64,000 nt of DNA from Cloeon dipterum. Its lineage: Eukaryota > Arthropoda > Insecta > Ephemeroptera > Baetidae. Below the pieces are notes generated by a model. The model was not told where the DNA came from and searched no databases. It worked only from the letters and a program-made list of their open reading frames with translations. Location of the stretch: positions 31,500,545 through 31,564,544 of the forward strand of contig NC_088790.1 in NCBI RefSeq assembly GCF_949628265.1, in the 5' to 3' direction. Each line of letters begins with the position of its first letter. Position 1 is the stretch's first letter. The position numbers and the translations under genes are program-made. This document shows, in pieces, positions 1-64,000 of this stretch.

Positions 1-3000
1 TTGCACCTCGCTCGTAGCAAAAACCATCTGAGGAAGATAACAGGTTAAAAGGGTAATTGACGAAGTTTCTGAGCCCACCAATCGATTCCTGAGGGCCGAA
101 TTAGGTACAGGGGACGTTTTTTCCGACCAAAATGCCCAGCGCGACGTGCGAACCTTTTTTTCCCGCCAAAAACAATTTGAATGCGAGAAGTGCGCATGCG
201 TGAGAGCTGGCTGGATCTGATAAAGAGGTTATTCGTACAGGTGGTCTCTCTAAAAATGCTCTCACGCATGCGCACTTCTCGCATTCAAATTGTTTTGGCG
301 GGAAAAAAGTTCGCACGTCGCGCTGGACATCTACTTTACCTAATTCCACCCTCAGGAATCGATTGGTGAGCTCTGAAGTGTCGTCAAACACCGTCTTTTA
401 ATAAATTACCTGCACAAATCACCGGCTCCCTGAAAATTTCCTGAGTTATTGGGCAAATGAGTTCGTGAGGCACGTTCGAAAGGTCGTCGACAACTCCTAC
501 GTTCTCGTGTTTGAGCCAAAAAATCTGTCGTTCCAACTCTTTAGTGTGCGATTCGTCTTCTAAACGGAAAAACTTTAGTTATAAATAAATCGATTTACTC
601 ATTAATTGGAATTAACCTAATCCGAAGATATTTGTCAAATTTTGGAGCGTGGAATTTAAAATATCGTTGCCGGTGAGGTGCTGGAACCGCGTTGGAGGAA
701 TTATCGGGATGTCGAGCCAGGTGAGCCACCTGGCCACGTCCTTGCTCGTCCATTCCTCCACCCTCTCGCGGTGTCCACGCAAACTTTCTTCTGCCTGGTT
801 TCTGGCCAGCAGATCTTTCGGCATTTCCCAAATTATCACCGATTTGTCCAGAGAAGCTGAATTAGAAATAATTAAATGGAATTGTGTTAGGTTATTTAAT
901 TATATACATGTCGCGACCAAAGATCCGTCTGGGGAAAAAGCACAGCTGGTCACGATGCTTGCGTGCAGCTCCAAAACAAACAGACACTGCCGCTGGAACT
1001 GAAAACACGACGTAAATAATTAATTCAGTCATATTCTGAACATCTCACGTACCACATTCCAAATTCTAGCAGTTTTATCCGTCGCAGCAGAGGCTAGAAG
1101 CTGGCCGGTATGCGAAAACCTAACCGAAGCAACCGTGCCTCCATGTCCGACAAGCGTCTGCGCGATGCAAATTTGGGAGCAGCCATTGGGCACGAACCTC
1201 AGGTCCCAGAGCTTCACCAGAGCGTCGCTGCCACCTGACGCCAGAGTGTACTGGCACCCTGAACAAATATCAGTCTTTAAAATGGCCAAAAATATTTCGT
1301 GTCGCGGAAATTTGGCCAATTATTAAATCGCTCCGAGTCGGCTGATTGGAGTGAAGTTAGCTTTTAGATAGTCTACCACAAGGAACTAACTTCAATCCGA
1401 CTTGTGTGGGTGATGCGGACGGATATGTAAGTGGGCGGGGCGATCGATCGGCCAAATTTCCGCGGCATAAAATCGGAAATTACCATTATTGTCAGTCCTG
1501 GAAGGGGCAAAGTCGCAGGTTTGCACGCCAAGGTCGTGTGCGGCCTCGATCACCTGAATTCCGCATGCCTTGTGACCTTTCGCGCCGACTGCCCAGATTC
1601 TGATAGAACCGACCAGGTCGCCAGTGGCCAGGAGTTTGCTGTCCGGCGTGAATGCCGCAGAGGTCACAGCCTCCGTGTGTCCTTCAATCACTCTAGAACA
1701 ATAATCATGAATAAATTTAACCCACTCTGCAACTTGTTTTGTTCTTACTCCAAAATGGAGCCGTCGGGAATGGTCCAGAGGAGGGCGCGTTCGTCGTCGC
1801 CCCCGGTGACCACGAGTTTTCCGTCCGGAGAAAAGCGGCAGGTGCGCACGCTGGCGCCGCTACTCTGCAGCGGCGGGTTGGCCCTTTGTCCGCTTTCCAC
1901 GTCCCACAGGCTGGCGCTGCCGTCCAGAGAGCACGAGGACAGCTTTTCGCCGTCCGGAGAGAACTCGACTTTGTTCACCGAGTAGCGATGCGCTTCGATT
2001 GGAGAGCTGCCCGTTTCTGAGAAGCGACCGCCTGCGTCCTGCCTCCACAACTTTACGAATTTTTCCCTGAAATTTTTTTTATAATAAATTCATACTCATG
2101 AAAACAAGTGGCTCGCGCCCTTCGGGCCGAAAATAACCGAGAGACTCAAATAAAGGCCGATGTAAAAACAGTTCTCAGGTCACGTGACCTGAGAAAGGTT
2201 GGTGTAGGAAAGGGTGAAAAATCGTCGCCGAGTATTGCTAAATACGCTCGAAATTATTGAAAGAGCATTAAAAATCGGACTCGGAGCGGATCTCAGGTCG
2301 CGGGGTACCCTGAAAAAGGTCGTAAGGGTATACCAGATAAAAGCCCAATTAAATACCTGTCCGATGAGGGGTCGTGGTTTACGATCAGACCAACAGCCGA
2401 ATTTTAAGAAAAATAAAACCATTTTCGCACAGTGAAGCTGAAAAAACGGAAAAAAATTAATTTTAATTTTTGAATTGGCGCGAAAAATCAGAAAATCGGT
2501 TTCTAGACCGACGGCAGTCCTATGCGTGCAACGGAGTCGGTGAGATCCTTTTAGTTTCATTTTTTAAGAAAAAAATCGCGAAATTTCGATTTCCCATGTT
2601 CACCTTATGGAGAAAGTGCAAAAATCACGTATTTCAAAGTTTAAAAATCATCTCCTCCTAGGATTTTGATCGGATTGGCTATTATTTGGTCTTAAAATGT
2701 TCCCAGATAAATTTTGCGTCGATTTTCCTTGGGGTTTGTCGAATTTTTAACCCAATCGCGACACATGGCGACCGGAAGCCGAAAATTGCCGTTAAAACCA
2801 AAATTTCGACTTTTTAAAATAAAATAATTCAACGATTTTAAAATTCTTTCACAAAACTTGCTTCACCTAATGCCTAGCTCAGATAGCTAGGGAGCATATC
2901 TGGGAGAAATTAAAAATCTTTTTGAAAATTTCGATTTTTCCGAAAGTTTGGCAGAAAAAAATTCTTTAAAATTCGAAAAATGTTCCCATTTTGGAAAACT

Positions 3001-5147
3001 AAACACGGACGGACGCGTCCTACTAAGGGGCATCGATTGGTACTAAATTCGACGTCATCCGGCCCATAGGGCCCTACCTGGGCCGCAATAACAAATACAA
3101 ACAAAACGTTTTTTCGACTTTAAAAATTATTAACTCGGCTCCTATTGGTCGCACTGTTAAAAACCAAGGTTCATCAGACTCGCCGTGAAATTCTACCCTT
3201 ATTTCAACCCTTTAACTAGGTATGAATTAAACTAACCCTGTGGCAGCGGCGAGAATGTTGCTTGGGCCTGGGCCGAATTGGCAGAAATTAACGGACACGC
3301 CGCAGTCGATTTTCTGCAGGAGTTTCACATTAGAAGCACTTCGTTCCTCCACTAATTTCCCATGACTAGCGTCTGACGGCTGCACAAAGGAAATTTGAGA
3401 AAAATATTAATTTATTTTCTAGAAATCGTACCAGACAACTTGCTGTTGGTGAAGGCACAAGAATAGAATCGACAGACATGCGTCCACCGACGTTCCAGAT
3501 TTTGACCGTTTTGTCGTTGGAGCCAGAGGACAGGAGCGAACCGTCCCTGGAAAAGCTGCAGCTGGTGACGTACCTGTCGTGACCTTGCAGCACCTTCGCA
3601 CACTTCACGGACGCAACCTAAATACAAAAATTATAATGATTTAAATTCATTTTAATTTAAAAAAACTCACGTCCCACACTCGGAGCGTTTTGTCGAGGCT
3701 TCCTGACGCCAGGTGGGCGCCGCTAGGGTCGAACCGGACGCACAGGACGCTGGACGAGTGCCCAGAGAGGGTCTGCGAGGGCTCCAGAAGCACTCGGCTT
3801 TTGTACACCAACACGTTCCACAAACGCACGACGTGGTCCTGCCCGGAGGTGGCCAGCATAAACACCTTTTTTACTCCTTGCCCTGAAGGTGATCGAGACA
3901 AAAATTGTTATTTCACTTTTCCAGCAATTTCTTGAACAAAATACGGTTTTAAGAATTAAATTATCGTACTAGCTGGTCTAGGCACTGGAGAAAAATCAGC
4001 GGCAGTGACGCCCATGTCGTGGGCCGAGTCCTGAGTGGCCAGCAAGTCTCCGTCTTCGATTTCGTGAACGTGCAGGACGCCCTGGGAGCAGCCGGACGCC
4101 ACCAGCTGCGAGTCCGGGGACGTCGCCAGAGCTTGCACCGTCTCCTCGTGAGCTTTGATCGTTCTATGGAGGTTGAATTGTAGACAAATATTATTTTAAA
4201 TGTGGGATTTTGTGTACTTGACTAGAGAACGGTGAGCTAGGTTCCAGAAGCAGACGGTGCCGTCGTCGCCGGCCGTGACGATGCGCGTCGAGTCCGAAGT
4301 AAAGCGGCAAACCCGCACGGCGTTGCCACTCGGCTGGACGAAGTGGTGGATTTTGCAGCCAGTCTGTTGAAAAACGGGTTAAAATTAATTCTTATATTGG
4401 AAAAAAATTAAATTAAAAAAAAACCAATCCAGGGAATAATTTTTTCTAAGTAGTTTTCTGTGAGTTTCAACTTCCAGAAAATTCAAACAATATTTTAGCT
4501 GAATGGGCATTTAATTATGCATCTTTTAAGACCATAATTAAGGTTCTAGCTTTATTAAAACTCGAGATATTCAAGATTTTGTCAACTCCGGCAACACATT
4601 TCTAGAAATTTCCGGGAAAAGTTCTAGATTTTTCCGCCAAGAACCAGAAAAATCGATGATAAAAAATTTCAAATATGCAGACCACATAATCTAATCTCTC
4701 CTGAAACAGCCCTGTTCACAAAGCGTAAACAATTTTGAAATAAATTATTATGCAAATTTAAATAATTGTTTCCGTGCGAATTATTAATTAATTAACGTGC
4801 TTACTCTGATGTTCCACAAGACGGTGCATCCGTCAATGGAGGAAGTGGCGAGCATGGTGCCCTGCGGCGAGAATCGGGCGTCCGTGACGCCGTACGTGTG
4901 GTGTCCGATGGGCGAAAAAGCGACCTCCCTGTAGCCGTGCCCAGGGTGCCACTCCCAAGCGCGCACCGACTTGTCGCTGTGCGACAATAACAAAAACAAA
5001 GAGTCATGCACCTACACGAATGGTATTCAGCGTTAATCACCTTGACCCTGTGGCCAGGGTGAAGTTTTTGCCAAAGTCGCAGAAGGTGACATCGCTCGAG
5101 TGCGCCCTGATCGTCTGCATTGCCGCCAACGACGCTGCTGCAGCCAT
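1..5147 (-). CDS. Wdsub1: WDSUB1-like protein: double WD40 + SAM + U-box (partial, 3' end off window)
   Basis: Predicted ubiquitin E3 ligase (U-box) with WD40 and SAM protein-binding domains. Fourteen exons join in phase: 5147-5041, 4976-4805, 4363-4218, 4163-3970, 3882-3671, 3617-3432, 3379-3237, 2066-1749, 1692-1484, 1258-1053, 998-908, 856-617, 559-410, 27-1. The start ATG at 5147 is followed by a run of Ala residues. WD40 blades fill about residues 10-680, with many repeats ending in D-K-(S/T)-V-x-x-W. The SAM domain (about 700-745) reads EWTSKDVARWLTWL. The U-box begins VPHELICPITQEIF and continues after an intron as ADGFCYERGA at the window edge. About 800 residues are visible. Known single-propeller WDSUB1 proteins are near 480, and the excess is a second WD40 region with matching exon structure (see findings). 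Domain order makes the family call firm; the exact exon 6/7 boundary is the least certain. Confidence 0.88.
46..400 (-). mobile_element. Foldback MITE family A, copy 1
   Basis: Near-palindromic element of about 355 bp inside the last visible intron of the WDSUB1-like gene. Its arms carry the family A signature CCAATCGATTCCTGAGGG and a central TGCGCATGCG palindrome on each side (about 191-200 and 263-274). The left terminus is degraded relative to the family end AAAGACCGTCTTTGACG. The strand given is the orientation of the unpaired centre relative to copies 3, 4, 5 and 7. Confidence 0.9.
1292..1474. mobile_element. Short palindromic repeat family B, copy 1
   Basis: Inverted repeat in a WDSUB1 intron. 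The ends are GTCGCGGAAATTTGGCC and its complement, with an internal GTGGGCGGGG GC box. Related copies lie at 51240-51420 and 52340-52478. Together with splice signals it makes up almost all of the 225-bp intron 1259-1483. Confidence 0.75.
2180..3230. repeat. Dispersed repeat family G, copy 1
   Basis: Most of the 1.17-kb WDSUB1 intron 2067-3236 is a dispersed repeat. It shares blocks with 42660-43560 (the motif GATTTTGATCGGATTGGCT and the phrase TTAATAACTCGGCTCC) and with 27690-28060 and, in reverse, 15090-16240. No coding capacity is visible; the open frames across it are interrupted and not conserved between copies. Confidence 0.75.
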
Positions 5148-6291
5148 TTCCGCCGCTTGTCCGTCTTACATGTCCCGCGAATTAAATTTTCAGCCGTCTC
5201 GCCGCGACGGCCACTCGCCTATCGACCCTTATCTGATCTATTATTGAAGCACAAATCCACAATTCGCCCTCTTAGCTCATGATAGATAACGTCCAGCCAG
5301 AGCCAGCGATAATGTCGTGTTTACGTCCATGCAGCATTATCGAATCGCGCCCTCTGATTGGCCGACAAAAATTCGCGGGCCAATCACAGCGCAGCCTTTC
5401 GAACGCCAGAGGCGCGCGGCACCTGCTTGCACTGCCTGCACACGGAATGCACTAAATATCGACGTTTTCGTTGAGTTGCGCGCTAATAATTAGGATAAAC
5501 AACTAGAATAGCCCCCGTGTGGTTCCCAGAGGCGAGCGAAAAATTAGAATTTCAGCCATGGGAAGCATTACAACGGACCGAGCGGTGCTGCCATTCCATT
5601 TGCGGTGCCATTCTGTTGCTGTGGCAGCGGCCGTGAACTTTAAAGCTGAATTTTTTTAGACAAGACCGTGGTAATAATATCTTGAATGGTCCAATCGATA
5701 GGCACTGCAATGCAATTGTAAAAAAATGAATCGACTGTCGATCTAAAATGGATACCATTTATTTTCGACGCAGTATATTTTTTCAAGTAATTATTTAGTG
5801 TCCCTGAAATAAAGTAATTGGAAATGACTTTACTGTTTTCCTTGAGGTACGTTTTTACGCGTGCATGTGAGGTTGCATATTATTTCTATTTTGCTTGTGT
5901 GTCAAATAATCATTATGTGAGATGAGTTGGTTGTAATCTTTAAATCCACGTCTTGCCGAGTCACTAAAAAAATATATTTATGCACCTTGACGTCAGATTG
6001 AGGGTCAAAACACACTGAACAGCCATCAGCGTCATTCGTTTTTGCGTTTCAAAGGCAATTGGCACAGGTGCGCTTTTTCTCATCTGCGTGGTACTAAAGT
6101 TAGTCGTTTAGCAAGTCACACGCTGACGCAGGATGATGCCCACCTTATACGTAAATTTGCGGCGACGATGAGATGAGAAGCATTAAAATGTCTGCTAACC
6201 TCGCCACCAGTGACAATTCAAATTTTTCGCTTCCTGACAATGATGTGAATTTAAATTCTTAAATTCAATATTTTGCTTCCTGAAATATTTA

Positions 6292-6675
6292 TAAAGGCCT
6301 TCTTTGACGACGTTTCCGAGCCCACCAATCGATTCCTGAGGGTCGAATTAGGTAATGTGGATATTTTATCCGTTAAAAAAGTGCAGCGTGACGTGCGAAC
6401 TTTTTTCCCGCCAAAACAGTATGAACGTAATTGCAAGAAATGCGCATGCGTGAGGGATGACAAAGAAGTCATTCGTGCAGGCGGTCTCTCTGCAAGTGCT
6501 CAAACCAGCTCTCACGCATGCGCACTTCTCGCAAATACGTTCATATCGTTTTTTGGCGGGAAAAAAAGTTCGCACCTAGCGCTGCACTTTTTGGTCGGAA
6601 AAAACGTCCATTCTACCTAATTCGACCCTCAGGAATCGATTGGTGAGCTCAGAAACTTCGTAAAAGACGGTCTTC
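6292..6675 (-). mobile_element. Foldback MITE family A, copy 2
   Basis: Complete copy of about 384 bp. The left end reads AAAGGCCTTCTTTGACG, the right end mirrors it, both arms carry CCAATCGATTCCTGAGGG, and two GCGCATGCG palindromes flank a centre of about 55 nt in the same orientation as copies 1 and 6. Confidence 0.92.
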
Positions 6676-9349
6676 AAGCTCAAAATTAATTTAAAAAGAA
6701 GAATTTCGTGATTTTCAGTGAAAATGTAACACCAAAACATTTTAAATTAATAATTTCAATTTAGCCGGTATATAGAAACAAATTAAAATCGTGACTGTCA
6801 TGTGCAATTCAATTTAATTAAATTAAAACCATGACGTGGGAAGAAGCTGTTACCCAAACTGCTTCCCACAACCGATTTTAATTTACACGAATCGATTTTC
6901 TCGATTAGAATACAATCGAGCCATGGGAATTAGTGCCATCCATTCGCCGCGTACAGTGTTTCAATGTCAAACATTGGAGCAGAGCTAGAGTGCAGCAACC
7001 TATGGAAATAAATGCATTGGAGAAACCCCTTGAAACTGATTGGAAATACCGCACTTTCCCTTGATCTCGAAAAACAAAAGGGGTATTCCAGCCGGAGATA
7101 AAATAAAATGATGCGGTTTTGGAGTGGCGACAGGTGTGCGCGCGTTTGATCAAGATTCAAGGCTCATGGAGTGTTTTATTTTCCCGACACAAATCACGCT
7201 ACGCAGTCAATGACTAATCTATCAACGCGATAACGAGATTGATGCGGCTCTCAAATTTTTCATCTGGCGCGTGCCCACATCTAATGTAAATTTGCAAAAA
7301 AAACATTGAAATACAGTATTTAAAATTAGGAAAAAAATTAAATTTTTGAGAAAATTAAACAGGTTGAATTTTTTACAATTTCGGGAATTTTTCCTCGCAT
7401 TTGGCAACGAGAGGGATCGAATTTATGCGGAAAAGAATAATGAAAAACCGTTTAATTTCACAAAAAATAACTGACAGCAAAAACGCCCAAAGCCCGAACA
7501 CGAAAAATATAATTTTTAACTAAAAAATACTACCCTCGGGGGAAGGGGTGGGTCCCAGCCCCTGGCCATGACCTCGAAAATTCTTGATTTATATCTTCTT
7601 ATACAATTTGAGTCAAATAATCCGCTCAAAAAATCACTTTTTAAAAAATCTCAATTTTTTACACGTTTTTTTCAACTCAAAATTCGATTTCCTCAAATTG
7701 CTGCTCCAATTTTTGATATGGTCCACATTTTGACTATTTTCGATGCTTAAAATTTATATGCCAAAAATTTTAGAAATTTAGAAACATTTAATTCAAACAA
7801 AGTGGCGTCAATATCGTTAAATTCAGGGGGTTTATTTAATTATTTCCAACCTTTCCAAACAAAATTACCTTACCTGTTTATTCTCTTTTAAACTCAAGAA
7901 ATAAAGACGACTCAGCTGCTTTAATATTTACTGATGCATAACAAAAAAATACGCAGCGCTCCTTGAAAATGGGGAATTGTGCGAAAATGCGTCGCAGTAA
8001 ATTATTGCAGCCATTCGCCACAGCCTCCAAATTTGCTGCAGCGTGCAGAGCGAGACGAATTCCACCATTTTTATAATAATATATAGATATCCTTGCCAAA
8101 CTGCACTCAATTAAAGTGCCCGCGGCGACGCAGCTTGTAATTAAAGCGCGACTTTGAATGAATCTGCAATTTTGACGCGCGCCTGCGGCGAAGGTCACGC
8201 AGACCCTTTTTGCACGTTGACCCGGCTTTTTAATATAAATCCACACGCGGAATATCAGCCGAGTTGCGTAATGTGTGTGTGAGTGAATAACTGGTTCCAA
8301 AAGCAACACCAACACGTTCGCCATTTAACAACAACAACGTGACAATTTCTCGCGCGTTGTGCGACACGTTTGCATTCATTGCAAATATAGAAACAAGTCA
8401 ATATATAATAAATATATGTATATTGGCATTGCAACTCCTCGTGCGTGTTTAGCAACAGTCTTTTTAGGTTATTTATTGGGGGAAAATAATGCTCCAAGAA
8501 ATTAATTGTTGAATTTTAGCAAAAGGAATTTAATTAATTGCTTCCGGGATGAGAAAAATTGTGAAAATTCAATTGTGAGAAGGTAAAAAATAGTACTTTT
8601 GAGTCTTGAAAGTTTTTTTTATTTTTTCAAAAGGGTTTTCTGTTTGGCCTGATTAAAATTCAGCAGTTTCAAATAGCGTCAAAAACTGCCTAAATTCAAA
8701 AAGCTGATTAAATTTCTATTTTTTTGCCTATTGAACAAATTTTTCTCAAGTTTACCCTTTTCCCACAAAATCCGTTTGAAAATTCCCTTTAATTTTTTAG
8801 GAAAAATCAAAATACCAAAAATAAAGTTAATTTATTCGAGAATCTCATGTCATAAAAATTAATTTTAAATATTTCTATGATTTCCAGAGGTAAACTCGGA
8901 CTTGCCAGACATTTAATTTGCTTTTGGTTGTGTGTGTGCGTTTGCGAATGAGAGTTTGCCTGTCTATATTTGTAATAGTGCCGCGTGCGTTAGAAAGTTT
9001 GGTCAGGTGAAAAATGCGCGCGTTGTGAGTGAGAAAGTATTACACGCATCATTAAAAGAGCGTCGATCGTCGTCGAGTGGATGAAAGAGAGAAAGAGAGA
9101 GAGAAAAGACCCCTAAAAAGGCCCCCTCGCCGCGCGCATGCAATCGCAGCTGCAAAGCACAACCCAAACTTGTGCAAATCTGGGTTCGGCTCATTAGTGC
9201 CAATTATTCAGACAAAAAATGCGTTTGTCGCCTCACAGCACACAAAAAGTATTTTATTTTTAAGGTAAATATACTTACTGCATGACTAAAACTCGTGCTC
9301 GACTGGCGGAAAATCCCCAAACAGCAAAGATTTATTTAAAAAAGATTTT

Positions 9350-9765
9350 GTTAAAACCACCGGGGGCCGGTTTGCGCTCTGTATTGAAGCTGCGCAGTAA
9401 ACTTGTGCGCATGTTAAGCGTGCGCAGTATGTTCAGATCCCTTCTTAATCTCACAGGGAGGCTGAAACTCATCACTGCGCATGCGTGAACTAAATTAAAA
9501 CCTTCTGCGCAGTCGTAATTCCCACCGGGGGCCGGTTTGCGATCTGTGTTTGTTTCCCGCCGTTCAGAATTCAAAATGGCGTCGAAATTAAAGGAGACAG
9601 TCCAGCGGCCAATCAGAAGCGTCGAAAAAGAGGCGTGTCAACCTAATAATTTCATTCCCGCGTGTTTTTTTATATTTCCTTTAGCCTGATGTGCCATCTA
9701 ACGGTCGATTCGCCATTTACCGGGCTAATCAGCTGTTAGTAAAGAAATAACAACAAATATTATTC
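9350..9765 (+). repeat. Dispersed repeat, copy 1 of an inverted pair
   Basis: Block containing two CCGGGGGCCGGTTTGCG motifs, an AAAATGGCGTCGAAATTAA segment and a TGTGCCATCTAACGGTCG segment. The same blocks recur in reverse order and orientation at about 26690-26945, which identifies a dispersed element present at least twice. No open frame suggests a protein. It also holds several TGCGCA motifs and one TGCGCATGCG. Confidence 0.75.
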
Positions 9766-12700
9766 ATTGTGATGACGCTATTTTCATGATTTTTCTACCA
9801 GACGCCATATCTGCGCGCATGAATCCGGCCCCAATGGTTAAAAAAATGGCGTCATCGATAGTTCATACAGTCTTAAATTACAGAAAGTAAATTTCTAAAT
9901 TTTATTAATTAATTTACTTAAATCAAATTGCAAAAAAATTAATTATGCTAATAAAATGAGGCTAATTTCCAAACTTACCAAATGATTAAATTTGTTTAAG
10001 AAAAAATATTTTAATTTTATTAAAATATGCAGCCGATATTTCCTTTCATATAAAAAATTTAAACCAATTCTTTTTCATTCCCTTTCATTATCTATCTAAC
10101 AAATTTTGCAATATTGCAAATAAAAATAACAACAGCTGACAAGGCATGAAATAATTATTACAAGGCGGATTCGATTAATGCGATGATTAGCCGTAATCGA
10201 TGCGCGGTTTTATCATATCATCGTCATATAGCCGATTTGTGAAAAACCAGTAAAGGGAAAACAAATCAGGTAAAACTGCACGTCTGACAAGAGTACGTGC
10301 ACGCGGTGCAATAATAAAAAAGCAGCACTCTAGTGCCGTATGTGTGTCAATCAATCAGCGGGAATGCGCGCGTATGTGTGAGTGTGTGTAATCGAAGAAT
10401 GCAAGCCGCTATCGACGCCGTCGCTGGACACATTTCCATTCATTTGCAATGGCAAATAACAATTCACTGCAATTGAAACGTAATCAGTCTCACGGATCTA
10501 ACTTTGTTGTTATTATTACACCTGTCCGAGTCCGAGTTCGAGCAGGAAATGCAATAATTATAATTTAATCATTTATTAGGCGCTCTAATTAATTTAAATA
10601 TAAAAAACAATTATGATGTCTCTTTCTAGAGCTTTCAAAAATTTCTTTTTTTAGATAGTTGTTCCTTAAAATCAGCTGTACCAAAATAACCGTTTCTATA
10701 AGTCGTGACAAATTGCAACAACGGTTTTAATCACATGCGGAGCGAGTTTAGCGGCCGATTTGGGACGGACGCACGATTATAGTCGATTACACAAGCAGCA
10801 GTCGACTAGTCGAGTGGCTGCTGGAAAAGGAAATGATCTTCAGAGACGCGCTTCTATGCTGCTCGAAAAGATAAACACTTTCCCTTTTCCTCTCGCCGCC
10901 CAGCGCACGGCGCTGCGCGAATTCGCTTTCTTTGACCGTCAATGAATTCCATTCAGACTTATGACTGCTTGTATGTGTGTTTCTCCGCTCGATCGCACGT
11001 CACCGCAGTGTTTTATAATTTTTGTGGTAAATATCAATTCTAAAAATAGAGAGAAATTAAATTTCTCTAAATACAAAGTAAAGTTAAAGAACTTCAATTT
11101 TTAATTTTAGATTATAATTTTTTTAATTCACCGAAGAGGCAAAATGCAGTCTAAAAGCGTTCCAACAGCTTTAGAAAGGTCTTGTTGAGCTGAAAGAAGC
11201 AAAATAAACTTGAAATTGACCTCAGATTTGGTTTTTTGAGGGCGCAAAACATTGGCAACGACACCAATGACGGTCAAATTCAGCGAAATTTGATTAATTA
11301 AGAAAATATCACCCCCTGGAGGTTGAGGGTTGATTTCGCTCCCTCTAAATCTAATAAATAATTTAATAATTTATCCAGTCTGACCAGAAAATGCGTGAAA
11401 ATAGTGTAATTTCAATTAAAAGTCTCATTTTTTGGGTGAAAATACACGTTTTTCCAAATTCAAAATTGATTTTCTCAAAAATACGAAAAACCCTAAGCAT
11501 CAATTTTTTATGTGTTTATAAATATTAAATTAGGCACATTTTGGCTATCTCAAAAATTAAAAAAAAACTTTCCTTCGATATGCAGGAATTTCTTGAAATA
11601 TTAGATTAAATTTTAGTGACCTTGACCTTTGACCTAGGAAGTTTGTCAACGTTGCAAAGTTGTTGGCCGTTTAATATAGATCATTTTAGACACCTTACTT
11701 ATCAATATATCTTTACTCTAAAAATAATTGCAATTTTCTGAAGAAATCAACTTCTTAAAATTTTTAGCCAAATTTCAGTTCCTAGCTGTCATATTTTTAA
11801 TTCTGATCTAAAACTAAAACTAGGGCAAAATTAATTGTTATAAAATTCCGAGACCATTATTATGCCATCTGTAGATCCTCCTTAGTGCAGAAGATCCGGT
11901 TGTAGAAATAATTACATCCGTAATTTCCCGCGTTGAAATCTCCGCTATGGAAGATTTCCAAAATTAATTAATTCTATTCTACCTGTTGGGAAAACTGTAT
12001 CAATAATGCGTAAGCAATAAATAGAGTTGGGATTTTCCGCGTGCATTGTGCTATAAATTGTGCTGAATGCAGCTGCTGACCTTGCAAAAAAGACGCTTGG
12101 CGAGTTTCTAAGCGAAAAATTGCGTTATAAAAAAACAAACTCGTTCGATGCTCGTCAATTTTCTAGAACGTGAAGTTGATAATATCTGGTTATTACAAAC
12201 ATTTTCGAGAGGAGATTTTTCATAACGCTCATTGTCAGAAAGGAGGAAAAGGACGCGGGGAAATTTGTTGTTGTAAAAATTAACTCTCGTCAGCAGAAGA
12301 AAGTGAACAGAGAAAACAATTATATTTTAAAATGCCTCGCAGCAGCAGCAGCAGCGCTCACCGCGAGTGGGGAGAAGGAAATTATTATTATTTTAAAGCA
12401 GTTTGTCCAGGCTGCATGCAGTTCATTTAATTAAACCATTTCTCGATCTCGCCCCAGAGTAGGAAAGTCAGTTTTTAAAACAATTGCGTGTTGAATAAAT
12501 ATAAACGCTTGCATTTTTTTTAAAAAGAAGTAGAAAAAAACTGGTTTGTGTCTTTTGAACTTGCTGGCCTCGACATGCACGCACGCATTGGTCATTGAGC
12601 TGCGCGCGTATATTATGCAATGCTGCAACACACGTCTCGTCTGGCTTGTACTCGAGGAAAATACATATTAAATTAACCGTGAATCAGCTCTCTGTTCGCA

Positions 12701-13020
12701 TAGTGTGCTATTTTTAGACGCGCGCGTCTAATTAAAACCCGCGTGTGCACTGGATCCAGCAGCAGAAGAAGACACCCCAAAGAGCTACTGTTACGCACGG
12801 ATACTGCGTGAATCTCATAATACAAAAATTCTTCGAAAGAAACTGCAAAAAGATCCGTTTATTTATTTCTACAACAGTTTCTCCGTCATGAAGTCATAAT
12901 TATATGCACCGTTGAATGAATCACTAATTTATTTTTATTTTTGGAGCAAACTAATTCCTTTTTTGAGACACATTTCAAGAACAAAAAGTCAGAGTCACAT
13001 TTAATTTTAAGAATTGAATA

Positions 13021-13371
13021 AAAGACGGTCTTTGACGCAGTTTCTGAGCTCACCAATCGATTCCTGAGGGTCGAATTAGGTAAAATTGATATTTTTTCCG
13101 TTAAAAAAGTGCAGCGCAACGTGCGAACTTTTTTCCCGCCAAAACAATATGAATGCGAGAAGTGCGCATGCGTCACAGCTGGTTTGAGCATTATTTGCAG
13201 TAAGACCGCGTCTATACGAATGACTTGTTTGTCGGATCCAGCCAATTCTCACGCATGCGCACTTCTCGCATTCATTTGTTTTGGCGGGAAAAAATTCTTC
13301 TCGGAAAATACATCCATATTACCTAATTCGACCCCTTGATGGGCTCAGAAACTGCGTCAAAGACGGTTTTT
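13021..13371 (+). mobile_element. Foldback MITE family A, copy 3
   Basis: Copy of about 350 bp starting AAAGACGGTCTTTGACGC. The right arm has lost about 12 nt around the CAGGAATCGATT segment near 13333, so this copy is slightly deleted. The centre has the same orientation as copies 4, 5 and 7. Confidence 0.9.
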
Positions 13372-13764
13372 AAACTGCTCCAGCGATAAGGACGAATTTT
13401 GACAGTGCCATTTTTACGATTTTTACTAGCGGATGGCCAAAATTAGCCAGCTAGATGCGGCTAGCCAATTGTCAACACGTTAAAAGCAGAAAACAATCTA
13501 CCGATTTGGAGCCACAAAGTTTTTAAATCAACCTTTTGCCGCTTCTGCTTTTCACTCTGCATAATAATTGCGGGAAATGGTTATCAGAATTTTGACCTCA
13601 TGTCCAACAAGCTTGTTGGGACACGTAAAACTTTGTTGTTTTTGATAAAATATACAATGAACGGAAGCAATTTGAAAATCTGGCCGTTTTATCACCATAG
13701 AAAAGCGAAAAACACAGGTCGTGAGGGCAATTATTTAGATTATGCCAGTGGAAGGTTCGAGGGT

Positions 13765-13803
13765 AGATAAGAAATTAATTACCCTTTTGGGGGAATAAAA
13801 GGC
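13765..13803 (+). promoter_or_regulatory. Candidate core promoter of the serine protease homologue
   Basis: A GATA-factor type site (AGATAA, 13765) and a TATA-like AATAAAAGGC (13794) lie 34-72 bp upstream of the ATG at 13837. The spacing allows only a very short 5' UTR. GATA sites are common upstream of insect midgut genes; a gut role here is inference. Confidence 0.35.
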
Positions 13804-13836
13804 GCTGTTGGAGTGAACCAATTTGTAAGAAAGGCG

Positions 13837-16800
13837 ATGATGTACATCAAGAAGGCTCTGTCCGGTCTGCTCGTGTGCTGCTCACTTCTCTCAGGTTTGT
13901 GTTTCACGAATCCAATTTTCTATTTTTTTTTTTAAACTAAACATTGGCCCACCTGACAAAACGTCCTCTCAGTTTTTTTCTGCGCGTTCATGCAGTTTTA
14001 TACTTGTCATTTTGTCTTTTTTTTCATGTGTGTGATTCTTGACCACATTTTCTTGGCAGATTTCGGTTCGTCTCGTCGATATCTGCCCATTAGCCTTTTA
14101 GGGAAACTCATTTTTACTAAAATAAAATAGGATTTCGAGTAAGGAGACAGTTCGAACTTTTCTCCAAAATTTACGCTGCTCAATTTTGGCTTCAACTGAT
14201 TCCGCAGGACCAACGAAAAGTTGAATTTAAGATTGTGCCAATTATAAATGCTAAAATACCCTTCCGTCGAGACAATGGCGCGGCTATAATCGTCCCTTTC
14301 ATTTTTTTTCTCGTGAATCAGGTTGAAAACTAAAAAAAATCGCGATAGGTAAATAATTCTATATTATTATATATCCGGTGGGGGGATTGGAGACTCTTAT
14401 CGCTGTCTCTCTCTCTCTCTCATGCGAATAAACAGCATCGAGCAAACAGATATTAGCAAAACGCAATGAATGGAAATTTCACGATTGGCGGCAAACATAT
14501 TTGAGTGGAGAGAATGGATGAACAAGGAAAGCTAATGTTGTCTTTTCCTGCTAGAAGCCAAAATCACAGACGAATGTCAACACAGGTGCGATTACGATCA
14601 CTCAATCGCGCTTTACCTCGTCGAAAAATTGTTCAATTCGTAATATGATTGCACAGCGTTGATTGAATTATTAAAAAAAACTAACAATCTGATTTGAAGT
14701 GAACAGTCAGATTAATTTCAATTGTTTTCCTAATTATTATTTTTGCTTTTCTCATAGAAAAATAAGAGCTAACAGAAAAATGGCCTAGTAAATAATTTAG
14801 AAAAGCAATTTACTCAGGCGAGGAAGCAATTTTAACTTGTGCTGGAAATTAAAAATTAATTTTCATCACGAAAAATGTTTTGATTTACAAGTAAATTTGA
14901 TTTTAATTATTACTGCAGGTGGCGAGAGTCAAGTGGTGGTCACCGACGCTGCTCCTACGGAGTTTCCACACATTGTAAATATAAAATTTCCATAATTTGA
15001 TTGTTAGAGAATTTTCAAATTTTCTTTGAAAAAAAAACGCCGATTATCAGAGCTCATCTCGTTCTCGGTTTCAGGTCAAGATAAAGTTTCAAGACCAGGC
15101 CGTTCTAAAAACAACGCCAGGTTTGTTTGTCAGTGCGAAATATGTCCTTAAATCGTTCAACTCGGACAATACGCTGACGTAAGTGTATGTTGTGATAGGG
15201 TTTTTTCTCATCCCAAGATATCTATTATTTTTAATAGTCCCTAAAATACTAATAGCAGACCTTTGGGGGCACCCTTTTGTCCAGAATTTTACCACGAGTC
15301 TAACGAACTTTGGTTTTTCCTTCTGCAACCAACAGTTGTCGAGTTATTAATTTTTTAACGTGAAAAACCGTTTGTGTGATATTACAAAATTTTGGTTGTC
15401 GGGGCCCTAGTGGGGCCCTATGGGCCGGAGGGTGGCGTTTTGGGCCCCATTCGACGCCCCTTAATGAGGCACGTCCCCCAGTGTGCGGTTTTTTAGTATC
15501 TGACCGTTTTTGGAATTTCTACGATTTTTCGAATGTCCAAATGGTTCAAAATTTCAAAAAATTCTCTAACCATGACCCGAGGTTTTTCCAGTAATTCCGC
15601 ATAGCCATATTGGTTAGGTGTCTTATGAACCACGTTTCGGGGAATTTTCATCAAAAAATAGGCAAGTTTTCAATTAAAATTGTAATTATACAATTTTTGG
15701 GGTCTTTTCCGACCAATTTTGACTTCCGCCAGCCATGTCGCCGCTCTAGGACATAAATTCAAAAATCGACAAAACGGGCCCTCTGAAAAATTTAATGTCG
15801 CGTCTTTTGCCACCAAATTCATTAATTTATCTCGAAAATTGAGGGACTAGACAGGTTTTGGAGTTACAAAAACGTGTTTTTTGGACACACGGTAATTTAA
15901 AATTCGCCATTTTTTCCGCAAAATGATCAATATGGCAATCTCTACTGTTTTAACCCACACGCAGGCTCGACACCGGTCTGGAGAACGATTTTGAGATTAT
16001 TCCCGCCCATAGAAAAATTAAATTTGATTTTTTCGGATTTTTCCTTTTGCTGGCGGCGCAATTGAAAATTATGGTTTTATTTTTGTTAAAATTCTACGAG
16101 TTAATGGATTTTAACTTACAAAGCCTCAAACGAAAGGTCTCGCCGAGCCCCACCACCTGACCCACCCTGACGACCTTTTTCAGGGTACCGGGGGCCACTT
16201 TTTCGCGATTTTCCTACTAAAATCCTGTAAAATCGCCTCAAAATTGATTGCAGCAAGGACATGTTCAACGTGACCAACCAGATGGGCGCCGTTCTACCCG
16301 TGGGAGCTTATACAGCTGATGCTAAGGAAAATTTCTTTTACTTGAAGATTTGCAAACCATTCAAATCAACTCCTTTCAACATGAGCTTATCCAGTTTTTA
16401 CGCGTTGGACAGCGAAGTTGATGCTCAACTGTTGTTTTTCAACACAACCTCTATAAATAGTTCCATTTTGATAAGCCTAATAATATTTTCTTGCCTGCAG
16501 AGCACCCTGAAAAAGGTGAGCGTCCGAATGGTGGACAACAGTACGTGCAGAGATAAATCATCAGGATTTGGCTTCAACTCTGACGAGATCATCTGCATGA
16601 CGTCAACCGTCCTTACTAATTTTTGCCTGGTTTGTTATTTGTTCGTGATTTTATTCTCAGTTCGTTGAATGATTTGGCCAAAATCTGCAGATTACGTTGC
16701 AAGATGACAAGACAAACCCGACTTACATTACATTTCCACTGTTGGCAATTGGCGGCCAAGTCAACGGATTTTTCAAACATGCCAGTTGCGACTCTGAAAA

Positions 16801-16897
16801 CAATTTGTATCAAATGGCACCGTATTTCTTCTATAAAAAAATCAGCTACTTTCGCCAAGACATAATTGATCTGATCCCAAAAGTGGACATCGTTTGA
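13837..16897 (+). CDS. Secreted trypsin-fold serine protease homologue, non-catalytic
   Basis: Exons 13837-13894, 14919-14974, 15075-15178, 16254-16416, 16501-16629 and 16691-16897 join in phase to 238 residues, the usual trypsin length. Residues 1-20 (MMYIKKALSGLLVCCSLLSG) form a signal peptide. A trypsin-like start follows (GGESQ, then EFPHIVKIKF). VRMVDNSTCRD and SDEIICM match the family's second-domain cysteine region, and the last 25 residues resemble the usual C-terminal helix. The active-site positions are changed: the A-A-H-C motif is represented by VSAKYV, the D-I-A-L motif by NFFYLKICKPF, and no GDSGGP is present. It should therefore be secreted and inactive as a protease. The 84-nt intron 16417-16500 is inferred; it is in phase, so retention would only add 28 residues. 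The 1.1-kb third intron is mostly a family G repeat. Divergence from typical trypsins is high, so the subfamily is unknown. Confidence 0.72.
15090..16240 (-). repeat. Dispersed repeat family G, copy in reverse orientation
   Basis: Fills the long intron of the serine protease homologue and reaches slightly into exon 3 by similarity of AT-rich sequence only. It has the GGGGCCCTAGTGGGGCCC region and the reverse complement of the TTAATAACTCGGC phrase seen at 3130, 27900 and 43305. Confidence 0.6.
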
Positions 16898-16929
16898 TTT
16901 TTCGTTGCAACTGTAGCAATGTGAAAGAA

Positions 16930-16935
16930 AATAAA
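16930..16935 (+). terminator. Poly(A) signal of the serine protease homologue
   Basis: AATAAA within an AATAAATAAATAAA run, 33 nt after the TGA at 16895-16897. Confidence 0.65.
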
Positions 16936-17342
16936 TAAATAAATTGGCTTGCAATCTTGAAAACAGTGATTTTTTATTTATCCGTAAAGTAAAATAACAA
17001 AAAAAGCACAACTCGAAAAAAGAAGAGCGTTTTACCCCGAGACATCATTTTATGGGCTGAATTAAATTCTTATAATTTTTGTTTCGTTGGCTCAAGAGTG
17101 AAACTGACACAGCAGAGAAGGTTTTTTCTTACCTCAAGAGTGTATTCTGCAAATACAAATCGAGCAATTTTGATTTTTCTCAATTCCACTATTGGAACAT
17201 TTCCTCGAAAAATGTGAGATGCATTCTACACATTTAATTCCATACTCAGAATAGAATGTGTATCAAAATTAAAACAAAATCATTCGAATTTTATTTTTTC
17301 CCAGACACAACTTAGGTTAAAATTTTCGGTTACTAGAGGTTA

Positions 17343-17507
17343 TTAGCAAATATGGTATTTTAATTTCACGGATTTTCCCTCCGGCTCGAACGCGTTCAGT
17401 TCATCCAGCAAAAGCTCAGCCTGAAAGTTTTTTACATGTTCCTGGATGTATTTTAGATTGGGGAGCGATTGGACAGGTTTTTGAGACGTTTGAAATTGTA
17501 AGGATAC
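17343..17507 (-). CDS. Possible terminal coding exon, unknown gene
   Basis: An open frame of 54 codons plus stop is preceded by an acceptor-like AAATTTAG on the minus strand. Its translation is coding-like (for example LPNLKYIQEHVKNFQAELLL and then DELNAFEPEG) and ends in KLKYHIC. I see no upstream exon within the next 1.5 kb and do not recognise the protein. It may be the last exon of a gene with distant 5' exons, a decayed gene, or chance. Confidence 0.28.
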   Translation of the reverse strand, partial: VSLQFQTSQKPVQSLPNLKYIQEHVKNFQAELLLDELNAFEPEGKSVKLKYHIC

Positions 17508-18523
17508 CTAAATTTTCCTGAAAGCTATTCATAATTCCTGTAAAATTAGTGTCATATGATCAAGACGCAAAAATTTCAGCTAGTTAATTCGTTGCAAGGT
17601 GTAAAAAAAAATTATTTTAACAATATTACGATAACCAGATTTTGCTATCTCTCCCCTTATCAAAAAGATTTTAATGTACATGAGTTGGTGATAATAAAAG
17701 TGACGTAAAAAATGCTATTTAGATAACTTTTTGGAATTCATTTAGCTGTTAAAAAAAAATTAATTTTAAATATCAGATTTTTAATTGTTATTAATCAAGA
17801 AATCTTAAAATTCTTTCAAAAATTTCACCAAAAGTGTAACAATTTATGCAGCCAAAAATTTGCAATGATTTTTCAGCTAATTTAGACGATATTAAATAAT
17901 TCAGATAGCTCATTTTATGGTCCTGATAGACGATTGGAAGCTCAGAAAAAAACACTGTTGATCGTTAAAACACTTTGTTGCAGCCAGCAAAGATTTTTTT
18001 CTAATTAAATTGGCGATTTTTGGCAACAAGGATTTCCAGAATTTTAATAATCTGACGTTCAGCATAAAAAACCTTCGCATCTGTGCATAAAAGGCAAGAA
18101 GTAATCTGTGACCAAAGTAGAAAAAAAGTGGCGGCGCATCTCGACGGCTATGTGCACCGCAAATTGCACTTTATAGAAAAAAAGCGAGCAATTTGCAAGC
18201 AAGCCCGAGCGTGCATCGCGCACTAGGCCGAGAGGAGGTTGTTGAACCGCCAGCCTTATTCTCCATATAAATAATATCAGGTGCTAAACTCGCCAAGAGA
18301 GGTTCCGCAGGCAATGCCGTCCGCTGCAATAATTATCGCCGACTCAGGGATTTCTACTCGAATCGATTATTTGTGCTCCTTTGAATGTCTTTTAACTTAT
18401 TATTAAAACTTAAATTAGATTTTTTTTTTATTAATTGCCTTTGAAAAACCCCTGAATGAAAGCAGGTCACTTGAAAAACGACAAAATGGCTTAAAAAAGT
18501 ACTTTATTCTGTTTATTTTTAAT

Positions 18524-18906
18524 AAAGACAGTCTTTGACGAGGTTTCTGAGCACACCAATCGATTCCTGAGGGTCGAATTAGGTGAAGTAGATGTTTTAT
18601 TCTGACCATAAAGTGCAGCGCAAGGTGCGAACTTTTTTTCCCGCCAAAAAACGATATGAACGTATTTGCGGGAAGTGCGCATGCGTCAGAGCTGGTTTGA
18701 GCACTTGCAGAGAGACCACCTGAACGAATGACTTCTTTGTCACATCCAGCCAGCACCCACGCATGCGCAGTTCTCGCAAATACGCTCAAATTGTTTTGGC
18801 GGGAAAAAAGTTCGCACGTTTTTTTAACGGAAAAAACATTCACTGTACCTAATTCGAACCTCAGGAATCGATTGGTGAGCTCAGAAACTTCGCCAAATAA
18901 GTCTTT
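18524..18906 (+). mobile_element. Foldback MITE family A, copy 4
   Basis: Copy of about 383 bp. The left end AAAGACAGTCTTTGACG is near the family form; the right end is eroded (CCAAATAAGTCTTT). Both CCAATCGATTCCTGAGG segments and both GCGCATGCG or CGCATGCGC palindromes are present. Confidence 0.9.
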
Positions 18907-19959
18907 AAACAAGAAAAAGATTATTTTAAATTAAAATAAAATATTTGCCTTTGAAAAACTGGTTGAAACAACCCCTGAATGAAAGCAGGTCAGTTTAAAA
19001 ACAACAAAGGCTTTAAAAAGTCCTTGATTCTGTTTATTTATTATCATTTTTTTAAAGTGCGGTCATTCGCGATTACGAGTGTTGCAAAAATAAAGCTGGC
19101 CCGACCATAACACGAGGCGCATTGATTATTCAGGCCAGTGGAAAGGCGCTCATTCAGCTGTACATATTCCTTGCCAAAATTCTCGCACGAGCGCCGCGCG
19201 AAAATAGAACTTAATTAATGGGCGGCGAGGGGAGATGGTCTCGAAATAAAAGAATTGTCCAGTTCAAGATCAAATTTTCGAGTGTTTCTCTTTATTTCAT
19301 TTCGCTGTGAAGCACAATAATTTGGCAGCTGTAATTTTAAATACGTTATGTATGTACACAGGAATTTGCAGTTTTACACAGTAAGAATTACACCATTTTA
19401 TTTTTTTTGTATAATTTTATTTCATAATACGACGCGATCGCTCCGAGTTATACATGAGTTATGTGTGTGTGTGTGGGTGGGTGTGTGCCGTTTCTGAGAG
19501 GACTAAAAATGCGAATCGAGCGTAAGTCTCAAAATGCCTGCTGGTTAAAAACAACGAATGCGATTGACTCGATCAATCGGAAAACAAAAAATTAACTAAT
19601 CAACATCAAATCACAGAGCCTTTCTATGCACGTGACATTATTTATTTATTTATTTTCATGCATCGCTCTCATGCTTATCAAAAAAGCCGAAGGGCCGCGA
19701 AAAGTGCCCAGACGGCGCCGGTATAATTACTTTAATAATTAAGCTAGTTAATTACACGCCGACCAATCGCAAAGCCGATGTCGTATGCATAGCATATACA
19801 GTCATTGTGTAATAAGTATGAGTGAAGTGACGGACACCGCCTTTTCCCCTGCTGGAATTCGACCGCCAGATAAAAAAATGTCTCTATAAGGAATTGTTTT
19901 CTACTTTTCTATCAATTTGTAATCGCAGAAACGCATTAAAAGTCGATTAACAACAAGAA

Positions 19960-20350
19960 TTAAAAGAATTCTTGGATTTGAACGCAATACGCATGTCACA
20001 ATTTCCCGCGCAATTCACGATTCTTGTTGCTAGGCAACCGGGAAGCTGTTGGCACGTTGCGCTCAGCCAATCAGCGTCGAGAATTCTTGCAGCTTTTCTC
20101 CAATACTCGTGATTAAATTGATTTAAATGAATTTCTGGGATTATAAATCGATAAATGAACTCTACAGCTGCAAGAAGACACCAATAATCGGAGAAAACAG
20201 CAAAAATTCTTTGCTCGAAGAAACCTCGATGCTGATTGGCTAACGAACGCGCTCGTCAGCAATTCTAAACACTTTAACGCTGTTGCTAGGCAACCGTGCA
20301 ACCTGTTGACATGCGTCGCGCTGAGCCAATCAGCGTAAAGAATTCTTCAA
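19960..20350. repeat. Repeat family C, two adjacent copies
   Basis: Two neighbouring units end around 20095 and 20347. Each holds GTTGCTAGGCAACCG followed about 45 bp later by AGCCAATCAGCG and then GAATTCTTGC. The second also begins with a mirrored ATGCTGATTGGCT, giving inverted ends. A third copy lies at 21785-21965. Confidence 0.75.
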
Positions 20351-20562
20351 GCTAAGAATTCTTGCTGCTTTCTCTAATTTTCGTGATTTTATTCTCAATT
20401 TAATGCGTCTCCGCCGTTATAAATCGATAGATCGACTCTTCAGCTGCGAATTGAGACCAAACAATCGGTTTTCTGCTCAATAGAAGCAATTTACAAGAAG
20501 CACGGGACTCTTTTGGCGGGAAAAGGTTGTTTTTCCAAGACCAATAGCGAGTCGGAACCAAG

Positions 20563-20620
20563 ATGGCGACGGATTCCGCGGGGAGACAAAGGTCGCGTGC
20601 CCGATTTACAAGTACAAGTA
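20563..20620 (+). other. Possible first coding exon, unknown gene
   Basis: ATGGCGACGG in a strong start context (ACCAAG before the ATG) opens a frame reading MATDSAGRQRSRARFTS, ending at a candidate donor GTACGT near 20618. No continuation exon on this strand was found before the FADD gene. It may be a noncoding promoter element. Confidence 0.22.
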
Positions 20621-21784
20621 CGTCATTTTTTCTTTCTGCTTACTTTTCTGAGTTAAGCCAAGTACATACACGCGCACACACGGACCAATCTATCGAAGCT
20701 ATATTTTATATAACCGTCTAATGCTCACGTCTAGCAGGACTAAGTGTATCGATCGGATGTGCCTGAACGCCCCCGCCGGCCCCCGAGGGCCACGCCGACC
20801 CTTTGTGCACACATAAATGCGCCCTCTGGAGGCGGACGGCGGTTGAAGAATTCCGAAAATGGGAAATACGTATGTAAATGCTGAGAAATTTTGTGTCCTT
20901 TTTCACTCGGAAACTGTGTGCTACCTCCACGAACGGTGAACTATAGAATAATTAATAATAATAATTAATTATACTCCGCGACTACTCCATAAATTACTAA
21001 ACGTAACAACAAAAGTGAAGAGCCGTTGCGCTTAACTGAACTAAACCGAAAAAAAATGAAAGAAATCCGGAAACCAGCCGGGTGTTCCGGAGAAAATGAG
21101 CCAATCAATTTTTTAGCCTGCTGGTTGGTGCTTTGGAATTTACACGGAGCCAGCTCAAAAAGCATCACAGTCTCAAAATATTATACTACGCGGACGAATC
21201 CCCTCGACTTGGAATGAAAACAATTAAAAGAAAAGAGTGAAACACGCGCGATGACAGCAATTTTGTGCCGTTGACACGTGCGCGCGGAGAGCGCCCGCGA
21301 GAGAGAGGGAGAGAGAGAGAGAATCGCCCGACCATGTCCTTTTACAATATTGGCTCGTGTGTCGTTCAATTTCGAGCTGCTGCTGCTGCGGCTGGGGGCA
21401 CTCGATTAGCGTTATTACAGGATAAACAATTGCCATCGTCGACGCTCGCTCCAACGAATGAATGGCAGCGGATGCAAATCGGCCCAGTGAGAACGGGGTC
21501 ACTTGCAGCATCCGATTTGTTAAGTGTTTACGTGTGTGTATGTGAAAAGAAACGCGTCTTCTGCGAGTGAAAGTTGCTCACGGTTTTGGGCAATAGAACC
21601 GAAAGACGACGGGAAAAGCTTCGGCCGAGGGAAATCGGAGTTGCAGGAATGTTTTGAAGGGGTTGGCGGAAAAGGAATGAATTCTTGACGCGGTTATTTG
21701 AGGATAAATACGTGAGTTTATTAGTCAGCGAATTCATTTTAAGTAAAAAATGATAATCAATCGTCTTTTAGAGTGCATTTCCTT

Positions 21785-21965
21785 CTGTTTAGCGAAAATA
21801 ATTCTTTGCTCCAAGAATCCTCAACGCTGATTGGCTGACGAAAGCGCAGGTCAGCATCTCCCGCGCAATTCACAACACGTTTACACTGTTGCTAGGCAAC
21901 CGCGGCAGCTGTTGACATGCGATTTGCGTCGGCCAATCAGCGTTGATTAAAGAATTCTTGCGTCA
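21785..21965. mobile_element. Small inverted-repeat element family C, copy 3
   Basis: About 175 bp with mirrored ends (AATTCTTTG...CGCTGATTGGC and GCCAATCAGCG...AAAGAATTCTTG) around GTTGCTAGGCAACCG at 21891. It is the best preserved copy of the family. Confidence 0.72.
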
Positions 21966-22341
21966 TTTCAACGGTTTAAACGAATTCTTCCGCGAATTTT
22001 AAAGAAAAGATCCTGCTGTTTCTTCAGGAAGCCGGATAAAAAGTAAGGAATTACCAATTTGATCATTTGGAAATACACTCCACGGCAGAGAATTTGATGC
22101 AAACATGTCCCCGTTTATTTAAATGCATTTCTTTAGATATTCTCCTTCTTTTTATGGCTGCCGCGAAACCCTATCGAATTGGGCTCCGATCGGCTCACAC
22201 CAAATAAATCCAATTCCCTCGGTTCGCGCTTTCTTCTCAGCCTCCGACAAAATTCCTCGGTTCGAAAATGAAATGGAGGGGAGGGTGGTGAAGGTGTTCT
22301 TAAGTGGTGGATGCGTGTGTGAGTGGGTGTTCTAATTAATT

Positions 22342-25300
22342 TCACTCCAATTTGCTCCGCTGCTGGCCGGTGAGCAGGCCGTACTGGTGTCCGTTGACCT
22401 TGTCCTCCTGTCCGAGCTTGTCGTACTTGACGCCGTTGGCCGCCGAGTGGACGCGGGCCGGCACGTTGGCGGCCGAGGCGCCCTTGCCGCCGTCCGAGAG
22501 GTACGACTTGTGGAAGAACCTGGCGAACAGCATGGCGTAGCTCAGGTACATGGTGAACGAGAGCTTGATGTTGGTCAGGCTGATGTGGCACTCTTCGCCG
22601 CTCTGCAGGTACTGGTAGGCCCAGTAGTTGACCAGACAGCCGACCACCATCTGCGACAGCTGCGACGCCGTGATGAACATGGCGAACTGCTTGGGCGGCC
22701 GGTAGCCCATGGCCCGCAGCGCGTAGTACGTGTACATGATCGAGTGCACGATGTAGTTCATCACGACGTACCAGCGCGCCGACGACGTGTACTCGGCGTA
22801 CGAGAACCAGCTGTACAGCAGCACCGTGATGTGGTGGTACCAGTGCAGGAAGATGAGCGGCTGCTTGCGCAGCACGATGAAAACCGTGTCGCCCAGCTCG
22901 GGCAGCTTCGACAGCACGAACATCCACGTCCAGAAGCCGCTCACCTTGTCGTGAAGGATGTAACTGCAAACAGAAAAGGCAAAATTGTAATTAGTAGAGA
23001 CTCGCATGCGTTTGTTTGTTTGTTTCTCTAACTGTTTTTTCTTCTTTTCAGATTTGGAGACGCGGCAGTTTGAGCCAAATTTTAACCAGGAGGCGGAGAA
23101 AATTAATTTTAACGGAGAGAATTTTGATTTTAATCAGATTTTGCCAGAATTTCGGACCGGGAGCAAATCTATAATTTAAAGACCGTCTTTGAAGAAGTTT
23201 CTGAGCACACCAATCGATTCCTGAGGGTCGAATTAGTTAAATTAGACATTTTTTCCGTTAAAAAAGTGCAGCGCGACGTGCGAATTTTTTTCCCGCCAAA
23301 ACAAAATGAATGCGAGAACTGCACATGCGTGAGAGCTGGTTTGAGCACTTGCAGTGAGACCACCTCTACGAATGACTACATTGTCAGATCCAGCCAGCTC
23401 TAACGCATGCGCAGATCTCGCATTCATATTGGTTTTGGCGGGAAAAAAGTTCGCACGTCGCGCTGCACTTTTTTAACGGAAAAACGTCCATTTTAACTAA
23501 TTCGACCCTCAGGAATCGAATAGTGGGCTCAGAAAAGTCGTTAAAGACGGTCTTTAAATTGTTCATGATTAATTTCGGGTTGATTCATCAAATAGAATGT
23601 TAATCAGTTTGAGTTAAAATTGGATATTGTTGTTAAGAATTTTGTCCCGATATCGGACTTAATTTTGTTTGAGGTCCAAGTGTCCTTTATACCGATTTTA
23701 TAAAAATTTAGCCTCTTTCAGGTCAATTTTCTGTATAAAATATCACGTTATTGCAATTTATTATTAAAAAATTGTTAATTGAGTCAGAATTTCGAACAAA
23801 ATCCAAATGAAAATTTGATTTTTGGGACAGATCTTTACATTTTCGAGAAAATGAGTAAAAATCTTATTTTTATTCCCTTTATTACAACACTTTTAAATGT
23901 TTACCAAAGAATAAGCTTTGTCTTTGGAATGTTATTTCGGTTTTCTTACGAAATTCAGATTTAAGTTATTTCTAGAGTAATAGTTGTGACATAAAAAATA
24001 TTGTTACATTTTAATCAAATAAACGTGCGTGTGTTACTGTTGATATTTTACTTTAAAAATCTTCAATTTATTTACAAAATTAATTCAAAACGAGTTACGA
24101 CACCAAATTAATTTTTATTTTTGAAAATTGAGCGTCTAAAAACAGGTTACCCCGATTTTATTATTAGCGCAAACAAACGGCTGGAAAATCCCACCAGTTT
24201 TGGGGTTTCCTTTGAAAAAATAAAAAAAATCACACTTTGCACCTAACAATAGACAGAGCTTAAACAAATGCTTAAAATGAAAGTTTCTTAGCGATACAGA
24301 GTGTTTCTCCGGATTTTAGTTCCTAATTAAAGAGTAAAGTAAAAGAAAGTACCGTCACACATTTAAACAGGATAATTCTTTAAAAAGTGCCAAATCTTTT
24401 TTTTAAATTGAAGTCTCCAATAGTCATGCCAATGAAGTAAAATATAAAAAGGGACGGTTAAGGGAAAACTGATTAAAATTTTGGGTGTCAAATTTCAACA
24501 ACAGAATTTCTCACTCTAAAAGCTAATATTTTTCCACGAATTGCCGTCAGAATACGGAGAAAAAAAGCAAATTGCTGCATATGTGCTTGTCGGGGCCGCG
24601 ACTCACTCGGCTTAACGAGTCGTGACGTCAACTATCTGATAACGAGGATTTCGGAGACAAACCAAAAGAACTTTTAAGTCTTCGCCACGCATTCCTCACG
24701 TGCCACATTAACGTCACCTTACAAGGCCGGTAGAATAAATAAATCTTTTTTAATTGAAACCAAATTGCATCTCATTACAGTGCGCGGTGTTTTTATTTTA
24801 AGGGCCGCGCCCGCCCGCTCGTGTTGCTCGCGGCAGGGTGGCTCCGAAATTTGTGTCAAGTGCGCTGCCCATCTTTTTTCATTAAGCCACTTGAGCGGCG
24901 CTCGTTATCTCGCTCGAAAAAGAAAAATTAATCACCCTCCCTCGGCTGGACGGACAGCCTGGCTGCTTGGCTCGCGAATCGGATTATCTGCGGATGAGTC
25001 AGCGCCCAAGAGTGCAAGCGTTCACGCAGACGAGATATAATTGTCCCGCATTCACTCAAATGAACAAAATTACTTTGTTTCGAGCACGAGACACCAGTGA
25101 GAGTCTGGAGAAAAAGATTTAACATTTTTTTTTCAGGATTTAAACCCTGAAAATCTAGCAAAATGAAATCACTGCAAAAAATGTTTTATTTTTAAATAAA
25201 TTTCCGGCTTGCTTGTGTTTTTTGCTTAATTCTAATTCCTCATTACACAAATGTAAGGTTAAAATATCTTCCAGTGAATTAAAAAATGAATAATTCCCTC

Positions 25301-28300
25301 AATGGGCATGCATTAAACATTCTTCGGCTCGGTATCGAATTTCGAAAAGCCTCTCAAGTGGATAGGTATCCTATCCTATCTTCCACGTGCTCGGCGGTAT
25401 CAAGTGTCAAGCGGACGCGAGACATTATTATTATATCTATTTATCCGTTAGCAAAACACTGCGGCCGGCAGACTTTCATTTAGAAAATGCGGAAACACGG
25501 TCGGTGAAAAACTCATTGACGCCTCAAACGCAGCATTTTCGTTAAACTGCGTGCAGGCAGCCGCAAGACTACTTTCCACGAAAAGAACACTCGGTTTCGT
25601 TATCGGAATTTGATTATCGGATGGATATAAAAATAAAAACTGCAACAAGTAGTGATGATTCATCAACTGTTACGAAATCTTGAGAGGATTCGGCGTCGAA
25701 ACAGCCGAAATCGAGGGGGGCGTAACCAAGGGACAACAATATGGCAGCGCACCTTGGTTACGCCCCCCTCTTCAGCTGTTTCAACGAGGAATATTTTTTT
25801 CGGTTTGACGCAAATAAAACAAATCAAGTATTTATTTTAATACCAAAACCCGGTAGAAGAATTAATCCCTAATTAAAAGGGGGCGTAACCAGAAATTCAT
25901 TGGTTTCGTTCTATTTTTAAATTTAATTACGAACAATTTGAATTTTCCCTCGCATGCGCAACAATTATCGAAAAGGAAAGCTGCGCCCATCACCCATTAA
26001 CCAATTGCGAGCATTTTTGCGGCCTCGTGCCGTCTCGTAAACGGAGACGCGCACGTGCGGCGTCTGTCTACGCACGGCTTGTATTCGATAATTACTACCG
26101 GGTGCGAGATGCATCGATGCCGACATTGCGCTGACGCCTTTTCACGATGCATCTCTCGCGTAACGAACGAACGGGTTGCAAAGAAACGAACGGCAAACGG
26201 CACTCGGCATAGTAAAGCCAAAAGCGGCCGCCGCTCGACCGATAACGACGATAAGCCGACAGCCGACGCACACGCAGCTGGCCAGAACAACAAAAAATTA
26301 TTATTTTTGCAATCATTCCAAAGATAGATATTATTCCGAAAGTGGCGTGACAGTGTATGCAGGCAGGCCTTTGTACTTTTGTACCCTGGCCTTTAACTTT
26401 CGATTGCCAATCTTCGAAATCATCTGATCATCGCAACAGCTGACTATGTGAGATTTTTTTTTAATTTAATTTGAGAGCGATAACCTCGAGGGCTTCTAAT
26501 TTTTATCTTTTAATGTACATATTTAGCCACTGGGGCAAGGTTCAGAAACACGAAAATTTCACGTGGTAAATTATAAATTTATTTTTTTAAATCTTAGAAA
26601 AAATTCTAATGAATTTTTTAAATTTTATTTTCTGTACGGCGGGACACTTACAGTCGTAAAATGAAATCAAAATAGCTTCATGGCATTAATATTTTGGTTG
26701 TTATTTCTTTAGTAACAGCTGATTAGCCCGTCAATTGGCGAATCGACCGTTAGATGGCACATCAGGCTGATTTAAAATGATTTAAAACACGCGGAAATGA
26801 AATTATTCGTTCGGCACGCCTCTTTATCGACGCTTCTGATTGGCCGCTGCACCGTTTCCTGATTGGCCTTTATTATTTCGACGCCATTTTGACTTCTGAC
26901 CGGCGGGAAAACCAACACAGATCGCGACCCGGCCCCCGATGATTTGAATTTAAAAGTTTCCGTTTTGAAAGAAATTAATTAAAAGAGGCGTAACCAGAAA
27001 TAGAATTTAAATGCGTCCAAATTTAAACGTAATTCCATAAAAACTCGAGAGATCTTCACGAATTAAAAGGGAAAAAAATCCTTGATGTTAGATAAGATGA
27101 AACAGTTCAATCTATAAAGAATTTCTTCCAGGATCTCCTTATTAACCGCTGAAATGACGGAAAACAAGAAAATGACGCAATTCAATCACGCACACATTAT
27201 TTCTATTCATTCCACGGCTGATTCACGTTTTCGTAATGAGCGCAGCAGGTGCATTTTCGCGAAGGTCACAATCAATTGACTGGCGGCGAAAGGAAAGGGG
27301 ATAATCCAGCTAGGTGCTTTCTTTCGTTTTCCTCCTCTCAAAAGATCGATTTCCGAGAACCGAAACGCAAAGGTGCATGAAACCGAGCGCCGGCAGTGCG
27401 TGACGCAATATAAATAAATATGGATATCGAAACAATTAGCGCGCTGGCTGCGGCGCGGCGCGTTCCTTCAATTTCACCTTCAGGAAGCGCATAACGGGGA
27501 AGTGACCCAGTCGCGAGACGACAAGCGGATCGAGCCACGCCCCCCTCCGCTCTTCGCAACCAAAAATATACACTGCATTTAATTTTCGTTTTTGTCGGTC
27601 CATTCGGCTCTTCGGCTGGCTGGCAAAGAAAACTCCAAGTGAGCAGCCGAGGGAGATCAAAACGTTATTTTGTGAGACGCAAGGAGATTTTCTAAAAAAT
27701 TAAATTCATCAAAAAATCTGCGAAAAAATTGCAAAAAATCGCAAAAATGGTCCGATTTTGGAAAACCGCGCACGGGCGTATGCGCCCCACTAAGGGGCAT
27801 AGATTGGTACCTAAATCAGCACCGTCGGGCCCATAGGACCCCACCTGGGCCCCGAAAACAAAAGTTTGAAATGTCACAAATCGCGTTTTCGACTTAAAAA
27901 TTAATAACTCGGCTTTTAAGGGTTGTAGAATAAAATAACTGAAGTTTATCAGACTCGCCGTGACATTCTGCGTCTGTTAGGCCCTATTTTCACCCCCGCC
28001 GACGCCCCCAAAATTCTCGCTATTTTTTAAGTGTGAGTTTTACTTTTTTTAAATTCGCCTTTGGGTCGGTTTCGGTTTTTGACTTGAAAATAAGCCTCCC
28101 TACGAAGAAACGGGTCGAGTTTTACGCCAAAATGTCCAACTTTTAACCGATTTGTATACTTTTTTACTGTTTTTAACTGTAGAAAACGTAATAAACTACC
28201 CCTAAAATTTCAAATTGCCAATTTTTTCATGAAAATTTTCCCACGGCTGAAATTAAAAATTAAATTTGAAGCAATTAAATTAAAGCAGACGTAAAGTTTT

Positions 28301-31112
28301 AAAAATTAGGTTTTCAGAAATGAAATTTCGGCCACACGCGCTCGTTCTCTGCAGTTTCGGTGCTCGAGATAAGGCTAAATCCATACAGAAATTCCTCTCA
28401 AAATCCTACAAATAAACTTTATCAGCAATAAAAGCGTCTGCTGCTCGGCTCGCTCTCGCTTGCTCGCTGCCAAACAGCTTTGTAAAAATAAAAACGTCCC
28501 ACACGTCCGCTCTCATTCTGATTGTTCGCTTCGAGTTCGAGTTCGGTTCGGTTTGGCCCCAAAATGGTAGAAAAATCCCTGCAACTGCAAATGACACAAA
28601 TACCAAATACCACCAGCGGAAAAACATCCGGCGCTGCATAAAATTGTTAAAAATTGCAAAGCAGGGCCAGTTGCGCGCCCGCCGAGTTATCAACTTTTAA
28701 ATTAAACAAACAAAATCGTGGCTGCGGCGATAGCAAAATTAGCATGCTCGCGGCCTTGGCGGTCCTCGGGTGAAGAAAATAATAAAAAATAAATTCGATT
28801 GACCCCTCGGAGAGTAACGGCATCGCATCATCATCGCCACGTGGGCTCGAAATAGACTCTCGGCCGCCGCCGACTTTTTTCTTTTTGCTTTTTACGCTCG
28901 CAACTGTTGACCCGGCCTGCCAGCCGGCGTCTCTCTTTCACGCCGACGCAGACAAATTTGCATAATTGAATGCAGACTAATTACTCATTACGACCTTCCA
29001 CCCATGATTTCAGCTTCAAGCGTGAGCTCGCAAGGAAATAATCAGAGTTTGGGTAGGCCTATTTCTATTTAATTTAGAATTAATGAAGAATAGCAAATAA
29101 GAAGACAAAATCTTTCTAAGACAGATTTTAATTACGAAGCAATATTTTCTTTATACAACAAATAGACAGACAAATCAATTCGAAATAGATTTTAAAGACA
29201 ATTTTCTAGATGTCAGTGTCACAATGTTGGTTTTTATTTCATTAGATAATTTTTTGTAGGTTTTTGATGACCCATAAACAGTGTTCTTCGCTCCCTGATT
29301 GGATTTATTGGAATGATCAACAAATTTAAATTAACTCTTTAATTTTAAAATAATTACCTAAGCAATCTTTCATTGAATTATTAACTGAAAAATAAATTCA
29401 GAAAGTTCAATTTTTTCGTCAGTGATTTTATTCGGCTTATTTTTTTCCTAGTTCAATATTTTGATCTTAAAAACCATGAACTAGATCGATTTTGCGAAAA
29501 ATAAGTCAGCAATTTAATGTTTAATTTTTTATCGCAGTTTAATTTGAACCCTTTCTTTGGAGCAAAAATCTTGAGCGCATCAAAAGTGAAAATTTATTTC
29601 TTCCGACAGGCGCGTCAGTGGTGACAGCGAGTTAATAATAAACAACAACGTGACGCGAGACGGGCTTTTCCGGTCAAATTCTACCCTCGCGTAGACGCAC
29701 GCAATGTGCAATGTTTACATGCAACCGGCGGCTCCGGCGCCAATTATGCAGCTTCGGCAGGGCACGCACCGAAACAAAGGCGCGACTTCCAAACCAAAAT
29801 CGATCGGCTGTCTATTTATTTTGAATTCTCCGTCTGCTTTCTCCGAAGTCATTCCTTTTTTGGACCCAGATTTAGAAAATGGCGAATTTTCTTAACGCAT
29901 TATTCGTAAAAATCGGAATTTTCTGCATCATCTATCAGTGGTTGCAATAACGCGAGGCGCAGGAAGTTCCAGCAATCAACAGGAAACCCGCAAAACCCAA
30001 CGAGCTTGGTAAAGTTACATCTTTCCCACCTTTTTCCTTCTTTATTCCTAGGGTCGCAGATTATAAAACCTCAGTAATCCGTTTTAAATGTCCTCAAAAC
30101 ATATTATTCGCTCTCATTTAAATGGAATATTGTTTTTTTATTGTAAGTAAATTAATTTTTGGTGAATAATTTCGATTATTAAATTTATAAAAAAGGATAA
30201 GAGGGTTAATTTTGAGTCTAAACCATTAAATTCTTATCTTTAGAATTAAATATAAATAATTTAAATGTTTTCTAGAGCAACTGAGTTGGTTGTAAGGCTG
30301 TTAAAACACAAAAACCACTAAAATATCATCTTTCGGACCCCTTTCCGCTTTAATTCCTACGGTTGGAGATTATAAACCTCAATAAACCGTTTAAAATGTC
30401 CTCAAAATACAATATTCGGTTTCATTTACGGGGATGATTTGTTTTTATTCGAAATAAATAAATAAAAAACATTTTTTGGTAATTAAATTCGATTATTAAA
30501 TTTTTTAAAAAGGAAAAAGGGTTAATATTGAGTCGAAACCACCCTATTCCCTTCCATAGAATCAAATTCAAATAATTTAACCGTCTTCTAGAGCAACAGA
30601 GTCGGTTTAAGGGCTGTCAAAACTCAAAAACCAACTCAAAAAATTCGAAGAACGCCATTTATCGAGAATTAAACCAACCAAAAATTTTTTTAAAAAAATC
30701 CCCAGCCTCTTAAAGCCTCGAGTAAATACGCACCCCCTGGGGACCGTAATTTTCCCCCCTTTCCGCTTGTGCGGAAAGCACGTGTGTGGTCTCACCTAGG
30801 AATGCAGACCGAGTTGTAGACGCCGTGGTTGCGCAGGGTGTGCAGCAGTTCTGGGAGGGTGCGGCAGGCGCCGACGATGCTGAAGCAGGCGAGGGCCGTG
30901 TTCCACATGACGAGCACGCCCCTGAGTTGGAAGCGGGGCCGACTCTGCATGTAGTGCTGCCCGCCGAAGATGAGGATCATGTAGATGCCGACGTAGTAGA
31001 ATCCGTTCTTCCAGTTCTGGATCATCCATACTCGCGTGTCCTGGTGCACGAACTCCTCCTCGAAGTTGAACACGTACGAGTAGTTGGGCACCGTCAGGTC
31101 CAGGTACGTCAT
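22342..31112 (-). CDS. Baldspot: ELOVL6-type very-long-chain fatty acid elongase (Baldspot)
   Basis: Two coding exons, 31112-30796 and 22963-22342, join in phase to 312 residues, close to Drosophila Baldspot. The enzyme is the ER condensing step that extends C16 acyl-CoA using malonyl-CoA. The N-terminus has YSYVFNFEEEFVH and NGFYYVGIYMILIFGGQHYM. Exon 2 has FWTWMFVLSKLPELGDT, the catalytic histidine box LHWYHHITVLLY and the SSARWYVVMNYIVHSIMYTY segment, with several hydrophobic helices expected of a multi-pass membrane protein. The C-terminal 45 residues are polar and less conserved. The single intron is 7.8 kb and holds repeats only. The start ATG lies 440 bp from the likely FADD 5' exon on the other strand, which suggests a shared promoter. 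A minus-strand AATAAA at 22119-22114 is the likely poly(A) signal. Confidence 0.95.
23178..23555 (+). mobile_element. Foldback MITE family A, copy 5
   Basis: Complete copy of 378 bp in the elongase intron, with nearly perfect mirrored ends AAAGACCGTCTTTGA and TTAAAGACGGTCTTT. Flanks are ATTT and AAAT, so no clear direct target duplication can be assigned. Confidence 0.93.
25700..25805. mobile_element. Palindromic repeat family D, core only
   Basis: Mirrored GGGGGGCGTAACCAAGGG and CTTGGTTACGCCCCCC around ACAATATGGCAGCGCAC, with flanking GCTGTTTC. Fuller copies lie at 36955-37395, 45645-46043 and 63280-63545. Confidence 0.7.
26690..26945 (-). repeat. Dispersed repeat, inverted partner of 9350-9765
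   Basis: The same blocks as 9520-9765 occur in reverse: AACAGCTGATTAGCCCG, GGCGAATCGACCGTTAGATGG, TCTGATTGGCCGCTGC and CGACCCGGCCCCCG. Differences between the copies are small. Confidence 0.75.
27690..28060. repeat. Dispersed repeat family G, short copy
   Basis: Shares CACTAAGGGGCATAGATTGG, GGGCCCATAGGACCCCACC and ATTAATAACTCGGCTT with the copy at 2990-3140, in the same order. Confidence 0.7.
30012..30640. repeat. Diverged tandem duplication, about 310 bp per unit
   Basis: Unit 1 (30012-30325) and unit 2 (30326-30640) share TTTATTCCTA/TTAATTCCTA, GAGATTATAAACCTCA-type and TCTAGAGCAAC segments in the same order, with extensive substitutions and small indels. No coding capacity is seen. Confidence 0.65.
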
Positions 31113-31654
31113 GGTGCAGGGCAGGCAGGCAGGCAGGCGGCCGGTGTGTGTACGTACGCCGTGTGCAACTCGCTTGCTTCGACTCCGTGCGTGCGTCCGT
31201 CTGCACTCGCGGCTCCCACTGACTGATCTCTGCTCTGCAACACCGACAGCTCCTGGACGCACCTTTAGCCTCGGCGGCGGCGGCGGAATCGGCGATCGGC
31301 GGCGGCGGCGGCGGACGCAGGCAGCCAACGAACGGCGGCAATCCCACTTTTCTCTCTCTCTCACACCAAGTCGGGCCTAGTTTCCCCAGACGTCACCAGG
31401 CGCGCCACGCCCACCGCCCTCAACCAATCAATGAGCCGCGTTTTACGTCACGCCACCGCCAGTACTTCGGCGCGCCGGCAGCCACGAGTGCTGCCATCTA
31501 CAGCACGCAGGTGCATTCACAAAGCAAATAATCAACATCAACACGCGTGAGGCGCAGAATCTTGTGAAATTCATTGATATATAATCGAAATTCGGACGGA
31601 AAAGGTGGAAAAACACCTTCAGTGATTAGTGGCAGTCCCGTTTCTGACGATCAG
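31113..31654. promoter_or_regulatory. Shared promoter region, elongase (-) and FADD (+)
   Basis: GC-rich segment between divergent genes, with a CGGCGG-rich run at 31268-31314 in the elongase 5' UTR or flank and a CCAATCAATGAG box at 31423. A plausible noncoding first exon of the FADD gene ends at 31654 with the donor GATCAG/GTGAGA; the matching acceptor is ACAATTTCAG at 33351-33360, just before the coding exon. The exon start is not determinable. Confidence 0.45.
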
Positions 31655-33360
31655 GTGAGAATTTAAGCATGTCCACAGTGCCAGGTGGATTTTTTTATAA
31701 GATTTTATTTTGTTATGCAATTATGTATTGCGTTTTCTGTGTGGTGTTGGAGTATTTTCATTAATTTCCTCAATTATTTCGTCAGCGGTATTAACTAACA
31801 GTCACAGTCGTGTGTCATCATTGATTTGAACACGATGACAGTATTTTATAGGTATTTACGCTTGCTTCTGAAGTTCAAAACTAGTTTTTTTCTTTATTAT
31901 TGTTGATGACTGTGTACTGTACTTTATACATTACGCACTTATAAACAAGTTTAGTTCATCTTCCCGTAATGACTCGATTAAAGCCATGACGTTACGCTTT
32001 AAATAGGAGAGAATTTAAATTCCTCATTTTCCTTTTACAGCTCTTTGTTTACAATTTTGCACTTTTCATCTTTGTCCGCATATTTATTTATTAAATAAAT
32101 AATTATTGCTACATATTCGAGCTGTTTTTTAATCTGATATAGCTATTAATATTTTATTTTCTCTTTTATTAAAATTCAGGAACATAAATTTATTTAAAAG
32201 TTTGATTTTTCGAGCAATAGAAATTTTTTTTTTCACGAAATAATTCAAAATTTTGTCATTTATTTGCAAATTTCTATAGGAAAAACTAATAACGGAACGG
32301 AAAATTATTTCCCGTGATAAATTGACCAATTGCAAAAAATCCCTTAGTGTTCGAAGCCGCCAACAGATGGCACCACCGTAAAATTTGGTAATAAATGTAA
32401 TTTTAAGGTTTTTCCGCTGCGATTTCCGACTTAAATCCTTCTAATGTGCATTCCTCACTTAATTTGCTTTCTTTTGACATTCTGAAAACCAAAATCGGTC
32501 CTGACAATCGCCGTAGAAACGTGAAAAATTAATTTTAGGAATAAAAAAATATTTTCCGACGTTTCTACGGCGAATGGCTGGACCGATTTTGGTTTTCAGC
32601 ACGTCAAAAGAAAGCAAATTAAGTGAGGAATGCACTGTAGAAGGATTTGAGTCTCAAATGGCAGCGGAAAAGCCTTAAAATTAAATTTATTACGAACGAA
32701 TCCGGTGGCGCCATCTGTCAACAGCTTTAAATTAGTGTTGAAAGCTGCCGGAAGATGGCGGCACCAGGCATTTACCATTTTTAAAGCCCTTTCTCTGCGA
32801 TTTGAGACAAATTTCTTATTTTTAAATTGAAATTTAACAATTGTTAACAAGAAAATAATTGTTTTTAAACGAAATGCACGATTTAAACGCATCAAAAAAA
32901 CTGCCGAACAAGTAAACCTAAATTTTTATCAGGATTATCAAACAATGGTTGGTTGCTTTCGGAGTTAATGCTCCGTGGCTAACTCTTTGGCGAACTGGAT
33001 CGACTTTTTTCGGCTTTTTTTATTTTTTAAAAATTTTATTTTAATTTATTTCAACCTATAAGTGTATTTTGAGGGGCTGAAAATAGAATTTAGCCAACAA
33101 AATCACCAAAAAATATTTTAAAACTCATAAAACAGCGATTGAAATGGTATTTTCCCCAAAAGAAAAAGTCTAAGGTTGCTAATTGTCAAAGATAAAAATG
33201 ATTTCAACACATTTTCAAGGAATTCTGACTATTTAAAATTTTTATCTCTTACTGTTGCATTTTCTGACCGAATAAAATACTTAAAAATAAATTATTTTTC
33301 CTCGTCTGTCATCTCTATAGTGTTTATTCCCAGCCTGATTTCCTATTGCCACAATTTCAG
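31655..33360 (+). other. Inferred 5' UTR intron of FADD
   Basis: AT-rich sequence with no coding exon seen. It contains the 375-bp foldback repeat at 32350-32725. Confidence 0.4.
32350..32725. mobile_element. Foldback repeat family E, copy 1
   Basis: Two arms of about 165 bp mirror each other: CCAACAGATGGCACCACCG, AAATCCTTCTAATGTGCATT and GAAAACCAAAATCGGTCC on the left return in reverse order and complement on the right. The unpaired centre is about 25 nt. The terminal AGATGGC(A/G)CCACC motif recurs at 34219 and 34408 and, singly, near 52624. Confidence 0.82.
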
Positions 33361-33540
33361 CGGCGGTCGGCGTCCGGCTGACCTCTCTCCTCTACTCGAC
33401 AACAAATCAAAAGCGCGAATAAACGTCACACACACAGTGCTCTGCTCGGCCTGGTGGAGTACCAAGAAAAGAAATCCATCCTGCGCAACCACCAGCGAGC
33501 GCCCGCCGTTCTTTTCCGGGCTTTTTTACTCGAAACCAAG

Positions 33541-35746
33541 ATGCCGATCAGCCTGGAGGAGTCGTTCGCCCAGCTGACGGACGGAATCATCGAGAGGGCC
33601 GCCGACCTGAACGAGAGCCAGAATTTGTTGCAGCGCTTCCTGGAAAAGCACCCTGACGTGCTGAGTACGCGATTCCAAACGACCTACCTGCAGGAGAACC
33701 TGGCCGAGCTGATCCACGAATTGATACGCACCTGCTGCATCTCCGAGGACAACATAGAGCTGCTCGCGGACATCGTCAAGAACAACCAAGAACTGAATTT
33801 GGCCTACAGGCAGCACTTGAAGCGCATCGTCGACAAACCCGGAGGACTGGCCTTCGCAAATAAGAACACAGAAGCAGGTCAGCATTTTTTGTTGTCTGGA
33901 GTACTCGAAATAATAGAATAACATCCATTAAATAAAATAATTTAAAAGCTAGAATGGTTGAACACTTGCTAAAAATGCTAAAAACGCCAAACCGAGCCTC
34001 ATATCGTGTGGTTTTATTTAAAAATTAATTTTTTACTCTAAAACACGCGCCTTTCATCTATAAATTATTGTTTTTTTAAACTCGAAATCAGGTAAAGTTC
34101 TAAATAATTTTGTTTTAATATTTTGAATTAATATTTACCTTCTTTTGCCCTTATTGGTATTTTTAAATTAAAGGAGCTCAGATTTGTAGACAAAATTTGC
34201 CAATTTATAGTGTTCGGAGCTTCCAACAGATGGCACCACCGTTCATTTGAACATTTCGGCAATTCCACTGCGATTCCCGGCAATTGATCAAACTGATTTC
34301 GGTTTTCTGCAAAAAATTTAAATAATTCAACACCAAGAATTGAAAGAAGCAGGTTAGTATCTGGATCTGCAGCGAATTTACTTGAAAAATAATGCAAATG
34401 AACGGTGGCGCCACCTGTTGGCGGCTCCGAACACTGACGGATTCTTCCAATTTGCGAATTTAGGCTGTTAATTCTGGCCGATTTAATTTTTGCTAGTAAA
34501 AAGGTTTGCAGCAGTTCGTAAAAATCTGCATTTTTCAGAAAAAAATTACGTTTTTTCCACAATCTACAAATTTTCCTTATTTTTGAACATTTTTAACTTT
34601 TCGAAATCAAAATTAAACAGTGTCTTTCTCAATTAGCACAAAATTTGACCTTTTTTTAAAGCAAAATAGTGGAAATCTCAGAATTGCAGGCAATTGTTTT
34701 AATTATTGAGGAATAAAAATTTTAATTAAATTAATTTTCATTAAAAAAATAGTTAATAGGGGCGAAAGAAGATACTTTTAATTCTATTGAAATTTAAAAC
34801 ATTTTAGATCTTTTCCTGATTTGAAGATTTAAAAAAAAATCATTTTTAGATAAAAGGTGCGTATTTTAGAGTCATAAAATAAAACTACACGACGTGCGGC
34901 TCAGTACGGCGTGATATTAACTTAGTGATGATTTAAGGCGGTGGCTGGCGCGGCCGACAACATTTTATGCGTTAAGATTGAAAGTGGTTAACAGCCCGAA
35001 GGGCCGGAAAAAGTTTCTCTCCTGTTTTTATTTAATTTTTTACCCATTTTTACCGGCGACTGGCCTGGCTGGCGGCTCCGAACACTAAACTTCCTTTCCA
35101 ATTTGAGAATTTGGACTGTTAATTACGGCCAAAATTATTTTTTTAGGAAAAACCAAAAAATCACGGGCCACAATATTCTAAAAAAATATTTAATTCAAGG
35201 GTTCGCATTAACCTGCATTTTTTAAGAAAAATAAATCAACGTCTTTTCCCCATTTTCCGTATTTTTGGAAGATGATTTAATTCAAAAAATAAATTGATCA
35301 GCATATTTTGTCTTAATGGGCGCAAAATACCAGTTTTGAAATTAACAAAAAATATTTACCAGTGCTTAAAAATTATTCAATCACTCTCCTTTTTCATGTT
35401 TAGTATTGATTGTTTGTTTTTTATTTTCAGTGATCGCTCACATAGCGAAAAACATTGGACGGACCTGGTCGTTCTTCGGGCGTCAGGTCGGTTTGCCCGA
35501 TGCCGAGATGGACGAGATCCAAGATGAATTTTCGGATGCCACCGAACGCATTGAAAAGGCAAATAATTCATAAAATTCATTGATCCCAACCTTAAATTAA
35601 CTCGCTGTATTAATTAATTGCAGATTTTCGCCTGGGCCGCTGTCAACATTCCCCAAATGGAGCTGGAGAAGCTGATAATTCGTTCTCTCGGCGCCTCCGG
35701 AAGAAAAGACTTGTGCGAAGAAGTGACAAGAATTTATGATCGTTGA
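33541..35746 (+). CDS. Fadd: FADD-like adaptor (death-effector-like + death domain)
   Basis: Exons 33541-33877, 35431-35558 and 35624-35746 give 195 residues (human FADD is 208). In insects FADD links IMD to the caspase DREDD in antibacterial signalling. Residues 1-95 (MPISLEESFAQLTDGIIERA ... LQENLAELIHELIRT ... NIELLADIVKN) look like a death-effector fold. Residues 113-190 (VIAHIAKNIGRTWSFFGRQV, then GLPDAEMDEIQDEF and LEKLIIRSLGA) match a death domain: I-G-x-x-W, the G-L-x-x-A-E-x-x-x-I helix and a final helix ending TRIYDR. The start at 33541 has an ACCAAG context. The last intron has a GC donor (AAG/GCAAAT), supported because reading through stops within six codons and the splice restores the domain. 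It lies head-to-head with the elongase and tail-to-tail with eIF4E. The death domain is clear; the N-terminal assignment is weaker. Confidence 0.75.
34205..34440. mobile_element. Foldback repeat family E, copy 2
   Basis: Lies in the FADD intron. The left end GTGTTCGGAGCTTCCAACAG and the right end CCTGTTGGCGGCTCCGAACA are mirrored, next to matching ACCGTTCATTTG and CAAATGAACGGT. A solo end appears at about 35070. Confidence 0.75.
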
Positions 35747-36676
35747 CCTGGTTGTGAATTTTAACATTTAATTTTGCCACGTTCGAGAAAAGCTTTGCAG
35801 AAATTTGTGTTGAAAGTCCTACACTAAAATTTAATTTCAATTTGAGAAAATTTGCTCAATAATTTCATTTTAATCAAGCGCCTTATTTTTCCTTCAAATC
35901 GAGCGAAAAAAATAATTTTAATATTCGCGAAATTCGGCAAAATCTGTAATTTTCACATGTTCAATAATGCAAAATGTTCCTAATTGTTGGCTCTATTTTA
36001 AGACGTGCCAATATCTGTTGTTAAAATTTACAACCAATTGATATTATTTACTAGGGGTGTCGGGGAGCAATAAAACGTGATTTAACTGGACTTTATAAAT
36101 ACCTTTTATTCTCATGCCACTCATATTCTCAGAAGCAAGTTAGAAATTATAACTCAGCCGCGGAGAACGAAATATATATTAATTAATTAACCTGTGGAAA
36201 ACAACTTCAAAGCACTTGGAAATTATATTTTGATTTGAAAGAATGTACAGGGGCCGATGTGGAGCTTACTTAGATTAGGGCCGAATCCGCGAGGCTCTAC
36301 AATTAGAAAAATACTCAGCTACTTATTAACAATGCTCATCCATTTAACAACGAGTTATTACACAGAGCACACTCGGCTCAAAGTGCTGACAATTCCCTAG
36401 ACACGACATCTTAGTTTTTATTTACAAAATCAATGGGTGCGGCTTTGGTTAATCCGTGGCGCATCATCATCGAACGTAATAAATAGGGGCTTTGTTTTCC
36501 AGCACTGCTTGGAGTGTGACACTAGCAACATAACTGTAAGAAGAGAGATAGAGAGAGAGAGAGGGAGAGAAACACGATGTCCTCTTTTAAAAAAGCTCGG
36601 GCAGCCTTCGTAAGAGTTTTGCAGTGAGCACTCTGAACAGTCTTGGGTGGGAGCGCGCGCAATTCGCCGCTCAGCA
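35747..36676. terminator. Convergent 3' ends of FADD (+) and eIF4E (-)
   Basis: The FADD poly(A) signal AATAAA is at 36069-36074. The eIF4E signal, read on the minus strand, is at 36110-36105. The signals face each other 30 nt apart, so the two 3' UTRs should meet or overlap. A (GA)n run at 36545-36571 lies in the eIF4E 3' UTR. Confidence 0.55.
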
Positions 36677-38964
36677 CTACACCTGGTGTCTGTTCTTGAT
36701 CACTGAGCTGTTTTTCACCGTCAGGTCGCGGTGCAGCTGGTAGCCAATCAACACCTTGGCTGGGATGTTCAATCGGGACTTGATTCGCTGCCTGAAAAAT
36801 TAATTAAATTGGTCATTTATTCTGTTTAAAGTTTTTTCTCGCTTCCGGGAAAACACCCAAAGGACCTTTCCTGGAAAATCTATTAGAAATTTGTAGAAAA
36901 TGGCCGTCGGAGTGCACCAATTGGAGCTTTAATAAAGCTAGAACTTTAAGTTAGGTCTCAAAATGTTTCCTTCGACCCGTTCGACCGGGTTTTAAGACTA
37001 GATTATTTATGGATTTCCGTGAAACCGAATTGTTTGGGCCTCCGAAGAGGAGGGCGTAACCAAGGGACTACAATATGGTGGCGCACCACGCCCACTATGA
37101 GTGGCAAACAGTGTCTGCGCCGCCAAGCTGTTTTTCTTAGGTTACGCCCCCCTCTTCGGCGACCGATTTTGGTTGTTTCTTGACTTGAGGGGGGCGTAAC
37201 CGATGAAATATAATATGGCGGAGTGGAAGAGTGCACTGCACGCCGCTAAAAGGGGGCGTGGTGCGTCGCCATAATGTTGTCCCTTGGTTACGCCCCCCTC
37301 TTCCGCTGTTTCGAAGCCAAAAATTTCAGTTTCAAGCAAATAAAAACATCTAGAATTTTTTAAAATACCAAAAACCCCGTCCAAGGCAACATCCCAATTT
37401 TTTCTGAGCTTCCTATCGTTCAGGGACCTTCTGAGGAGCACCTATCATGCAATTTTCAGGGTTCTAAGAAACCCGGGTTCTTTCCGATCACTCAACTTCC
37501 GCCCCCAGAGTCAATTCCGAGATTGGAAAGACTCTAGGAGCGGCCATGTTGGAACAAGTTGCGCAGAGAGCCAAAAATTCCAAAATCGATGTTAGAGCAA
37601 GAATAAAATTCCAGGAAAAATATTCAAGCATTTCTCGCATTGTGGAATGCAAAATGCAAGAGAATTCAAAGTGTTTGGATTGATATTTCAACAATCTAGA
37701 GGAAAAACGTCTCTATTATTATGAATAAAATCGAATTTTTAAGATTGATTTCTTACCCGATTTCCATGATGCTGTTGGTGCGAGTGCCGTCACCAGTCCA
37801 GATGCCAATTTTGTCGCCCTTGGGCCTGATGTTCATCACGGCCCCGCACACATCATCGCTAAACTCGTCAAAGGCCTCGCCGATCAAACAAAGCATCTGC
37901 GAAATGAATTAATAATTGGATCATTCAGGGCAAGTTGGTGACGTCACAACAACTGTGGGAGGAAAACAGTGACGTCAGCAATGACGCTTCTGTAATGTCA
38001 CTCGCGTTTGAATTAAGAAATTATCGTTACAGTACACGTGTTTCGGCTCAAGATAAATTTAAAAGATTATTTTTAAGGCCTTGAAAAATATTTACAGAAT
38101 TTTTGAAACACGGAAAATAAAAATTGAGATTATTTTAAAATTGAAAGAATCCTTATTTCGCTCTGATGCATTAAAAATGATCAATTAATAATAATTATTA
38201 CCACTTCAAGCCAGCAATTGTTGAGTTCTGGGCCGCGCTGCTTCTTCTCGAGGGAGACGAGCCACCTGCCGCCATTCTTGTTGGCCGGGTCCTCCCACAT
38301 GGGTCGCACGCCCTTCTTGAACAGCGAGTAGTCGGTTCCGACCCTAATTTCACTAGCTGGCTTGATGTGGTTCACCAGACTGGACAGAATATAAAAATTA
38401 AAGCCGTGTTCTGGGGTCAAAGCACTTTAATTCAATTAGATAACTTACGCCCAGAAGTCTTCGACGGTGTCGAAGTTGTAGATCTCCACCTGGTTGTCTT
38501 CCCAGTTTTTAGCACGGTCATTTTCAAAGTACCATAGAGTCCAGGAATTTTGCAACGGATGCTTGATCACGTCACGAGGGATGTCTGCCACCGGCATCGG
38601 CTTCACGTCTTTTTCTTGCTCCATCTGCGAATTTTTCAACTAAATCGTGAAAAATCGGCCCGAATTCCTAGATTCGCGGGGAAAAATCGCGAGCAAAGGC
38701 CCGTTAGAATGGGCGACGGTAGCACATTACCATTTACGAGGTCAACGATTGAAAGGTATGTGTCCACGTTTTTCCCCGGTGAAACCCCGTGCGCGAATTT
38801 CAATGATTTTCACTCACAGCCAGCCGTTTTGGCGAGAATTTTCGCGAGCACGGTTAAAACAGAGCTTGATGCGTCCGGAAAATTCCGAGTGCATCGAGCA
38901 ATTAACAGAAAATTAGGCTAAATACCTCGTCTGGAGACTTCGTATTCCCGACAGCGGCAGCCAT
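36677..38964 (-). CDS. eIF4E: Eukaryotic translation initiation factor 4E (cap-binding)
   Basis: Exons 38964-38926, 38624-38449, 38379-38202, 37896-37757 and 36791-36677 join in phase to 215 residues. The protein binds the mRNA m7G cap and recruits eIF4G. It shows the family's landmarks: HPLQNSWTLWYFENDRAKNW with cap and fold tryptophans, FDTVEDFWALVNHI, the cap-stacking Trp in GVRPMWEDPANKNGGRWLV, NCWLEVMLCLIGEAF, and GDKIGIWTGDGTRTNSIMEI. The C-terminus HRDLTVKNSSVIKNRHQV contains the region of the regulatory serine. The start MAAAVGNTKSPDE is spliced to MEQEKDVKPMP. A second candidate first exon lies upstream (39086-39220) in the same phase. The intron 36792-37756 contains a family D element. 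Confidence 0.96.
36955..37395. mobile_element. Palindromic repeat family D, full copy with two cores
   Basis: Ends resemble AATGTTTCCTTCGACC and GGCAACATCCC. It contains two GGGGGCGTAACC/GGTTACGCCCCCC palindromes, each with AATATGGCGG or its like. Located in an eIF4E intron. Confidence 0.75.
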
Positions 38965-39085
38965 GTCACACCGCAACTCACTCATCAAAGAATTTCTTCA
39001 CGAGGCTCTCCAAGGAGAGTAAAAATAGGATGTAAAAAGAGGCTGGCTGAGGGTGGAGAGTTTTGGAGTGGGAGTCGCGGCTTAC

Positions 39086-39220
39086 AATGGTTGCCCCCAC
39101 TTTTATTTCTCCACTCTCGTTGATTTTTGGAGGATCGTGCTTATCTCTAACTTTTAACTTTGTGTAAGATGGTAGTAGCGATGCCGACGCCATCTTTTGA
39201 TTATCATTGAAGGCAGCCAT
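39086..39220 (-). CDS. eIF4E: Alternative first coding exon of eIF4E (candidate)
   Basis: ATG at 39220 opens 45 codons (MAAFNDNQKMASASLLPSYT ... GEIKVGATI) ending exactly at a good donor ATT/GTAAGC in phase 0, which matches the phase of eIF4E exon 2 (acceptor CGCAG before 38624). Using it would give an isoform with a different N-terminus. Insect eIF4E genes are known to make N-terminal variants from alternative first exons. No other acceptor partner was found nearby. Confidence 0.55.
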
Positions 39221-39724
39221 GCTGGCAAACCTAAGAATTTATTGAAACTCAGTGATATCAATGAAAAATAGATAATTATTTATTTATTCGATTTTATATT
39301 CAATTAAATGTATACAAATTTGTGTTTTCTTTGCAATCTTTTTAAAAAATCTGATATACTTAAATATTGACCATGCTGAATTTTTATGTTTGGTTGGTCA
39401 CAATGGATGTTTTTGAATTATTTAACTATCGCGAGGGAAGCGAATGTGTTTGATAACGAGAACAAGATAATCAAGAACAAGACAGCTACAAAAAAACAAA
39501 GCAAACCGGATAAGGAGTTAAACAGGAACGAGAAAATTCGGACTGCCGGAGAAAAATACCAAAGTGGCTCATTATTAGAAAGATTTACCAGGTGATTGCG
39601 AAACAACTGGATAAAATTTATGGCATGAACTGCAACCATTGCACAATATTATTGCGAAATTGTAATACTTTTCACTGCCGCCGAATCTATATTTTTTACG
39701 TTCCTATCAGGGTTGGAGGACACC
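39221..39724. promoter_or_regulatory. Divergent promoter region and DONSON 5' exon, eIF4E (-)/DONSON (+)
   Basis: About 500 bp separate the outer eIF4E ATG from the DONSON ATG. It includes a probable DONSON 5' exon ending at 39591 with the donor CCAG/GTGATT and the acceptor CTATCAG before 39711. The 5' exon carries an upstream open frame beginning at 39386 (see findings). Confidence 0.4.
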
Positions 39725-42506
39725 ATGGAGAAGACGGCGAAGGACATAACGACGTCACCAACCACCTGGACCCGTCCTGCGGATGTGATGAAACTGCACA
39801 GACAGAAACAGCGGAAGAGAGCTTTGCAGTCGCGGTTATTCGACACGAGGAAAGGTGCCCTTGACCTTAACGACGGAAGCAAGTCGTCAAATGACAGCAG
39901 CGACGTGCCTGACGAGAAAAGCAATGCTCCGTCAACCTCAAATCCGTTTCGGTATATTAATTAAAATTATTTCATAATTTGTTTCCTATTTAATTTTATT
40001 TTTATTTATTTTCGCAGAAGTCAACTTTCAAAGCGGTTCAGGGAAACGTACACTCCTGCACCGCCCTGTGATTTAGATTCGTCTTGTGATACCACCTTGT
40101 TTCAACTCTTAAATAACACTTCAACGAAGGACTCGACGAGCTTGAACGCTGAAGCTCTCTCAGAGTCGTTTGCTAATTTTCTGGACAGGATTGCTGGGTC
40201 TCAAAATGTAAGAAGATCTTTTAATTCTACTTATAATTAATTAAATTAATTTAAACAGCTAGCGGCGGAGAAGTCGAGAAGAAGAATATCAGCATTGCCG
40301 CTTGACTGGTCTTTAAAGTACAAAATTCGATTCTTTTCCAAAAAGCAACTGCCGTGGAGTCAAAACTTAAAGGTTAATTATTATTTAAAATAATGAAATT
40401 GTCTAAATATTTGAATTTAGATGTTGGACGAGGCGTCGGGAACGACCGCCTTCGCCCGGTGTGTCGACTTGAAAAGCTCGGAGACGTCGCCGGCGATTAG
40501 CACCGGGATCAACGCTCAACTCCACCAAACGTGCCTCGCGTGGCAACACCCCAATCTTCCGTGGGTCTCGCTCTTTCCCAGGACCAGCCACGAGAAAAAC
40601 CGAGCCAAGAAATCCGTGCCCGTCGATCCAGTCATGAAGGACGCCTTGCACAACGCTTGGTAAAAATATTAAAAAGAATTTCCATGAGAGATTTGATCTT
40701 AAAATTTTGTCTTATCACCATCCTGATTTTTCAGTATGTTTTCAGGGTGTGTGGGAAAATTTTAAAGCTGTTTGTTTGGAAAATCTGGAAAACAGGCCTC
40801 TCGATTTTTACGATAATTTGAATATCTTGTGTTCTCATAATGTTAGAGCATTGAACTTGGTGCCAAAAGATGCCCAGTTAAACAGCCTACAACTTTTTAA
40901 ATTAAACAAAAATTGTAGAATTTTCCAAATTTGAGTAATTTAGAAATTAAATTCTATTTTTTTAAAATCTGGGAAACAGGATTTTTAATTCTGTTTTTAC
41001 TGGAGGTTAAAATGTTGCCCTAAATGTGTGTAACATACCCAGAAAATTTCAGGATGGTGAAGTTTTTAGTTTTTAAGATACAAAAGGTCAAAGGTTAAAA
41101 AACGTGAATTTTTAAGTTTAATTTAAATTCGAGAAAATAGAAATTGCACGAATAGTTGATTTTTGCCCTCGGAAAATGCTTGGGGACAACCTTGAGGTCA
41201 GATTAAACTTTCAGGACAGGTACAAAATTGATCCCTGAAGTCAGGGTAGCTCTCAAACGATCAATTTAATTAAATTCCCATATAATGGCCACTTTACCAA
41301 CGCCTGACGGGCTTTTTATTGGTTCAATTGTGAGATTTGACCATTATTGCAACAGAATAATTGCTATTTGACCCTGAGGAAGCCATCAGGGTGCTCAGGC
41401 AATGCGGAAAATAAATAAATCGATTTTTTCATTTCAGGAGAGAAAGTTTCCGGTCCCTTCTGCAGCTGGTCCGTGCCCACCAGTGTCCATTTTTCTACTT
41501 GTGCGCAAACAAATTCACGTGTCTGATCCGCGCAGCTGGCATCGGAGGCATCGAGGAAATCCACGCCGTCATTTCTCCCACGACGACTGGTTTTCGCAAA
41601 CTGCTGCTAAATGACGGTATTTATTTTTATTTAATTTTAAACAAATCATTTTATTTCAACTCAATTTGCAGAAATTTGCTATTCAATGCCGCTGCAGAAG
41701 GAGTCCTCGTCGACAAACAATTCTCCAGGGGAACAAAGCAGCGACGGACAAGACGAGGAGGAGAACGAGGAGGAAGTCGACGACGAAGGAGCCGATGAGT
41801 GGCTGCAGAGCATCGGAGTCGGTTTGGAGGACATTAAAAAGCTCAACTCTGCACAGAATAAAGTGTAGGTTAATTTATTTTATTAAAAAGTTAAGTTAAA
41901 TTTAAATTTTCTCTTCAGAAAAGCGTCCAAGAAGCCAGAAATGGACCTGAGACCGGCGTCGACCATCGTAGTGCAAACCGACGCCGAGGTGATGGCCCTT
42001 TTCAATTTGCTCCTCAACTACCGCAGCATCACGACCACAATCGGGGCCCTGGCAGGAATTCCTCCGACCCTGCTGGCGCCTGTCGCCTTTCACGGAGCCA
42101 CACTCACGCCACTAACCGTAATTAAAATTATTAGCTTCGGAATTTTGGCAATAAATCAAAATTTCCTCCGCAGGTGGGGCAGAAGACTGTGAACCTGAAG
42201 GGCGAGCAGTTCTACAGCGCCGAGATCGTGGGGCCGGTGCTGCCACACACCCTGCGCGAGCTGTGCAGGCAGCTGGAAGCGAACCAAACGCAATTTTCCA
42301 TGACCTGCTCGATCGTGGAGCAGAGCAAGTCATTCTCCATGCTTCCCGCGCCAGAGAAGACGCCCAGCACGTCCGCGTTCGCGTTGGAAAATTTGAGAGA
42401 CTGCGGCTTGACCAGCCACGAACTGAAATCGTTCTGCCAACACGGCCAGCCGGCGGTTTTGTCCGGCGTTAAATTCGAGAACAGTCAATACGTGTGCCAC
42501 GACTGA
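39725..42506 (+). CDS. hd: DONSON / humpty dumpty replication protein
   Basis: Exons 39725-39951, 40018-40207, 40259-40372, 40421-40659, 41438-41616, 41672-41864, 41919-42117 and 42174-42506 join in phase to 557 residues (human DONSON is 566). It is a nuclear replication factor needed for CMG helicase assembly and fork stability. Landmarks: a basic N-terminus with TWTRPADVMKLHRQKQRKRA, LPLDWSLKYKIRFFS, LAWQHPNLPWVSLFPR, FRSLLQLVRAHQCPFFYLCA, LIRAAGIGGIEEIHAVISPT with TTGFRKLL, an acidic linker (DEEENEEEVDDEGADEWL), and a C-terminus with LFNLLLNYRSITTTIGALAG and GPVLPHTLRELCRQLE. The ATG at 39725 sits in ACACCATGG, a strong start context. A poly(A) signal AATAAA lies at 42514. The intron 40660-41437 contains a family F repeat. 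Confidence 0.92.
40830..41400. repeat. Dispersed repeat family F, copy 1
   Basis: Within a DONSON intron. It shares blocks with 49440-50215: the phrase GTGCCAAAAGATGCC or similar, AGATACAAAAGGTCAAAGG, and the CATCAGGGTGCTCAGG end. A partial inverted copy is at 53620-53800. Confidence 0.65.
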
Positions 42507-43868
42507 TTTTAGCAATAAATTAAACCGTTTTTTCTGTATTTCAATTATTTATTTACTCTTTAACGAAAAACGCAACTGGGATTTCTCCTAATTATCGAAT
42601 TAATCACAAAAATTTAGCATAAACAGTCGGCGAGTCATTCAAAATTGCTGTAAAAAGCATTCAAAACCGGCCTGGGTACGGATCTCAGGTCAGGGTATCC
42701 TGAAAAAGGTCGTTAAGGTAACCCTGGTGAGAGTTTAATCAAATACCTGTCTGATGAGGGGTCGTGGTCGACGGTAGGACCAACGACCGATTTTTAACAA
42801 AAATAAAACAATTTTCGGCTGCGAAGTCAAAAAACCGTAAAAAATTAATTTTAATTTTTCTATGGACGCGTAAATTCTGAAAATCGGTTTCCAGATTGGC
42901 AGTGGTCTGGTGCGCGCGATGAAGTCTCTAAAACCCTTTTAGGTTTCTCTTAAACAAAAAACTCAAAATTTTCCTTCGGGAGAAAGTGCAAAAACTACGT
43001 TTTTCAAACTTTAAAATTTATTTAGTATTAGGATTTTGATCGGATTGGCTCGTATTTACTCTTAAAATGATCCCAGATAAATTTCGCGTCGATTGATGTG
43101 CCATTTAAGAATTTTCGACCTGGACCAGAAAAAAATCATTAAAAATTTCGACATTTTCAAAAATTTGTGAAAATTCTAAAAATGATTCGATTTTGAAAAT
43201 GCGCACACGGGCGGACGCACCTTACCGAGGGGCATCGTTTGGTATTAATTTGGGGCTCCTCCGAAATTTGGAATGCCACAAATCGCGTTTTTTAATTTTA
43301 AAAATTAATAACTCGGCTCCTATGGGTCGTGAAGTAAAAAACCAAAATTAATAAGACTTGCCGTGAAAAATTGCGTCTTTTAGGCCCCTTTGCCAGTGCT
43401 GTCTGCCCCCGGCACCTTCGACAGCCGCAAAATCTCAAGTTTTTGGATATAATTATTTTTATTAAATTAACCAATGAGCCGGATTCAGTTTCTGACTTGA
43501 AAACACTCCTTCCCGCGACGATTGCTCGGGTTCAGCGCTAAAATTCACAACTAGGAATAAATTAAGACCAATATTTCTGTATTTAAATAATTTATTAACT
43601 CTTTAACGTAGGACGCGTACTTTGCTTTGACAGGGATTTCTCCGAATTATCGAATTAACCACGATAATAATCAAATTTTGGCAAAATTCAGGTCCTTAAT
43701 AAGACAAAAAACTATTTCCATCGTAAATTATATTTTCTGGACAATTAATTTTGACAAAAAAAAAAAATCCCGATTCACAAAGCACGGCGTCCAGCAATAA
43801 CGGTGAGCGTTTTATTGCTAAGCACTTTTTCATTTATATCAAAATTGAACGGATTGTTATTCGTTTGG
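42507..43868. repeat. Intergenic region filled by repeat family G (42660-43560)
   Basis: Between the convergent DONSON and ZNF598 genes. The segment 42660-43560 aligns in order with 2280-3230. The flanking segments hold the DONSON poly(A) signal (42514) and a minus-strand AATAAA (43815-43810) for ZNF598. Short segments near 42540-42620 and 43580-43660 resemble each other (TTTATTAACTCTTTAACG). Confidence 0.65.
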
Positions 43869-46800
43869 TCACTTCCTGGAAAAGGTCCAAGACGGAGGCT
43901 TGGGAGCTGCGTCTTCCAAGGTCAGGGAGGGGAAATTGTTGTTCAACACGTGACTCTCGGCGTGCGATTTGTGATCCGTCGAGCCTAAAATCTGGCCGCA
44001 AGTCTTGCATTCGGTGAAGTTCCCCTTCTGGCCGTGCGCTAACCACAATTCCTGCAATTTAAACGCAATTTAGGATGGCTGGAATGCTTAGAATTTTATT
44101 TTTAATTACCTGCTGCTTCCTGATGTCCGGCAGGAGCAGAAGAATTTCTGAAAATATTTCTGTGAACGAGCGCGCGCCCACGGCCTCTTTGCAGTAGTTG
44201 TAATAATCCAAGGCCGATATTTGGCTGGTGCGGAATTTCGACGACATAGTGCAGAATAATTGGAGCTCTTTGTCTGTTTTCAGAGCTTTTATTTTCTTTA
44301 CTAGATCCGAGTTGCGCTCTTTCGAATTTATCGGGTGTATGTACGTACCAGCAGTCTGAAAAATATTCAAACTTAATTTTACCCACGTAAAAATAAAGAT
44401 CATTCCATCACCTGTGAAATTGAAAAACTAACTCCGCTACTATTCGTAAAAGTGAGGCCATTGGTGGGTCGGGCGACGGAATTGAGGGTCACCGAGAAGC
44501 CCGGCGGCGGGCTGACGGCGTTGCTTTGGCTCTGCGAAAATCCCGGCGGAGGCGGCGGCGCCGCCCCCACCGGCGAAGTCACCGGAGGCGTCGTTGGGGT
44601 CGGCAGGTCCTCTTGCAGGGCGCCGATTTTCAGTTCCGAGCACTTGCGGTCCTCCTTCTTTTTGCTCTTGGCCCCCGTCGAGGCCGTCGACGTGCTGATT
44701 GAGCTCGACTGCACCGACGAAGTCGACGACGACTGAGGCAACGGGCTTGATGAATTCTGTCTTGCTTTGTTTTTCTTTTTCTTTGATTTGCTGGATTTAC
44801 TTTCCTCAGTCTGCAACAAAATTAGAGCATTCAAAATAAACAAAATAATTTTTCTTTAACAGCTCGAAAAAAATTCTAAAACTGACCTCAGGTGGTTGGA
44901 CAACGGAAGGTGGCTTCACTGTAACCTTACTAGTACCTTCGCTGAGCACAGCGAACCTAGAATTACTGGCTAACGACTCCAACTGCGATTGCTGCTGCTG
45001 CTGCTGCGGCTGTTTTAATTAAATTAGCGATTCACACGACAATTCTTGCGATGTTTTAAAACAAATACCACGTATGTTGGCTGATAATGAGGCACGATTT
45101 TGCCAACCACGTTGCCCTTGGGCACCACCTTTCCCTTCCAGCTGCTCGCCACCGGCACCGGTTTGCTCGGTTTACTCGGGGCGCCGAGAGAGGGGAAATC
45201 CGCCAGTCCGCGCTGCGGCGGGCCGCTCGGGGCCAAAGGCACAGCCTCCTGCCGCCGCTTGTGCTGGACCTGAATGCAAAAATATGGTTTAAAAATGCAT
45301 TTTAATAAAATTAAAACCGAACACACTTTGATGGAGAAGTTGTTTGTATTGTGATTGGTGGCCGAGCCTCTCTGCAAACTGATGTTCACGTTGGGCACCT
45401 CTCCGGAGAGCGTCGGGAAGTTCTCCTCGTTCATATTGAGCCGCTGCGAACCACCTTTGAACATGATTTTGCCGCCGGCCGCCGGGGCCACGGACGTTGA
45501 GCCAGACAACGTGGGAAAGTTCTCCGCGAGCAGGTTTGGCCTGGCGGGTTGCACTTCGACCGGCGCCGCGAACCCGACTGCACCCTCGGAATCCTCATTG
45601 AAACTGTAAAAAGGGGAAATTCCATGTTAGGAATTATTTCATTCAACCTTTGAAAGGGTTTTTGGTATTTAATGATACTAGACTTATTTATTTGCGTGAA
45701 ACCGAAATATTTGGAGTCGAAAGAGGGGGGTTTAACTGAGGGACTACAATATGGCGGCACGCCACGCCCACTTTTAGCGGCCAGAAATGCACTCTTGAAT
45801 ATTCCCTTGGTTACGCCCCTTTTTCAGCGGCTGATTTCAGCTGTTACTTGAAGGGGAGTAACCAAGGGACTACAATATGGTGGCGCAGACACTGCTCGCC
45901 GATCATAGTGGGCGTGGTGCGCCGCAATATTGTAATCCTTTGGTTACGCCCCCTCTTCAGCTGTTTTCATTTCGGTTAAACGCACAAGAAATCGTTCTAA
46001 ATGTATTTTTAAATGCCAAAAACCCTGTCGAAGTAAACATGCCTATTAAAACCAACTTAAACACTAGAAAATGAGATAAACACGCGTCTTACTTTTGGCC
46101 TCTGCGGTTGTTTTGGCTGTTGTTGGCTCTAGGACGGGGCGCCAGCGTAAACTCGAGCTCCAGAGTCCGAGCTTGCTTTGTGGCCGCCTTTCCGAGCGCT
46201 TTACTATGAACCGAAGCTCGATGGGCTTTAAAATCGATGTCCGAGTTGAACGCCGAGGTGAATTTCTCGTCCTTGCACTCGCCCTCCTCGCACAAATAAT
46301 GCTCCTGGCGAAAGTGCTCCCGCAGATCCTCGTAAGACCTGAATAAAAATTAAATTTACATTTTTTAAAAAAAATGGACAAACCGATAGTAGCAGTGGCG
46401 GCCGTCGGCATCGCAGAAGTGGCAGAATAAATGGTTGCGACGCATGTGGCGGAACAGCTCGTCATTGTCCATGAATCTGACATCGCAGTACTCGCAGATG
46501 GGGTGTCCACGGTGCGACGTGTTGTCCACGTCCCCTTTTCTCCGATGCAGTCCCAGTTCCTCCCGCGTGTAGCTCCGCCTCTCAAACGTGAAAATCTAAG
46601 GCAGAATTAATCTAATCTCGAGGTGAAAAACCAAATTACTTTCAAATTGTCGACGCAGAGATCACAAAACCGCAGGTTGTGCTCTTTGGTCATGTGGTTC
46701 TTCAGCATGTTAAAGGTCCGAAACTCGGGCTGCTCAGGGCACAAGCGGCAGAAGTGCTTTAGCAGCAGTCGAAAGGCCTCCTCGGCCTCGGCGTTCGTGA

Positions 46801-47102
46801 ATCCAATTTTGTACTTTCGATCCGTCAGCCGGTGTTGCAGCAATTTGAACGGCTTTCGCTCCGGGGAAAATATGACCTGGAGAAGAACCAAGAATTTATT
46901 TTAACTCTCTGCCATAATAACGACAAGAAGCAACCTTGGGCATGTCCTGTCTGCAAATGGGGCATTCTGTTTGTTGACACAAAACCCGCATTCGAGTGGA
47001 ACATTCGTAGCAAACGGGGTGGTCGCATTCGCCAACCGAGAAAATCTGCGCCTCCTTGAAGCACAACACGCACGTGTTGGCACTGTCCTCGTCACTCTGC
47101 AT
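43869..47102 (-). CDS. Znf598: ZNF598-type RING / C2H2 E3 ubiquitin ligase
   Basis: Ten exons join in phase to 763 residues: 47102-46935, 46876-46640, 46595-46384, 46338-46093, 45603-45327, 45269-45069, 45009-44887, 44810-44412, 44355-44110 and 44051-43869. ZNF598 ubiquitinates ribosomal proteins of collided ribosomes in the cytosol. The N-terminal C3HC4 RING (residues 10-52) reads CVLCFKEAQIFSVGECDH ... CPICRQDM. It is followed by zinc-finger blocks with CRLCPEQPEFRTFNMLKNHM, LRFCDLCVDNLK, HPICEYCDVRFMDNDELFRH and LFCHFCDADGRHCYYRSYED. The middle is low-complexity: repeated ENFPTLSG motifs, polyQ, a serine-rich tract, and proline/glycine-rich PPPGF repeats. The C-terminus has NFTECKTCGQILGS and NNFPSLTLEDAAP. 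Length is a little below the human 904. Intron 45604-46092 contains a family D element. Confidence 0.92.
45645..46043. mobile_element. Palindromic repeat family D, copy in ZNF598 intron
   Basis: Two cores (ACTACAATATGGCGGCACG and ACTACAATATGGTGGCG with mirrored CTTGGTTACGCCCC) between ends resembling AAGGGTTTTTGGTATTTAA and ATGCCAAAAACCCTGTC. Confidence 0.72.
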
Positions 47103-47923
47103 TTTCGGGCTAGATCAGGCTATCAAAACACGTCCTGCGGAAAGGGTGACTTGTAATCCAAGATCGTAAATTCATAAACCAATAAAAGTTACGAAATGAT
47201 TCAAAGAAAGCCTAACGTCCGCTGGTCCAATCAAGCCAAAGGTAATGGGGTCTTTCGCAAAGGGTTTAACTTAATTTTTAACCAGGTCACCAAAGTTTTC
47301 GCCAGTTGCTTACCACGACATAATATTCCTCGCACATGAGAGAAGCAAACAGATGTTAACACGCTGCAGTTGGTGTGCAAAGCCCTTCGTGACGTCACAT
47401 CAGTGATGATGATGATGATTTTTACGATGGCTCCGCCCCCCTTTGCGGCTATTGGTTCCAAGAGGCAGAATTGACCTGTTTGAATAATGGCGCCAAATTC
47501 ATAATTTCATGCGAATAATTTACTTCTATAATTGTTCAACTATGCGGAAAATGAATATTGTTAATTTTATCAAAGAAAAATCAGGTAGTATTAAAAAATT
47601 AGATGCAGATCTGAACGAAAATAAAACTTTTGGACCAAGAATTTCCCCAATACTACCAACCTGAAGAGAGGGAGACCGGGGACCCGAGTTCAAAACCTCG
47701 AGAGTTTGGATTTTGTTTAAACATATTCCCCCTTTTTAACTTAATTTTCATAAAATTAAATCTAATTCATTCATATTCTACTCATTCTCTACTGAAAACA
47801 ATTTTTGTAAACGCACGCAAACAAGAGTGTTAGCAGAAATCATCACATAGTCGCCATAACAGTCTTGGTTTGGATCGGATTCGGTGCTCCGCTGCCTGTG
47901 ATGAGAAATCGCAGTAATCCTGC
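47103..47923. other. Gap between ZNF598 and the unrecognised gene
   Basis: Contains the ZNF598 promoter side (47103 onward) and AT-rich sequence with a short GATGATGAT run near 47405. No gene, tRNA or repeat family was recognised. Confidence 0.5.
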
Positions 47924-48527
47924 CTAGTGTCTCGCCAAAATGATCTCTTGACTTGGCCAGCAGTTGATCGAGTAGACAAACTTGGCAAATCCGTGCTTAG
48001 TTCCGCCTAAGAAAGAGTCGCCAGGTAAATATCGTGTTTCCAAGTCGGGTCTTTGCCCAGCGACTTCCCCTTGTTCGCGGCCATTTATTATTATCATCTG
48101 ATCCGCATCTAGTTTCCAAGCCGAGCCAGCTTTGTTTTTCCTCGGCTCGACAAACTCTGGATTGTGAATATTTCGACTTGAATGTCGGAACGGAATTGCT
48201 AGAAATAATCCAAATTGTTGGTTATGCGGATTTTTGCGGAAATATTCGGAGAATTTGTCCATTCTTTCCTGCCCTTTTCCCTTTAAATTCTCGCAAGGTA
48301 ATTGTGCAAAAATTATTCGCAAGGGTTGTGATTGTTCGGCTGAAGGGGAATTCGAGGTTGGCGTAATTTAAGGAAATTTCGGCGCCGCTGAAATCCCAAT
48401 ACCTTTAGTTGACCTTGAGGAGTAATTTTTTCAAGGTGTATATTGTTCGGAATCGATGAATTATAATTCATCCCGATTAACGGATGGCTTCTTGTCCTTT
48501 TTTGCACGCTCACTGATTCTTGTTCTG
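47924..48527 (-). CDS. Unrecognised two-exon protein (5' end uncertain)
   Basis: Exon A 48527-48414 and exon B 48339-47924 are separated by a 74-nt intron with donor CAAG/GTCAAC and acceptor CCCCTTCAG; this joins two otherwise discordant frames. The product is about 176 residues with good coding character: VQKRTRSHPLIGMNYNSSIP in exon A, then MDKFSEYFRKNPHNQQFGLF, KNKAGSAWKLDADQ and RPDLETRYLPGDSFLGGTKH in exon B, ending PSQEIILARH. No signal peptide, membrane segment or known motif is seen. Translation could start at the ATG at 48471, or in an upstream exon supplying one base of a split codon. It is head-to-head with CK1 (300-400 bp). I do not recognise the family. Confidence 0.45.
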
Positions 48528-48854
48528 CTAATTTTTTCAATGTTAAAGTTGTGAAAGAGTGTTATAGTTTTTTTTTAATTAAAATTAGACCTCTAAAATT
48601 ATTTAATTAAAAACATTCTTTCCTTTTATCTGATGTTAAAAAATGACTAACAATTTAATACAAATTAAATTCGTGTTTTTCTCAGGTAGGGAAAATTCGA
48701 AAACAAATCAAACGTTTTTAAAATTATCTGAAAATTTAATAACATTTTTTCTACAATCAAAAATAGTTATACACATGTTATTTCAATTGTTTTCAACAAT
48801 ATAATTTAATTCCCTTTTGAAATGGCTCCTCTTTTGCAGCCAAATCTCAGAAAA

Positions 48855-51774
48855 ATGGAGCTGAGAGTGGGCAACAAATACCGTCTCGGACGCAAGATCG
48901 GGAGCGGTTCCTTCGGAGACATTTACCTAGGTAACGAAAATCGCGCTTTTTCAATCGAAGTAAATTATTAATTAACTCTGAAACGCAGGCACCAACATCA
49001 CGACCGGCGAGGAGGTGGCCATCAAGCTGGAATGCATCAAAACCAGACACCCTCAGTTGCACATAGAATCCAAATTCTACAAAATGATGCAAGGAGGAGG
49101 TGCGTGTCGTTTGCTCATTGAATTTTAAATCGAGTTGTTTTGCATTTTTAACAAAATTCAGAAGGATCAGATTCGACTTCCTTATTTTAACTTTCAAATT
49201 TAATTTGTTTGGCGCAGTGGGAATCCCGATGATCAAGTGGTGCGGCTCCGAAGGCGACTACAATGTCATGGTGATGGAGCTGCTCGGCCCTTCGCTCGAA
49301 GATCTCTTCAATTTCTGTTCCCGAAGATTTTCACTGAAGACTGTACTACTCTTAGCAGACCAACTGGTGAGAATTGCACATTTTTTTCGCCGGAAATTCA
49401 AAAATAACATATGAAGTGTACGAAATTATTTTTATCTTGAGTTGTGATGAGGTTAGAACATTAAAGTTCGTGCTAAAAGATGCCTAATTAGATTGTCAAT
49501 ATTTAATATATTTTTTAAATTTCATTTAGATTTCCCAAATTGGAGTAATTTTAGAGTTTTTCGATGAATTTTGAATATCTCTAAAGCGGACCATTTAATT
49601 TTGTTCTGTTCCTAGGGTAAAATGTTGCTCCAATTGTACGAAACATGCCTAGAAATTTTCAGGGTGGTGGTTTTTAGAGTTTTTGAGATACGAAGGGTCA
49701 AAGGTTGAAAAATAACATACTCAAGTTCAGGTAAAAATGAGAATCGTTTGATTTTTGCCCTTGGAACATGCTGGGGGTTTCCCCTGAGGTCATTCAAGAC
49801 CATCAGAACAATTAATAAATGGAACCCTGGCGTCAGGGTAGTTCCCAAGCGATCTATTTTATTAAATTTCCATTTTAACGGCGTCTAACGGGCTCTGTAT
49901 CAGTTCAATTTGCAAAATCTGCACACCATTGGAACGGCAAAGCCAAGAGCTTTCAGAATATGTGCAATTTGACCATTAGGAAGCTCTCCGGGTGCTCAGG
50001 GTGTACCCTGATTTCCCCAAAATCGCGTTCCCGAGCACCCTGGTTTCTTTAAAAGGGTCAAGTTGCACATCTTCTGAAAGCTCTTGACTTGGCCGTTCCA
50101 ATGGTGTGCAGATCGCACTAATGGAACCATTACAGAACTCGTCAGGAGTCGTTTAAGTGGCTGCTAATACGAATTTAACAAAATCGATCGCTCGAGGGCT
50201 TTAAATACAACCTGAACTCTTTAGAACTTGTAATTAATGAAATTTTCGTTTAATTTTTTCAGATTAGCCGAATAGACTTCATTCACTCGCGGAATTTCAT
50301 CCACCGCGACATAAAACCGGACAACTTCCTCATGGGGCTGGGTAAAAAAGGCAACTTGGTCTACATCATCGACTTTGGCCTGGCCAAGAAGTACAGAGAC
50401 GGACGCACACACCAACACATCCTCTACAGGGAAAATAAAAATCTGACCGGAACGGCACGATACGCTTCAATTAGTACCCACTTGGGAATCGGTAATTGAA
50501 TCGTCAACTAATCGATTTAACTATTATCTAATTACGTCAATACTATTTATTTATTTATTCCTCAGAGCAAAGCAGGAGAGACGACCTGGAATCGCTGGGT
50601 TACGTGCTGATGTACTTCAACCGCGGGTCGCTGCCGTGGCAAGGCCTGAAGGCCGCCACGAAACGCCAGAAGTACGAACGCATCTCAGAAAAGAAAATGG
50701 GCACGCCCATCGAGGAGCTGACTCGCGGCTATCCAGGTTAGCTTCGTTTAACTCCCAATCGTTCATACAATTATTCGATGATTTGATCCCCACACAGCTG
50801 AATTCGCCACATATCTCTACTACTGCCGTTCGCTCCGATTCGAAGAGCGTCCCGACTATAATTACCTGCGACAAATGTTCCGATCGCTCTTCCACCGCCA
50901 GGGCTTCACTTATGATTATGTTTTCGACTGGAACATGCTCAAGTTTGTGAGTACATTTTTATTTATTACTAGATTTTTGTCAATATCGTGATTTAATTCG
51001 TCAGGTTTGAACCCTGAGTGCTTAACCTGGCTAATTATTGTTATTGATCAACGTTTAAAAAGATCCGAGTATCCATAAATATTAAAATCTGAGCATTTTT
51101 CGATAAATTCAGTATTTAGGAAAATTCTGACTTTTCGAAAAATGCTCCGGTTTCAAAAAACCAAAGGTTTTTGGAATCAGCACTTAATGACAAGTCCAAA
51201 AATATGCAACATGATTGTATTCTGGTTTGTCCAGATGGTTTGTGCCGCGGAAAAATGGCCTTCCTTAGCCCCGCCCACTTTTGTATCGCGTGCAGGAGTC
51301 AGCTGATCAGAGTGAAGTTAGCTCCACTTGGTAGACCTCTCCGAGAGTTAATTTCACTCCGATGCAGATGGATTTAAAAGTGGGCGGGGCTTACCATGGG
51401 CCAATTTTCCGCGGCACGAACGATCAGAATTGCAGGATTTTAATGTATTTAATTTTGTGCAATTTCAGGGAGCGTCTCGACTGGGTCAGGAGGAGGCGGG
51501 TCGCGAGCGGCGCTACCCGACGCGGATGGGCCAGTTTGCCGGGAGCCAGCAGCAGAACCAGCCAGGGCAGCAGGGCGGCGCCGGCGTGAGCGGCGGCGTG
51601 GGCGGCGCCTCGGGCAACGCGCGCCACCCGAAGACGGCGTCCGGCGCGGTGGTCAGCCCGGTGGAGACGCCGTCGCGGCAGGCGCTGGCAGCGGCGTCAC
51701 CCGCGGCGGCGGCAGCGGCGGCGGCGGTCGGCGCCACGACCACGGCGTCGCCGTCGTCGGGCAAAAGACGGTGA
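48855..51774 (+). CDS. dco: Casein kinase 1 delta/epsilon (discs overgrown / doubletime)
   Basis: Exons 48855-48930, 48989-49099, 49218-49366, 50263-50491, 50566-50736, 50798-50946 and 51469-51774 join in phase to 396 residues. This Ser/Thr kinase acts in circadian (PER), Hippo and Wnt signalling. The kinase domain starts [20 protein letters not shown] and shows the glycine loop [11 protein letters not shown], the lysine in [67 protein letters not shown] and [20 protein letters not shown]. It ends at [14 protein letters not shown]. The tail of about 100 residues is Gly/Gln/Ala-rich with a long alanine tract and ends SSGKRR. An acceptor-like CTCAG just before the ATG suggests a 5' UTR intron. 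The stop codon overlaps a good donor (GACG/GTGAGA), so a longer alternative tail is possible. Confidence 0.96.
49440..50215. repeat. Dispersed repeat family F, copy 2, with a large palindrome
   Basis: Fills the third CK1 intron. Its right part (49845-50200) is an inverted repeat: CTGCACACCATTGGAACGGC and AGAGCTTTCAGAA on the left return in complement on the right, around a centre near 50010. Confidence 0.75.
51240..51420. mobile_element. Short palindromic repeat family B, copy 2
   Basis: In the last CK1 intron. Ends GTGCCGCGGAAAAATGGCC and its mirrored partner, with CCCCGCCCACTTTTGTA on the left and AAAAGTGGGCGGGGC on the right, and a mirrored GAGTGAAGTTAGCTCC / GGAGTGAAATTAACTC-type middle. 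Confidence 0.8.
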
Positions 51775-52339
51775 GAAAAGTGACTGGAATCGCTGCTTCG
51801 TCCTTATCCGGTTAATTGGTTTGACTGTGATTTGCCCCCTGGACATTTTCGGAGCTGCTGGTCCATGAAATGGCCTAAGCGAATTCGTTTGATGATTAAA
51901 CTCGGCGTCGTGGTGTCTCGGAACTTTTTCTAGCTGTTATTTGCCCGGTAGGACAGTGCATAATAATTAAAAAGTGTTGTGCCAGCGTCTCGACTGACAC
52001 CCCCTCCCTCGCGTTGGCCGGCCGAGTGTGAGAGCCAGCGAGGCAGATCGTTTACACTGTTCTTGATCGTTGTCTACTCGTGAGAACACCCCAATTCTTG
52101 TCGCTATGTATTCGCTTCCAATAGGTTTATGTTTTTGGTTGCTTCGATTCGACTGACACTTTGGTCCATCGCAAGAAGAAGATGAAGAAGAAGTGAATTC
52201 TGACCACTTTTGTACTTAATTTCTACGCTAATAATTCGGCTCGAAGAAGAGACGTTCAGTGTTCGGAGCCGTGTCGGCAGGTTACTGTGATTTCATTGTT
52301 GTTTTTGGCGAAATCTGCACTTCAAATTCGGTTTTTTAA

Positions 52340-52478
52340 AAATTCGTGTCGTGGAAAATTGTCCCATCTCTCGCCCCGCCCACTTTTATATCGGACAGGA
52401 CAGCTCTACCAACTGGAGCCAATTTCATTCCGATTAAAGTGGGCGGGGCCGTTATTTTGGCGTTTTTTGGTTTGAATC
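52340..52478. mobile_element. Short palindromic repeat family B, copy 3
   Basis: Shorter copy with GCCCCGCCCACTTTTATAT and AAAGTGGGCGGGGCCG as mirrored segments; the outer ends are eroded. Confidence 0.65.
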
Positions 52479-53023
52479 CATCAAATCAGACTCTGTGATT
52501 CGCTTTTAGACCGAGACAGCAGCGCCACGGTGGCAAACCGGGCTACTGCTACGTCATTTGCCTGCCGCTGTGGCGCTGCTGTCTCGATTCCCGCCAAAAT
52601 AACGGTTTTTACGAATATTAAATGCCATCTGGTGGCGGCTCCGGATAACACCACGCACTTTCCGAAGTGCCGAATTCACGCTCTCTTTGACTCATTCGAT
52701 TTTAAGACACCGATCCCCCCACCCCACCCCCTTATTGTATTTATTAATGTGTCGATATATTCATTTTTGATACCCCGGTTCAGATCAATTAAAATAATCA
52801 ACGGATAGATTCGCGAGCTTTTGAGTGACAATGCCAATTGTAAATGTAAATATGATGAATTTCGAGAGCGTGTCGGCTTGATAAACAAAAAAAAAGGAAA
52901 CCATCATCTTGTATGATACATTGTACATATATTTTTATATATATTTCGTGTGTGCGCGAAACCGATCGAACGAAGAAGTGGTGATTAATTAGCACGTGTT
53001 TTAATCCGAGCATGTACATATAT

Positions 53024-53086
53024 AAACACACACACACACACTCACACACATTACGATGGTTATATATTGCTGCTGCCTTACGAGTA

Positions 53087-53122
<36 letters not shown>

Positions 53123-53130
53123 TCACTCAC
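53024..53130. repeat. CA microsatellite cluster
   Basis: Two runs of (CA)n, at about 53028-53050 and 53089-53118, followed by (CTCA)n and AGAAAGAGAG sequence. Confidence 0.9.
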
Positions 53131-54499
53131 AGAAAGAAAGAGAGAAACACACACTCACGCACGCCGCGAATATTCCTGCAGCCACGACGAAGCCGTGTGT
53201 CCCGCCGCCGTCGCCATTTTCGAGCCAATTTCGCGGGCCGCTCTTAGTGTGTGCGAGAATATATATATAAAAAAATTGTGAATTTTTGTTGCAACAACAA
53301 AGGATAGATAACGAGTTATAATTACGAAACAAAACAAATTAAAACAACAAAGGATCGACGATTTGGAGAAGGAATGGAAGGAAGGAAAGAAGGAAGGAAG
53401 AAGCTATGATTATGAACATGATGTGATTCATGTCTATCAATTTAAGTAACAAATTGTATTGATTACGATATGACGTGCGATGAAAGTATAAAAAAAACAT
53501 GCATTATTTGTTGTGATGTATACAATTTTCGGGTATTAAAATGTCGAAAAATGAAACCAAATGCGCCTCGTTTAAATTAACTCTTCCAATATAATTAAAT
53601 TTAATTATTTAAATGGCCGTCAGGGTGTCCTGATGACTTACAAAGGGTCGAATTGAACATTCCACGTTCCTAGGGTAAAAATAAAATTTTACCTAAACTC
53701 AAAATTACCCTTTTTCAACCTTAGTACCTCTAAAACAAGGAGTCGCGAAACCCTGAAATTTTCTGGGCATGTTAAATACATTCAAAACAACGTATTATTA
53801 AAAATTAATAATATAAGTACGCCCATTTAAGCCCAAAAGGGCCCTGCAAAAAAATTAAACTGATTTTTATTCACTTTTTACCCGGCCCTCGAAGCTCGAC
53901 GAGCCTCAGGGGCACATAGTGGGCTGATTTTAGTACCGTTCGACGCGGAATTTATAAGGCATCAATTTTATTTTTGGTTTTGACCGATCGGACCCATAGG
54001 GCCTGAGAAATTAATTTTCTAAATCCAGAAAACGTGGTTTTTTGAAATTTTTCGTGTTCGTGGGCCTACTGCGCAGGCTCCAGGAGTCCGACGGGGCCGT
54101 GCTACCCCTCGATTGAATGCTCATGTTCTAGGCAGTCGATATTTTCGTGCCCTCAGGGTCGGAGATACTCAGGGCGAAGGGTACAAAATTAAAACTACGT
54201 TAAATTCTCGGTAAAATTAAATTTCAAACACTAAAATTCGATTTATTGGCAAAATTTAAGTCTGCTTCTGTGCAAATTAGCCCCCTGTTGCTCACCCTGA
54301 GCTCAGGGTAAATTTCAAAAATTAAAAAATATTTATTTTTGAACACCAAACAGCCCGTTTTTACCCCAAATAAAATAAAAATCAATATATTATTTTTACC
54401 TCTTTATTATTTGATACAAATCACCTGGAAAAAAATGAACCATTGGAATTTCGTGGCCGGCGGCGTTCGGCGTGAATTGAGTGAAACACGAGAGGTGCG

Positions 54500-56879
<2,380 letters not shown>

Positions 56880-57954
56880 TGTGTGTGTGTGTGTGTGTGC
56901 GCCTCGGGTTGCTATACTGTCGTGACGCGCGGATCGTTGTTTCGGTTCGTTCGGGCCCGAATCTGACCTCCGAACTCGTGAGACGAGATTGGCCTGACTC
57001 ACGTTCGACCAGTTCGTGCCAATTATCCGAGCCGAAATAATATTAAATCTCTGCCGGCCGGAGACGAGACGAGAACAGAAGCAGAATAAAAAGCAGCCGG
57101 GCGCTTTAAAAGGAATGGTTCGAGTGCCGCGCGTACAGCGCTGAGAAAAATAATGTAATCGATGATTACGCATGGCTAAGGTCGCCCTTCAGAGGGGAAA
57201 TATTTTGATAAGAATGTCGCTGCTTTGCTGCAGAGGCACGAGCAGCTATTAAAAATAATTATTTGACGTCTAATGGGTTTATTTTTAAAAAGGTTCCGAG
57301 GATTTTAAAATTAGATAATTTCTGGTCTCGTCTAAATTACGTTATATTTCATAAATATTTTATTTTTCCAATTTTATATTCTTTTAAATTATTAAAAAGG
57401 TTTAAAGACTGTCTTTGACGAGGTTTCTGAGCACACCAATCGATTCCTGAGGGTCGAATTAGGTAAAATGGATGTTTTTTCCGTTAAAAAAGGCCAGCGC
57501 GACGTGCGAACTTTTTTCCCGCCAAAACAATTTGAACTGCGCATGCGTGAGAGCTGGTTTGAGCACTTGCAGAGAGACCGCAGCTGTACGAATGACTTCT
57601 TTGTCAGATTCATCCAGCTCTGACGCATGCGCACTTCTCGCATTCAAATTGTTTTGGCGGCAAAAAAGTTCGCACGTCGCGCTTCACTTTTTTAACGGAA
57701 AAAAATCCATTTGAACTAATTCGACCCTCAGGAATCGATTGGTGGGCTCAGAAACATCCTCAGAGACCGTCTTTTTAAACTTTTTTAAGTTTGAAAGTGA
57801 TCTAATTATTAAATCTGAGTAGATACAATTAAATACACGTCTTTAGTAGGAGAATTATTTAAAAATTAGTTAATTATTTTATTGTAAAACAGTCCAATTG
57901 TACAGAATAATTTTCTCACATCCTCAGTCTTTTGCACTGGATTTCCATTCGCCG
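56880..57954. other. Region between xylulose reductase and the TSR gene
   Basis: A (GT)n run at 56880-56900 directly abuts the reductase ATG and is followed by its GC-richer promoter side to about 57240. Family A copy 7 follows, then a minus-strand AATAAA at 57883-57878 for the TSR gene. Confidence 0.55.
57404..57774 (+). mobile_element. Foldback MITE family A, copy 7
   Basis: 371 bp with ends AAAGACTGTCTTTGACG and AGAGACCGTCTTT. The left arm lacks about 9 nt beside the palindrome (TTTGAACTGCGCATGCG). Centre orientation as in copies 3, 4 and 5. Confidence 0.92.
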
Positions 57955-59218
57955 TCAAGTGTCGAAAAAATAGATGCGAATCAAGAAAGCAGATAAACTG
58001 GTGACTCCGATGAAGACCGTGAACTCGACGGCACTTTTCTCGGCGCTGCCCTTCTGATCGCTGCACGGAGGGTTGCTGCACGTGCTGCTCGCCAGGTCGA
58101 CTTTGGCCACGATTTGCGGACAAGTCGCCAACAATGAACACTGCACCGGAGGCAGCGGCGGCCGGTTATCCTTGTTGCACATTCGCTCTCCTACCTGAGA
58201 AATTTCATTGTTTTCAATTATTTTTAATTGGAAAAGAGCCCTAGATGATTTTCTTTGGGATCGAAATAAAAATTTTCAACCTAAAATAATTTATTTTTCT
58301 TAAATTTATGAATTAGAAACGAATTGGAATTTATTTCTTGATGTTTTGTCGCTTTAAAAATGTCTGGAAATGATGAAAGTTTTTAATTAAGTAAAAAATA
58401 TCGTAAATTGCACCTTTTTATGCAAGAACGTGCTGCAGTTGAATCAAAAATTTAATAGCACATCAAAATTCAAGCATTAAATTAATTTTATAATAATTTT
58501 TTGCAGTTTAATTAAATATAATTACGTAATAAATTTTTTAATCGGTTTTTTCTTCTAGAAAACAGGCTGAAATATATCAACATATAAATTTGATGTTGTA
58601 ACATTGATTAATAAATAAAAATGTATTTACCTCGATTAACGTGTCCCTTCCTTTCGAGTCAACGCCCGTTTTGATGTAGCATTTCGCAATCTGAGGAATG
58701 GTCCCCGTGCCGCAAGTGACGGTGCACTCTGAATAGTTGAAGACAATCCACCTGAATTAAGAAAAAAAACTCATCAACCTGAAAAGATTTCGAAACTAAA
58801 TATCCTAAATACCTAGGCGTAAAGCAAGGTTGTTGTCCACAAGTCTGAATTGTCTCCGTTGGTTTTTCTCCCGAACATTCGGAATCTTCCCCTCTATCAT
58901 CCCCCGACATGCACATAGCCTTCGACCTTTGGTAGCCTAATAATTTTTGTAATAATAAATTAATTGATTGATGATATTTTGGTCAAACTGACCTCCTCCG
59001 CAAGTGACTGCGCACGGATTGAAAACCAACCGCCACTTGAAATTGACTTGGGGCAGCAGTCGCTGGTCTTCCTTTTTAACTACTCCCCCTTTTTGGTTTC
59101 CGACCTTTGAAAGAACTGTTAAATTTCCTTGAAATAGGAGAAAATCGAAACAAACCTTGCCCATCTCTCCAATCCAAAAGAAGGTGCACAGAGCCGCCAG
59201 AATCGGTTGCAGCTCCAT
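57955..59218 (-). CDS. Small secreted/membrane protein with two thrombospondin type-1 repeats
   Basis: Exons 59218-59156, 59104-58993, 58936-58813, 58751-58631 and 58194-57955 join in phase to 219 residues. Residues 1-20 (MELQPILAALCTFFWIGEMG) form a signal peptide. TSR 1 runs from FKWRLVFNPCAVTCGGGYQR through CSGEKPTETIQTCGQQPC. TSR 2 starts WIVFNYSECTVTCGTGT and ends VQCSLLATCP. The C-terminus contains a hydrophobic stretch, VEFTVFIGVTSLSAFLI, then RIYFFDT, which could be a membrane anchor or a GPI signal; which one is not decidable here. No protease or other domain is attached, unlike ADAMTS or papilin. The ortholog is not recognised. The promoter has a TATA box. Confidence 0.8.
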
Positions 59219-59354
59219 CTTTTTGACGGAAAATCCGGAGAATCACAGATTTACGAGTTGTATTGCTTCAATGCTAACCAACAATTATTTACAGTTGAAA
59301 TTAAGCCAAGGATATATGACACGCAGTGGACACTAATTTACCTCAAAGAGTGCA

Positions 59355-59394
59355 TGCGCTCAGATTGAGTGATAGCTTCCATGGCGTTTTTATA
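59355..59394 (-). promoter_or_regulatory. TATA-box core promoter of the TSR gene
   Basis: On the minus strand TATAAAAAC (59394 downward) is followed about 25-30 nt later by CACTCAATCTG, an initiator-like segment, giving a 5' UTR of about 145 nt before the ATG at 59218. Confidence 0.5.
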
Positions 59395-61614
59395 GATCGC
59401 GCGACTGCAAAAGAACTAAACACTAGAGGACTGTGATTTTGTAAAGCCAGTGACGTAAGGAAAAAACTAATTATCCGTGAAAATAGAGAGAAATAAGCGA
59501 AATAAACACACATTCTGTATGTAATTCAATGTTTGTATCGTTTTTATTTCGCCGCCATTTTAGAGAAGAATTTAAAAAATTCTTTAATCAATTTCAAAAA
59601 ATTCATCATGCCAATTAGCCACTATAGTGACGTCCAGACTTTATTTCTGTCCACTAATGCTCATACAACGCCATACCACACGCCCCACACTTTTTGTAAG
59701 TCACGCACAATAAACATCCGCATGTAATAGATATTATCGCAGCCGTCCGCCTTATACAGCAGCCCCCATCTCCGCTCACTTCCTCTGCTCAAAGCTGCGT
59801 ATAAGCGTAATACTCCCCTAAATCCCTCTAAAAATTATTAAAACAATTTAAATTTAATCAATCACAGACAGTTCGCCCGCAAAAACTGCTGAATTATTCA
59901 AAATCGAACATTTTGCAGTGCGAACTCTCATCGTGCCGCTTTCGCGCCATTAAATTCAAAAATGGCCATCTGTAAAAATTCTTCACGACAAACATCTATA
60001 ATTCCCATGTATGACATTCCTCTCCTCCCCTGCCGGGCGAATTCCCTTGCCCAAATTAGAAGAATTAAATTGCAACCTTCATTTCCGTTCAAATTCATTC
60101 TTTAATCACTTCCAAGAATTATTATTATTTATTTAAATTTTGTCAAGTTGGCAGCTTTGCTGCGGAGCAGGCGTTGCACAGGTGTTGTTGATGTCGCCCA
60201 GTGACTTATGTCTCGGCTCGCCTTTCGGTAGAAATTAGGCAGCAAATTGCGTGACCGCCGAGTATCAGAGTGTCGGACAGCGCCAAGCCACAAGCGAAGC
60301 ACCCGTCCGACCGAAGAATCCGGCGTCGGACAGCAGAGGACGCGCGCACGAGCAGGTAAAAGGACAAGGTGGACGAGATGTGGGTGGGGCTTGCTGCTGC
60401 GAGTCACAAAAACACCCATAACAGACATAGCGGTACCTTGCCGCTGCCGTGTGTGTGTGACTAATGCTGCACCGAGCACGGGACACTCGCAGACCTGCGT
60501 TTGTGTTTCCTCCGCGCGTAATAACTTAGTCCAATTATTATATTCGCGGGTATTAAAGTCGGTGCGCCGCCCGCCCGCCATATCCGATTATGTAGCTGGC
60601 CGAAAATAAGAGGCTCTCGCCTGCTCGCCCGCCCGCCCGCGCCTGTCCTACGTGTTTGGCTGTGTTTTTGGCAATGGTGTCCGAAGGGGTACAGCCGCGT
60701 ACGTACACGGCTTACGTCACTATTGACTTTGCCAGTGTTAATCCCGCGCTTTTGGCGGTTTTCCGACCGCGAAACACGTACAAAACGCGTCCTGCCTGGT
60801 CTGCGTGAATAATTCTTGCGTTTATTTATTTATATTTCGGGATAGGGGAGAGATATTGTTTTTAATGTAAAATGTTTTCTTGATTTTATTTAAAAACAAA
60901 CACCGGAAAGAATTTTGCGGGTGAATCGTGCTCTGATTGGATCCCCACTCTTCTTGATGCAAGGAGTGGGGAGTTATCAGCCAATCAGAGCGTCTGCGTG
61001 AATAATTCTTTAGTTTTTGAATTTTTAAGAGTGGTTTTTAGTTGCCCATCCTCTCCAAAGTGATAGAGAACCGTTTTAATTTATTTTCTTATTTTAATTT
61101 GAAAAATTCTTCGTCTGGATGGTGTTCTGATTTGACCCCCACTCTTCTTAGTGCAAGGAGTGGGGGTTTCTCAGCCAATCAGAGAGTCTGCGTGAATAAT
61201 TCTTTAGAAATTCTTTGCAATATATTTCCTTTAAATTTAATATTAAAAATTCTTCGTCTGGTTAATGTTCTGATTGGGTCCCCTCCCCACTTTTATTGTT
61301 TTCACAGCCAATCAGAGGCATCATAGCTTGTTTTTCTTGTTTTGCAATCCTGTAGAAGCGTTTTTTTCTGCCGAGAAAGTCGTGTAAACAATTAACGAGA
61401 GTCATGCAAAGTCTTGGAAGTTGTGCAAATTCCGGGGGTGGGGGTGTCAGGCATCCCCTTTCCCCTTTATGCGTATTATATTATATAAGCCGCACGCGGA
61501 TTAACAACACTTCTTGGGGGATCCAATTAGCGTACGCAGGCTTGAATATTGCGGCCTCGTCAGTCGTAATGCGTCTTTCTCCGCACTCGCTCGCTGCTAA
61601 AATCGTCGCTCCAA
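59395..61614. other. Intergenic region between TSR gene and lgl
   Basis: No gene was recognised. 60130-60780 is GC- and CpG-rich, with a candidate donor (GAGCAG/GTAAAA, 60354) that could end a noncoding exon. 60900-61330 holds three related inverted-repeat units. 61400-61610 is the likely immediate lgl promoter and 5' UTR. Overlapping open frames at 60129-60609 on both strands reflect GC content and have no recognisable motif. Confidence 0.5.
60920..61325. repeat. Three tandem units with mirrored CTGATTGG / CCAATCAG
   Basis: Units at about 60930-61010, 61122-61205 and 61267-61325. The first two read CTCTTCTTGATGCAAGGAG or a near match, then CAGCCAATCAGAG and GTCTGCGTGAATAATTCTTTAG. The third keeps only the outer CTGATTGGGTCCCC and AGCCAATCAGAGG. 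Confidence 0.75.
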
Positions 61615-64000
61615 ATGGCGGATTCGGACAAAAAGGTGCAGACCATTCAGGACATTTCCAGGTAGAAGGATAGTAAAATAAAATAAAAAAATCTCGTGCC
61701 AAGTGACCACGCCTGAAACTTTTAATCTCTATTGCGGTGTTTACATTGGGAGATAAAACGCGGCGAGCGAGCGTTCGTTCGTTCGTTCGTTCGTCGATAT
61801 TGACGGCTTTAAAGGAGTGTTGAGCTTTAACTTGTGATTGCAGGGTGGCAAGAATGCTGAAGTTCATCAGGGGCAGGGGCCAGCAGCCCACCACCGAGAG
61901 GCAGCGCCTCCAGAGGGAACTGCTCAACTTTAAAAAGGTCTGACTCATCTTTTGGCACGGCCCCAAAACCTGAGACATGTTCGGCATTTCCATGAGTTTT
62001 CCTCGTGGAAGCAAAAATTTAACTTAATTTGGGTTAAATTTTATTTTAAATTAAAAAATTCCAATTATTCCTACATGTAACGGAGTCAAACCATTTTTAA
62101 GGTTCGTTTAATTAGTAAAAATAAATATTTTGATAATTTTTATCGTTATCTTACAGTGTCTAACTAATTAAATAAAAACAGAATCTATTTATATCCCAGA
62201 ATTTTTAATTACGTCGTAAAGATAAAATCTAAAACTAAAATAAATTTCATTACAGACGGTCCAGCATGGATTTCCAAGCAAACCGACTGCTCTGGCTTAC
62301 GATCCGATTCTCAGCCTGCTCGCGATCGGCACCGCCAGTGGAGCAATCAAAATGTAAATAAACCTTAAAGCTGCGTGTTTAAATCTTAATTTTAAATTGT
62401 TCAAAAATAGATTCGGAAAGCCCGGAGTGGAGTTTTACGGCCAGAACGAGGTTTCCGACGGTTGCGGAATTAATAAGATAATTTTCCTGAACGGCGAGGT
62501 TAGTTTTAATTAAAATAACGAGAGTTTCATCACGATTTTGTCCCGAAAAAGGGCCGGCTGATCACCATCCTCAACGACAACTCGCTTGTTTTGTGGGAAA
62601 TCGAAGAGACCAAATGTGCCAAATTAGTGAAAGTTCGAGCGCTCGCCCTCGAGGGAAAGTGAGTGAAAGACAGAAAATTCAGTGGTTAGAATTTATCATA
62701 TTTTTTGTCCAGGCTGAAGAGAATTTCCGCTTCTCGACTAGAAAGCGGAAATCAGCATTTACTTCTGGGAACGGAAGGCGGAAACGTGTACCTCCTCAAC
62801 ACCCGCTCCTTCCAAATGGAGGAAAATATCATCTACCAAGATGTCGTTATCCAAAAGTAATATTTTTTACTCTCTTGAGTAGTACTAATTCCTCGTTCAG
62901 TGTGCCTGAGGACTACAAAATCCGGCCGGGAGCCGTGGAGGCGCTCGAGGAGATGCCGAACAATCCGAAAAAGCTGTTAATCGGCTACAACCGCGGCCTG
63001 ATGGTCTTGTGGGACAGAGAAGCTCAGCGCACCGAGCAGACCTACATCAGCACGCAGGAACTGCAGAGCTTCAGCTGGCATCCGTCGGGCTCCAAGTTCA
63101 AGTCGGCTCACAACGACGGCAGTCTCGTCACCTGGGACGCCTCCGTCGGGGGCCGAACGCCGCTCGAAGAGCCCACCACAATTTACGGGCCCTTCCCGTG
63201 CAAGCCCATCACTAAAATCCAGTGGCACGACAGCAAGAGGTTGGTTAAAAATTAATTAAATTGTATTTTGGGCTATAGGGATGTTTCCTTCGACCGGATT
63301 TTGGTTTAAAAAAATAATATATTTGTTGATGTGCGTGAAACCGAAATTTTATGGCGCTGGAAAGAGGGGCGTAACCCAGGGAATACGATATGGCGGTGCA
63401 GACACTGCTCGCCGCTCATAGGGGGCGTGGTGCGCCGCCATATTATATTCCCTCGGTTACGCCCCCCTCTTCGTCAGTCAATTTCGGCTGTTTCGACGAT
63501 TAGTATTTTTTAATACCAAAAATTCAGTCAATGGAAACATCCCAATTAATTTTAAAGGTGTTAGGCTGATGTTGAATAATCTAATTTCAGTGAGGAACTG
63601 GTTATTTTTGGTGGTGGAATGCCGCGGGCGAGTCACTCGGACAGGTACACCGTGACAGCAATGAAGGGGACGGACGAGAAGCACGTAGTCTTCGACTTCA
63701 CGTCTCACGTGGTCGATTTTCTGACAATAATGCCTGAGAAAAATGCGGCAGCTGGTGAGCACCCATTATTTCTAATTTAATTCAAATTAATTAATTTCTC
63801 GCGGAGCAGGTGGTCAAGCGCTGGTTGTTCTCGCCGAAGAGGAAATAGTGGTGATCGACCTGTCGGACCCAGAGTGGAGAATGATTCCGCTGCCTTACCT
63901 AGTGTCTCTGCACGCGTCCGCCGTCACTTGCCTGCAGATGGTTTCGCCCGTGCCCCACGCTCTGTGGAGCTATCTCAAAAAAGCCGGCCGGCAAAGCGAA
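61615..64000 (+). CDS. l(2)gl: Lethal giant larvae (LLGL) polarity protein, 5' part
   Basis: Exons 61615-61661, 61844-61937, 62256-62353, 62411-62498, 62552-62658, 62713-62856, 62901-63239, 63591-63754 and 63810 to the edge join in phase. Lgl is a cortical WD40 protein that opposes aPKC and sets basolateral polarity. The canonical start [20 protein letters not shown] is at 61854. Family landmarks follow: [117 protein letters not shown] and [20 protein letters not shown]. The exon at 61615 adds an in-phase N-terminus, [19 protein letters not shown], of uncertain use. Intron 63240-63590 contains a family D element. The remaining two thirds of the protein lies beyond the window. Confidence 0.93.
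63280..63545. mobile_element. Palindromic repeat family D, best-defined copy
   Basis: About 265 bp within the 351-bp lgl intron. The ends GGGATGTTTCCTTCGACCGG and TCAGTCAATGGAAACATCCC are mirrored. Inside, GAAACCGAAATTTTATGG mirrors AATTTCGGCTGTTTC, and AGGGGCGTAACCCAGGG mirrors CCCTCGGTTACGCCCC. The core holds CGATATGGCGG and CCGCCATATTA. Confidence 0.82.

Follow-up and report, generated by a model that had tools for sequence, protein, structure and literature searches.

The left end of the window, by which we mean the whole 64,000-nucleotide stretch of Cloeon dipterum DNA that was analysed, carries on its minus strand one gene of 14 exons, in which 13 GT–AG introns interrupt an unbroken frame of 842 codons with no stop or frameshift (Table 1). 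The gene model was rebuilt from the window sequence together with the flanking contig, and the spliced product is conceptual. The ATG lies at window position 5147, with an in-frame TAA as the seventh codon 5′ of it, and the 3′ end, stop codon included, falls 128 bases past the left edge of the window at L009:9818. An earlier note on this DNA had placed the gene at positions 1 to 5147; these coordinates are right inside the window, but the gene end and the complete U-box are reached only beyond its left edge. From the 5′ end, the introns have phases 2, 0, 2, 1 and 0 in the first half, 0 in the linker, and then 2, 2, 1, 0, 1, 1 and 1. The last exon has been copied by a recent inverted duplication close to the 3′ end of the gene. 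The 7tm_6 and PBP_GOBP families mark insects; in this genome, 7tm_6 gave five matches over the cut-off and PBP_GOBP gave one match, with two internal stops, in agreement with an insect origin.

Table 1 Exons of the two-propeller WDSUB1-like gene, with the one enlarged intron (window positions)
Feature	Position	Strand	Phase of following intron	Content
Exon 1	5041..5147	-	2	Start codon; propeller 1 from its leading strand into blade 1
Exon 2	4805..4976	-	0	Following intron (I2) has no partner in half 2
Exon 3	4218..4363	-	2	
Exon 4	3970..4163	-	1	
Exon 5	3671..3882	-	0	
Exon 6	3432..3617	-	0	Last blade (7) of propeller 1, then first part of linker
Exon 7	3237..3379	-	2	Remainder of linker, then first strands of propeller 2; matches exon 1
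Intron 7	2067..3236	-		Enlarged by a dispersed repeat, about 2128-3194
Exon 8	1749..2066	-	2	Counterpart of exons 2 and 3
Exon 9	1484..1692	-	1	Counterpart of exon 4
Exon 10	1053..1258	-	0	Counterpart of exon 5
Exon 11	908..998	-	1	Bulk of blade 7, propeller 2; following intron (I11) has no partner in half 1
Exon 12	617..856	-		Final part of blade 7, then SAM-like region
Exon 13	410..559	-		Remaining SAM-like region, first part of U-box
Exon 14	1..27, then 128 bases outside the window (L009:9818-9945)	-		Remainder of U-box

The predicted protein consists, in order, of a first WD40 propeller (residues about 10–324), a 34-residue linker, a second propeller (about 359–675), a SAM-like region and a U-box. 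Alignment and inspection by eye assigned seven WD40 blades to each half, 14 in all, and the Pfam WD40 profile scored 326.6 bits in total, with ten stretches passing individually. In each half, blade 1 is preceded by a separate leading strand, an arrangement that would meet the need of two separately closed propellers. Both of the successive WD40 regions described earlier, together with the motifs quoted from them as matching in order, are present in this one conceptual product. At the C terminus, the U-box matched PF04564 (E value 3.1e-15; 56.5 bits, cut-off 21.4) over profile positions 1–65 of 73; because the match stops at position 65, the 3′ end modelled for exon 14 is possibly incorrect. 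The SAM-like region scored 20.7 bits with SAM_PNT (E value 4.1e-4), under the Pfam cut-off of 24, and 13.9 bits with SAM_3 (E value 0.053; cut-off 22.6). The order WD40–SAM-like–U-box agrees with that of WDSUB1, the SAM match being sub-threshold, and we call the gene WDSUB1-like rather than canonical WDSUB1 because its fourteen blades form two sets of seven. A search of the genome for the U-box family returned four places, this gene not among them; its U-box spans two exons. No structure named WDSUB1 appeared among the best 60 of 696 structure matches or among all nine entries of a second listing. Scans with the C-terminal part found no match in prokaryote contigs and one weak locus, L033, in viral contigs.

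Alignment of the first with the second propeller region, as the earlier note had proposed, gave 117 identities over 308 aligned columns (38%). With blade borders set by hand, the alignment in view, pairing the blades of the two halves in order scored 508.5, the top of all 5040 pairings (second 489.5; mean 272, s.d. 50), and the six rotated pairings scored 192–261. In linear alignment, rotating half 2 by one blade lowered the score from 504 to 412 or 386, values that are still high because most blades stay collinear. The nearest blade lay in the opposite half for 13 of the 14 blades, the other being blade 4 of half 2, for which the rounded score was a tie with blade 7 of the same half. In 11 of 14 cases the nearest blade was also in register, the three exceptions being blades 1 and 7 in half 1, and blade 4 in half 2.

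The introns carry the same signal. The earlier note had claimed four introns at the same place and in the same phase in both halves; phase agrees in all four pairs, and two pairs occupy the same column, with the other two lying within one or two codons of each other. I1 and I7 (both phase 2) share an identical alignment column, as do I3 and I8 (both phase 2), whereas I4 and I9 (both phase 1) are two columns apart within a gapped stretch and I5 and I10 (both phase 0) are one codon apart. I2 in half 1 and I11 in half 2 (phase 1, blade 7) have no partner in the opposite half, and exons 2 and 3 of half 1 are represented by the single exon 8 in half 2, as had been read from the translation. When the protein of each half was aligned, with splicing, to the unannotated DNA of the other, all ten introns were placed in the phase of the model and seven of the ten had both ends as in the model. 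The remaining three had one end shifted: in half 1, to 5046 instead of 5040 and to 3877 instead of 3883 (the acceptor of the intron after exon 4, 6 bases); in half 2, the intron after exon 9 started at 1420 instead of 1483. The unpartnered intron after exon 2 was one of those recovered from the protein of the other half. Random placement of five introns in each half, with a match defined as within two codons and in phase, gave three matches in 42 of 400,000 trials and four in none; analytically, four chance matches have a probability of about 5e-7, a figure that ignores any preference of introns for sites in WD40 blades.

WD40 propellers are widespread and similar to each other; the halves could have been brought together by fusion of a WDSUB1 with an unrelated WD40 gene. 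Exon-by-exon searches of the genome gave this reading some footing. The top non-self match of half 1 was half 2 (36% identity, E value 7.3e-18), but the best single-exon match of half 2 was another locus, C5:2809314 (E value 1.1e-13), with pieces of half 1 trailing behind it (E values 6.1e-7, 1.3e-5 and 5.2e-4), so that best matches between the halves were not reciprocal in the single-exon search. A comparison by summed high-scoring segment pairs placed half 2 DNA seventh among non-self loci for the half 1 query (165.5 against 182.8 for the best) and half 1 DNA first for the half 2 query (196.7); it was dropped, as short chance matches swamped it and it left the halves unseparated from other loci. 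Because exons split the score, we adopted spliced alignment, with 20 control loci hand-picked from the matches of the two exon-by-exon searches and of a further genome search in which the best 150 of 515 candidates were scored; these loci are only part of the WD40 genes of the genome. By this measure half 1 protein scored 444 on half 2 DNA and half 2 protein 448 on half 1 DNA, about 1.7–1.8 times the next of the 20 other loci in either direction, whose maxima were 266 (L036) and 244 (L045, which is C5:2809314). With half 1 as the query, no control locus of the 20 was predicted to have an intron in phase with, and at most two residues from, any of its five, and with half 2 as the query two loci had one such match (L042 at I11 and L040 near I10) and none had two; control introns were predicted by alignment only, and these counts are the analyst's reading. 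Four introns common to the halves, where control loci have one at most, argue together with the in-register pairing of blades and the spliced-alignment scores against an unrelated fusion, which we regard as very improbable.

An assembly artefact or a decayed gene is less probable still. The inverted duplication near the 3′ end does show that the region has been rearranged, but 62% of the aligned residues are different between the halves, which argues that they are not a misassembled repeat, and 842 codons free of stops and frameshifts speak against decay.

We also considered that the locus might hold two neighbouring genes, one (exons 1–7) encoding only a propeller and the other a separate WDSUB1-like gene starting at exon 8. 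Intron 7, which at 1170 bp exceeds the other 12 introns in length, would then be the boundary; its retention would end translation at 389 residues, it contains a single ATTAAA (at 2467), and of its five ATGs with open frames of 15 codons or more, the four at 3033, 2597, 2560 and 2422 have a possible phase-2 donor. The intron is long because a dispersed repeat fills most of it (about 1.07 kb; at least 60 matches, with the best 40 of 992 first-look candidates scored), and those ATGs sit inside the repeat. Exon 7, upstream of the intron, holds the first strands of propeller 2, so that a split here would break a blade and a start inside the intron would yield a propeller 2 deprived of its first strands. 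Translation cannot start in exon 7, because its open frame (3227–3406) contains no ATG, and propeller 2 offers no internal methionine between residues 324 and 673. AATAAA is absent from intron 7, and several copies lie about 300 bases past the stop codon. Two separate genes are thus highly unlikely here, although a transcript that retains intron 7 may exist and would encode a 389-residue protein with one propeller and without the ligase end.

Together, these results indicate that the locus very probably encodes a two-propeller WDSUB1-like U-box protein whose propeller was duplicated internally, its exons being copied along with their introns. The segmental exon duplication suggested earlier is upheld as regards a single gene, a propeller duplicated with its introns and a U-box, and its route is widened to two. 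Tandem copying of the exons of one seven-bladed propeller, introns included, would have taken place within the gene, or else the whole gene would have been copied in tandem and fused, the first copy losing its SAM/U-box end. The third-position GC content of the linker is 0.26, against 0.77 and 0.67 in the halves, and is the minimum among 809 34-codon windows, a weak hint that the linker might derive from non-coding DNA. The gene clearly exemplifies a duplicated domain whose copying is recorded in the positions of its introns.

The domain content allows us to propose how such a protein might work. Both propellers would fold and the U-box would recruit an E2; propeller 2, which adjoins the SAM/U-box end, would keep the ancestral partner, and propeller 1 would provide a further docking surface, to which a substrate, adaptor or scaffold could bind. 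Such a role for propeller 1 is a prediction that we consider about equally likely to prove right or wrong. Vertebrate WDSUB1 binds WHRN and increases ubiquitination of USH2A (PMC10238197), and because of this precedent scaffold-directed substrate choice would be a reasonable model for the present ligase. More tentatively, and with a smaller chance of being correct, the two-propeller WDSUB1 may be specific to this lineage, its predicted N-terminal docking surface letting one U-box serve two substrates or bridge a substrate and a scaffold. The two-propeller form would offer a natural test of whether the WD40 region of WDSUB1 chooses substrates.

The novelty of the two-propeller form hinges on its age and spread. 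WDSUB1 is known in print as a protein with seven WD40 repeats, a SAM domain and a U-box (PMC3087547), in agreement with the single propeller that the earlier note had taken as the known form. The same survey describes it as the animal U-box ligase most prone to loss, and reports it from some insects but neither from Drosophila nor from the nematodes examined (PMC3087547). Its alignment covers human residues 271–472, mostly the last WD40 repeat, the SAM domain and the U-box, and for that reason says nothing about whether insects have a second propeller (PMC3087547). Among the classes named in a silkworm survey of WD40 genes is one having F-box and U-box domains; the name WDSUB does not occur in its main text (PMC5855749). 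The two-propeller form could thus be old and widespread in insects or arthropods, the present gene being an ordinary ortholog. This would be compatible with the internal duplication that we favour, and the case for it is evenly balanced: the halves are only 38% identical, the introns private to each half fit an old event, and the published alignment could not have displayed a second propeller (PMC3087547), but no two-propeller WDSUB1 is described in the accessible text of the open-access literature retrieved for WDSUB1, alone or with insect, or by a broader search.

The gene is well supported as a variant of a known ligase type that has two propellers. WDSUB1 has the same order of WD40, SAM-like and U-box regions, and in both the SAM-like region immediately follows seven blades (PMC3087547). 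It differs in having seven blades, against fourteen in two sets here, where the SAM match is also under the cut-off. Tandem coronins are not known to have a SAM domain or U-box. These class-3 coronins likewise carry two WD40 propeller domains in one chain, for which their authors invoke tandem gene copying and fusion, but they form an actin-related family that is very old and placed in the ancestor of eukaryotes (PMC3203266). PRP19 is also a U-box protein with seven WD40 repeats (PMC3087547). Its U-box is N-terminal and it has one propeller, unlike the C-terminal U-box and two propellers found here, and the Prp19 WD40 profile scored 272.7 bits on this protein, under its cut-off of 320. If the lineage-specific reading with two docking surfaces were true, this gene would encode an E3 ligase that took the route of the tandem coronins.

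Intron 13 of the two-propeller WDSUB1-like gene contains one copy of a palindromic, MITE-like fold-back element of about 360 bp, further copies of which lie elsewhere in the window. The genome is rich in this element, with at least 80 matches (40 of 1,594 first-look candidates scored). Near the 3′ end of the gene, a second locus (L034) and the left end of the window together with its left flank (L009) form an inverted duplication in several pieces, the copies being 85–98% identical depending on the piece. At L034, about 16 kb away, the final U-box exon and the intron 13 element are both present a second time; no other exon of the gene was found in this duplicate.

Two further introns hold repeats. 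The dispersed repeat in intron 7, about 1.07 kb long, has many diverged copies (70–88% identical over the parts matched) and encloses a 126-codon open frame, and the small inverted-repeat element within intron 9 has many diverged genomic copies, with at least 69 matches, its own copy counted.

Repeats and duplicated sequence in and around the gene
Feature	Position
Fold-back element, intron 13	window about 55-395
Fold-back element, further copy	window about 6303-6674
Fold-back element, further copy	window about 13019-13297
Fold-back element, further copy	window about 18524-18896
Fold-back element, further copy	window about 23178-23555
Fold-back element, further copy	window about 55676-56053
Fold-back element, further copy	window about 57404-57775
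Inverted duplication, second locus	L034 about 68-4500 (C5:31480667-31485099)
Dispersed repeat, intron 7	window 2128-3194
Inverted-repeat element, intron 9	window 1262-1480
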